This document shows, in pieces, positions 1 through 39,766 of a stretch of DNA of 39,766 nt. The notes beneath the pieces are model-generated. The model had not been told where the DNA came from and did not search any database. It was given only the letters and a program-made list of their open reading frames with translations. Each line of letters begins with the position of its first letter. Position 1 is the stretch's first letter. A program made the translations under genes and the position numbers. This DNA comes from Desulfobacula sp. (GTDB taxonomy: Bacteria; Desulfobacterota; Desulfobacteria; Desulfobacterales; Desulfobacteraceae): positions 1 to 39,766 of the forward strand of contig JANQML010000186.1 of the NCBI GenBank assembly GCA_028280105.1, in the 5' to 3' direction.

Positions 1-1109
1 TCTTTGCATGCCCCGCACAACGGTTCTCCCTGAAATAAATGTTTTGCCCGGTTAACACCCACAAAGAGCGGGGTAATCACGGCGCCGATGGGTCCGGAAT
101 AGGTATGGCCGTACGAGTGGCCTCCGATTTTTCCATAGGCCGGGCAGACATTCAGGCAGGCGGCGCAACGGATACAGTAAAGAATCTCTCTGAATTGGGG
201 ATCGGCCAGGATTTTAGACCGGCCGTTATCCAGGATCACCAGATGGAACTGATCCGGTCCGTCCAGCTCATCGTCGGTTCTCGGCCCTCCGATATAGCTG
301 ACATACCCGGCCATATTCTGGGCTGCCGCTCCCCTGGAAAGGAGCCGGAACAGGATATCATGGTCTGCCAGACTGGCAACAACCCGCTCCATTCCCATAA
401 AAACCATGTGGATTTTAGGCAGGGTGGTGGACATGCGGATATTGCCTTCATTGGATACGGTGGTGATATGCCCGGTTTCGGCACAGGCCAGGTTACAGCC
501 GGACAACCCCATATCTGCGGCAAGAAATTTTTCCCGCAGGGCTTTTCTGGCGGCCCGGGTGAGAACGGGCGGGTCGTCGCAATAGGGGATATTCAATTTT
601 TCCGAAAATAATTGCGCCACCTCCTTCCGGGTTTTGTGAATGGCCGGGGCAATAATGTGGGACGGGGTTTCTTCTGCCAGCTGGATAATATACTCACCCA
701 GATCGGTTTCATTGACCTCTATCCGGTTTTCCTCAAGGATGTCGTTTAGCCCGATCTCTTCGGTCACCATGGATTTGCCTTTGACCACCATCTTCACCCG
801 GTTCTGCCTGGCTACATCAAGGCAGTAGGCGGTTGCCGCTTTGGCATCTTCGGCAAAAAAGACCTTTCCGCCCCTGTCCCGGATTTTCCCGGCAAGGGTC
901 TGCAGCAGGATATCCAGGTGGTTGATGGCATATTCCCTTATTTCATGCCCTTTTTGCCTTAACTCCGGCCCTTCCGGCAGTTCCCGGTACATCCGGGCGG
1001 TGGCAGGCCCCAGCCGGTTTTGAACGTCGGAAAGCGCGTTTTGCAGGACCTCGTCACCCAGGGCATTTGACGCATGCTGTTTGTACAATTCTGTGGAAAT
1101 CTCACCCAT
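1..1109 (-). CDS. lutB: LutB-like iron-sulfur protein (LUD domain), partial at left edge
   Basis: Reading the minus strand from an ATG at 1109 gives an open frame of about 369 codons that leaves the window without a stop, so the C-terminus is missing. The frame begins MGEISTELYKQHA and contains the LUD-domain core followed by CIRCAACLNVCPAYG, the first ferredoxin-like 4Fe-4S motif, and then GHTYSGPIGAVITPL, which is typical of LutB/LldF. A second motif (LCGAC) starts at the edge. LutB is about 470 residues in characterised members, so roughly 100 residues are lost. It starts 10 bases after the lutA stop, with an AAGGA ribosome site. Known role: iron-sulfur subunit of the LutABC lactate oxidation system, passing electrons from lactate to the membrane. 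No LutC is seen here; it may lie beyond the left edge. The family assignment is firm; the exact substrate is inferred from the neighbouring transporter. Confidence 0.88.
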   Translation of the reverse strand, partial: MGEISTELYKQHASNALGDEVLQNALSDVQNRLGPATARMYRELPEGPELRQKGHEIREYAINHLDILLQTLAGKIRDRGGKVFFAEDAKAATAYCLDVARQNRVKMVVKGKSMVTEEIGLNDILEENRIEVNETDLGEYIIQLAEETPSHIIAPAIHKTRKEVAQLFSEKLNIPYCDDPPVLTRAARKALREKFLAADMGLSGCNLACAETGHITTVSNEGNIRMSTTLPKIHMVFMGMERVVASLADHDILFRLLSRGAAAQNMAGYVSYIGGPRTDDELDGPDQFHLVILDNGRSKILADPQFREILYCIRCAACLNVCPAYGKIGGHSYGHTYSGPIGAVITPLFVGVNRAKHLFQGEPLCGACK

Positions 1110-1119
1110 ATTTAATCCT

Positions 1120-1848
1120 TTATTGCGTCAGTAACCGGGCAATATGCATGGTCTGAACCGAAGAATTCCGCCGGCTGAGCATGCCCTGGATATTCATCAG
1201 GCAGCTAATGTCGCAGCCCACGACCACATCCACGTCTGCGGCAATGATATGGTCCACTTTTTCCTTAAGGATGGCACTTGATATATCTGCATATTTTACG
1301 GCAAAGGTGCCGCCGAAACCGCAGCATTTCTCAGACGCCTCCATTTCAACAAATTGAATATCCCTGATATGCCGGATCAGTTCTCTGGGTTGGGTCGCCA
1401 CCCCGAGATTCCTCAGAAGGTGGCAGGAATCATGATAGGTGACCCTTTTATTGAAAGATGCCCCCACATCGGTTATTCCCAGTATATCCACCAGATACTC
1501 CGTGAGTTCAAATACCCGGGTTCCGATCTGTTTTGCCCGTTCGTGCCAGGCCGACCCTTCCGTAAAAAGGGTGGGATATTGATGCCGGACCATATCCACG
1601 CAGGAACCTGAGGGACAGACAATGGGGCCGGAATCTTCAAAGACGTCGATAAAATGTTTGGCTGCGGTTTTTGCCTCGTTCCGGTATCCGGTGTTAAACG
1701 CGGGCTGTCCGCAGCAGGTCTGATCAAGCGGAATGTTGACAGGGATATCCAGTTTTTCAAACAGCTGAACCAGTGATTGCCCCACTTGCGGATACATGGC
1801 ATCCACCAGGCACTGGACAAATAAGGTAACGGGTTTATTCTTTTTCAC
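1120..1848 (-). CDS. lutA: LutA/GlcF-like Fe-S oxidoreductase, CCG domains
   Basis: A 242-residue protein with two cysteine-rich CCG domains: DQTCCGQPAFNTGY near residues 43-56 and SEKCCGFGGTFAVKY near residues 172-186. These are the signature of LutA, GlcF and heterodisulfide reductase subunit B-like proteins, and the length matches LutA (about 240). The start is GTG at 1848, chosen because the following MKKNKPVTLFVQCLVDAMYP aligns with the usual LutA N-terminus; no strong Shine-Dalgarno site is visible. It is followed directly by lutB and preceded by the TRAP genes on the same strand. In LutABC enzymes the CCG protein carries an iron-sulfur cluster used in oxidation of L-lactate to pyruvate. 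A role with glycolate or another 2-hydroxy acid is possible. Confidence 0.87.
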   Translation of the reverse strand: MKKNKPVTLFVQCLVDAMYPQVGQSLVQLFEKLDIPVNIPLDQTCCGQPAFNTGYRNEAKTAAKHFIDVFEDSGPIVCPSGSCVDMVRHQYPTLFTEGSAWHERAKQIGTRVFELTEYLVDILGITDVGASFNKRVTYHDSCHLLRNLGVATQPRELIRHIRDIQFVEMEASEKCCGFGGTFAVKYADISSAILKEKVDHIIAADVDVVVGCDISCLMNIQGMLSRRNSSVQTMHIARLLTQ

Positions 1849-1907
1849 GGGAAAGAGGGCCCTTTAATCTGTTAACATCTTAAGTTTTGCATACCATAGC
1901 AAAAAAT

Positions 1908-3293
1908 TTATCCGTATGCCACCGACGGCAGCCAGGTGACAAGCCATGGAAATATCATCACGATAAACAATCCGGTTAATTGCAATAAAATAAACGGCAC
2001 CACCCCTTTGTAGATATCCATCAGCATGATATCAGGGGATGTTACCCCTTTGAGATAGAAGATGGCAAACCCCACAGGCGGTGTTAAAAATGAGGTTTGA
2101 AGGCTGATGGCCACCAGGATTGCAAACCAGACCAGTTCCGGGTTGTCAATGGTCCCAAACCCGGAGATTTCAAGACCAAGACCGGAAACCACCGGAGAGA
2201 GGATGGGTAAAATGATCAGGGTGATTTCGATCCAGTCCAGAAAAAATCCCAGGAAAAAGACCATTATCAGTATCACGGTAATGATGCCGTACGGCCCGAA
2301 CGGAAGCACGTTGAAAGAGTTGGCGATAAACTCATCCCCTCCCAGCTCCCTTAATACCAGTGCAAAGCAGGTGGCCCCCACCAGGATGCCGAAGATATAG
2401 CCGGTAGTGTTAAAGGTATCCCGCAGGACTTTTTTAAAAATTTTAAGGTTTAACTTCCGATTGGCCATGGCCAGAATGATCGATCCGAGGGCACCGATTC
2501 CGCTGGCTTCGGTGGGTGTGGCAAGCCCGGCAAATATAGATCCGAGAACGGCCAAAATAAGGGCTGCCGTGGGCAGGATGGTCTTAAAAACCGCCCATAT
2601 CAATTTAAATTCCAGTTCCGGCCGGTCTTTGGCAAGGGGGGCGGTTTGCGGATATAAAAATCCGACAATAAGAATGTAGATCATGTAGAGGACGCCCAAA
2701 ATAATGCCCGGGAACAACGCACCCATGAACAGGTCTCCCACGGGCAGGCTCAACTGGTCCGCCATCATCACCAGCATGATACTGGGCGGAATCAGAATCC
2801 CGAGGGTGCCGGAGGCACAGACCGTTCCCAATGCCAGGGGCTTTGAGTATCCCTGGCCCAGCATGGCCGGCAGGGATAACAGCCCCAAAAGGACCACCGA
2901 TGCCCCTATAATGCCGGTGGCCGCCGCAAGAAGAATCCCGATCAGGGTGACGCTGATGGCAAGGCCGCCCCGGATTTTGCCGAACAATGCCTGCATGGCA
3001 ATCATCATTTTTTCTGCAATACCGGATTGGTCCAGCATCAGCCCCATGAAAATAAACATGGGCAATGCAATGAGAATCCAGTTGTACATAACCTTGTAAA
3101 GCCGGTTGACCACCAGGCCGATGGTCATAAAGTCTAGGCCGGTGATGGTACCGAACCAGATATCGGAACAATATCCGATCAGGGTAAAGAGCATGGCAAC
3201 CCCGCCCAGGATAAAGGCAATGGGATAACCGGTGAACAGCAGTCCGATGAAGCAGAGCATCATGCCGATAACCAGAATACCGTTAACATCCAT
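1908..3293 (-). CDS. dctM: TRAP transporter large membrane subunit (DctM)
   Basis: A 461-residue, very hydrophobic protein with about twelve predicted membrane segments and the DctM-family signature GTLGILIPPSIMLVMMA in the first half. DctM is the channel-forming subunit of tripartite ATP-independent periplasmic transporters, which use a sodium or proton gradient to import organic acids. The ATG at 3293 overlaps the end of dctQ by 11 bases, which suggests translational coupling. Gene order dctP-dctQ-dctM followed by lutA-lutB suggests that the imported acid is the Lut substrate, probably lactate or a related 2-hydroxy/2-keto acid. The 58 bases before lutA show no terminator, so the five genes are probably one transcript. 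Confidence 0.93.
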   Translation of the reverse strand: MDVNGILVIGMMLCFIGLLFTGYPIAFILGGVAMLFTLIGYCSDIWFGTITGLDFMTIGLVVNRLYKVMYNWILIALPMFIFMGLMLDQSGIAEKMMIAMQALFGKIRGGLAISVTLIGILLAAATGIIGASVVLLGLLSLPAMLGQGYSKPLALGTVCASGTLGILIPPSIMLVMMADQLSLPVGDLFMGALFPGIILGVLYMIYILIVGFLYPQTAPLAKDRPELEFKLIWAVFKTILPTAALILAVLGSIFAGLATPTEASGIGALGSIILAMANRKLNLKIFKKVLRDTFNTTGYIFGILVGATCFALVLRELGGDEFIANSFNVLPFGPYGIITVILIMVFFLGFFLDWIEITLIILPILSPVVSGLGLEISGFGTIDNPELVWFAILVAISLQTSFLTPPVGFAIFYLKGVTSPDIMLMDIYKGVVPFILLQLTGLFIVMIFPWLVTWLPSVAYG

Positions 3294-3825
3294 CAGATGG
3301 TTTCCCCAATCGGTTTTTAAGATAAGAGACAGCCCTGAATAGGCGGGACAGGGAGCCTAAAAACAATAGAAAAAATGAAACCGGTATGACCGATTTGATT
3401 GCCCACCGGTATCCCAGCCCCATGGGGGCGTCCGATCGTTCCCCCACCCGGAAGGACTCGGATACAAATTCAAGACTGTGAATGAAAAAGACAAAGGCAA
3501 TGGGCCATAGAAACAGGATGATTCCCAGGATTTCGATTACCTGTTTCGTCGGTTTTGACAGTCTTGAATGGACAATATCCAGGCGGATATGGGTATCTTT
3601 TACAAATGAATAGGAAATGCTCAACATGATAATTACGGCATACAGGTGCCACTGGATCTCTTCCAGCGCGACAAAGCTGGTTTGAAAGAGATAGCGAAGC
3701 ACGACCTGAACGAGAATCATGACAATTAACACGGCAGTCAGCCATGCCGCTTTATTGCCGATTCCAATGATCAGGCGGTCCGGAAAATTTGTTAACCCCT
3801 TTCCGGGTCTATCATCTTCGGTCAT
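3283..3825 (-). CDS. dctQ: TRAP transporter small membrane subunit (DctQ)
   Basis: A 180-residue protein with four hydrophobic segments, at about residues 26-46, 62-80, 100-118 and 142-162, which is the usual DctQ topology and length. It contains the common DctQ pattern of LRYLFQTSF then EEIQWHLYAVIIML, where the acidic-Trp region follows the first helix. DctQ pairs with DctM to form the membrane part of a TRAP transporter. It lies 19 bases after the dctP stop and overlaps dctM by 11 bases, so it is clearly part of the same operon. Sequence conservation in this family is low, so the call rests on topology and position as much as on motifs. Confidence 0.9.
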   Translation of the reverse strand: MTEDDRPGKGLTNFPDRLIIGIGNKAAWLTAVLIVMILVQVVLRYLFQTSFVALEEIQWHLYAVIIMLSISYSFVKDTHIRLDIVHSRLSKPTKQVIEILGIILFLWPIAFVFFIHSLEFVSESFRVGERSDAPMGLGYRWAIKSVIPVSFFLLFLGSLSRLFRAVSYLKNRLGKPSDGC

Positions 3826-3844
3826 TATTCCGGCCTTTTAGATT

Positions 3845-4915
3845 CTATTGTTTGGTGTTTCGGGGGAGAAAACCCAGGTTTTTCCAATACGCGTATTCCG
3901 CTCTGAACGCTGACATATCTTCCCATATTTTTTTGAATGCCGGACTGTTCTGACTCTGCTCTTTTGCCACTTCTTCCCAGGTTGTCTTGAATAATGCCAG
4001 CATCTCATCAGACCAGTACATGTTTTTAACCCCCCGGTTTTCGACGTTCTCTTTGATGGCTTTTCCCTGGATGGCTTCGCAATAGGCCAGGGTCCGGACG
4101 ATGTTCGCCTTTGTAACCACTTCGAGCAGGGCCTGTTGGGATTCGGACATACTGTTCCAGGTCTCTTTGTTAATCAGCAGTTCAAGCAGGGTGGCCTGCT
4201 GATGCCAACCCGGATAATAGTTGTATTTAACCACTTTGTAAAACCCCAGTTTCTGGTCAATGGCGGGGAACGAAAATTCCGTTGCATCAATGACCCCTTT
4301 TTCAAGCGCCTGGAAGATTTCTCCGGCCGGCAGAAGGCTGACCGAAACCCCCAGTTTCTGCATCACTTTTCCGCCCAGCCCGAAAAACCGCATTTTCAAG
4401 CCTTTAAGGTCTTCGGGACCGTTGATGGGTTTGCTGAACCAACCGGATGTTTCCGGCGAGATAACGGCATAGGGCAGCACCTTTACATGGTAACCGGCAT
4501 TATCATACATTTCCTGGTAAAGCTTGAGGCCGTTGCCGTTGTATAACCAGGCCAGATACTCCGCCGCTTCCGGGCCGAAGGGAATGGCGGAGAAAAGGGC
4601 GGCTTCAGGAATTTTTCCCTGCCAGTATGCACCGGACCCGAAACCGGCATTCACTTTTCCCGAGGAGACAGCACTTAATATCTCAAACGCAGGAACCAGT
4701 TTTCCCGGTTCATAATATTTGATTCGGATCGTTCCGTTGCTTGCGGCATTGATCTCCTCTGCCAAGACCGGTATCGTGTCCCCTAGCACCGGCAGAGACG
4801 TCGCAAAACAAAGCGGGGTCTTTAGCAGTATTTTTTTCTCTGCCGCCTGGATGGAAAAAGTCATGGCCAAAATGATACCAAGGGTAATCACGGTCAATTT
4901 GATGGCGTTTTTCAT
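3845..4915 (-). CDS. dctP: TRAP transporter periplasmic binding protein, lactate/2-keto acid type (DctP)
   Basis: A 356-residue protein with a signal peptide at about residues 1-24 (charged MKNAIK, hydrophobic core, then SIQAA). The mature part has the DctP fold features LKGLKMRFFGLGGKVMQKLG, LLPAGEIFQALEKGVIDATE and YYPGWHQQ. The last two resemble TakP and the Thermus lactate-binding protein, which bind 2-keto or 2-hydroxy acids, rather than C4-dicarboxylate DctP. The ATG at 4915 follows a GGAGG at 4922-4926. It is the first gene of the dctPQM-lutAB cassette and lies behind a promoter overlapped by a regulator-like site. Family assignment is firm; the ligand as lactate or a close relative is an inference from similarity and context. 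Confidence 0.9.
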   Translation of the reverse strand: MKNAIKLTVITLGIILAMTFSIQAAEKKILLKTPLCFATSLPVLGDTIPVLAEEINAASNGTIRIKYYEPGKLVPAFEILSAVSSGKVNAGFGSGAYWQGKIPEAALFSAIPFGPEAAEYLAWLYNGNGLKLYQEMYDNAGYHVKVLPYAVISPETSGWFSKPINGPEDLKGLKMRFFGLGGKVMQKLGVSVSLLPAGEIFQALEKGVIDATEFSFPAIDQKLGFYKVVKYNYYPGWHQQATLLELLINKETWNSMSESQQALLEVVTKANIVRTLAYCEAIQGKAIKENVENRGVKNMYWSDEMLALFKTTWEEVAKEQSQNSPAFKKIWEDMSAFRAEYAYWKNLGFLPRNTKQ

Positions 4916-4971
4916 GGGATACCTCCGTTTGTGCTGTTTAAATCATTTCAAAACAATAGTTTGGTCTGATA

Positions 4972-5000
4972 CCCATACCAGGAACATTGTTTCAAGTCAA
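4972..5000 (-). promoter_or_regulatory. Candidate sigma-70-like promoter of the dctPQM-lutAB operon, overlapped by a TGGT/ACCA site
   Basis: On the minus strand TTGACT (5000-4995) is separated by 17 bases from TATGGG (4977-4972), 57 bases before the dctP start. The -10 region lies inside an imperfect palindrome with TGGT at 4962-4965 and TACCA at 4976-4980, so a bound regulator would cover the promoter. Prediction from consensus only. Confidence 0.45.
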
Positions 5001-5122
5001 GGTGAACCCAATTGTTGAAATTAAATTTATATATATAAGAAAATATCTAAATTTATTAAAAAATAAGTATGGATTTTTAAATTAAGGCAACGTATGATTC
5101 AAAGCAAAAAATTGTACGTTGT

Positions 5123-5133
5123 TGGTCATACCA
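5123..5133. promoter_or_regulatory. Candidate FadR/LldR-type operator TGGTCATACCA
   Basis: TGGT-CAT-ACCA is a palindrome with the TGGT-N3-ACCA half-site spacing known for operators of the FadR subfamily of GntR regulators, including LldR. It sits between the divergent dctP operon and the fadR-like gene, which suggests control of the operon, the regulator, or both. Not experimentally shown here. Confidence 0.5.
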
Positions 5134-5149
5134 CAGATCGGTTGCTTTG

Positions 5150-5177
5150 TTGACAAATCCGGGTATGGTTTGATATT
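5150..5177 (+). promoter_or_regulatory. Candidate promoter of the FadR-type regulator gene
   Basis: TTGACA at 5150-5155 is followed after 16 bases by GATATT at 5172-5177, 75 bases before the GTG start of the regulator. The -35 box is a perfect match, the -10 box matches 4 of 6. Confidence 0.4.
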
Positions 5178-5251
5178 CCTTCTAACAACAATAAGCTGTC
5201 TTTCCAAAACTTATAAATGGCGATCAATTTTTTCTACAGGATCCAAATATC

Positions 5252-5968
5252 GTGTTTAAAAAGATAAAGTTGCAAAAGATCAGTGAGGAGATCGCTGAAC
5301 AGATTCGAAATCTGATCAAGGACGGGAAATTACAACCCGGGGAAAAATTGCCCCCGGAGCGGGCCTTCTCGGAAATGCTGGGTGTGGGCCGCTCCTCTTT
5401 GAGAGAAGCCATCAATATTCTTGAAACCCAGGGCTTTGTAGAGATCAAAAAAAGGCAGGGGCTTTACATCCGCAGTCTTGGCACCTCTATTATATCCGAT
5501 CCGCTGCGCCAGATCCTTGAGGAAGACAAAAATCAATTGATTCAGCTTTATGAAGTCCGGAAAGATATTGAAATGGCTTCGGCCTATGCAGCGGCAAGCC
5601 ACCGCACAACGGCGAATCTTGAAAAAATGAGGCAGCCCATCGAAAATATGAAATCCGGGCTGAAAACCTTTTCATTGAAACTCAGTGATGACCTTAACTT
5701 CCATCTGGCGATCGCCCAGTCCGGCAACAACATATTCAGAAGCCATATTCTTAAAAATATTTTTGATATTTCCAGGGAAAATCTCTCATATGTCAGAGAT
5801 ACCATCACGAGTGAAAAAAAATATATTTCCAGCCTGTTGAAACAACACCGCGACATATACACTGCCATTGAAAAAAAGGATCCAACAACGGCACGGGACA
5901 AAATGGCCGAGCATTTGGTCTGGGTTGAAAAAAAATGGAACCTTTTTATAGATGGGGGCGGCGAATGA
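5252..5968 (+). CDS. FadR/LldR-type GntR-family transcriptional regulator
   Basis: A 238-residue protein. Residues about 10-75 form a GntR winged helix (AEQIRNLIKDGKLQPGEKLP, then ERAFSEMLGVGRSSLREAIN). The rest is an all-helical FCD effector domain, seen in RKDIEMASAYAAA and DLNFHLAIAQSGNN, where Asp and His residues usually bind a metal that holds an organic acid. The start is GTG at 5252; there is only a weak AGGA upstream. It is divergent from the dctPQM-lutAB operon and a TGGT-N3-ACCA site lies between them. By analogy with LldR, PdhR and LutR it probably represses the uptake and oxidation genes until lactate or a related acid is present. Effector and direction of control are inferred. 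Confidence 0.9.
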   Translation: MFKKIKLQKISEEIAEQIRNLIKDGKLQPGEKLPPERAFSEMLGVGRSSLREAINILETQGFVEIKKRQGLYIRSLGTSIISDPLRQILEEDKNQLIQLYEVRKDIEMASAYAAASHRTTANLEKMRQPIENMKSGLKTFSLKLSDDLNFHLAIAQSGNNIFRSHILKNIFDISRENLSYVRDTITSEKKYISSLLKQHRDIYTAIEKKDPTTARDKMAEHLVWVEKKWNLFIDGGGE

Positions 5969-5973
5969 AACCC

Positions 5974-5995
5974 CGGCCCGGAACTGCCCGGGCCG
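5974..5995. terminator. GC-rich hairpin between convergent fadR-type gene and cooC
   Basis: An 8-bp perfect stem, CGGCCCGG (5974-5981) with CCGGGCCG (5988-5995), and a 6-base loop, placed between two convergent genes. No long T-run follows on either strand, so termination strength is uncertain. Confidence 0.45.
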
Positions 5996-6010
5996 TTCGG
6001 TTACCCTGTA

Positions 6011-6793
6011 TTATTTTGCCAGATCCAGCAACTTTTGAGTGACCTGTTTGAGTTCCTCGGGCATGGCGGCTACATCGTCAAAGGGCCTTGACCCGTCTCT
6101 GTCCGAGGCCGTTATCTCATCCACTTCAGGTATATACCCTAAAATTTCATAATCCGGCATGCTTTCACGGATCAGTTGTCTGTCTGCTTCGGATCTGATC
6201 CGGTTTCCGAGAATAAGAATCTTTTTAATCCCGATATCCCGGCCCAGTTTTTTGATTTTATCCGCGGCCACCCGGCTGCGTTTTCCCGGGTTCACGACGA
6301 TTATCAGGGCATCCACAGAACCGGATGTGGCTCTTCCAAGATGCTCGACCCCGGCTTCCATATCCATGACCACCACCTCGTTTCTCGCAAGAACCAGGTG
6401 ATTCATCAATGCCTTTAAAATCGTTGACTCCGGGCAGATGCAACCGGAGCCTCCCTGCTGGACCGTGCCCATGACCAGAAGCCTGACCCCGTCTTTTTCA
6501 ATGGAGAACCGGTCGGGAATATCGTCGACCTTTGGATTCAGAGTAAAGAATCCCCCCATGGTTCCGGGGGTTGCACCGGTGCGCTCGGCGATCAGATCGG
6601 ATAATTCCGAGACCGGTGTGATGGGTTCAGTCTCATCAATGCCGAGACCGGCTGCCAGATTGGCCACCGGATCCGCATCAATGGCGATGACTTTGGTATC
6701 TCTATTTAAAGCGGCAATGGATCTTGCAATCAGGGCGGTCAAAGTGGTTTTCCCCACCCCGCCTTTTCCGCCGACAGCTATTTTTAAACTCAA
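6011..6793 (-). CDS. cooC: CooC-type carbon monoxide dehydrogenase nickel-insertion ATPase
   Basis: A 260-residue MinD/NifH-like ATPase. The deviant Walker A motif GGKGGVGKTT is at residues 8-17, AIDADP follows at about 37-42, and GCICPES contains the Cys-X-Cys pair (Cys118 and Cys120) that in CooC binds metal at the dimer interface. VVVMDMEAGVEHLGR is the expected Walker B/switch region. CooC uses ATP hydrolysis to mature the nickel-containing C-cluster of CO dehydrogenase. Some paralogues (AcsF) serve the A-cluster of acetyl-CoA synthase, so which enzyme it serves is not certain. It starts 13 bases after the stop of the 103-residue unknown gene and is the last gene on this strand before the convergent regulator. 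Confidence 0.93.
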   Translation of the reverse strand: MSLKIAVGGKGGVGKTTLTALIARSIAALNRDTKVIAIDADPVANLAAGLGIDETEPITPVSELSDLIAERTGATPGTMGGFFTLNPKVDDIPDRFSIEKDGVRLLVMGTVQQGGSGCICPESTILKALMNHLVLARNEVVVMDMEAGVEHLGRATSGSVDALIIVVNPGKRSRVAADKIKKLGRDIGIKKILILGNRIRSEADRQLIRESMPDYEILGYIPEVDEITASDRDGSRPFDDVAAMPEELKQVTQKLLDLAK

Positions 6794-6806
6794 TGGATTT
6801 CTCCTG

Positions 6807-7118
6807 TTACATGGTGATGGTCTCTAAAATGGTCCCTTTTTCATCCAGCAGATAGACCGTATGCCCGTTTTTTTGGGCCACATCCAGCAGGTCGTCTTCT
6901 ATAACCGCCTGAACCGAGTATGACCCGTTAAACAGATCTTTTGGCATCAGTTTAAAGCAGTCTTGAGCATCTTCTTTGGTCCTGAAAGCGGGAATAAATT
7001 TTTCATTGGTCTTGTCGTCCGAGAATCCGACAAATTGTTCCGTGTCGGTCAGAGGATCCTGAATGATGATATAATACCAATTTTCATCTGTTGGTGATGT
7101 GCCGGTAAAATTTTTCAA
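6807..7118 (-). CDS. Unknown 103-residue protein co-transcribed with cooC
   Basis: I do not recognise the family. The protein is soluble, acidic and has no signal peptide, membrane segment or cysteine motif; its only cysteine is in DAQDCFKLM. It looks like a small alpha/beta domain: a strand-rich start (ENWYYIIIQDPLTDTEQFVGF), a central stretch FIPAFRTKEDAQDCF, then a run ending VYLLDEKGTILETITM. The start appears to be TTG at 7118 with GAGG ten bases upstream; the nearby ATG at 7124 hits a stop after two codons. The stop lies 13 bases before cooC and the gene follows the acs terminator, so the two genes form a small unit. A role in CODH/ACS maturation or regulation is only a guess by association. 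Confidence 0.75.
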   Translation of the reverse strand: MKNFTGTSPTDENWYYIIIQDPLTDTEQFVGFSDDKTNEKFIPAFRTKEDAQDCFKLMPKDLFNGSYSVQAVIEDDLLDVAQKNGHTVYLLDEKGTILETITM

Positions 7119-7248
7119 TTCATCTGTTCCTCGTTATAAGGTTCATCTTAATATAAGTTCGATTTATATAAAATTTATACAAAAAAAAGGCCTAACTATC
7201 AATACCCCTGAGAAATGAACGCAGGGACGGGTTTTTAAGGAAACCAAC

Positions 7249-7276
7249 AAAAAACCCCTGCCCAAAAGAGCAGGGG
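7249..7276 (-). terminator. Rho-independent terminator after acsE
   Basis: On the minus strand, CCCCTGC (7276-7270) pairs with GCAGGGG (7261-7255), followed by a run of T (complement of 7249-7254). It ends the acsD-cooS-acsB-acsC-acsE transcript and separates it from the cooC unit. Confidence 0.8.
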
Positions 7277-7306
7277 AGTGTAAAGATCCGGTTGCTTTAA
7301 ATCGGA

Positions 7307-8221
7307 TTAAATTTCAAGCCACGAGTCAGAGTACAGGGCTTCGCCCATGATGACCTTATAGGTTTTTGCATAATCCTGTAATTCTTTGCTCAGACCGTCG
7401 ATATCCGGTGTATCCCCGTCCATCATGCCCCAGATCAGACCGGTAATGTCGTCGCGTTCTCCTTTGGCTATGGCTGTCAGTTGTTTGTCCAGCGGATCGG
7501 CAATGACGGATTTCATACCGTATTTCCACAGCATCACCATGTAGGTCTGGTTCAGAATACCCCGCAGGTGCTCCGGCGGTCCGTTTGAAATATTGGAAAG
7601 GCCACAGGTGGATTTGGCTCCCGGAGCCATATCATCAAGCATCATCTGGAAATTCATAAGGCTCATCAGCTGCTGCTGCTGAATATTAACAGGGGTAACA
7701 ATGCCGTCCACCCAGATTCTCTCATTTTCAACGCCTGCCTCATTGGCAAAATAAATCAGCTCAACCGCAAGGGCCGCTCTTTCGTTTTCATCCCGTGGAA
7801 GTCCGTCCGGGCCCCACATCAGGGCAACGAAATCCGCATCATATTCAACAGCCAGGGGAACCATTTTTTCGTATCTTTCCGGGCGGGCCATGATAGAGTT
7901 GATAATATGGGGTTTGTCAGCCGGTTTACAGACTTTGAGACCGGCTTCAATGGCCTCAATGTTAGAGGTATCCAGAAGCAGGGGCATTCCCGGAACCGCT
8001 TCCTGGACCACGTTTACCACCCATGGCATCAGCTCTGTACCGAATTTTTTGGCCGGCCCCAGGTTGATGTCGATATAATCCATGCCCAACTCTTTCTGAC
8101 GAACCACCTCTTCCTGAATGGGATCTGGGTTCCGTTTTGCAGGGTCAGGCTCTTTGAACTCTTTTCCGATAATCCTGGAAATAACGTTCAGACTTTCTCC
8201 AAAGAGAATCATGTTCTCCAT
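7307..8221 (-). CDS. acsE: Methyltetrahydrofolate:corrinoid/iron-sulfur protein methyltransferase
   Basis: A 304-residue pterin-binding TIM-barrel protein. Diagnostic stretches are FGESLNVIS at residues 7-15, DYIDINLGPAKK at about 49-60, LLLDTSNIEAIEAG and CGLSNISNGPPEHLR. The conserved Asp and Asn of pterin-binding methyltransferases are in DINLG and SNISN. AcsE moves the methyl group between methyl-THF and cob(I)amide of the AcsCD corrinoid protein, linking the folate and carbonyl branches of the Wood-Ljungdahl pathway. The length is close to characterised AcsE (about 262) with some extension. It follows acsC on the same strand, across an 85-base gap containing a perfect 12-bp hairpin, and is the last gene before a terminator. 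Confidence 0.93.
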   Translation of the reverse strand: MENMILFGESLNVISRIIGKEFKEPDPAKRNPDPIQEEVVRQKELGMDYIDINLGPAKKFGTELMPWVVNVVQEAVPGMPLLLDTSNIEAIEAGLKVCKPADKPHIINSIMARPERYEKMVPLAVEYDADFVALMWGPDGLPRDENERAALAVELIYFANEAGVENERIWVDGIVTPVNIQQQQLMSLMNFQMMLDDMAPGAKSTCGLSNISNGPPEHLRGILNQTYMVMLWKYGMKSVIADPLDKQLTAIAKGERDDITGLIWGMMDGDTPDIDGLSKELQDYAKTYKVIMGEALYSDSWLEI

Positions 8222-8260
8222 GTTCTTCTCCTTTAAAATGCTATAATTTATAATGTTGTA

Positions 8261-8291
8261 AAAGCCGGTATAAAATGCTTATACCGGCTTT
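8261..8291 (-). other. Intercistronic hairpin between acsC and acsE
   Basis: A perfect 12-bp inverted repeat, AAAGCCGGTATA (8261-8272) with TATACCGGCTTT (8280-8291), with a 7-base loop. There is no long T-run after it in the direction of transcription, so it is more likely an RNA-stability or partial-attenuation element than a full terminator. Confidence 0.6.
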
Positions 8292-8306
8292 CATATTCCT
8301 GTACGC

Positions 8307-9647
8307 TTATTTGGTTTTAAGAAACGCCGGCAAATGGGCCGCTTCTCTCGGTCCGACGGTAATGGTCCATCCGGGGAGTTCTTCTTCAATGTCACCGGCA
8401 ATGGCGGCGGCATAACCCGGAATGATCAGTTCGGTGTGTTTCACCTTGTCCATGATACCGCTTTTTTTAATGAACATACCCACGTCATCTCCACCGAATT
8501 TACCGGCTGCCCAGGCCGTCAGTACGGAAAGGCCTTCGGCGTCCTTGATCAGTAACCAGGTCGGCACTTTACTGGCTTCGACCTCACCTGAAACGATAAA
8601 ATAGGTCAGTGCAAAGTTGGTGGTAACCAGCACCGGGGAGTTCTCATCCGGATTTCCGATTTCAAAGATCCCCTCGGTTACCGTCATCGGCCGTTGGGGA
8701 TCGGTATATATGTTAAGCCGTTCCAGCAGAAGCGGAAAAAGCGATTCGGCTGAGAAATCGGACATAACGACGATGCCGCCGTATTTTGCAATCATCATAC
8801 CGGCGATCAGGGTTTCCATATCCAGGTTGGATGCCATCTCACCGGGGAAAGAGATGGTGGGAAAACCCAATGCTTTGTTGGATGCTTTCAGCGCGGCACG
8901 GCGAATGGCCACCTGATCTTCCAAAGCCTGTTTGATCTCTCTTGAGCCCGAATCAAGAACAAGGTCTTTCAGGCCCATGCCGGTGAGCTTTTCCGTCAGC
9001 GGCTGGAGCGCTTCAACCGAGTCTGCCTTAACAGCCAGAGGCAGATCATTGTCCAGGGCCAGTGCACCCATCGCGTCTGCATTGGCTTCGGTTGCCGCAT
9101 AAAGAAGCGGGCGTTTGAACGCGGTTACCTCCACGGCGGCTTTCATGGCGTCCACATCTTCGGTCATGAGAATCAGGTTAAACTCTGACTCTTTTGCAAT
9201 CTTTTCTGCAACCGCGGCAAATTTATCGGCACCGCCGCCAGCATCTTTAACAGCCAGGAGTTCGGGGCGAAGGTTTAATCCCACCCGTTCGTACTGGAAT
9301 GCATTGTATTTTTTTAAGCTTTTATCCAGGTCTGCCGCATCCATATCAGAGGATACGGTGGCGGCCAGAACCGTTGGATTGAAAAACGTTTTTTCATGTC
9401 TGAAAAGAACGGTTTCGCCGCCTGTTGTCGTTTTTCGAACCCCTTTACCCAATGCGACCGGGCGAATCGGGGGGGCGGATGCTTCTGCCAACTGTTCTTT
9501 GGCTTCGTCGGAAACATAGGGACAGCTGTCCAGTTCCGCTTTACCGGATGCAAGGTTCATTGCAAAGGCAAGACAAGTCGGGACGCCACACTCTTTGCAA
9601 TTGGTTTTCGGTAGGAGTTTGAATATCTGTATACCGGTTAATGCCAT
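8307..9647 (-). CDS. acsC: Corrinoid/iron-sulfur protein large subunit (AcsC, CdhE-like)
   Basis: A 446-residue protein. The N-terminal domain carries the low-potential 4Fe-4S site CKECGVPTCLAFAMNLAS followed by a fourth Cys in LDSCPY (about residues 17-42). The middle is a TIM-barrel-like domain, and the C-terminal part (from about residue 310) is the B12-binding domain. The length matches Moorella AcsC (446). With AcsD it forms the heterodimer that carries the methyl group on its cobalt; the iron-sulfur cluster reactivates oxidised cob(II)amide. The ATG at 9647 follows an AAGGAG ribosome site. It lies between acsB and acsE in the operon. Confidence 0.95.
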   Translation of the reverse strand: MALTGIQIFKLLPKTNCKECGVPTCLAFAMNLASGKAELDSCPYVSDEAKEQLAEASAPPIRPVALGKGVRKTTTGGETVLFRHEKTFFNPTVLAATVSSDMDAADLDKSLKKYNAFQYERVGLNLRPELLAVKDAGGGADKFAAVAEKIAKESEFNLILMTEDVDAMKAAVEVTAFKRPLLYAATEANADAMGALALDNDLPLAVKADSVEALQPLTEKLTGMGLKDLVLDSGSREIKQALEDQVAIRRAALKASNKALGFPTISFPGEMASNLDMETLIAGMMIAKYGGIVVMSDFSAESLFPLLLERLNIYTDPQRPMTVTEGIFEIGNPDENSPVLVTTNFALTYFIVSGEVEASKVPTWLLIKDAEGLSVLTAWAAGKFGGDDVGMFIKKSGIMDKVKHTELIIPGYAAAIAGDIEEELPGWTITVGPREAAHLPAFLKTK

Positions 9648-9682
9648 TTTTTTCTCCTTAAGTTTTTAACTCATATGGTAAA

Positions 9683-9721
9683 GCCCGGCTCCCTTGATTC
9701 TGGTGGAAAAGGCAGCCGGGC
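9683..9721 (-). other. Intercistronic hairpin between acsB and acsC
   Basis: GCCCGGCT (9683-9690) pairs with AGCCGGGC (9714-9721) across a 23-base loop in the 91-base gap between acsB and acsC. No T-run follows. It belongs to a series of such hairpins in this operon. Confidence 0.5.
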
Positions 9722-9738
9722 CATTTAAGGTTGATTGA

Positions 9739-11952
9739 TTACCCGACCAGCGGCTCCATGTTCAGTGCCGGATGACCTTTCTCCTGGAGGAACGGGAGAA
9801 TCTCTTCTTCCGTGAGGCCAACGGTTTCATCCGCGATCATGTCATAGAATCCAGGAACGCCCATTGCTTCTCCGCGGGCTTCAATTCTGTCCTTGAGCTC
9901 TTCTTTGAGCATTTTCGGCATCCAGACCATTCTTAACAGCCCGCCGTCACCAAGGATGAATTTACCCTGGGTAATATTGAATTTGGAATGCCCCACAAAA
10001 CCGGGTGACGAGGCCCCGCCGCCCATTACACCGGCCAGTGTGGTGAACTTCATACCGCAGGGGGTATCTCCGGAATAATCCCGGCCCACCGTCATCACCC
10101 CGTTGCATGAGGGCAGCATGGCAGCGCTACATTCGCAGCAGCCGCAGGTGGTCATGGGATCATGAACCATGGAGTAGAAGTTGTAATGCGTCACCGTACC
10201 GCGGCTGGCTTTGTGGACAAAGTCGTTAACCCCTTTCCATTGGCCCAGATTCGGATCGATACATTCGCCCTTTTCAATGGGCTGGTTCGGACCGGTGGGA
10301 TTGATCTCGTAGGATGCTTTACAATCCATCCAGTTGTATGCACCGCACAGACCGGTTCTTTCAGGACTGACGGTACAGACGTGGGACGGTGCAAAGGACT
10401 GGCACAGCGTACAGGAGTAGTACGTCTCAACATCTTCGTCGGTCATGGTGTCGACACGGGCATCACGCACCTGGTAATCCGCCCTGGCGATGGCTGTCAT
10501 CTTTTCAACTTCTTCCGGTTTTGTTAAAAGTGTTACCTGGACTTTATCAACAATTTTGGTGAAATCCTGGTGGAATTTTGCATGGAGGACCACACCGATG
10601 TCCTTAAGGGTAAATCCTTTTTCAATGGCTGCTTTGGAGACACGGACCCAGGAGATGTCCCTCTGTCCGATATGCATTACACCCTGAATGTAGTTGACCA
10701 GGTGATGAATCTGCCGTTCCATGATCGGTTCGAAATCTTCCTGGAATTCACGACCGGCAATCTGTACCTTGATACCTAGTGAGAATGTTTCCCCTTCTTT
10801 GATCGTGTCAAGGTCCGGTCCTTCAACAACGACCTTTCCGTCTTCAATCTCGTTCATTTCGGCCATCTTGACATGCTCGGTGCATTGGGTTTTTCCACCG
10901 CCGCACTGGGCATAGAGGTCCGCACCCCTGACCCGCTCTCCTTCAAATGCGGGACCGAATGAACAGGGGATATCAATTTCAGCCACCTGAACTTTCAAAC
11001 CCCTTACCTCAATGGATTTTTGTACCATTTCATCGTGGGCAATCGGTGCCACAACATGCTCATAGGTACAGATACCGGTGGGTAGAATTTCAGGAATCGG
11101 TGTGTCGGCAATGGTCGGAAAGCCCCAGTTCACACAACCGGCGGCTGCAACACCCCATTCGGTGCCCACATCTCCCAATGCATTTACAAATGCAAATACA
11201 CGGTCTTTATTGTATTTCAGGATGGTTTTGTAGTCGCCGGGCGTAACACCGCCAAATGCCATGGCTGCCCTGTTGGCAAAGCCGAGGGCAAATACGGCGG
11301 AAGAGATGTCCGGACCAAAGGGAACGATCCGCGTGTTCCATCCGATCTGCATGCCGGCATCCAGACATTGCTGGATAACCGTGTTACCGTTGTGGTTTGC
11401 CGCACAGAAGATGTAAAGGGACCGTTTCTGATAATCTTCGACAATCATTTTAGCTGTTTCAGCATCCGGGGCGGCACCCACCATGGCGGCAAAACCCGGG
11501 GCGGAACCGTCAACAAACTCAACCCCTCTTTTTCTTAAAATCGTATCATCGGCAGCACCGACCCAGAGTTTACCGCTTTCAACATCTGGATCTTCCTGGG
11601 CAATATAGAAATCCGGATCATTCAGATAACGGAGTGCCTCGATAATTTCGTAGGAGATAATACCGGCCATACCGGCATCAAGGAGTGGCCCAAGGTACGG
11701 GAGCCAGTTTTTTAACCGGATATGGGGAGGCAACAGCCCCCTGGCAAATTCCAACGGTTTTTTAAGGTCTTCAAGGGTTTCTACTTTAAGACCGGTTAAA
11801 GAATAGATAACCGGCAGAAAGTATGCGGTATTCGGGAATCCGACTTTTGTTGCCGCGTCGTAAGTCTGAAGCGCTTTATTCAGCTGGCCTTCGGCCTGTG
11901 CAACTACTTTGTATCCACCCTGAATGGCAGCAAATGCGATTAATTTTGACAT
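9739..11952 (-). CDS. acsB: Acetyl-CoA synthase, CODH/ACS alpha subunit
   Basis: A 737-residue protein, close to Moorella AcsB (729). The A-cluster ligands are all present with the Moorella spacing: Cys514 and Cys517 in SCTLCQSFAP, then Cys526 in SHVC and Cys536 in GLCGAYNW for the 4Fe-4S cluster, and the Cys603-Gly604-Cys605 motif in TTCGCCEC for the distal nickel. The enzyme joins a methyl group from the corrinoid protein, CO from the CO dehydrogenase and CoA into acetyl-CoA, or runs in reverse during acetate oxidation. The N-terminal domain that contacts the CODH and lines the CO tunnel is present, so this is the bacterial rather than the archaeal CdhC-type enzyme. It lies between cooS and acsC. 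Confidence 0.97.
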   Translation of the reverse strand: MSKLIAFAAIQGGYKVVAQAEGQLNKALQTYDAATKVGFPNTAYFLPVIYSLTGLKVETLEDLKKPLEFARGLLPPHIRLKNWLPYLGPLLDAGMAGIISYEIIEALRYLNDPDFYIAQEDPDVESGKLWVGAADDTILRKRGVEFVDGSAPGFAAMVGAAPDAETAKMIVEDYQKRSLYIFCAANHNGNTVIQQCLDAGMQIGWNTRIVPFGPDISSAVFALGFANRAAMAFGGVTPGDYKTILKYNKDRVFAFVNALGDVGTEWGVAAAGCVNWGFPTIADTPIPEILPTGICTYEHVVAPIAHDEMVQKSIEVRGLKVQVAEIDIPCSFGPAFEGERVRGADLYAQCGGGKTQCTEHVKMAEMNEIEDGKVVVEGPDLDTIKEGETFSLGIKVQIAGREFQEDFEPIMERQIHHLVNYIQGVMHIGQRDISWVRVSKAAIEKGFTLKDIGVVLHAKFHQDFTKIVDKVQVTLLTKPEEVEKMTAIARADYQVRDARVDTMTDEDVETYYSCTLCQSFAPSHVCTVSPERTGLCGAYNWMDCKASYEINPTGPNQPIEKGECIDPNLGQWKGVNDFVHKASRGTVTHYNFYSMVHDPMTTCGCCECSAAMLPSCNGVMTVGRDYSGDTPCGMKFTTLAGVMGGGASSPGFVGHSKFNITQGKFILGDGGLLRMVWMPKMLKEELKDRIEARGEAMGVPGFYDMIADETVGLTEEEILPFLQEKGHPALNMEPLVG

Positions 11953-12034
11953 ATTTTTTTCCCCCTTCTTTGAGGATTTATTTTGTTATACTCAATTAAT
12001 TTTCAATACGGTCATTCGTGTTGCAATATGTTTC

Positions 12035-12051
12035 CGGGATTCAACATCCCG
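12035..12051 (-). other. Intercistronic hairpin between cooS and acsB
   Basis: A perfect 6-bp GC-rich inverted repeat, CGGGAT-TCAAC-ATCCCG, a few bases downstream of the cooS stop. No T-run follows, so it may protect the cooS mRNA 3' end or tune acsB expression. Confidence 0.45.
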
Positions 12052-12056
12052 CGGCT

Positions 12057-14078
12057 TTAGCCTTCAAGGGCCTGACGATCCGCCATATCCATCAGAACAC
12101 GTTCTCTTGCCTTATCAATACCCAGTTCTTTTCTCTTTTTATCGATATGGGCAATCATCAGGTGGGCATGTTTGATGGGGTCGGATTCAACCGCCCACAT
12201 ACCGCCGTAGATTTCTTCCATATCTTTGGTCAGGTGATCCTTGAATACCGGCGCACCTTCGATGGGCAGATAACCGCCGAATACGGTATAAATACCGCTG
12301 CAGACAACATATTGACCGATGGCAATGGCTTTTTCACTCATCCATTCGGGCGCGGAACCGGCCACCGGCCAGTCGCAAAGATCCTGGCCCATGCCCCCGG
12401 CGTTGACAACCTGGATGGCGGCATTTAAAATCCTGGTGTTATCCACACAGGAACCCATGTGGAGAATCGGCGGGATTCCCACTGTCTCGCAGATTTCAGC
12501 AAGGCCGGGACCGCAGTATGCTGCCGCAGAGTCGGGTTGGAGCAGACCTGCCATGGCGGCCGTGATACCCCCGCAACCGGTGGTTAAGACGATAACGTCG
12601 TTTTTAATCAATTCTTTGATGACGGTCAGGTGGGCGTTATTGTGCTGCTGCCTGGCGTTGTTGCAGCCGACAATGGCGGCAACACCGCGAATACGACCGT
12701 TGATCATATTATCGTTTAACGTGTAGTAGGTCCCTCTGAAGGTTCCGCCCAGATGGTATTTAACGGATTCGACCGAGAATCCGGCAACCTGGGTCTCTTT
12801 TTCAGGTGGAATCTGTATCTCGGCATCCCGGTTGTTATAGTTTTCAATCGCCATTGTCACGATCCTGATGGCGTCTTCCATGGCATGGTGTTCGTCAAAT
12901 TCAATGTGATGGACATTGGGTTGCTCCATTTTTGCCATGGGATGGGTGGTAATCAGTTTGGTATGAAAACATTTTGCAACATTGGCAAGGTTCTGGAAAA
13001 CGCATTGGACATCGACGACCATTGCATCGCAGGCACCGGTTATGATGGCAAGTTCCTGCTGGAGAAAGTTCCCTGCATTGGGCACCCCGTGCCTTTGAAG
13101 AACCTCATTGGCCGTACAGCAGATACCGCTGAGCTGAATGCCTTTTGCCCCGACTTTCTGGGCCAGTTCAAGCATTTCAGCCGTCTGGGAAGCGGCCACG
13201 ATCATTTCGGAGAGCACCGGCTCATGCCCATGAACGATGATGTTGACATGGTCTTTTTTCATCACGCCGAGATTGGCTTCGGAGATCAGGGGAGAGGGGG
13301 TTCCGAACATGACGTCCTGAAGATCGGTGGCGATCCAGGAACCGCTCAAGTCGGCCAGGGATGCCCTGGCAGCCTGCCGCATGATATTTTTATAATCCTG
13401 GTCCACACCGATGTGGGTTCGGTGCATGATATCGACAATCTCCCTGTCAATGTTCCTGGGCAGAATCCCCAGTTTTTTCCACCGTTCATATCTCACTTTT
13501 GGAAACCGTTTCGGGACCAGGGTCGTGCCACCGGTTTTACCCCATTCGGCCAGGGCGACATCCGCCACTTCAACGGCAATTTCGTCAATGTCTCTGTCAA
13601 CCATTTCTCCGTCAACTTCAACCTTTGTCTCCACACCGTAATCCGGTGCAATGGCCAAAAGCTTGATCGGGTCTTTAATTTTATAATCTTTTGTTTCTTT
13701 ATTGGCCGCGGCATGGAATACTTCGGCAACGGTTCGTCCATGGTCAGAATGTGCTGCAGCGCCTGCGGCGATCATTCTGGCAAAATTTCTTGCGGCAATC
13801 GTGTTGGCTGTTGCTCCGCACAGACCTTTCCTGGTATCTTCACCCTCTATCCCTGCTTTGGGGAGGGGGAGGCGGCAAGGGCCCATGGCGCAGTTTTTAC
13901 AGCATATTCCCTGAATACCGATATTACATTGTTTCATATTCGCGGCGCGGTCAAAGATCGTTTCCACACCCAGTTCATGGGACCGTGTAATCATTTTTTG
14001 AGTTGCAATGTCAACGGATGCTGCTATCGGATCAGCCAGTTTCGGTGCTTTGGCTGCTTTTGTCTTTTTTTCTGCCAT
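12057..14078 (-). CDS. cooS: Ni-dependent carbon monoxide dehydrogenase, catalytic subunit (CooS/AcsA)
   Basis: A 673-residue protein, nearly the length of Moorella AcsA (674). The N-terminal motif CNIGIQGICCKNCAMGPCRL provides ligands for the D- and B-clusters. The C-cluster ligands can be followed in order: His in IIVHGHEP, then Cys in LSGICCTANEV, VDVQCVFQNL, VGCNNARQQH, LTTGCGG and HMGSCVDNTR. The enzyme interconverts CO2 and CO with ferredoxin-level electrons and feeds CO to AcsB through a tunnel. It sits between acsD and acsB, and cooC lies at the end of the cluster. All cluster ligands appear intact, so activity is expected. The ATG at 14078 follows a GGAGG ribosome site. Confidence 0.97.
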   Translation of the reverse strand: MAEKKTKAAKAPKLADPIAASVDIATQKMITRSHELGVETIFDRAANMKQCNIGIQGICCKNCAMGPCRLPLPKAGIEGEDTRKGLCGATANTIAARNFARMIAAGAAAHSDHGRTVAEVFHAAANKETKDYKIKDPIKLLAIAPDYGVETKVEVDGEMVDRDIDEIAVEVADVALAEWGKTGGTTLVPKRFPKVRYERWKKLGILPRNIDREIVDIMHRTHIGVDQDYKNIMRQAARASLADLSGSWIATDLQDVMFGTPSPLISEANLGVMKKDHVNIIVHGHEPVLSEMIVAASQTAEMLELAQKVGAKGIQLSGICCTANEVLQRHGVPNAGNFLQQELAIITGACDAMVVDVQCVFQNLANVAKCFHTKLITTHPMAKMEQPNVHHIEFDEHHAMEDAIRIVTMAIENYNNRDAEIQIPPEKETQVAGFSVESVKYHLGGTFRGTYYTLNDNMINGRIRGVAAIVGCNNARQQHNNAHLTVIKELIKNDVIVLTTGCGGITAAMAGLLQPDSAAAYCGPGLAEICETVGIPPILHMGSCVDNTRILNAAIQVVNAGGMGQDLCDWPVAGSAPEWMSEKAIAIGQYVVCSGIYTVFGGYLPIEGAPVFKDHLTKDMEEIYGGMWAVESDPIKHAHLMIAHIDKKRKELGIDKARERVLMDMADRQALEG

Positions 14079-14153
14079 TAGAGGTTCCTCCTCTTAAATT
14101 ATATATATATAAAGGTTGCACAGCAGTTGAGAGCCGTGCATTTACCATGACGA

Positions 14154-15716
14154 TCAGCTTGCACGTTTATGAATTCGGTCGAGGTTTTCGATAATACGTT
14201 CAAGTTCTGTTTTATTGGTTTTTGCCGGGGTTTTCTTGACCGCTTTTTTAGGAGCCGCCGCTTTTTTAGCAGCAGCTTCGGCTCTCTGGGCCGCCCGCTT
14301 TTCTTTCAGCTCCGCTTCAGCGGCTTCGCGGCTGGCCTGTTCATCGGCTTCTGCCTGTTTGGCCGCCTCTGCTTTGGCTTTGGCCTCTGCTTCCGCTTTA
14401 GCTTTGGCCTCTGCTTCAGCCTTTGCCTTGGCCGCTGCTTCCGCTTTTGCCTTTGCTTCGGCATCTGCTTTGGCCTTTGCTTCAGCCTCGGCCTTGGCTT
14501 TGGCTTCTGCCGCCGGGTCAACAGCAGGTGCTGCCGGTGCGGTTTTTTCCGGTGCCGCCTCTTTTTTCACCGACGCCTCTTTTTTCACCGGTTCGGCCTT
14601 GGGTTCCTCTTTCTTGGCCGGCGCTGCTTTTTTAGCCGGTGCCGCCTTTTTGACCGGCGCTTTCTTCTTTTCTTCTTCAATCGTCAGATCAACATCCGGT
14701 GACATGCCTGCAAAATCAATTTCCACATCATCCAGCCTTTTGGTGATGGGAGCGACATCTGCCGCAGAACCGCCATCTGTAAGAAGATCGATAAACGATT
14801 GCGTCAGTTGAATGGATTCGGGATGGCGCATGATAAGAAGACTGGAGCCCGACAGCAGGTAGGAGACGGCTCCCACCGCTTCCATCAGGATGGCCCTTCT
14901 TTCGGGGTCACCCAGTTCCGGTGCTTCTTCAACGCTGAGTTTGGCTTCTTTGCATTTCCAGATTTCGTTACCCAGGTTGTTGATCATTGGATTCTGGAGT
15001 TTATCGTCTCCCTGGGTCATGGCTGCCTGGGACAACCGTTCCATAACCGAATAGGTATACTCAAGTCCGTAACCCAATCCGCCGGTGGTCGGGTCAACGA
15101 GTACTTTGTCCAGGGAAACCCCCAAGTTTTCGAGTAAAATGTTAACCTGTTTGGCCAGGTTGACATCGATGGGAGAAGAGGAGATGATGGTATGGTTATA
15201 TCCCATGGCGGCCGCACCAATCCCTTTATGGTTCTTTTCTTCCACAGGTCCGACGGTCAGGTTATAACCCTCACATACCTCACATACTTTTTTTAATACG
15301 TCTTCATCTTTGGCAGGAACCGTACATCCCCATACAATCAGGGGGACGTCAATGGTGTCCAGTACTTTCTTCACGGTGGCAGCCGCCTCATCCGCACTGG
15401 CGTCCCGGTCGTTGGGGTCTGTACTTTTTAACTGAAGGACAATGGCGTCTGCACCAAAATCATCCACACATTTTTTAGCCCAAGCCGCAGGGTCGTCCAG
15501 CACACCCTCAAAGGGTGCTTTCGCAGCATCAGGCCAATCCGCAGGCTCCATATCCCAAATCTCCATTGCGATGACGGGCTTATTTGGCATATCCCCTTCA
15601 AACTGGTGAAACGGATAACTGGTTTGACCGCCGACGGTAAGGGCATTATCACCATTGCCGATGGTAATACCTTTTATACTGCCGGCATATGTTTCTTTGG
15701 TAATTTCAAATCCCAC
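14154..15716 (-). CDS. acsD: Corrinoid/iron-sulfur protein small subunit with long Ala/Lys/Glu-rich C-terminal tail
   Basis: A 520-residue protein. Residues 1 to about 345 are a normal AcsD/CdhD TIM-barrel subunit: ITIGNGDNALTVGG near the N-terminus, PFEGVLDDPAAW, IVWGCTVPAKD, LVDPTTGGLGYGLEYTYS and LIMRHPES. Characterised AcsD proteins end near this point (about 310-320 residues). The remaining 170 residues are a low-complexity tail: Lys/Ala/Pro-rich (PVKKAAPAKKAAPAKK), then six repeats of the type AEAKAKAE, then a charged helix and a Lys-rich end finishing TELERIIENLDRIHKRAS. The composition predicts a long single helix. The start is GTG at 15716 with GGAGG at 15722-15726. It is the first gene of the acs operon. 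Core function is certain; the tail has no known function and may tether or space the methyl carrier. Confidence 0.93.
   Translation of the reverse strand: MGFEITKETYAGSIKGITIGNGDNALTVGGQTSYPFHQFEGDMPNKPVIAMEIWDMEPADWPDAAKAPFEGVLDDPAAWAKKCVDDFGADAIVLQLKSTDPNDRDASADEAAATVKKVLDTIDVPLIVWGCTVPAKDEDVLKKVCEVCEGYNLTVGPVEEKNHKGIGAAAMGYNHTIISSSPIDVNLAKQVNILLENLGVSLDKVLVDPTTGGLGYGLEYTYSVMERLSQAAMTQGDDKLQNPMINNLGNEIWKCKEAKLSVEEAPELGDPERRAILMEAVGAVSYLLSGSSLLIMRHPESIQLTQSFIDLLTDGGSAADVAPITKRLDDVEIDFAGMSPDVDLTIEEEKKKAPVKKAAPAKKAAPAKKEEPKAEPVKKEASVKKEAAPEKTAPAAPAVDPAAEAKAKAEAEAKAKADAEAKAKAEAAAKAKAEAEAKAKAEAEAKAKAEAAKQAEADEQASREAAEAELKEKRAAQRAEAAAKKAAAPKKAVKKTPAKTNKTELERIIENLDRIHKRAS
14367..14510 (-). repeat. 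Six 24-bp tandem repeats encoding AEAKAKAE octads in the AcsD tail
   Basis: Read on the minus strand, 144 bases encode six consecutive octads of the form A-E-A-K-A-K-A-E, with single substitutions (one D for the last E, one A for the first E). A degenerate seventh (AAKQAEAD, 14343-14366) follows. Synonymous differences between units show that the array is not a very recent duplication. Confidence 0.9.
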
Positions 15717-15855
15717 TTTTACCTCCTAAGATTAAAGAATTATGAGTTGGGGGGGGTATAAGATTGAACTGATAGGTGGCTATCAGAAGAGAGAATGACT
15801 GATATGGAACAGCAGAAAGAGGTTCAGCTGGCACAACTCTTAATTGTTTATCCAT
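15706..15855 (-). CDS. Candidate 49-residue small ORF ahead of acsD
   Basis: An ATG at 15855 has an AAGGA site seven bases upstream and opens a frame beginning MDKQLRVVPAEPLSAVPYQ that runs to a stop at 15706, overlapping the acsD start by 11 bases. The position and overlap would fit a leader or translationally coupled small protein. The sequence resembles no family I know, and composition is not clearly coding, so it may be chance. The frame is open for 13 further codons upstream, to an ATG at 15894 with no convincing ribosome site. Confidence 0.25.
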   Translation of the reverse strand: MDKQLRVVPAEPLSAVPYQSFSLLIATYQFNLIPPPTHNSLILGGKSGI

Positions 15856-15894
15856 ACAGCTTTCCTTCCCATATCTTAAAATATCGAAATACAA

Positions 15895-15928
15895 AGTATC
15901 ACTTATTAAATAAAGCGTTTTTTGTCAA
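15895..15928 (-). promoter_or_regulatory. Candidate promoter toward acsD, with adjacent AT-rich palindrome
   Basis: On the minus strand a perfect -35 box TTGACA (15928-15923) is followed by AT-rich DNA that contains a near-palindrome, CTTATTAAATAAAG (15902-15915, plus strand). The -10 box is not clear: TAAGTG at 17-base spacing is weak. Prediction only. Confidence 0.35.
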
Positions 15929-16144
15929 TAGACGAGTGAATTTAATACCGTAATGAACAATCGTATGAAAGCCTTGTCAACCAACGTTTTTAGCGTAGTT
16001 GTTCACGTTGTGGTACCGGTGGGGAAAATTAATTGGTGAATTCGATTTTTTACGGATTGAAAATTATTGATTTTTTATATTTTCTTATATAGATTGACTG
16101 GCTAGGAGTTTTATGATCTGGAGTTTTTAACCAAACGTACACAC

Positions 16145-16172
16145 TTGGTTCGTTCCGCAATTAACTTATTAA
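16145..16172 (+). promoter_or_regulatory. Candidate promoter of fhs
   Basis: TTGGTT at 16145-16150 and TATTAA at 16167-16172 are 16 bases apart, 45 bases before the fhs start. Both boxes match the consensus only partly. Confidence 0.3.
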
Positions 16173-16216
16173 TACGGCTCATTATCTTTTGGGCCAACGA
16201 CAATTAAGGAGTAAAC

Positions 16217-17992
16217 ATGCCACTAGATCCGACCAAACATTTAGACTGGGAAATTGCTGAAGAAGCAGAGAAAACAATGTTAACCATTTATGAAATCGGT
16301 GAAAAACTGGGATTGACAAAAGAAGAACTTCTTCCCCAGGGACACTACATTGCAAAGATCGACTTCAAAGCGGTTCTTGACCGTCTTAAAGACAAACCAA
16401 ACGGAAAATACATTGATGTAACGGCTATTTCGCCGACACCGCTTGGAGAGGGAAAATCCACCTCGTCCATGGGGCTGGTGCAAGGTCTTGGAAAGATTGG
16501 TAAAAACGTTTGTGCCGCTATTCGTCAGCCCTCGGGCGGACCGACCATGAACATTAAAGGCTCTGCCGCCGGCGGCGGTCTGGCCCAGTGTATTCCGTTA
16601 ACCCCGTTCTCTTTGGGATTTACCGGCGATATCAATGCGATCATGAATGCCCACAACCTGGCAATGGTGGCTTTGACTTCGCGTCTGCAGCATGAGAGAA
16701 ATTACACGGACGAACAGCTTGAAAGACTGTCCGGTATGAAACGGCTTGACATTGATCCCACCAACGTGGAAATGGGATGGATCATGGATTTCTGCTGCCA
16801 GGCACTGAGAAATATCATCATCGGTATTGACGGTGTGAACGGCAAATCAGACGGTTTTATGATGAAATCAAAATTCGGTATCGCGGTATCCTCCGAAGTC
16901 ATGGCCATTCTCTCTTTGGCCACAGACCTGAAAGATATGCGTGAAAGAATGGGTAAAATTGTTGTCGCCTATACCAAAAAAGGCAAACCCGTTACCACGG
17001 AAGATCTTCAGGTTGCCGGTGCCATGACCGCGTGGATGGTCGATGCCCTTAATCCGTCTCTGATGCAGACGTTGGAAGGTCAGCCGGTTATTGTCCATGC
17101 CGGTCCTTTCGCCAATATCGCCATTGGCCAGAGTTCCATTATTGCCGACAAAGTCGGTTTGAAACTGGCCGACTACCATGTGACTGAGTCCGGGTTCGGT
17201 GCAGACATCGGATTTGAAAAATTCTGGAACCTTAAATGCCGTTACTCCGGCCTGACACCTGACTGTGCCGTTGTTGTCGCCACGATTCGGGCCCTTAAAT
17301 GCCATGGCGGCGCACCCGTGCCCGTGCCTGGAAAACCCATGCCTGAAGAGTATACCCAGGAAAATGTTGACTGGGTGGCGGCCGGCTGCGGCAACCTGAT
17401 CCATCACATCAAAAATGTTAGAAAGGCGGGTATTTCACCGGTTGTATGTATTAATGCCTTCTATACGGATACGGATGCTGAAATTGCCAAGGTTCGGGAG
17501 CTGTGTGAAGCAGAAGGTGCAAGAGTTGCCCTTTCCCGTCATTGGGAAAAAGGTGGCGATGGTGCCATTGAGTTTGCAGAGGCGGTTGTTGAAGCCTGTG
17601 AAGAAAAAACAGAGTTTAAGTTTCTCTATGAACTGGATATGCCGGTTAAAGAGAGAATCGAACTTATCGCAAAAGAGGTATACGGTGCTGACGGGGTTGA
17701 TTATTCTGCAGAAGCTGAAAAAGCACTTACCAGAATTCAGGCTGATCCCGAACTTGCCGGATTGGGCATGTGTATGGTAAAAACCCATCTCTCCCTGTCT
17801 GATAATCCGGCACTCAAGGGTGTTCCGACAGGCTGGAGACTGACCATCCGTGAAGTCCTGACTTACGGCGGTGCCGGTTTTATCGTTCCCGTTGCAGGCG
17901 CCATTTCACTGATGCCGGGCACCGGTTCCAACCCTGCGTTCAAACGGGTGGATGTGGATGTCGAAACAGGTAAAGTGCAAGGTGTTTTCTAA
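16217..17992 (+). CDS. fhs: Formate--tetrahydrofolate ligase
   Basis: A 591-residue protein. The P-loop-like motif [20 protein letters not shown] is at about residues 75-94, and [15 protein letters not shown] (formate/folate region) and [19 protein letters not shown] follow. The C-terminus [20 protein letters not shown] is the usual FTHFS ending. The enzyme makes 10-formyl-THF from formate, THF and ATP; in reverse it recovers ATP when methyl carbon is oxidised. It is somewhat longer than clostridial FTHFS (about 557), through insertions rather than a fused domain. The ATG at 16217 follows AAGGAG at 16206-16211. It is divergent from the acs operon and followed by folD. Confidence 0.97.
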
Positions 17993-18009
17993 ATCGGTTT
18001 AACAAACAT

Positions 18010-18083
18010 GGGCAGACCCGGGTATCGCACCGGTCTGCCCGAAACGATTCACGAACGGTTTTTAAGGCCTGCCAAAAGGCCTT
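18010..18083 (+). other. Two intercistronic hairpins between fhs and folD
   Basis: GGGCAGACC (18010-18018) pairs with GGTCTGCCC (18032-18040), and AAGGCCT (18064-18070) pairs with AGGCCTT (18077-18083). Neither has a T-run, so readthrough into folD is likely. They may stabilise the fhs message or lower folD expression. Confidence 0.5.
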
Positions 18084-18110
18084 TATATAATGTAACAGGA
18101 GAAAAAGATA

Positions 18111-19001
18111 ATGACTGCTGAAATTATTAGCGGAACTCAAATCAGAAAAGACATCCTCGCTGAAATTAAAGAGGAAGTCGAGCAGATGAAAGAAAAAACC
18201 GGCAAGGTGCCGGGGCTGGTTACGATCCTTGTCGGATCCAGCCCGGCATCGATCAGTTATGTGACACTTAAAGTTAAAACGGCCATCAGCCTGGGGTTTC
18301 ACGAAGTTCAGGATGATCAGCCCGATGATATTTCCGAAGAGGATCTGCTGGCATTGATTGAAAAGTACAATACCGATCCGGATATCCATGGTATTCTTGT
18401 CCAGTTACCGCTGCCCGATCATATTGATGACAAAAAAGTATTGAATGCCATCAATCCGGATAAAGATGTCGATGCCTTCCACCCGGTGAATGTCGGTCGT
18501 CTGATGATCGGTGGTGATGAAGCCAAATTCTTACCCTGCACCCCGGCCGGTATCCAGGAAATGATCATCCGGTCCGGCACTGAAACTTCCGGTGCCGAGG
18601 TGGTTGTTGTCGGGCGGTCAAACATTGTCGGTAAACCCATTGCCATGATGATGGCCCAAAAAGGGGTGGGTGCAAACTCCACTGTAACCATTGTTCATAC
18701 CCGGACCAAAGATTTGGCCGCCCATTGTAAACGGGCTGACATCCTGATCGTGGCTGCTGGTGTGCCCGATCTGGTCAAACCCGAATGGATCAAACCCGGA
18801 TCAACCGTTATTGACGTCGGTGTTAATCGCGTCGGTATGAATGAACAAACCGGCAAAGCCATCCTTAAAGGGGATGTTGATTTTGAAAAAGCAAAGGAAA
18901 TTGCCGGCAAAATCACACCTGTGCCGGGCGGTGTAGGCCCCATGACCATTGCCATGCTTATGAAAAATACACTTAAATCCGCTCAGGCTGCTATCGGTTA
19001 A
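18111..19001 (+). CDS. folD: Bifunctional methylenetetrahydrofolate dehydrogenase/methenyltetrahydrofolate cyclohydrolase
   Basis: A 296-residue FolD protein. Family signatures are VTILVGSSPASISYV (with the substrate-site Tyr in SYV and catalytic Lys in TLKVKTA), HGILVQLPLP, DKDVDAFHPVNVG, PCTPAGIQEMI, and the Rossmann motif VVVGRSNIVGKPIAMMM. It converts 10-formyl-THF to methylene-THF through methenyl-THF with a pyridine nucleotide, the middle steps of the methyl branch, and also serves purine and thymidylate synthesis. An AGGAG site lies at 18096-18100, ten bases before the ATG. It follows fhs across 118 bases and is followed by a strong terminator, so fhs-folD is probably a two-gene operon. 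Confidence 0.96.
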   Translation: MTAEIISGTQIRKDILAEIKEEVEQMKEKTGKVPGLVTILVGSSPASISYVTLKVKTAISLGFHEVQDDQPDDISEEDLLALIEKYNTDPDIHGILVQLPLPDHIDDKKVLNAINPDKDVDAFHPVNVGRLMIGGDEAKFLPCTPAGIQEMIIRSGTETSGAEVVVVGRSNIVGKPIAMMMAQKGVGANSTVTIVHTRTKDLAAHCKRADILIVAAGVPDLVKPEWIKPGSTVIDVGVNRVGMNEQTGKAILKGDVDFEKAKEIAGKITPVPGGVGPMTIAMLMKNTLKSAQAAIG

Positions 19002-19049
19002 GCCGGTTTCCAGCGATTGTCTCTGACAACTGGCGGCGTTGTAAATGAT

Positions 19050-19092
19050 GAAATGCCGTGACCGGATTCCTTCCGGTCACGGCATTTTGTTT
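19050..19092 (+). terminator. Rho-independent terminator after folD
   Basis: A stem of about 15 bp (ATGCCGTGACCGGA paired with TCCGGTCACGGCAT) with a small loop, followed by TTTTGTTT. This is a strong terminator closing the fhs-folD unit. Confidence 0.88.
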
Positions 19093-19275
19093 CGGTCTGC
19101 CGGGCCGGAGGTTCAACATCGAGCTGGCCTGATTTTTTATTAAAATTTTGACAAACAGGAATGAAATCTCTAATCTAAATTTTTTATTGAAATTGTAAAA
19201 CCGTTCAGCATAATATATTCGAATGTCGGCAGATCAGCCGGTATTTCATGAATAAACCGGAAATGAGGGATAAAA

Positions 19276-19668
19276 ATGAAAATTCTTGTGGCATACAAGG
19301 GGACAAATGTCGGACAGGATCTGATGGAAATTGCTGCAAAGCATGCCAAAGCCTTTGATGGTGAAATTTTGATCATCACATCATTGGTTACAGGCGATAA
19401 CCGTGATCATGATAAAATTATCCGGGCGGAAGAAAATTTAGATAAAGCCCGGGCCTTTTTTGAGCAACGCGGGATTAAAAGTGAGACCCATTTGTTGATC
19501 CGCGGTCTTGAGGCGGGTGAGGATATCGTCAAGTTTGCCAGAGAACAAAATGTGGATGAGATCATTATGGGGGTCCGCAGCCGCTCAAAGGTTGGTAAGC
19601 TGATCTTCGGATCGACGGCACAGGTTGTCATTCTGTCTGCCCATTGTCCGGTTTTAACGGTCAAATGA
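19276..19668 (+). CDS. UspA-family universal stress protein, small single domain
   Basis: A 130-residue protein with the Usp fold: strand MKILVAYKG at the start, EIIMGVRSRSKVGKLIFGST near residues 95-114, and the closing AHCPVLTVK. ATP-binding members have the pattern G-2X-G-9X-G(S/T); here the first and last glycines are present (GVRS and FGST) but the second is serine, so nucleotide binding may be altered. The ATG at 19276 has only a modest purine stretch (GAGGGAT) before it. It stands alone between the folD terminator and a gene-poor region. Role unknown beyond the general stress or energy-sensing functions of the family. Confidence 0.88.
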   Translation: MKILVAYKGTNVGQDLMEIAAKHAKAFDGEILIITSLVTGDNRDHDKIIRAEENLDKARAFFEQRGIKSETHLLIRGLEAGEDIVKFAREQNVDEIIMGVRSRSKVGKLIFGSTAQVVILSAHCPVLTVK

Positions 19669-20551
19669 CCTGTTCCTATCGTTGTATCTTAAAACCGAAT
19701 ATTGACTCTGTATTACCCGTGATATAAGCATTTGGGAGCCTGATCCTTTATTTTTAAAAGACCGGTCCGGCCTTTTCATTAACGGCGAACGCATCTTTGA
19801 TTTTAAAGGGTCGGCAAAATTATTAAACGTCAATCCTGCTTAATTTTCGACTGGCGGAAGCCGACATGTTTTTGTCCGTTCAGTCCTTTTGATTCCTTTT
19901 TTCGAACGATCTTTTTTCAGTCCATTAACACCCTGTAGGCAGATATCAAAACGTGTCCGATCAACCCTGATCCAGCATACGGTGCCGCCTGCTGCGTTGA
20001 CTGCGGTCATTCCTCCCTGCGGAGTATGGGTGATACGCCCTCAGTCGTCACGCCTTGTCGCCTTGCATCCGGCACCTTACTGAAGGCCAGGGAGGCGGTG
20101 CAACCCGTGGCCCATATGCTAAAAAAAATTTGATAGTGGATTTGGGTCAAACGGATTGTTTTTTTATTGTTAGGGTCGGTTTTTCAATAATTGTTTTGAA
20201 CCTCTGTGTAGGAGTCTTTATCTTTTTGTTTTTATTGTTAATTGTAATGGAGCTGGCAGTGAACAACCGATCCCGGTGCCGGATGATTATAATTATTTAT
20301 TCGATTATGATTGATTAATTGCAGAAAACACTTAATTTGTCTGTTTTATGTGTTCTAGTTATGGAAATTTTTTCAATTTTCAAAAGATAATAGAGGCAAA
20401 AAAGGGTGAAACAAACTAAAATCGGTATAAAATCAAGCCGCTGTGGAAAATCGGAATCGTAAATGATATGATGGTGGCTCAATTTTTAATCATGGATAAA
20501 TCACTGAACTTAATCATACGAAATGATATTTTAGTACTTTAAGGGGGAAGC
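19669..20551 (+). other. Gene-poor stretch of 883 bases before the acetyl-CoA synthetase gene
   Basis: Short open frames here (up to 87 codons) have no ribosome site or recognisable similarity. An imperfect hairpin at 19756-19777 ending in TTTT may terminate the usp message. A 96-bp palindromic element lies at 19981-20076. The right part (20100-20550) is AT-rich with no clear signal beyond the AAGGGGGAA ribosome site of the next gene. Confidence 0.6.
19981..20076. repeat. 96-bp imperfect palindromic element, candidate dispersed intergenic repeat
   Basis: The element begins GGTGCCG and ends CGGCACC, exact reverse complements, and the similarity continues imperfectly inward (CTGCTGCGTT versus the complement of CGCCTTGCAT). 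A GC-rich inner hairpin, CTCC-CTGC-GGAG, lies in the centre. It is far more GC-rich than the flanking AT-rich DNA. It resembles short palindromic intergenic repeats known from Desulfobacterota genomes, but only one copy is in the window, so repetition cannot be shown here. Confidence 0.5.
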
Positions 20552-22678
20552 ATGGATCAGTTGGACGCAATATTTTCACCTGAAACGATCGCTGTTATCG
20601 GGGCGTCAACAATAAAAGGAAAGGTCGGGCATGATATTTTTGCAAATATATTAAAAGGAGGATACAAGGGGACCTTATATCCTGTAAATCCGAAAACCAA
20701 GTCGGTTTTAAGTGTGAAATGTTATACCAGCATCTCAGCCATTCCGGATCCCATTGATTTAGGAATGATTATTCTCCCGCCAAAAGCCGCCCTCCAGGCG
20801 GTGAAAGACTGCATTGCCAAAGGCGTGAAAGGGATTGTGATTGTTTCGGCCGGTTTTAAGGAGGTCGGTGGCGAGGGGGCTGAAATTGAAAAAACGATCA
20901 AGACCTTATGTGCAGATGCAAATGTCCGTCTAGTGGGGCCCAACTGCCTGGGCGTCATCAATCCGTCCCCTAAAGTCTCGTTGAATGCCAGCTTTTCTGC
21001 CCGCATGCCGGAGCCGGGAAATGTCTCTTTTATTTCGCAAAGCGGTGCCTTGTGTACGGCTGTTCTCGATTATGCCGCAGATAAAGGATTCGGGTTCTCA
21101 AAATTTATTTCAATCGGGAACAAAGCCGATGTGGATGAGTTGGACCTTCTCAGGTACTATCACAATGACCCGGACACGGATGTGGTCATGATTTATATGG
21201 AAGAACTCTCCCGTCCGGCAGAAGAATTTGTTTCAGAGGTGCGTGAAATGACGTCGGGATCCAATCCGACAAATGTCATAGCCATTAAATCCGGTTCCTC
21301 TGATGCCGGTGCAAAGGCGGCGGCATCCCACACCGGAGCGCTTGCCGGCTCTGATGCGCTTTACGATGCTATTTTCAGCATGTCCGGAATTATGCGGTGC
21401 CAGACGGTGAACCAATTGTTTGACTATGCCCAGGCCCATGCTGCCAACAAATATCCCACAGGCGGAAAGATTGCCATTGTTACCAATGCAGGCGGTCCGG
21501 GCATCATTGCAACGGATATGAGTGAACAATCCGGTTTAAAACTGGCCCGGTTTTCCGAAGATACGGTAAAAGAGTTGAAAAAATATCTGCCGGTCACAGC
21601 TAACTTTCACAACCCGGTTGATGTGATTGGGGATGCGGCAAAGGACCGGTATGAAAACACCCTGGCAACGGTTCTGGCCGACCGGGGGGTGGATGCAGTC
21701 TTGATTATCCTGACACCGCAGTCCATGACCGATGCCATCGGAACGGCGGAAGCCATTGTTAATATCTCTAGAAAAAGCCTTAAACCGGTTGTCTGCTCTT
21801 TTATGGGGGTTGTGGATGTTTCTGACGGGGTAAAGCTGCTGCAGAGAAATAAAATTCCGGTGTACCAGTTCCCGGAAAGTGCTGCCCGGTCCTTGGGAGC
21901 CCTTCGGGAAGGCATGAAATGGTTGTTTAGAAAAATTTTGCCCCAGTTCGACCTGGAATATGACACCAAACGGGCCCATGAAATTCTTGACCAGTGTAAA
22001 AAGGACGGCAAGCTGGTCCTGGGTGAAATGGACGGCAACGAGCTGCTTAAATGTTACGGATTCAAAACGCTTCGCATGGATTTGGCAAAGACAAAGGCAG
22101 ACGCGGTTAAAATTGCCGATAAAGTCGGTTACCCGGTGGTAATGAAAATCGTCTCAGCCGATATTTTGCACAAGACCGATGCCGGTGGCGTGATCGTCGG
22201 ATTAAAGGAGAGAGCGGCGGTTGAAGATGCTTTTGAAACCATTATGGAAAAGGCAAAAAAGTATAACCCGGATGCGGCAATCGACGGCATATTGATCCAG
22301 GAGATGTCCAGGAAGGGGCATGAGGTCATTCTGGGACTTTCTAAAGATCCGGTATTCGGCCATGCCGTAATGTTCGGCATGGGGGGGATTTTTGTTGAAG
22401 CTTACCGGGATGTGGTGTTCCGCTTGTCTCCCATGGGCAGGAACGTTGCCAGAAGAATGGTAAAAGCCATCAAGGGGTATAAGATACTCAAAGGTCTGAG
22501 AGGGGATAAACCCTCTGACATCGAAACCATTGAAAAACATATTGTTTCATTAAAAGTCATGGCAGACAATCATCCCGAGATCAAAGAGCTGGATATAAAT
22601 CCGCTATTCGTCCACGAAGAGGGACAGGGAACCACCGTGGCCGATATTATCATCAAGCTTGAAGAAACAGAAGAATAA
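20552..22678 (+). CDS. ADP-forming acetate--CoA ligase, fused alpha and beta subunits
   Basis: A 708-residue protein with the full domain order of fused ADP-forming acyl-CoA synthetases. A CoA-binding Rossmann domain covers residues 1 to about 130 (AVIGAST near the start, VGPNCLGVINP), followed by a CoA-ligase domain with the phosphorylated catalytic His260 in ASHTGALAGSD. A linker leads to a C-terminal ATP-grasp domain from about residue 480 (YPVVMKIVSADILHKTDAGG, FGMGGIFVE, ELDINPLFV). It converts acyl-CoA, ADP and phosphate to the free acid, CoA and ATP. Near a Wood-Ljungdahl cluster the likely substrate is acetyl-CoA/acetate, but propionyl or aryl acyl groups cannot be excluded. An AAGGGGG site precedes the ATG. 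Its last 20 bases overlap the next gene. Confidence 0.93.
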   Translation: MDQLDAIFSPETIAVIGASTIKGKVGHDIFANILKGGYKGTLYPVNPKTKSVLSVKCYTSISAIPDPIDLGMIILPPKAALQAVKDCIAKGVKGIVIVSAGFKEVGGEGAEIEKTIKTLCADANVRLVGPNCLGVINPSPKVSLNASFSARMPEPGNVSFISQSGALCTAVLDYAADKGFGFSKFISIGNKADVDELDLLRYYHNDPDTDVVMIYMEELSRPAEEFVSEVREMTSGSNPTNVIAIKSGSSDAGAKAAASHTGALAGSDALYDAIFSMSGIMRCQTVNQLFDYAQAHAANKYPTGGKIAIVTNAGGPGIIATDMSEQSGLKLARFSEDTVKELKKYLPVTANFHNPVDVIGDAAKDRYENTLATVLADRGVDAVLIILTPQSMTDAIGTAEAIVNISRKSLKPVVCSFMGVVDVSDGVKLLQRNKIPVYQFPESAARSLGALREGMKWLFRKILPQFDLEYDTKRAHEILDQCKKDGKLVLGEMDGNELLKCYGFKTLRMDLAKTKADAVKIADKVGYPVVMKIVSADILHKTDAGGVIVGLKERAAVEDAFETIMEKAKKYNPDAAIDGILIQEMSRKGHEVILGLSKDPVFGHAVMFGMGGIFVEAYRDVVFRLSPMGRNVARRMVKAIKGYKILKGLRGDKPSDIETIEKHIVSLKVMADNHPEIKELDINPLFVHEEGQGTTVADIIIKLEETEE

Positions 22679-23273
22679 GCGGATACTCTATCCGGTTCTC
22701 AAACCGGTTGCCGGCTCTGTTTCAATCCTGACAGGAAGGCAAAAGGTGTCTGCCCTGAGCCGGTTGGCAAGGGATTGCGCACATCTCTCCTGTGACCGGT
22801 CAGGGACGGAGTGCATCGGGTTTGAAAAAGATGATGCCGGTGTGCCGCTGCCTGAGGCCGGATGGTATTGGTCTGTCAGCCATAAATCCGGTATGGTATG
22901 CGGGGTGGTGTCAAGGGAGCCGGTGGGGATAGACATAGAACATCTTAAACCTGTTTCTAAAGGCCTGTTTTCCAGAGTTGTCCGTTCCGAAGAAAGGGAG
23001 CGGTTTTATGATGGATCCGGACCGTCACAGGCGGACAAGGTATTTTTTCGAACATTTACGGCCAAAGAGGCGGTTTTAAAAAAAGAAGGTGTCGGTATAA
23101 AAGGGCTTCCCAGTGCACAGGTAAAACGGGTGACAGACAATACTCACCTGGTAGTCGGTTTTAGAGGGAAAAATTATCAGATCGAACACTTTTATCTTGA
23201 CGATCATATTGTATCAGTGACAAAAGATCTATTTGAAGTGAGCTGGTCTGTTGAAGAAATGCATAACAAATGA
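22659..23273 (+). CDS. 4'-phosphopantetheinyl transferase superfamily protein (Sfp-type)
   Basis: A 204-residue protein with the two defining motifs: VGIDIEHLKP at about residues 88-97, whose Asp and Glu help bind magnesium, and FFRTFTAKEAVLKKEGVGI at about 129-147, the W/F-x-x-KEA-x-x-K signature. WSVSHKSGMVCG is the usual histidine-containing region. Such enzymes move the phosphopantetheine arm of CoA to a carrier protein. The compact size could serve fatty acid or secondary-metabolite carrier proteins; the target is unknown. The frame's first start is TTG at 22659, inside the end of the acetyl-CoA synthetase gene and without a good ribosome site, so the true start may be further in, for example an alternative codon before residue 20. 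Confidence 0.85.
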   Translation: MKKQKNKRILYPVLKPVAGSVSILTGRQKVSALSRLARDCAHLSCDRSGTECIGFEKDDAGVPLPEAGWYWSVSHKSGMVCGVVSREPVGIDIEHLKPVSKGLFSRVVRSEERERFYDGSGPSQADKVFFRTFTAKEAVLKKEGVGIKGLPSAQVKRVTDNTHLVVGFRGKNYQIEHFYLDDHIVSVTKDLFEVSWSVEEMHNK

Positions 23274-23291
23274 ATATTTAAGGAGTAATCA

Positions 23292-23594
23292 ATGACCGAT
23301 GGAAACGGTTTTACCATGAAGGATGAAAGCGAAAAATCGAAAGAACCGCTGCCTAAAATAGATTTTTCAAGTTTTGTCTTATCATTATACTCTTCCGGGC
23401 TTGTTCAAATGGGTAAGGTGGAGGACCCTTCCACGGGTCAAAAATCGGTTAATTTAGATTTGGCCCAGCATACCATTGATATGATTGCCATGCTCGAAGA
23501 AAAGACCCGGGGGAATCTTACCGAAGAAGAGGCAAACCTGATGCGGGCCCTGCTCAGTGAGCTCCGGCTGGCTTTTGTCGAGGCATCGGCTTGA
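23292..23594 (+). CDS. DUF1844 domain protein
   Basis: A 100-residue protein. Residues about 25-98 match DUF1844: DFSSFVLSLYSSGLVQMG, then VNLDLAQHTIDMIAMLEEKT and LTEEEANLMRALLSELRLAF. The family is small, helical, found widely in Desulfobacterota and related phyla, and has no known function. An AAGGAG site precedes the ATG. It overlaps the ispE start by four bases (TTGA), so the two genes are translationally coupled. That linkage to ispE is the only functional hint available here. Confidence 0.9.
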   Translation: MTDGNGFTMKDESEKSKEPLPKIDFSSFVLSLYSSGLVQMGKVEDPSTGQKSVNLDLAQHTIDMIAMLEEKTRGNLTEEEANLMRALLSELRLAFVEASA

Positions 23595-24469
23595 TTCGAA
23601 CGTTTCAATCCTTTGCAAAAATTAATCTGTTCTTATATGTCACCGGGCGCAGGGATGACGGCTATCATGAGTTGATCTCCCTGATGACCCGGATTGATCT
23701 GTGTGATGACATTCAGATCGATTTTAATGCCTTGGAACTCTCTGTCTCCTGTTCCCATCCGGAGGTGCCTGAAGACAATTCCAATCTTGCCCTCAAGGCT
23801 GCCCGGCTGTTTTACCGGCAATTGGCGGATCATGATGCCGATACACAAAACAGGATCTCAATTCATATCGACAAAACAATTCCCCCGGGAGGAGGGCTGG
23901 GTGGCGGCAGTTCCAATGCCGCAACCGTGCTGTCGGCCTTGAACGATTTTCACGGCTCTCCTTTTTCCCAGCAGCAATTGATGGCAATGGGCCTTAAGCT
24001 GGGTGCCGACATTCCGTTTTTTATCTTTGGAAAGCCATCCATTGCCCGCGGGGTGGGAGAAAAATTAGAATCGATTGAAACCCTAAAACCGTACTATCTG
24101 GTTTTATGTGATCCCGGAGTCTCTTCTTCCACTGCGGATGTTTACAAAAATATTGATTTTGGATTGACATTCGGACAAAAAAGGAATATAAAGACTGGCT
24201 TAAATGTGCCGTTACGGGGACAGGTGCTTGATGCCGTAAAAAGTTTGCATAATGACTTGGAAGAGTCTGCATGCAGGCTCTATCCGGAAATCGGTCAGGC
24301 AAAAAAAGAGATGTCGGTTTTACTCGGGCGAAAGGTTCATATGTCCGGGAGCGGTTCATCTCTTTTTACACTTTATCCAAGCCTGAAAGATGCACAGGCC
24401 GGATTTGAATATCTGTCGGAGAAGTGGGCCGGCAGCCGAAAAAAGGTGTTCCTCTCCTCGTTTGTATAA
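23591..24469 (+). CDS. ispE: 4-diphosphocytidyl-2-C-methyl-D-erythritol kinase
   Basis: A 292-residue GHMP kinase. The N-terminus FAKINLFLYVTGRRDDGYHEL carries the substrate-binding Lys and Tyr-His of IspE, and IPPGGGLGGGSSNAATVL (about residues 97-114) is the ATP-binding glycine loop. MSGSGSSLFTLYP near residue 250 is the third GHMP motif. It phosphorylates CDP-ME in the non-mevalonate isoprenoid pathway. The start is TTG at 23591 in a TTGA overlap with the preceding gene. It is followed by tRNA-Gln and prs, an arrangement often seen in this phylum (ispE, prs, rplY, pth). Confidence 0.95.
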   Translation: MIRTFQSFAKINLFLYVTGRRDDGYHELISLMTRIDLCDDIQIDFNALELSVSCSHPEVPEDNSNLALKAARLFYRQLADHDADTQNRISIHIDKTIPPGGGLGGGSSNAATVLSALNDFHGSPFSQQQLMAMGLKLGADIPFFIFGKPSIARGVGEKLESIETLKPYYLVLCDPGVSSSTADVYKNIDFGLTFGQKRNIKTGLNVPLRGQVLDAVKSLHNDLEESACRLYPEIGQAKKEMSVLLGRKVHMSGSGSSLFTLYPSLKDAQAGFEYLSEKWAGSRKKVFLSSFV

Positions 24470-24490
24470 ACGTGTTGGGTTTAATTATGA

Positions 24491-24565
24491 TGGGGCGTCG
24501 TCAAGTGGTAAGACACAGGGTTTTGATCCCTGCATTCAGAGGTTCGAATCCTCTCGCCCCAGCCA
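24491..24565 (+). tRNA. tRNA-Gln (anticodon TTG)
   Basis: A cloverleaf can be drawn: acceptor stem TGGGGCG with CGCCCCA, a D arm, anticodon stem CAGGG/CCCTG around the loop TTTTGAT with anticodon TTG, and T arm AGAGG-TTCGAAT-CCTCT. The discriminator base is G at 24562 and the CCA end is encoded at 24563-24565. The gene lies between ispE and prs. Confidence 0.96.
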
Positions 24566-24594
24566 CAACAAAATTTAATTAATGAGAATCTGAT

Positions 24595-25533
24595 ATGAAT
24601 GGTTTGTCGATTTTTGCCGGAAACTCAAACCCGGTTCTTGCTGACCGGATTTCGGAATACCTTGCAAAACCGTTGGGCAGATTAAAAGTCAGCAGTTTCA
24701 GCGATGGGGAAATCCAGGTTGAAATTCATGAGAATGTGAGGCGGCAGGAAATCTACGTGATTCAGTCCACCTGTTTTCCGGTGAACGATAACCTGGTGGA
24801 ATTATTGCTGCTCATTGATGCGTTTAAACGGTCTTCCGCCAGTAGAATAACGGCGGTTATCCCTTATTTTGGATATTCGCGGCAGGACAAAAAAGTCTCT
24901 CCCAGAGTTCCTATCAGTGCAAAAATGGTTGCCGATCTTTTAGAAAATGCAGGAGTTCACCGGGTTATTACCATGGATCTGCACGCCGGTCAGATTCAAG
25001 GATTTTTCAATATTCCCGTGGATAATCTCTATTCTGCTCCCGTGATCATTGATGATATTAAGAGCCGGTACCCTGAAAATCTTGTTGTTGTCTCCCCGGA
25101 TGCCGGCGGTGTAGAGCGGGCGCGGGCCTATGCCAAGCGGCTGAATGCCAGCCTGGCCATTGTGGATAAGCGGAGAAGTGCGCCCAACCAGGCCAAGGCC
25201 ATGGCCATCATCGGGGATGTAAAAGATAAAACCGCCATTGTTATAGACGATATGGTGGATACGGCCGGCACATTAGCCGAAGCTGCCGGCGTTATCGTGG
25301 AAAAAGGGGCGAAAAAAGTCCATGCGTATTGTACCCACCCCGTACTGTCAGGTCCTGCCATTGAAAGGATTAGAGAGTCATCTTTAAGTTCTCTTGTTGC
25401 AACAGATACGATCCCTCTGTCTGAAAAAGCAAAAGAGTGTGAAAAAATCGAAACATTGTCCATTGCCAAGCTGGTGGGAGAGGCAATCGTTCGCAGTTAC
25501 AGAGGGGATTCTGTAAATTCTTTATTTGTTTAA
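24595..25533 (+). CDS. prs: Ribose-phosphate pyrophosphokinase
   Basis: A 312-residue PRPP synthetase of standard length. Signatures are FAGNSNPVLADRI at the N-terminus, the ATP-site loop around YFGYSRQDKK, the metal-binding MDLHAGQIQGFF, and the PRPP-binding loop VIDDMVDTAGTL (about residues 218-229). It makes phosphoribosyl pyrophosphate from ribose 5-phosphate and ATP for nucleotide, histidine and tryptophan synthesis. It is 29 bases after tRNA-Gln and followed by rplY, probably in one operon. The sequence appears intact. Confidence 0.97.
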   Translation: MNGLSIFAGNSNPVLADRISEYLAKPLGRLKVSSFSDGEIQVEIHENVRRQEIYVIQSTCFPVNDNLVELLLLIDAFKRSSASRITAVIPYFGYSRQDKKVSPRVPISAKMVADLLENAGVHRVITMDLHAGQIQGFFNIPVDNLYSAPVIIDDIKSRYPENLVVVSPDAGGVERARAYAKRLNASLAIVDKRRSAPNQAKAMAIIGDVKDKTAIVIDDMVDTAGTLAEAAGVIVEKGAKKVHAYCTHPVLSGPAIERIRESSLSSLVATDTIPLSEKAKECEKIETLSIAKLVGEAIVRSYRGDSVNSLFV

Positions 25534-25587
25534 AAGAAATGATAATAACTGCCTGTATAAGGGATTGCAGGTTCGGAGGAAAAAACA

Positions 25588-26229
25588 TTGGAACTAATTG
25601 AATTAAACGCAAGTATAAGAGAGAGCCACGGCAAGGGTGCGGCACGGAAACTGAGACGGGCCAAGCAGATCCCCGCCATAGTATATGGAAAGAAGACAGA
25701 GCCGACGCTGCTGTCCATAGATACGGCCGCTTTTGATAAAGTCATACGCGAACATGGGGTAACCGGTCTCTTTTTCAACCTTAAGGTCGACGGCGGGTCT
25801 GGAAAAGAGAGAATTGCCATGCTCAAAGACCTTCAAATGGACACCTTTGGGCTGAATTACATGCATCTGGATTTGCATGAAATCGAAATGGATACAAAGG
25901 TAAATGTAATGGTGCCGGTCGAAGCCATTGGTGAGAGCGCGGGTGTGAAAGAGGGCGGATTGCTTCAGGTTATTCGTCGCGAGTTGGAAGTCTTGTGTAA
26001 ACCTGCCGATACGCCGGAGAGTGTACAGATCGATATTTCTGATCTGGGAATCGGAGAAGCGGTCCATGTTGAAGATATCGATTTGGGTGATGCCGTGGAA
26101 ATTCCCCATGAAGTTAATTTTACTGTAATCACCATCGTTCCGCCGTCAGTGGAAGAGGTTGAAGCAGATGATGAGGAAGAAATCGAAGAGTATGGAGAGG
26201 CGGCCGCTCCTGCTGATGCCGAAGAATAA
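25588..26229 (+). CDS. rplY: 50S ribosomal protein L25, CTC-type
   Basis: A 213-residue protein with an N-terminal L25 domain that binds 5S rRNA (RESHGKGAARKLRRAKQIPA, residues about 12-31, then AIVYG) and the C-terminal TL5/CTC beta domain, ending in a strongly acidic tail. The two-domain CTC form is the usual one outside the gamma-proteobacteria. The start is TTG at 25588; the GGAGG at 25575-25579 with eight-base spacing supports it over any internal ATG. It sits between prs and pth, a widely conserved order. Confidence 0.96.
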   Translation: MELIELNASIRESHGKGAARKLRRAKQIPAIVYGKKTEPTLLSIDTAAFDKVIREHGVTGLFFNLKVDGGSGKERIAMLKDLQMDTFGLNYMHLDLHEIEMDTKVNVMVPVEAIGESAGVKEGGLLQVIRRELEVLCKPADTPESVQIDISDLGIGEAVHVEDIDLGDAVEIPHEVNFTVITIVPPSVEEVEADDEEEIEEYGEAAAPADAEE

Positions 26230-26243
26230 CCGCCATTGCACGA

Positions 26244-26825
26244 ATGCCGGTTTCAAAGTTTAAAATCATTGCGGGTCTGGGCAATCCCGGGGATAAATAT
26301 GTTCAGACCCGTCATAATATCGGTTTTTGCGCTGTTGAGGCGCTGGCCTCAAAAAACGGTCTTCAATTTGATAAAAAACGGTTTGACGCCCAGTATGTAA
26401 AAGCCCGGCTGTGCAACCAAAATGTCTTTTTTATCAAACCCATGACCTACATGAATCTAAGTGGCCATTCCATTCAAAAATTCGCTGCCTATTATCAAGT
26501 TAACGTCTCGGAAATTATTATTGTGCACGATGATATGGACCTTGAATTCGGTCAGATTAAAGTCGTAAAAAGCAGGGGGCATGGCGGACATAATGGGGTG
26601 CGATCCGTTATTAACGCCCTTGGGGACAAGGATTTCATCCGGGTTCGTTTGGGCGTCGGACACCCGGGAACTGAAAATAAAGTCACGGGCCACGTTCTGG
26701 GAAAGTTTACACCGGACGAAATCGACTCCGTGAATGATCTGATAGAAAAGGCATCAGACGCATGTTTTCATATTCTGGAACATGGTCCGTCATCGGCCAT
26801 GAACCTATTTAATACCAAATCATAA
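26244..26825 (+). CDS. pth: Peptidyl-tRNA hydrolase
   Basis: A 193-residue protein with all main Pth signatures: GLGNPGDKYVQTRHNIGF near residues 10-27 with the catalytic His, KPMTYMNLSG, HDDMDLEFGQIKV with the catalytic Asp, and GHGGHNGVRSV. It releases peptides from stalled peptidyl-tRNA. It begins 14 bases after rplY. The start at 26244 gives a short N-terminal extension before GLGNPG; no strong ribosome site is visible, so translation may depend on coupling with rplY. Confidence 0.96.
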   Translation: MPVSKFKIIAGLGNPGDKYVQTRHNIGFCAVEALASKNGLQFDKKRFDAQYVKARLCNQNVFFIKPMTYMNLSGHSIQKFAAYYQVNVSEIIIVHDDMDLEFGQIKVVKSRGHGGHNGVRSVINALGDKDFIRVRLGVGHPGTENKVTGHVLGKFTPDEIDSVNDLIEKASDACFHILEHGPSSAMNLFNTKS

Positions 26826-26889
26826 TTGTTTGTGTTAAAATAGTCCCTTCGTTTTAAGCAGATGCCTAACTGTATCGTTCGGAGGAAAC

Positions 26890-28089
26890 ATGTCTATGAT
26901 GGAGTATACCCCGGAGTCTGAAATAACCGGCCGAATTAAAGCGGTTCAAAGAGAAATAGGAAAAACCGATCTTGACGGCCTGCTGGTTATTCATCACACC
27001 AATCTTTTTTATTATTCAGGAACGTCACAAAAATCACACCTCTTTATTCCCGCATCCGGGCCACCTGTTCTCTTGGTCAGGAAAAGTTATGATCGGGCGC
27101 TCAAAGAGTCGCCTATTGGTCGTATTCTGCCGCTGGAAAGCTTGAAAGAGATACCCGGCCTGATAAATGAAAATTGTGGGACAGATCTGTCTTCTATCGG
27201 ACTTGAGCTGGATGTTATCCCGTATAATACGTACGAATTTTATGCCAAAAAAATATTTCCGGGTGTGAGTCTTGTGGATGCTTCCCCGATTTTCAAGCGG
27301 ATGCGGCTGATCAAAAGTGAATACGAAATCGATCGGATCCGGAACGCCTGTCATATTCTGGATGCGGCGTTTGCCAAGGTCAAAGATTTTTTACGTGAAG
27401 GGATGGCAGAGGTCGAATTGGCAGCGTTGTTTGAGGCCCAGTTGCGGAAAAACGGCTACAGCGGCGTCTGTAAAATGAGAGCTTTTAACCAGGATTTCAT
27501 GTATGGCAATATCGTATCCGGCGGAAACGCTGTCCGCTCTTCCTATTTTGACGGTCCGATAAACGGAGCCGGTGTAACGCCTGCCAACAACCCGCATGGT
27601 GCCGGGTGGAAAAAGATAAACCGGGATGAATCAATTTATATCGATTACACCTGTGTCATAAACGGGTATACTGCAGATGCAGAGCGTATTTTTGTTATGG
27701 GGCACCTGGATGAAACGCTTGTCAGGGCCCATAAGGTTGCTTTGGCTATCCAAGATGAGATCGTTCGGTTTGTTCGGCCGGGAGTCTCAGGAGCTGCTGT
27801 CTGGAATTTAGCCGAGCGGATCGCAGCCGAAGAGGGGCTGGGGCCCCATTTTATGGGGGTGGATACGGATCGTGTGGCATTTGTTGGTCACGGTGTGGGG
27901 CTGGAGCTGGATGAGTGGCCGGTTTTTGCTCCCGGAGTCGATTTACAGCTCAAAGAAGGAATGACTTTTGCTCTTGAACCAAAGTTTGTTTTTGAGCAGG
28001 GTGCGGTAGGAATTGAGAATACGTTTGTGGTTCAAAAACACGGTTGTGAAAATCTCAATCGATTTGATGAAGAGATACAATACTTATAG
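26890..28089 (+). CDS. M24-family metallopeptidase, Xaa-Pro aminopeptidase/dipeptidase-like
   Basis: A 399-residue protein with an N-terminal creatinase-like domain (residues about 1-145) and a C-terminal pita-bread peptidase domain. All five metal ligands of M24 can be seen: two Asp in IYIDYTCVINGYTADAERIF, His in FVGHGVGLELDEWP, Glu in FALEPKFVF and Glu in VGIENTFVV. This points to a working metalloenzyme that cleaves X-Pro bonds; the exact peptide is unknown. An ATCGTTCGGAGGAAAC stretch supplies GGAGG before the ATG. It is downstream of pth in the same direction and followed by carD. Confidence 0.9.
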   Translation: MSMMEYTPESEITGRIKAVQREIGKTDLDGLLVIHHTNLFYYSGTSQKSHLFIPASGPPVLLVRKSYDRALKESPIGRILPLESLKEIPGLINENCGTDLSSIGLELDVIPYNTYEFYAKKIFPGVSLVDASPIFKRMRLIKSEYEIDRIRNACHILDAAFAKVKDFLREGMAEVELAALFEAQLRKNGYSGVCKMRAFNQDFMYGNIVSGGNAVRSSYFDGPINGAGVTPANNPHGAGWKKINRDESIYIDYTCVINGYTADAERIFVMGHLDETLVRAHKVALAIQDEIVRFVRPGVSGAAVWNLAERIAAEEGLGPHFMGVDTDRVAFVGHGVGLELDEWPVFAPGVDLQLKEGMTFALEPKFVFEQGAVGIENTFVVQKHGCENLNRFDEEIQYL

Positions 28090-28185
28090 GTTTTCACGAA
28101 TTATTTTATTGACAATGTTGTTAAAATGTGGTTCTTTGTCTGAGAATGGGCTAATTGTCTTTATACAAAAAGGGGTGGCAATCTA

Positions 28186-28719
28186 ATGGGTGAAAAATCC
28201 AAAAAAAAAGATGGAGAAAGGGTAGAAACTAGTAGAAAGGAGTTCTCAAAAGGAGACCTCGCTGTTTACCCTGCACATGGTGTGGGGTACATTGAATCCA
28301 TTGAAAGCAAAGAGATCAATGGCGATACCATGAATTTTTACATGATGAAAATCGTGGAAAACGGCATGGTGATTATGATACCAACCTCAAACGTTGAATC
28401 GGTCGGTTTGAGAGAAGTGATTTCCGAAACAGAAGTCCCCGAAGTTTATAAGGTCATGCAGGAAAAAGGGCAGGGTGCGGATAACCAGACCTGGAACCGC
28501 AGGTATCGGGAATATATGGAAAAAATTAAAACCGGTTCAATTTATGATGTGGCAGAAGTATTCAGAGATCTTTTCCAACTGAAGCTTGAAAAAGATCTGT
28601 CCTTTGGCGAAAGAAAACTCCTTGATACTGCCCAGAACCTGTTGGTTCAGGAGCTGTCCACTGCAAAGGACATTGATGAAAAAGAGATGATGCAGGAAAT
28701 TGAAGGGCTTTTTAACTAA
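28186..28719 (+). CDS. CarD/CdnL-family transcriptional regulator
   Basis: A 177-residue protein. Residues about 20-75 form the CarD N-terminal RNA-polymerase-interacting domain (KGDLAVYPAHGVGYIESIES, then KIVENGMVIMIPTSNVESVG). The helical C-terminal part (WNRRYREYMEKIKTGSIYDVAEVFRDL, cited in two overlapping helices) is the DNA-contacting CdnL-type region. Such proteins bind the RNA polymerase beta subunit and stabilise open promoter complexes, often at rRNA genes. A leading stretch of Lys and Glu (about residues 1-18) is variable. GGGGTGG upstream of the ATG serves as ribosome site. It ends at a strong terminator. Confidence 0.93.
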   Translation: MGEKSKKKDGERVETSRKEFSKGDLAVYPAHGVGYIESIESKEINGDTMNFYMMKIVENGMVIMIPTSNVESVGLREVISETEVPEVYKVMQEKGQGADNQTWNRRYREYMEKIKTGSIYDVAEVFRDLFQLKLEKDLSFGERKLLDTAQNLLVQELSTAKDIDEKEMMQEIEGLFN

Positions 28720-28744
28720 ACACGTCATTTTAACCTAAGTTTTA

Positions 28745-28782
28745 AAAACCGGCGAGCGATATGTTGTTCGCCGGTTTTTTTT
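28745..28782 (+). terminator. Rho-independent terminator after carD
   Basis: AAACCGGCGA pairs with TCGCCGGTTT across a loop of about 12 bases, followed by a run of T. The T-run lies only a few bases before the ATG of the pseudouridine synthase gene. Confidence 0.85.
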
Positions 28783-28785
28783 ATC

Positions 28786-29733
28786 ATGAACCTGAATATC
28801 ACCATTGATAGGGATTGTTTTAATACCCGCCTGGATGCCTTGGTCTCGGAGACCGTTGCTTTTTGTTCACGGAGCCGCGCCGTCCGGCTGATTGAAACGG
28901 GAGAAATCCGGGTCAATTCAATTCCCAAAAAGCCGGGTTATAGGGTTCGTTTAGGAGATGTGGTTACCGGGTTCATACCCGATTCCGGATATGAGGATCC
29001 GATCCGGCCCGAAGCCTTGCCTATAAACTTCATTTATAAAGACGCGCATATTTTCGTGCTGAACAAACCGGCCGGAAGGGTGGTGCACCCGGCACCGGGG
29101 AACCTGTCCGGCACCCTGGTGAACGGATTGCTCTCGTTTGATCCGGATATCGTCAGTACCTGTGAAGACCGGTTCAGATCCGGTATTGTTCATCGACTGG
29201 ACAAAGATACCAGCGGCCTAATGGTTGTGGCCCGTACCGCAGGTGCCCTCACATTTTTACAAAAGGAATTCAAATACCGGCGGGTTAAGAAAAAATATCT
29301 GGCCCTTGGTCATGGGGTACTAAAAAAGGAGAACGGACGGATAGACCTGCCCATTGGCCGGCACCCGGTAAAGAGAAAAATGATGGCCGTACGGCCTGAA
29401 AACGGTAAACCGGCGATAACGGAGTGGAACGTCCAAGCCAGATACCGGGCTGCCTCCCGGGTCGAGATCGGTTTAAAGACCGGTCGAACCCACCAGATCC
29501 GGGTACATTTTTATAATAAAGGGTACCCGCTGATCGGTGATCGAGTTTACCAATACAAACGATTTCGAAAAAAAAACGCCATTGCACCGCGCCAGATGCT
29601 CCATGCCTGGAAATTGAGTTTCCGACATCCGTTTTCGGGCCGACGAATGGCTTTTAAGGCGGATTTGCCCGATGACTTTCTGACCGTACAGCATATGCTT
29701 GACGCATCATCTTCGGATGCGGCACCTCAATGA
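28786..29733 (+). CDS. RluA/RluD-family pseudouridine synthase
   Basis: A 315-residue protein with an N-terminal S4 RNA-binding domain (residues about 12-62, TRLDALVSETVAF and VRLIETGEIRVNS) and the catalytic domain with HRLDKDTSGLMVVAR (about residues 134-148), whose Asp is the nucleophile. GRTHQIRVHF and GYPLIGDRVY are further family motifs. It isomerises uridine to pseudouridine in 23S rRNA or tRNA; the site cannot be told from sequence. The ATG sits directly behind the T-run of the carD terminator and has no Shine-Dalgarno site, which is odd because the S4 domain begins almost at once and leaves no room for a later start. Confidence 0.93.
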   Translation: MNLNITIDRDCFNTRLDALVSETVAFCSRSRAVRLIETGEIRVNSIPKKPGYRVRLGDVVTGFIPDSGYEDPIRPEALPINFIYKDAHIFVLNKPAGRVVHPAPGNLSGTLVNGLLSFDPDIVSTCEDRFRSGIVHRLDKDTSGLMVVARTAGALTFLQKEFKYRRVKKKYLALGHGVLKKENGRIDLPIGRHPVKRKMMAVRPENGKPAITEWNVQARYRAASRVEIGLKTGRTHQIRVHFYNKGYPLIGDRVYQYKRFRKKNAIAPRQMLHAWKLSFRHPFSGRRMAFKADLPDDFLTVQHMLDASSSDAAPQ

Positions 29734-29826
29734 CAACTTGGATTGTTAACCCGGATTGAGTTTCTCCTTGTGAACCGGTATCATTTTTAGTAAATTTTTT
29801 TTGTCTATTAACTGTAAGACTTTGTT

Positions 29827-29832
29827 TATAAT
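29827..29832 (+). promoter_or_regulatory. Candidate -10 box of the thiolase gene
   Basis: A perfect TATAAT lies 28 bases before the thiolase ATG in AT-rich DNA. The nearest -35-like TTGTCT (29801-29806) is 20 bases away, longer than usual, so the call is tentative. Confidence 0.35.
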
Positions 29833-29860
29833 ACCCATGAGAAGATAAAGGAGAGATTGA

Positions 29861-31144
29861 ATGCAAAATGTTGTGATCGTCAGTTCAAGCAGGACAGCTG
29901 TCGGTGCCTATGGCGGCTCTTTAAAATCAATTCCTGTTGCAGAACTGGGTGCAATAACGCTTAAACAGACCCTGAAAAATGCCTGCCTGAGACCGGTGGC
30001 AAGTGAGGACAGCATCCGAATGGGACCCGAGGCCATCCGAGATGAGGGCACCATTGAACTGGAAACCCGATACAATGATTATGATGATTCTCTGGCGCCG
30101 GTCATGGTGGACCAGGTGATCATGGGAAATGTGGTGGGTGCGGGTCAGGGACAGAACGTTACACGGCAGGCCATGATCAACGCGGGGATTCCCAAAGAGA
30201 CCTGTGCCACAACCGTCAATAAAATCTGTGCATCGGGCATGGAAGCCGTGGCCCTGGCCTTTCAGGCAATCCGTTCAGGTGATAGTGAGGTGGTGCTGGC
30301 CGGTGGTATGGAAAACATGTCCATGATCCCTTACGCCCTTCCCACCACCGGATGGGGGCAGCGTATGGGGGACGGTCAGGTTGTGGATTTGATGGTATAC
30401 GACGGTCTGTTTGAAAAATTTTACGGATATCACATGGGGATTACGGCTGAAAATATTGCCCAGGCCTACGGCATCAGCCGGCAGGAGCAGGATGAAGTCG
30501 GTGCACTAAGTCATGCGCGGGCCATGAAGGCAATTCAAGACGGCCGGTTTAATGATGAAATTGTGCCGGTATCCGTTCCCCAGCGCAAAGGCGATCCTAT
30601 CCTGTTTGATACGGATGAGCGGCCCATGGAAACCAGCCCGGAAAATATGGGCAAATTGAGACCGGCCTTTAAAAAAGACGGCACGGTCACCGCCGGAAAC
30701 GCGTCCGGAATTAACGACGGGGCCGCCTCCCTGCTGATCATGTCCGAAGCTAAGGCCCGGGATTTGGGGTTGGAGCCCCTTGTAACGATCAAAGCCCATG
30801 CGTCGGCCGGACTTGATCCGGCGTACATGGGTCTGGGTCCCATTCCAGCCGTAAAAAAGATCCTGGTAAAACATAACCTCTCTGTTTCCGACTTCGGCCG
30901 GGTTGAACTCAATGAAGCCTTTGCCGCCCAGGCCATTGCCTGTGCCAGAGAACTAAAATGTGATATGGAGAAGACCAATGTGCTCGGGTCGGGTATTTCC
31001 ATCGGCCACCCCATCGGCTGTTCAGGAGCAAGGATTCTTGTTACCCTGATCGGTCAGATGAAACAGGAGAACCTGGACCTGGGTCTGGGGTCGCTTTGTA
31101 TCGGAGGCGGCCAGGGCATGGCCATGGTGCTTGAGAACCACTGA
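29861..31144 (+). CDS. Acetyl-CoA C-acetyltransferase (thiolase)
   Basis: A 427-residue thiolase. The acylated Cys is in NKICASGMEAVALAFQA, and NEAFAAQA and GHPIGCSGARILVTL give the catalytic His and second Cys. It condenses two acetyl-CoA or cleaves 3-ketoacyl-CoA. Usual length is about 392; the extra residues lie mainly in one insertion at about residues 42-76, between LKNACLRP and VDQVIMGNV, rich in charged residues. The insertion is before the active-site Cys and need not affect catalysis. An AAAGGAGAG site lies before the ATG. The gene is set apart by a TATAAT upstream and a strong terminator downstream, so it is probably transcribed alone. Confidence 0.93.
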   Translation: MQNVVIVSSSRTAVGAYGGSLKSIPVAELGAITLKQTLKNACLRPVASEDSIRMGPEAIRDEGTIELETRYNDYDDSLAPVMVDQVIMGNVVGAGQGQNVTRQAMINAGIPKETCATTVNKICASGMEAVALAFQAIRSGDSEVVLAGGMENMSMIPYALPTTGWGQRMGDGQVVDLMVYDGLFEKFYGYHMGITAENIAQAYGISRQEQDEVGALSHARAMKAIQDGRFNDEIVPVSVPQRKGDPILFDTDERPMETSPENMGKLRPAFKKDGTVTAGNASGINDGAASLLIMSEAKARDLGLEPLVTIKAHASAGLDPAYMGLGPIPAVKKILVKHNLSVSDFGRVELNEAFAAQAIACARELKCDMEKTNVLGSGISIGHPIGCSGARILVTLIGQMKQENLDLGLGSLCIGGGQGMAMVLENH

Positions 31145-31177
31145 TCAGTATTCCGGCGATAGTATACGGATATAAAA

Positions 31178-31218
31178 AAAGAGACAGGCGGACATCACTT
31201 TTGTCCGCCTGTCTCTTT
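31178..31218. terminator. Bidirectional terminator between thiolase and the hisA unit
   Basis: A long stem (AGAGACAGGCGGACA paired with TGTCCGCCTGTCTCT) flanked by A-rich sequence on the left and TTT on the right. It can end the plus-strand thiolase transcript and the minus-strand membrane-protein transcript. Confidence 0.85.
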
Positions 31219-31296
31219 GATAAACCGCGTCATCTGTTTTGTAAACGTTTTGATCGGTTCGGCAGATCCGTTTGAAAGGAGACAAGCAGACAATAA

Positions 31297-32013
31297 TTAC
31301 CGGGTTTTTATTTTATATGCGTTCAAATGATACCGCAGTGACATAGAAAAGAGGAGGAGCTCTTTTAGCCACTTTATTCTTATTTTTTTTCCATTCTTCA
31401 TTTCCAGGGAAATCACAAGCAGTTGTCCGCGTTTTTTCATATCCAACAGTTCAAAGCCTGTTTTTTCAATTTGTGAATAATCATAGGTATATCTGCGCAA
31501 CAGCCCTTTTAAAACCAGACGGTTCTTTTCATTTACGGCCCTGATGGGGACACAGCCGCCATAAACAATCAAGGCCATGGGAATCAGGAATGCAGAAACG
31601 ACCGGAACAGTATCCAATTGTTCTAAAACTGACAAGTTGAGTATCAGGCCGAACAGGAGAAACACCGGTGCCGAAAGAATCAAAATCATCATCAGATAGA
31701 AAATGTTGCTGACCGTAAAGGAGGAAACAGTTTTAATTCTGTCTTTGGCGGCATGTCCAAGCCTGAACATTATCTCTTCCAGAAAAGTTAAAAAATTTTC
31801 AGTGCCAAAGGGCACGATGATCGGTTTTAATCGATCTTTAACCCAGATTTCCAGGGTATTGCCGAACCGGTTGATTTTCAGGGACTCAATGCTTTGCCAG
31901 GGTGCAATGATCTCTTCACCTTGATCGGGCCGGTATTTAAAATGCTCGTCATCAATTTCAAAGTTTAATTTTTGCTCATAATAGGCTTCGTATTGGAATG
32001 TTTTTGGCTCCAT
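31297..32013 (-). CDS. Membrane protein of unknown function with PH-like N-terminal region
   Basis: I do not recognise a named family. The 238-residue product starts MEPKTFQYEAYYEQ. Residues about 15-85 (FEIDDEHFKYRPDQGEEI, then IEIWVK-like strands and IVPFGTENF) resemble a bacterial PH-like domain in pattern. Two membrane segments follow, at about residues 108-135 (IFYLMMILILSAPVFLLFG) and 142-162. A second beta-rich region then repeats the PH-like pattern (LLRRYTYDYSQIEKTGF). The ATG at 32013 was chosen because AAGGA lies upstream and overlaps the hisA stop; a longer frame to 32100 would run into hisA. It is co-transcribed with hisA, but there is no evident functional link. Confidence 0.75.
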   Translation of the reverse strand: MEPKTFQYEAYYEQKLNFEIDDEHFKYRPDQGEEIIAPWQSIESLKINRFGNTLEIWVKDRLKPIIVPFGTENFLTFLEEIMFRLGHAAKDRIKTVSSFTVSNIFYLMMILILSAPVFLLFGLILNLSVLEQLDTVPVVSAFLIPMALIVYGGCVPIRAVNEKNRLVLKGLLRRYTYDYSQIEKTGFELLDMKKRGQLLVISLEMKNGKKIRIKWLKELLLFSMSLRYHLNAYKIKTR

Positions 32014-32026
32014 ATCTTGTCTATCC

Positions 32027-32794
32027 TTATTCAGCGTTGGCATGGTGCCATTGGACAACATCATTGTAAGGAATGGTACCGCCAAATATATCCAGTGCAC
32101 TGCCGATGGTCAGATCCACCCGGTTACGGCCCAACTGTTTGACCCGGTCAAGATCTGGAAAAGACCCTGCGCCACCGGCATAGGTAACCGGGATCGGGCA
32201 ATGATTTCCAAGCAGTTCAACCAGTTCGGTCTGAATCCCCTGCATTCGGCCTTCCACATCCACCCCGTGGACCAGGAACTCATCGCAAAATCCGGCCAGT
32301 TTTTCAATGGTTTGGGGGCCCACCCGAACCTGGGTAAAGGTTTGCCACCGGTTGGTTACGATCCAAAAATCGTTTCCTTTTTTTCGACAGCTCAGATCCA
32401 GTACCAGTCGCTGTTTGCCCACACATTTGACCAGTTCATCCAGTCTGTCGAAATTAATGCTTCCATTTGAAAATACATAGGATGTCACGATCACGTGGCT
32501 GGCCCCGGCATCAAGATAAGATCCGGCATTGGACGGGGTGATTCCCCCGCCGGCCTGCAACCCGCCGGGGTAAGCTTTTAAGGCGGACAGAGCCGCCCGG
32601 GTGTTGCCGGGGCCCAGGGAAATAACATGCCCGCCGGTGAGACGATCGTCTCTATACCGCCTGGCAAATTCCGCTGAAGATCCGGCGGATTGAAAGTTGG
32701 TGACCGTGTGTGTGTCATCGGCATCGTTTAATGTGCCGCCGACAATCTGGACCACGTTTCCGCCTTTTAAATCAATGCAGGGCCTGAATTTCAT
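32027..32794 (-). CDS. hisA: HisA isomerase of the plant/eukaryotic type
   Basis: A 255-residue phosphoribosylformimino-5-aminoimidazole carboxamide ribotide isomerase, the fourth step of histidine synthesis. [77 protein letters not shown] and [11 protein letters not shown] match the eukaryotic form of HisA, especially the plant enzyme, much more than the usual bacterial form with its DL-D-GA-motif. The ATG at 32794 has AAAGGA just upstream and begins right at the conserved MKFRPCID; an upstream extension to 32923 lacks similarity. No other his gene is nearby, so this may be a displaced and transferred copy. Function is well supported; history is inference. Confidence 0.92.
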
Positions 32795-33554
32795 TGTCTG
32801 TCCTTTATCCATCCGTTGTTTACCATCAGCCGGTTTGCCGTAAAAAAGTCTGCCAAAGATGGATTTGATTTTAAGCGCATACCGGGCAAAATAAAAAAGA
32901 GGACGGACAGAAAGTCTGTTCACCCGTCCCCTTTGAGGATAAAAATTAAGAATTTATATGGCAGCGTGCCGGAATCTTGATCCGGTTGCGCTGTGCAACT
33001 TCCAAGAGCGTCTCTGCCGTTTCAAATGACAGCTTATATCCGTTTAATACTATAGTGGTTGTCAAAATAACGTTCCGATTAAGTTTCTAATGCTACGGGT
33101 TGAACAGCAAATGACGCCAGGACTGTCGGCCCTTTCAGAGAGTTTGACATTATCAAGACCCTTTTTCCGGAACATATTTTTGTCATTTGCTATAGGTGAT
33201 TGCATTCCATGCCCGTGTTCCCGGATATGATTTTTTATAGAGTTGTTTCATTCGTTTACTATTTCTTGTAAAATAGTTAAGTACACTTTAAGCTTTATAT
33301 TGTCAACGCGGAGGATAAGATAAAATTTTATCACGGTAAATTTGTTCGAATTGATACAGCTATGCGGGTGGATAATACGGGTCATCTTCGAATCGTCGAA
33401 GTCGGCTCTTGTATTCAAAAGTAGCTGGCGTATCTTTTGAGAAACACTTTTGACCTTTTTACTTTTAATGTATATGAAATTGATAGCGCTGTTCAAAAAT
33501 AAATACAACCGAATTTGAATAGAAAGAATTCACCGTGAATTTTTTAACCTTTTA

Positions 33555-33583
33555 TTGACAAAACAGACGTTTCCACATATTTA
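33555..33583 (+). promoter_or_regulatory. Candidate promoter of the formate dehydrogenase operon
   Basis: A perfect TTGACA (33555-33560) is followed after 17 bases by TATTTA (33578-33583), a weak -10 box, in AT-rich DNA. Better -10 matches such as TATTAT at 33592-33597 are too far away. The transcript would carry a long leader before the NuoE-like gene at 33886. Confidence 0.35.
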
Positions 33584-33646
33584 TAGACGAATATTATCCT
33601 GGTCTCAAGCAATGCTTGTCGGGCTTGGGGAAGGAAAAACAATACC

Positions 33647-33871
33647 ATGGGTCAAAATGTAATACCGGACGGTTTAAAACAGGTTAATAAAAAGGGCAAT
33701 ACTGCTCTATTGCATAACGTTGTAGCCTGTGTCCCGAAACGTTGCGGAATAACTTTTGGGGTAAATACCGCCCGATCATCTGAAACTCTGCACACGATAA
33801 ACGATCATATACCCAAACCGCAAATGATGTTTATCATCCGGCAGCACTGCCGTTCTCAGCAAGAAAATTAG
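33647..33871 (+). CDS. Candidate 74-residue small ORF in the formate dehydrogenase leader
   Basis: An ATG at 33647 has GGAAGGA about 11 bases upstream and opens a frame of 74 codons starting MGQNVIPDGLKQVNKKGNTA. It ends 14 bases before the NuoE-like gene. No domain, signal peptide or membrane segment is seen. The fit between the promoter and the operon suggests a co-transcribed small protein or leader, but chance is equally likely. Confidence 0.3.
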   Translation: MGQNVIPDGLKQVNKKGNTALLHNVVACVPKRCGITFGVNTARSSETLHTINDHIPKPQMMFIIRQHCRSQQEN

Positions 33872-33885
33872 GAAAAGGAGATGTT

Positions 33886-34341
33886 ATGGAAGACAATTTA
33901 GACGCTATACTATCGAATTACGAAAGAGATAGCTTCGATCTAATTCCAATTCTACAGGAAGTCCAGCAAAAATTCGGCTATCTGCCGGAATCTGAAATGC
34001 GCAAGGTGGCAAAATTTGTCGGCCTGCCTGATAGCCGCGTCTATGCCGTGGCAACCTTTTATGAACAGTTCAGATTCACCCCAATGGGTAAAAACGTGAT
34101 CACCGTCTGCAGGGGAACTGCCTGCCATGTCCGCGGTGCCAAACAAGTTCTTGAGGAGTATGAAGAGCAACTGAACATTAAAGAAGGCGAAACCACCGAT
34201 GACCTGGAATATACGCTGGGAACAGCGGCCTGCATCGGGTGTTGTGCACTGGCTCCCTGCGTGATGGTCAACGATGAGGTGGAGGCCAAATTAACACCGA
34301 ATAAAGTTGCCCAGTCCTTTAAAAAGGAGAAAGCCAAATGA
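33886..34341 (+). CDS. NuoE-like [2Fe-2S] subunit of NAD-linked formate dehydrogenase
   Basis: A 151-residue thioredoxin-fold ferredoxin. The helical start with LIPILQEVQQKFGYLPESEM and VYAVATFYEQFRF is typical of NuoE/HndA. The four 2Fe-2S ligands are in CRGTACHVRGA (two Cys) and AACIGCCALAPCVMV (two of its Cys). It accepts or passes electrons next to the NuoF-like flavoprotein. GGAGAT before the ATG gives a ribosome site. It overlaps the next gene by four bases (ATGA), so the three subunits are translationally linked. It could equally be part of a hydrogenase in another context; here the third gene is a formate dehydrogenase. Confidence 0.93.
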   Translation: MEDNLDAILSNYERDSFDLIPILQEVQQKFGYLPESEMRKVAKFVGLPDSRVYAVATFYEQFRFTPMGKNVITVCRGTACHVRGAKQVLEEYEEQLNIKEGETTDDLEYTLGTAACIGCCALAPCVMVNDEVEAKLTPNKVAQSFKKEKAK

Positions 34342-36224
34342 ATTTTAGTGAAATAAAAAAGCGGGCAGACGAAGAATGGCGCCAATTGCAGGAAAGTGAC
34401 AAACCAACGCTTTATATCGGTGCCGCAACCTGCGGCCGCTCTGCCGGTGCATTAGATGTAAGAATGTCCTTTGAAAATGCGCTTTCAGAAAAAAACATTG
34501 ACTACAATGTAGTTGAGGTCGGCTGTTTGGGACCCTGCTGGGCCGAACCGCTGATCAGTGTCCAAAAACCCGGCGGCCCTAATATTTTCTATCGCAATGT
34601 CACACCCAAAATTGCCGCTGAAATTGTGAACGAATACGTTGCCGGTGATGATCCCCTGCCCAAATATGCCTTGGGACTTGTGGGTGATAAAAAAGGGTAT
34701 GATATCCCGGAACTGTGGGAGCTGCCCCCTTTCAAAACACAGGAACGGATTTTATTCAGAAACTTCGGTTTTATCGATCCTACCAATATCAATCACTACA
34801 TTGCCAACGACGGTTACAGCGGACTGCAGAAAGCCTTGTCCATGAAACAGATGGACGTGGTGGAAGAAGTGAAAAAATCCGGTCTGCGCGGCCGGGGTGG
34901 CGGCGGATTCCCGGCCGGCCGGAAATGGGAAGCAGGCCTTGTGTCCAAAGAAAAGATCAAATACGTTGTCTGTAACGCGGATGAAGGGGATCCGGGAGCG
35001 TTTATGGACCGTTCCGTTCTGGAGGGTGAACCCCATTCCGTTCTGGAAGGCATGATCATTGCCGGCTATACCATCGGCGCCCAGGTCGGTTATATCTATG
35101 TAAGGGCGGAGTATCCCCTGGCGGTTCAGCGGCTGCAGAACGCCATCAAACAGGCCAATGAGATGGGTTTTTTGGGTAAAAACATTCTTGGCAGCGGGTT
35201 TGATTTTGAGATCCGGATTTTCCAGGGTGCCGGCGCCTTTGTCTGCGGTGAATCAACCGCCTTAACCCTGTCCATTGAAGGCAAAAGGGGAATGCCAAAG
35301 GCATCTCCCAGGCCCCGGACCACAGAAGAGGGTCTTTTTGACAAACCCACCCTGCTGAACAATGTCAAAACCTTTTCATATGTTCCCCAGATCATCAACA
35401 ACGGCGGAGAATGGATGGCCCGGATCGGTACGGAGAAATCAAAGGGTACGGCCGTATTTGCCCTCACCGGCATGGTGAACAATTGCGGGCTGATTGAGGT
35501 GCCCATGGGAATGACCATTCGGGAGATCATCTATGAAATCGGCGGCGGTATTGTTGATGACAAGCCGTTTAAGGCGGTTCAGACCGGCGGTCCTTCAGGC
35601 GGGTGCCTGCCTGCTGATTTTCTGGATACCCCGGTTGACTATGACTCGCTTTTAGAGGCCGGTTCCATGATGGGATCCGGCGGTATGGTCATCATGGATG
35701 AAAACACCTGCATGGTGGAAATCGCCCGGTATTTTCTGGATTTCACCCAGAAAGAGTCCTGCGGCCAGTGCACCCTGTGCAAACTGGGAACCAAACAGAT
35801 GCTGGATATCCTGGAAGATATTGTGGCCGGTAAAGGCCAGCCCGATGATGTCAGGATGCTGGTGGAGATCGGCGAATCTGTCAATGAAGGCTCCCTGTGC
35901 GGTTTAGGACAGGCTGCAGCCAATCCCGTACTGACCACCATTAAATATTTCCAAGAAGAGTATGAAGCTCATATCAATGATAAAAAATGTCCGGCCCTGG
36001 CCTGTACGGAATTAATCTCGTACCAGATTGATCCTGAAAAGTGCGGCGGTTGTACGATCTGTGCCAAGATATGTCCGGTGGATGCCATCACCGGGGTTAA
36101 AAAAGAGGTTCATATTCTTGACCAGGAAAAATGTGTCAAGTGCGGCATGTGTTTCGAAAAATGCCCGAAGAAATATCGCGCAGTGGAATGCGTCTCTCTC
36201 GGCATACAAGAAGGAGGTGAATAG
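34338..36224 (+). CDS. NuoF-like NADH/FMN subunit of formate dehydrogenase, with extra ferredoxin domains
   Basis: A 628-residue flavoprotein. An N-terminal thioredoxin-like 2Fe-2S domain (about residues 25-85, ATCGRSAGA and GCLGPCWAEP) is followed by the NuoF core. GLRGRGGGGFPAGRKW binds NADH, CNADEGDPGAFMDR binds FMN, and ESCGQCTLCKLGTKQM binds a 4Fe-4S cluster. The C-terminus has two further 4Fe-4S motifs, CGGCTICAKICPVDAITG and CVKCGMCFEKCPKK. This architecture is that of HydB/HndC and of NAD-linked and electron-bifurcating formate dehydrogenases. It would exchange electrons between the FdhA iron-sulfur chain and NAD(H), possibly with ferredoxin. It overlaps the NuoE-like gene by 4 bases and its stop overlaps the FdhA GTG by one base. 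Confidence 0.95.
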   Translation: MNFSEIKKRADEEWRQLQESDKPTLYIGAATCGRSAGALDVRMSFENALSEKNIDYNVVEVGCLGPCWAEPLISVQKPGGPNIFYRNVTPKIAAEIVNEYVAGDDPLPKYALGLVGDKKGYDIPELWELPPFKTQERILFRNFGFIDPTNINHYIANDGYSGLQKALSMKQMDVVEEVKKSGLRGRGGGGFPAGRKWEAGLVSKEKIKYVVCNADEGDPGAFMDRSVLEGEPHSVLEGMIIAGYTIGAQVGYIYVRAEYPLAVQRLQNAIKQANEMGFLGKNILGSGFDFEIRIFQGAGAFVCGESTALTLSIEGKRGMPKASPRPRTTEEGLFDKPTLLNNVKTFSYVPQIINNGGEWMARIGTEKSKGTAVFALTGMVNNCGLIEVPMGMTIREIIYEIGGGIVDDKPFKAVQTGGPSGGCLPADFLDTPVDYDSLLEAGSMMGSGGMVIMDENTCMVEIARYFLDFTQKESCGQCTLCKLGTKQMLDILEDIVAGKGQPDDVRMLVEIGESVNEGSLCGLGQAAANPVLTTIKYFQEEYEAHINDKKCPALACTELISYQIDPEKCGGCTICAKICPVDAITGVKKEVHILDQEKCVKCGMCFEKCPKKYRAVECVSLGIQEGGE

Positions 36225-38902
36225 TGGCGGGCAATATAAATCTAATCATAAACGACCAAAAGGTTGCTGCCCCGGAAGGTTCGACCATTCTAGAGGCGGC
36301 GCTGAGAAAAGGAATATATATTCCGCATCTGTGCCATCATCGTGAGCTCTTGCCTGTCGGCGCCTGCCGCCTTTGTCTTGTTGAGCTCCAGGGAGAATGG
36401 AAAAAGACCGTTATCTCCTGCAAAACACCGGTGAAAGAAGGCATGGTAATTAAAACCGAAACCCCGGAGATCAGACAGACCCGTCAAGTCTCCCTGGAGC
36501 TTCTGGTGGCTGATCATGATACCGACTGCCTGGCATGTGACCAGAACACCAAATGCGGACTGCAGCGGGTAGCCGACCATGTGGGTATGGATAAAAAACG
36601 GATGGGCCGGTTAAAATCCCGTGAAAACAGATTGCCCATTGACGACTCCAACCCGTTCTTTGAGTTTGATCCCAACCGGTGTGTTTTGTGCGGCATCTGT
36701 GTGAGAACCTGTGATGAGTTGCTGAATATCAATGCCATTGATTTTGCTTACCGGGGTCTTGGGACCAAGATTGCCGGATTTGGGGATAAGTCAAGGGTTG
36801 AATCCAACTGTGAGTCCTGTGGTGAATGCATTGTCAAATGCCCTGTGGGCGCCTTGACTGAAAAAGGGGCTGAAAATCCAACACACCAAATCAAGACGGT
36901 CTGTTCTTTCTGCGGATGCGGATGCGGTCTCTACCTGGGGGTACGGGACAATAAACTGGTCACGGCCAAGGGTGATATCAACAGTCCAGCCAATAAGGGC
37001 AGGCTGTGTGTCAAAGGGCGCTTCGGCTATAAATTTGTTAATAGCGACGAACGCCTGACATCCCCGTTGGTGAAAAAAGACGGAGAATTTGTCGAAGTGG
37101 AATGGGATGAAGCCCTGGATCTGATTGCAGACAAGTTCTCCAAAACCAAGGGAGATCAGTTTGCCACGATCGCATCGGCAAAATGCTCCAATGAAGATAA
37201 TTTTGTTGCACAAAAATTTACCAGAGCAGTGATGGGTACCAACAACATTGATCACTGCGCACGATTGTGACATGCTCCTACTGTGGCCGGTCTGGCCACT
37301 GCACTGGGAAGCGGCGCAATGACAAACTCCATTCATGAACTGGCTGATGCAAAAGCCATCCTGGCGGTGGGAACCAATACCACTGCCGCTCACCCGATTA
37401 TTGCCCTGCCGGTTAAAAAGGCGGCAAAAAACGGTGCCAAACTGATTGTTGCAAATCCCAAAGAGATCGATTTGTGCAAGTTTGCCGATATCTTTCTGCA
37501 GCATAAACCGGGAACCGATGTGCCTCTGCTCATGGGTATGGCAAGGGTGATTATCGACGAAGGACTTCAGGACGATACCTTTATAAAAGAACGGTGCGAG
37601 GATTTTGACGCGTTTAAGGACTCGTTAGCCGGATTTGATCTGGAGACTGTTGAAGAGATCACCGGCGTGCCCAAGGAGAAAATTGCCGAGGCAGCCAGGG
37701 TATACGCAACCCAGGATCCGGCTTCCATCATCTATTGCATGGGAGTTACCCAGCATACCCATGGAACAGATAATGTCTGGGCCATCAGCAACCTGGCTCT
37801 GATCACCGGTAATTTCGGAAAACCCTCTTCAGGGGTCAATCCCCTGAGAGGCCAGAACAATGTTCAGGGTGCCTGCGATATGGGTTGTCTGCCCAGTGTT
37901 TACCCGGGTTACCGGAGTGTCACCCTGCCTGAGGTCAAAGCAGAAGTTGAAGCGGCATGGGGTGTTGAACTCAATGGTGAGGTTGGTAAAACCCACACTG
38001 AAATATTTGATGCCTGCTATAACGGGGAGATCAAATCCGTGTACCTGATCGGTGAAAATCCGGTGATCAGTGAAGCCAATGCCAACCATGCGATCGAGGC
38101 CATGAAAAAGACCGATTTCCTGGTCGTCCAGGATATATTTATGACCGAAACCGCAGAACTGGCTGATGTGGTTCTGCCATCCACCACCTTTGCGGAGAAA
38201 GACGGCACCTTCACCAATACCGAACGCCGGGTTCAGCGTGTCCGTAAAGCCATCGAGCCTGTGGGAGCCATCAAACCGGACTGGTGGATCACCTGTGAAA
38301 TCGCCAAACGGCTCGGCGGCAAAGGGTTTGATTATGAAGGCCCGGAACAGATCATGGCTGAGATCAACGCCGTGCAGCCCGCTTATAAGGGCATCACTTA
38401 TCCACGCCTTGAAAAAGGAACCCTTCAATGGCCTTGTCCTGCTGAAGACCATCCGGGAACCCCGTTTCTGCACGCTGAAAAATTCGGCACCCCTTCAGGC
38501 AAAGGCAAGCTGATACCGCTTGAATACAGAGCATCTGCAGAGCAGACAGATGATTCGTATCCTCTGATCCTGACCACTGACAGAAGCCTGTTCCACTTCC
38601 ACGGTACCATGACACGGAGAGTTTACGGTCTCAATGAACTGGATAGTGAAGAACGGTTGAAAATTAATCCGATTGATGCGGAACGCTTTGGTATCGAAGA
38701 CGGCCAAAGCGTCAAAGTGCTTTCACGAAGGGGGAATGTAGAGGTGAGGGTACTGGTAACGGATGTATGCCCCGTGGGCACCGTATCCTTAACCTTCCAT
38801 TTCAGTGAAACTCTGACCAACGTGCTCACCTGCTGTGAACTGGATCCTGTTGCCAAAACACCAGCCACAAAGGTTTGCGCGGTTCAGATCGAACCGGCTT
38901 AA
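36224..38902 (+). CDS. fdhA: Selenocysteine-containing formate dehydrogenase catalytic subunit (FdhA), UGA at codon 349
   Basis: One 892-residue protein interrupted by an in-frame TGA at 37268-37270. The first part is NuoG-like: a 2Fe-2S domain (GACRLCLVELQG), a His/Cys-ligated cluster (HDTDCLACDQNTKCGLQ), two 4Fe-4S motifs (CVLCGICVRTCDELL, CESCGECIVKCPVGAL) and the molybdopterin-oxidoreductase 4Fe-4S motif CSFCGCGCGLYLG. The frame then reads NIDHCARL-Sec349-HAPTVAGLATALG, the exact context of the Sec/Cys that binds Mo or W in formate dehydrogenases. A SECIS-like hairpin follows. The rest carries the molybdopterin domains, ending in the dinucleotide-binding domain with LILTTDRSLFHFHGT and VSLTFHFSETL. 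It interconverts formate and CO2. The start is GTG at 36224 behind AAGGAGGTGA. With the two upstream genes it forms a soluble NAD-linked complex that may supply or consume formate for Fhs. Confidence 0.96.
37268..37310 (+). promoter_or_regulatory. UGA selenocysteine codon and bacterial SECIS hairpin in fdhA
   Basis: After TGA (37268-37270) comes a perfect stem-loop GTGGCC-GGTCT-GGCCAC (37283-37299). The loop bases GGTCT lie 19-23 bases after the TGA, the same distance and same loop bases as in the known E. coli fdhF SECIS element, which SelB recognises. A short lower stem (TCC 37276-37278 with GGA 37307-37309) may extend it. Confidence 0.9.
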
Positions 38903-38906
38903 CATC

Positions 38907-38950
38907 ATCTTCCCGGATGGGTCATTTATAAGTGATCCATCCGGGAAGAT
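38907..38950 (+). other. Long perfect hairpin just after fdhA
   Basis: ATCTTCCCGGATGG (38907-38920) pairs fully with CCATCCGGGAAGAT (38937-38950) across a 16-base loop. No T-run follows, so it may stabilise the mRNA 3' end in front of the terminator downstream. Confidence 0.65.
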
Positions 38951-38969
38951 AAATCCGGGAGTATAAATT

Positions 38970-39015
38970 AAAAAACCCAAAGGGTAGCCAATCAGGCTAC
39001 CCTTTGGGTTTTTTT
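38970..39015. terminator. Bidirectional terminator between fdhA and the GltD-like gene
   Basis: A 20-bp stem (ACCCAAAGGGTAGCC paired with GGCTACCCTTTGGGT plus A/T ends) around a 5-base loop, with an A-run on the left and T-run on the right, located between two convergent genes. Confidence 0.92.
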
Positions 39016-39034
39016 ATGACAAGCTGCGTTTTAA

Positions 39035-39766
39035 TCAGGCCTGTTGTTTCTGCGCGATGGGAAAATCCGTTTCAGGATTGTAGCAGAGCCTGCAACATCC
39101 CAGACAGCGCCCTGATTCGTAGGCAGCATCTTTTTCAGAGATGACCAGGTCCACTTCGACCATGGAGTCGATGCGATCTTCGACCTCAAGTTCAGGCATG
39201 GGTGTCCGTTTCTTTTTCCCCACGCCGGGTACCGAATCGAACAGCGATTCAGCAATATGTTTGCTGCGAAGCGATTTGGGATCCCCCTTGATCTCTTCAC
39301 CGGTCAGGTATTGGTGTATGGACCGGGCGGCACGACGGCCGCCGCCGATGGCGTCCACCACAAGAGCCGGACCTGTGGCCACGTCACCGCCGGTAAAAAG
39401 GTATGGCAGGCTGCACTGAAGCGTCTCTTCGTCGTTGTCAAAGGTGTTCCATCGGGTGATTTGTATGTTCTCCTTTTCCGCCTCTTTTTCCAGGAACGCG
39501 ATCTCAGGTTGCTGGCTGATGGCGGACATCAGCATATCCAGTTCAAGAACAGTTTCAGAGCCTTCAATGGGTACGGGCCGGCGCCGGCCGCTGTCATCGG
39601 GTTCACCCAGTTCCATCTTCAGGTATTCAAGGCCCTTGACCCGGCCCTGGTCGTCCTTGAGAACCCTTGTGGGTGCGGCCAGAAACTCAAAGTTAATGCC
39701 CTCATGTTCGGCAGCTACGATTTCGACCTCATTGGCCGGCATCTCGTTTCGTGTCCTGCGGTAGAC
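39035..39766 (-). CDS. GltD-like FAD/NAD(P)-dependent oxidoreductase, C-terminal part, partial at right edge
   Basis: The minus-strand frame is open from the window edge to a stop at 39035, giving about 243 residues of a longer protein. VYRRTRNEMPAN at the edge and FLAAPTRVLKDDQGRVKGLE are typical of the NAD(P)H-binding half of glutamate synthase small subunit-like enzymes. LPYLFTGGDVATGPALVVDAIGGGR contains the GD motif that binds the FAD ribityl chain. The C-terminus holds GRCLGCCRLCYNPE, a cysteine cluster that may bind iron-sulfur. Such proteins are often partners of NADH- or NADPH-linked iron-sulfur enzymes. It is convergent with fdhA and separated by a terminator, so it is not in that operon. 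The ATG at 39742 is internal, not the start. Confidence 0.88.
   Translation of the reverse strand, partial: VYRRTRNEMPANEVEIVAAEHEGINFEFLAAPTRVLKDDQGRVKGLEYLKMELGEPDDSGRRRPVPIEGSETVLELDMLMSAISQQPEIAFLEKEAEKENIQITRWNTFDNDEETLQCSLPYLFTGGDVATGPALVVDAIGGGRRAARSIHQYLTGEEIKGDPKSLRSKHIAESLFDSVPGVGKKKRTPMPELEVEDRIDSMVEVDLVISEKDAAYESGRCLGCCRLCYNPETDFPIAQKQQA

Follow-up and report, generated by a model that had tools for sequence, protein, structure and literature searches.

The solved structures of AcsD/CfsB (4djd, 2h9a and 9fzy), which we take to come from Moorella, Carboxydothermus and Clostridium autoethanogenum, have chains of 309–323 aa without a tail, and a solved complex of this tail-less form with CODH/ACS exists (9fzy, going by its title). 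Carriers on tethers are known from the 2-oxoacid dehydrogenase E2 proteins, in which Ala/Pro/Lys-rich swinging arms allow the carrier to reach one active site after another within a single machine. The alpha subunit of CoFeSP presumably corresponds to AcsC/CfsA and the beta subunit to AcsD/CfsB. According to the accessible part of PMC12289521, the corrinoid sits in the C-terminal domain of the alpha subunit, which in the model brings it to cluster A, and the beta subunit contacts the N-terminal domain of ACS. AcsD is therefore not the corrinoid carrier, and its description as the mobile methyl carrier in an earlier note on this DNA has to be dropped. Neither an AcsD tail nor an AcsD-CODH fusion was found described in the part of the literature searched, which lay outside subscription papers and bioRxiv; the accessible text of PMC12827605 names AcsD, and the words fusion, fused, C-terminal and tail do not occur in it.

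The window, i.e., the whole 39,766-nt stretch of Desulfobacula sp. DNA analysed here, contains a CODH/ACS operon with the order acsD-cooS-acsB-acsC-acsE-cooC on the minus strand (Table 1). Its acsD starts with GTG, is preceded by AGGAGG at 15722–15727 and has no internal stop codons. The product belongs to the CdhD/AcsD family (NCBIfam NF003377, 635.5 bits with a cut-off of 527; Pfam PF03599, 7.3e-43), and a structure comparison of the core shows the AcsD fold. The part aligned to solved AcsD stops at about residue 314 and not near 345, where the earlier note had placed the end of the core. The tail of ≈170 residues described there is real and absent from the solved AcsD chains, but the part beyond the core amounts to ≈206 residues (315–520) when the connector (315–345) is included. 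Residues 346–520 and the stop codon are encoded at 14154–14681.

Table 1. Features of the acsD gene, its protein and the surrounding operon in the window.
Feature	Position	Strand	Description
acsD	14154..15716	-	520 aa, CFeSP small subunit with C-terminal tail; Pfam PF03599, NF003377
AcsD core, residues 1–314	14775..15716	-	Fold of solved AcsD
Connector, residues 315–345	14682..14774	-	Kept in relatives (alignment); past the PDB-aligned part, which stops at 312
Lys/Ala/Pro-rich linker, residues 346–400	14517..14681	-	Predicted disordered; pLDDT <50 at 348–388 and 390–401
Predicted continuous helix, residues 401–487	14256..14516	-	AlphaFold2; i,i+4 charge pairs
Six octad repeats, residues 403–450	14367..14510	-	TRF and codon comparison
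Conserved end motif TPAKTNKTELERIIENLDRIHKR, residues 496–518	14163..14231	-	Two alignments; proposed CODH-docking peptide
cooS/acsA (CODH)	12057..14078	-	Next gene downstream of acsD; Pfam PF03063, 6.3e-167; proposed partner
acsB (ACS)	9739..11952	-	Pfam PF03598, PF19436, PF18537; alternative partner
acsC	8307..9647	-	Pfam PF03599 and PF04060; partner subunit of AcsD
acsE-like methyltransferase	7307..8221	-	Pfam PF00809
cooC/acsF-like ATPase	6011..6793	-	Pfam PF01656

The residues A, K, E, P, and D make up 82% of the tail (346–520) vs. 37% of residues 1–345. The AlphaFold2 helix that follows the linker comprises 87 residues, which would give ≈13 nm at 1.5 Å per residue; its block pLDDT is 58 at 401–410 and afterwards 71–87. 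A second, short helix is modelled at 504–515 (block pLDDT 73 and 68). The six octads, whose number the earlier note had given correctly, read AEAKAKAE, AEAKAKAD, AEAKAKAE, AAAKAKAE, AEAKAKAE, and AEAKAKAE. They were reported by TRF with a period of 24, 5.8 copies and 81% matches, and the codon differences between them lie mainly at synonymous positions. An anticorrelation between linker and helix lengths was discarded, since a boundary set at the last Pro/Gly alone yields such an anticorrelation if the total is fixed.

Residues 404–490 contain 25 pairs of opposite charges at i,i+4 vs. 8.9 ± 2.4 after shuffling, a number reached by 0 of 5000 shuffles, and the helix has one pair of like charges at this spacing vs. 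8.4 ± 2.4. Judged from its sequence, the charge spacing is the pattern of a single alpha-helix of the ER/K type. A long charged helix with an amphipathic end helix might instead drive self-association of CFeSP through helix pairing or clustering. We find this quite improbable, as the opposite charges at i,i+4 and the almost complete lack of hydrophobic residues in the octads resemble an isolated single helix, and self-association leaves the link between end motif and cooS (see below) unexplained. The earlier note had compared the helix with TolA domain II. The long helix is reproduced in the model, and TolA domain II is likewise a long Ala/Lys/Glu-rich helix, but the tail reaches just 20.7 bits with the NCBIfam TolA profile NF007065 (cut-off 213), which places it outside that family. 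The likeness is thus compositional, without a sign of common descent, and the tail is encoded in a CODH/ACS operon. No Pfam family was found in the window tail at E-values up to 10.

Residues 503–518 have an amphipathic moment of 0.78, which was reached by 2 of 2000 shuffles; together with the short modelled helix this agrees with the short amphipathic terminal segment predicted in the earlier note. The net charge is +5 at both 346–403 and 491–520. A Lys-rich linker with an amphipathic end could therefore be thought to bind a membrane or nucleic acid. This is hardly credible, given a net charge of −1 in the octad part and +3 at 462–490, and given that the end motif was not found in other proteins of the 58 genomes searched and tracks cooS.

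Relatives were searched in 97 genomes, the window's own included, and a match was found in 77. A complete attached tail is present in 66 of the 97 genomes, with core and tail in one frame in 65 (one of these, G063, has a run of N within the linker) and with a contig-cut 5' end in one (G048). The other matching genomes comprise three with a separate tail gene, six in which the match is broken by contig ends, one with a tail-less AcsD (G080), and one (G064) whose short match, lying in a frame of 150 codons, we take as low complexity. The layout is thus common in relatives and not peculiar to the window genome. Like the author of the earlier note, we know of no description of the architecture, in our case from the literature searched. 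The intact homologs also exclude a frameshift or assembly error near 14700, which the earlier note had named as a possible refutation.

A comparison of AcsD lengths across the phylum had also been proposed there. AcsD with a tail as in the window (type A) is 519 ± 8 aa long in 132 distinct proteins, and tail-less AcsD is 314.6 ± 1.5 aa long (n = 21). In the wider phylum, 257 of the 395 genomes searched gave AcsD-like matches. Among the 150 matches listed, out of a larger total, 52 have frames of 490–600 codons, two are fusions, 91 are below 400 codons (at least one of them, G184, contig-cut), and five are intermediate. The intermediate frames comprise two with a stop inside the match, which are hence tail-less (G446 and G284), one of type D (G478), one that is contig-cut (G289), and one that is probably cut as well, its match beginning just 205 bases away from a contig end (G232).

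Three further tail types could be distinguished. Type B (519 aa, n = 7) has the same linker and octad layout but a different end (..AGPDxxYILRxLxRWRLRG..), type C (504 aa, n = 6) is unrelated and ends in ..LRYWYSExYGSEKRKKPA, and type D (440 aa, n = 5) has an Ala/Pro linker and a helix. Five tails of other types than the window's gave nothing above cut-off with Pfam. The ends of other tails are less amphipathic than that of the window, the moment being reached by 31 (type D, G478), 267 (type B), and 696 (type C) of 2000 shuffles; for the linkers of the AcsD-CooS fusions described below the counts are 185 (G404) and 9 (G122) of 2000. A tree of AcsD cores (83 rows, bootstrap not fully settled) has a branch (97/90) with types A and B and the split forms on one side and types C and D and the fusions on the other; tail-less AcsD occurs on both sides.

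Loss of the tail was considered for family f24, which has a short AcsD in the order of the window (G080, G443, and G462). The two of these proteins that are included in the tree group with other tail-less families, and replacement therefore fits better than loss. The G080 locus (L239, C43:6500–20000) has the order fhs-acsD-acsB-acsC-acsE without cooS. No match to TIGR01702 (CODH) was found anywhere in this genome, which is rated 100% complete; either its ACS has no CODH beside it in the genome, or the assembly has a gap.

The tail ends in a conserved motif with the consensus T-A-A-x-x-Q-K-x-x-L-E-K-I-x-E-x-L-D-R-I-H-K/R-R. In a comparison of 48 proteins whose endings could be aligned, 1126 of 1128 pairs had a pN lower than pS, with a median ratio of 0.44 (the pairs are non-independent), and by this codon comparison the motif is under purifying selection. 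The pattern H-[KRG]-[RKI] occurs within the last 35 residues of 105 of the 132 type-A proteins. The others include some strongly diverged ends and a sub-lineage ending in MTAAKTQKSxLSKFKKIRR, which adjoins cooS. A profile search of 58 genomes gave 41 matches with E ≤ 3.8e-10, all of them in AcsD frames or in detached or contig-split tails, and the next-best matches had E-values of 0.14 or worse. The idea that the motif is a general targeting tag was not supported by this distribution.

Drift of the linker and octad sequence, the tail-less relatives and four loci that hold linker and octads without the motif would all suit a repeat expansion that is close to neutral and serves no specific role. 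Such an explanation is highly improbable in view of the purifying selection on the motif and the standard deviation of 8 aa in length among 132 proteins; moreover, the tail is kept as a separate gene in some genomes, and other lineages have other long tails.

The gene next to acsD is cooS in 120 of the 132 type-A loci and acsB in six, with no labelled gene in the other six. Scored with a profile made from 37 rows, to which the acsB-next loci contributed none, all 120 cooS-next tails reach at least 30.1 bits (median 73.6). The acsB-next tails score −1.3 (L077), 1.8 (L090), 2.4 (L095), 3.2 (L065), 41.1 (L067), and 75.6 bits (L159), and the four lowest scores of all 132 loci are among them. By sequence, the motif is lost in four of these six loci, altered in one and intact in one. 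The core pattern of the motif is present in 110 of 120 cooS-next vs. 1 of 6 acsB-next loci (Fisher p 7e-5, ancestry ignored and the acsB-next loci being few), ten cooS-next tails likewise failing the strict pattern. The motif losers belong to five families at separate places in the tree. As four motif-less tails retain the linker and the octads, there may be a further reason for the tail besides CODH.

CooS proteins adjoining type-A tails are 70.5–90.9% identical to that of the window (54 proteins). In five of the genomes with acsB-next loci (G200, G198, G129, G095, and G087), the full-length CODHs are located elsewhere and are 44.7–51.8% identical to it; G198 additionally contains a fragment of 71 residues. 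The six acs loci without cooS (L159, L065, L067, L077, L090, and L095) are from genomes having only CODHs of the ≈50% kind or lower. We had predicted that the usual CooS would be found elsewhere in the genome of L159 (G501), and this failed, its best CODHs being 50.4% and 29.6% identical to the window CooS. The intact motif of L159 is thus either a counterexample or the result of a recent loss. Two genomes with intact tails (G502 and G503) contain the usual CooS together with a second CODH of the ≈50% kind, and this second CODH is therefore a plausible stand-in once the usual one has been lost.

A link between cooS and the mere presence of a tail was not supported, since the next gene is also cooS in 12 of 20 loci picked for a short AcsD (acsB in three, none labelled in five, with L260 contig-cut). 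One short AcsD (L241) lies beside a CooS 67.8% identical to that of the window, and CooS of the ≈50% kind adjoins tail-less AcsD in L246, L257, and L259. The number of CooS residues before the first cluster cysteine has a median of 51 beside type A (n = 116) and 53 beside type B (n = 4), compared with 41 beside tail-less AcsD (n = 12, range 36–56) and 43 beside type C (n = 4). This longer N-terminal arm is a possible lead to a docking site, confounded by ancestry and by guessed start codons.

Three genomes (G033, G042, and G047, one of them matching D. autotrophicum HRM2) have an AcsD of 429–433 aa with a different C-terminus. Directly downstream lies a gene of 151–154 codons that starts with MAIDLFA and finishes with octads and the same end motif, and the gene order is acsD, tail gene and then cooS. 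The three split forms make up one group (100/93) nested within type A, and the tail was therefore detached from an attached ancestor and then kept. The NF003377 profile (432 positions) covers these AcsDs to their end (profile 1–431), whereas it covers the window protein only to residue 448; the split-group C-terminus also gives a TIGR03980 match (0.0033). The tail genes (L051–L053, from G047, G033, and G042, respectively) begin with repeats of DLFAADEPK or DLFGDAPK. In the AcsDs that go with them, the C-terminus carries another short segment (..GIDLAALLQKRGC..KLTLEQVIQKLNS). Mutual binding of these two new termini might substitute for the lost covalent link.

Direct fusion of AcsD to CODH was also found. 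Seven of the 18 genomes searched in family f100, including G495, which is assembled in two contigs, have an AcsD frame of 1108–1150 codons running into CooS, and a further fusion occurs in G122, the sole genome examined for family f72. The fusion lineages are separate in the tree, with f100 at 100/100 and G122 next to tail-less AcsD at 92/85 (not starred). The fusion loci are L199–L200 and L231–L238, with the order fusion-acsB-acsC-acsE in L231, L237, and L238 and fusion-acsB in L236. One fused protein matches both PF03599 (CdhD) and PF03063 (Prismane), and a fused protein was modelled as an AcsD fold, a mostly low-confidence stretch at ≈321–440 with one weak helix, and then CODH. Family f100 also has free AcsDs that end in a helix similar to that of the fused linker. 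The free copy in G197 lies ≈10.6 kb from the fused AcsD, is inverted and 95.8% identical to it over 1111 bp, and has unlike upstream DNA. Genes similar to those in the interval between the two copies (L236, G197 C64) recur in G487 (L262, C57), on a contig with an AcsD start at either end. The inverted, near-identical cores and these contig ends make gene conversion and a collapsed assembly likely.

As two lineages have AcsD and CODH joined through a long linker and the motif has decayed at most loci whose genomes lack the usual CODH, we think that the tail is probably a leash with a docking peptide (496–518) that binds CODH. A tether to CODH/ACS, one of the roles suggested in the earlier note, is accordingly the best reading, with the fusions and the motif decay pointing to CODH. 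The fusions belong to tail type D and not to type A, which we count against this reading, and confident docking of the tail was not seen in the AlphaFold2 models of the window AcsD and the fused protein. A tether could also dock elsewhere, be it on ACS, on the methyltransferase AcsE, on the ATPase for maturation, on an activator of the corrinoid or on an enzyme of folate metabolism: acsB, acsE, cooC, fhs, and folD share the neighbourhood, and L159 retains the motif without the usual CODH. We regard such a dock as unlikely, since CooS is the only fusion partner of AcsD seen, and since loss of cooS is the change that accompanies motif decay, with acsB, acsC, and acsE retained or at least acsB adjoining, as it does in all six loci.

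For a leash docking on CODH, the disordered linker (346–400) and the ≈13 nm single alpha-helix (401–487) would carry the amphipathic peptide to the CODH (CooS/AcsA) encoded next door. The leash would keep AcsC-AcsD near its acceptor ACS, which itself sits on CODH, and AcsC-AcsD would swing between ACS and the methyltransferase rather than diffuse freely, the benefit presumably being a raised local concentration. The geometry of the published CoFeSP-ACS model is compatible with such a leash. Unlike the E2 arms, the window leash would belong to the subunit that is not the carrier, and it has a long helix and a motif at its end. More tentatively, and close to an even call, the phylum may have leashed its corrinoid protein, which would normally diffuse, to CODH/ACS repeatedly, by docking tails (types A and B), the C and D tails, a tail gene in trans and fusion in two lineages, with loss of CODH leading to decay of the docking peptide. 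These arrangements would together correspond in function to the five-subunit complex of archaea.

The tail-less, split, fused and motif-less forms are natural controls that make free diffusion vs. a tethered carrier directly testable, and a leash predicts a docking site on CODH. The natural AcsD-CODH fusions could be used for structural work and as gas-fermentation enzymes.

Apart from the operon, the window encodes a formate dehydrogenase catalytic subunit (36224–38902, plus strand) interrupted by TGA at 37268–37270 (..DHCARL-TGA-HAPTVAGLA..), a context that we take to be the usual place of selenocysteine in this enzyme. No SECIS element was matched by Rfam at the gathering score. The ORFs on either side, 36224–37270 and 37283–38902, each match portions of the molybdopterin oxidoreductase family.
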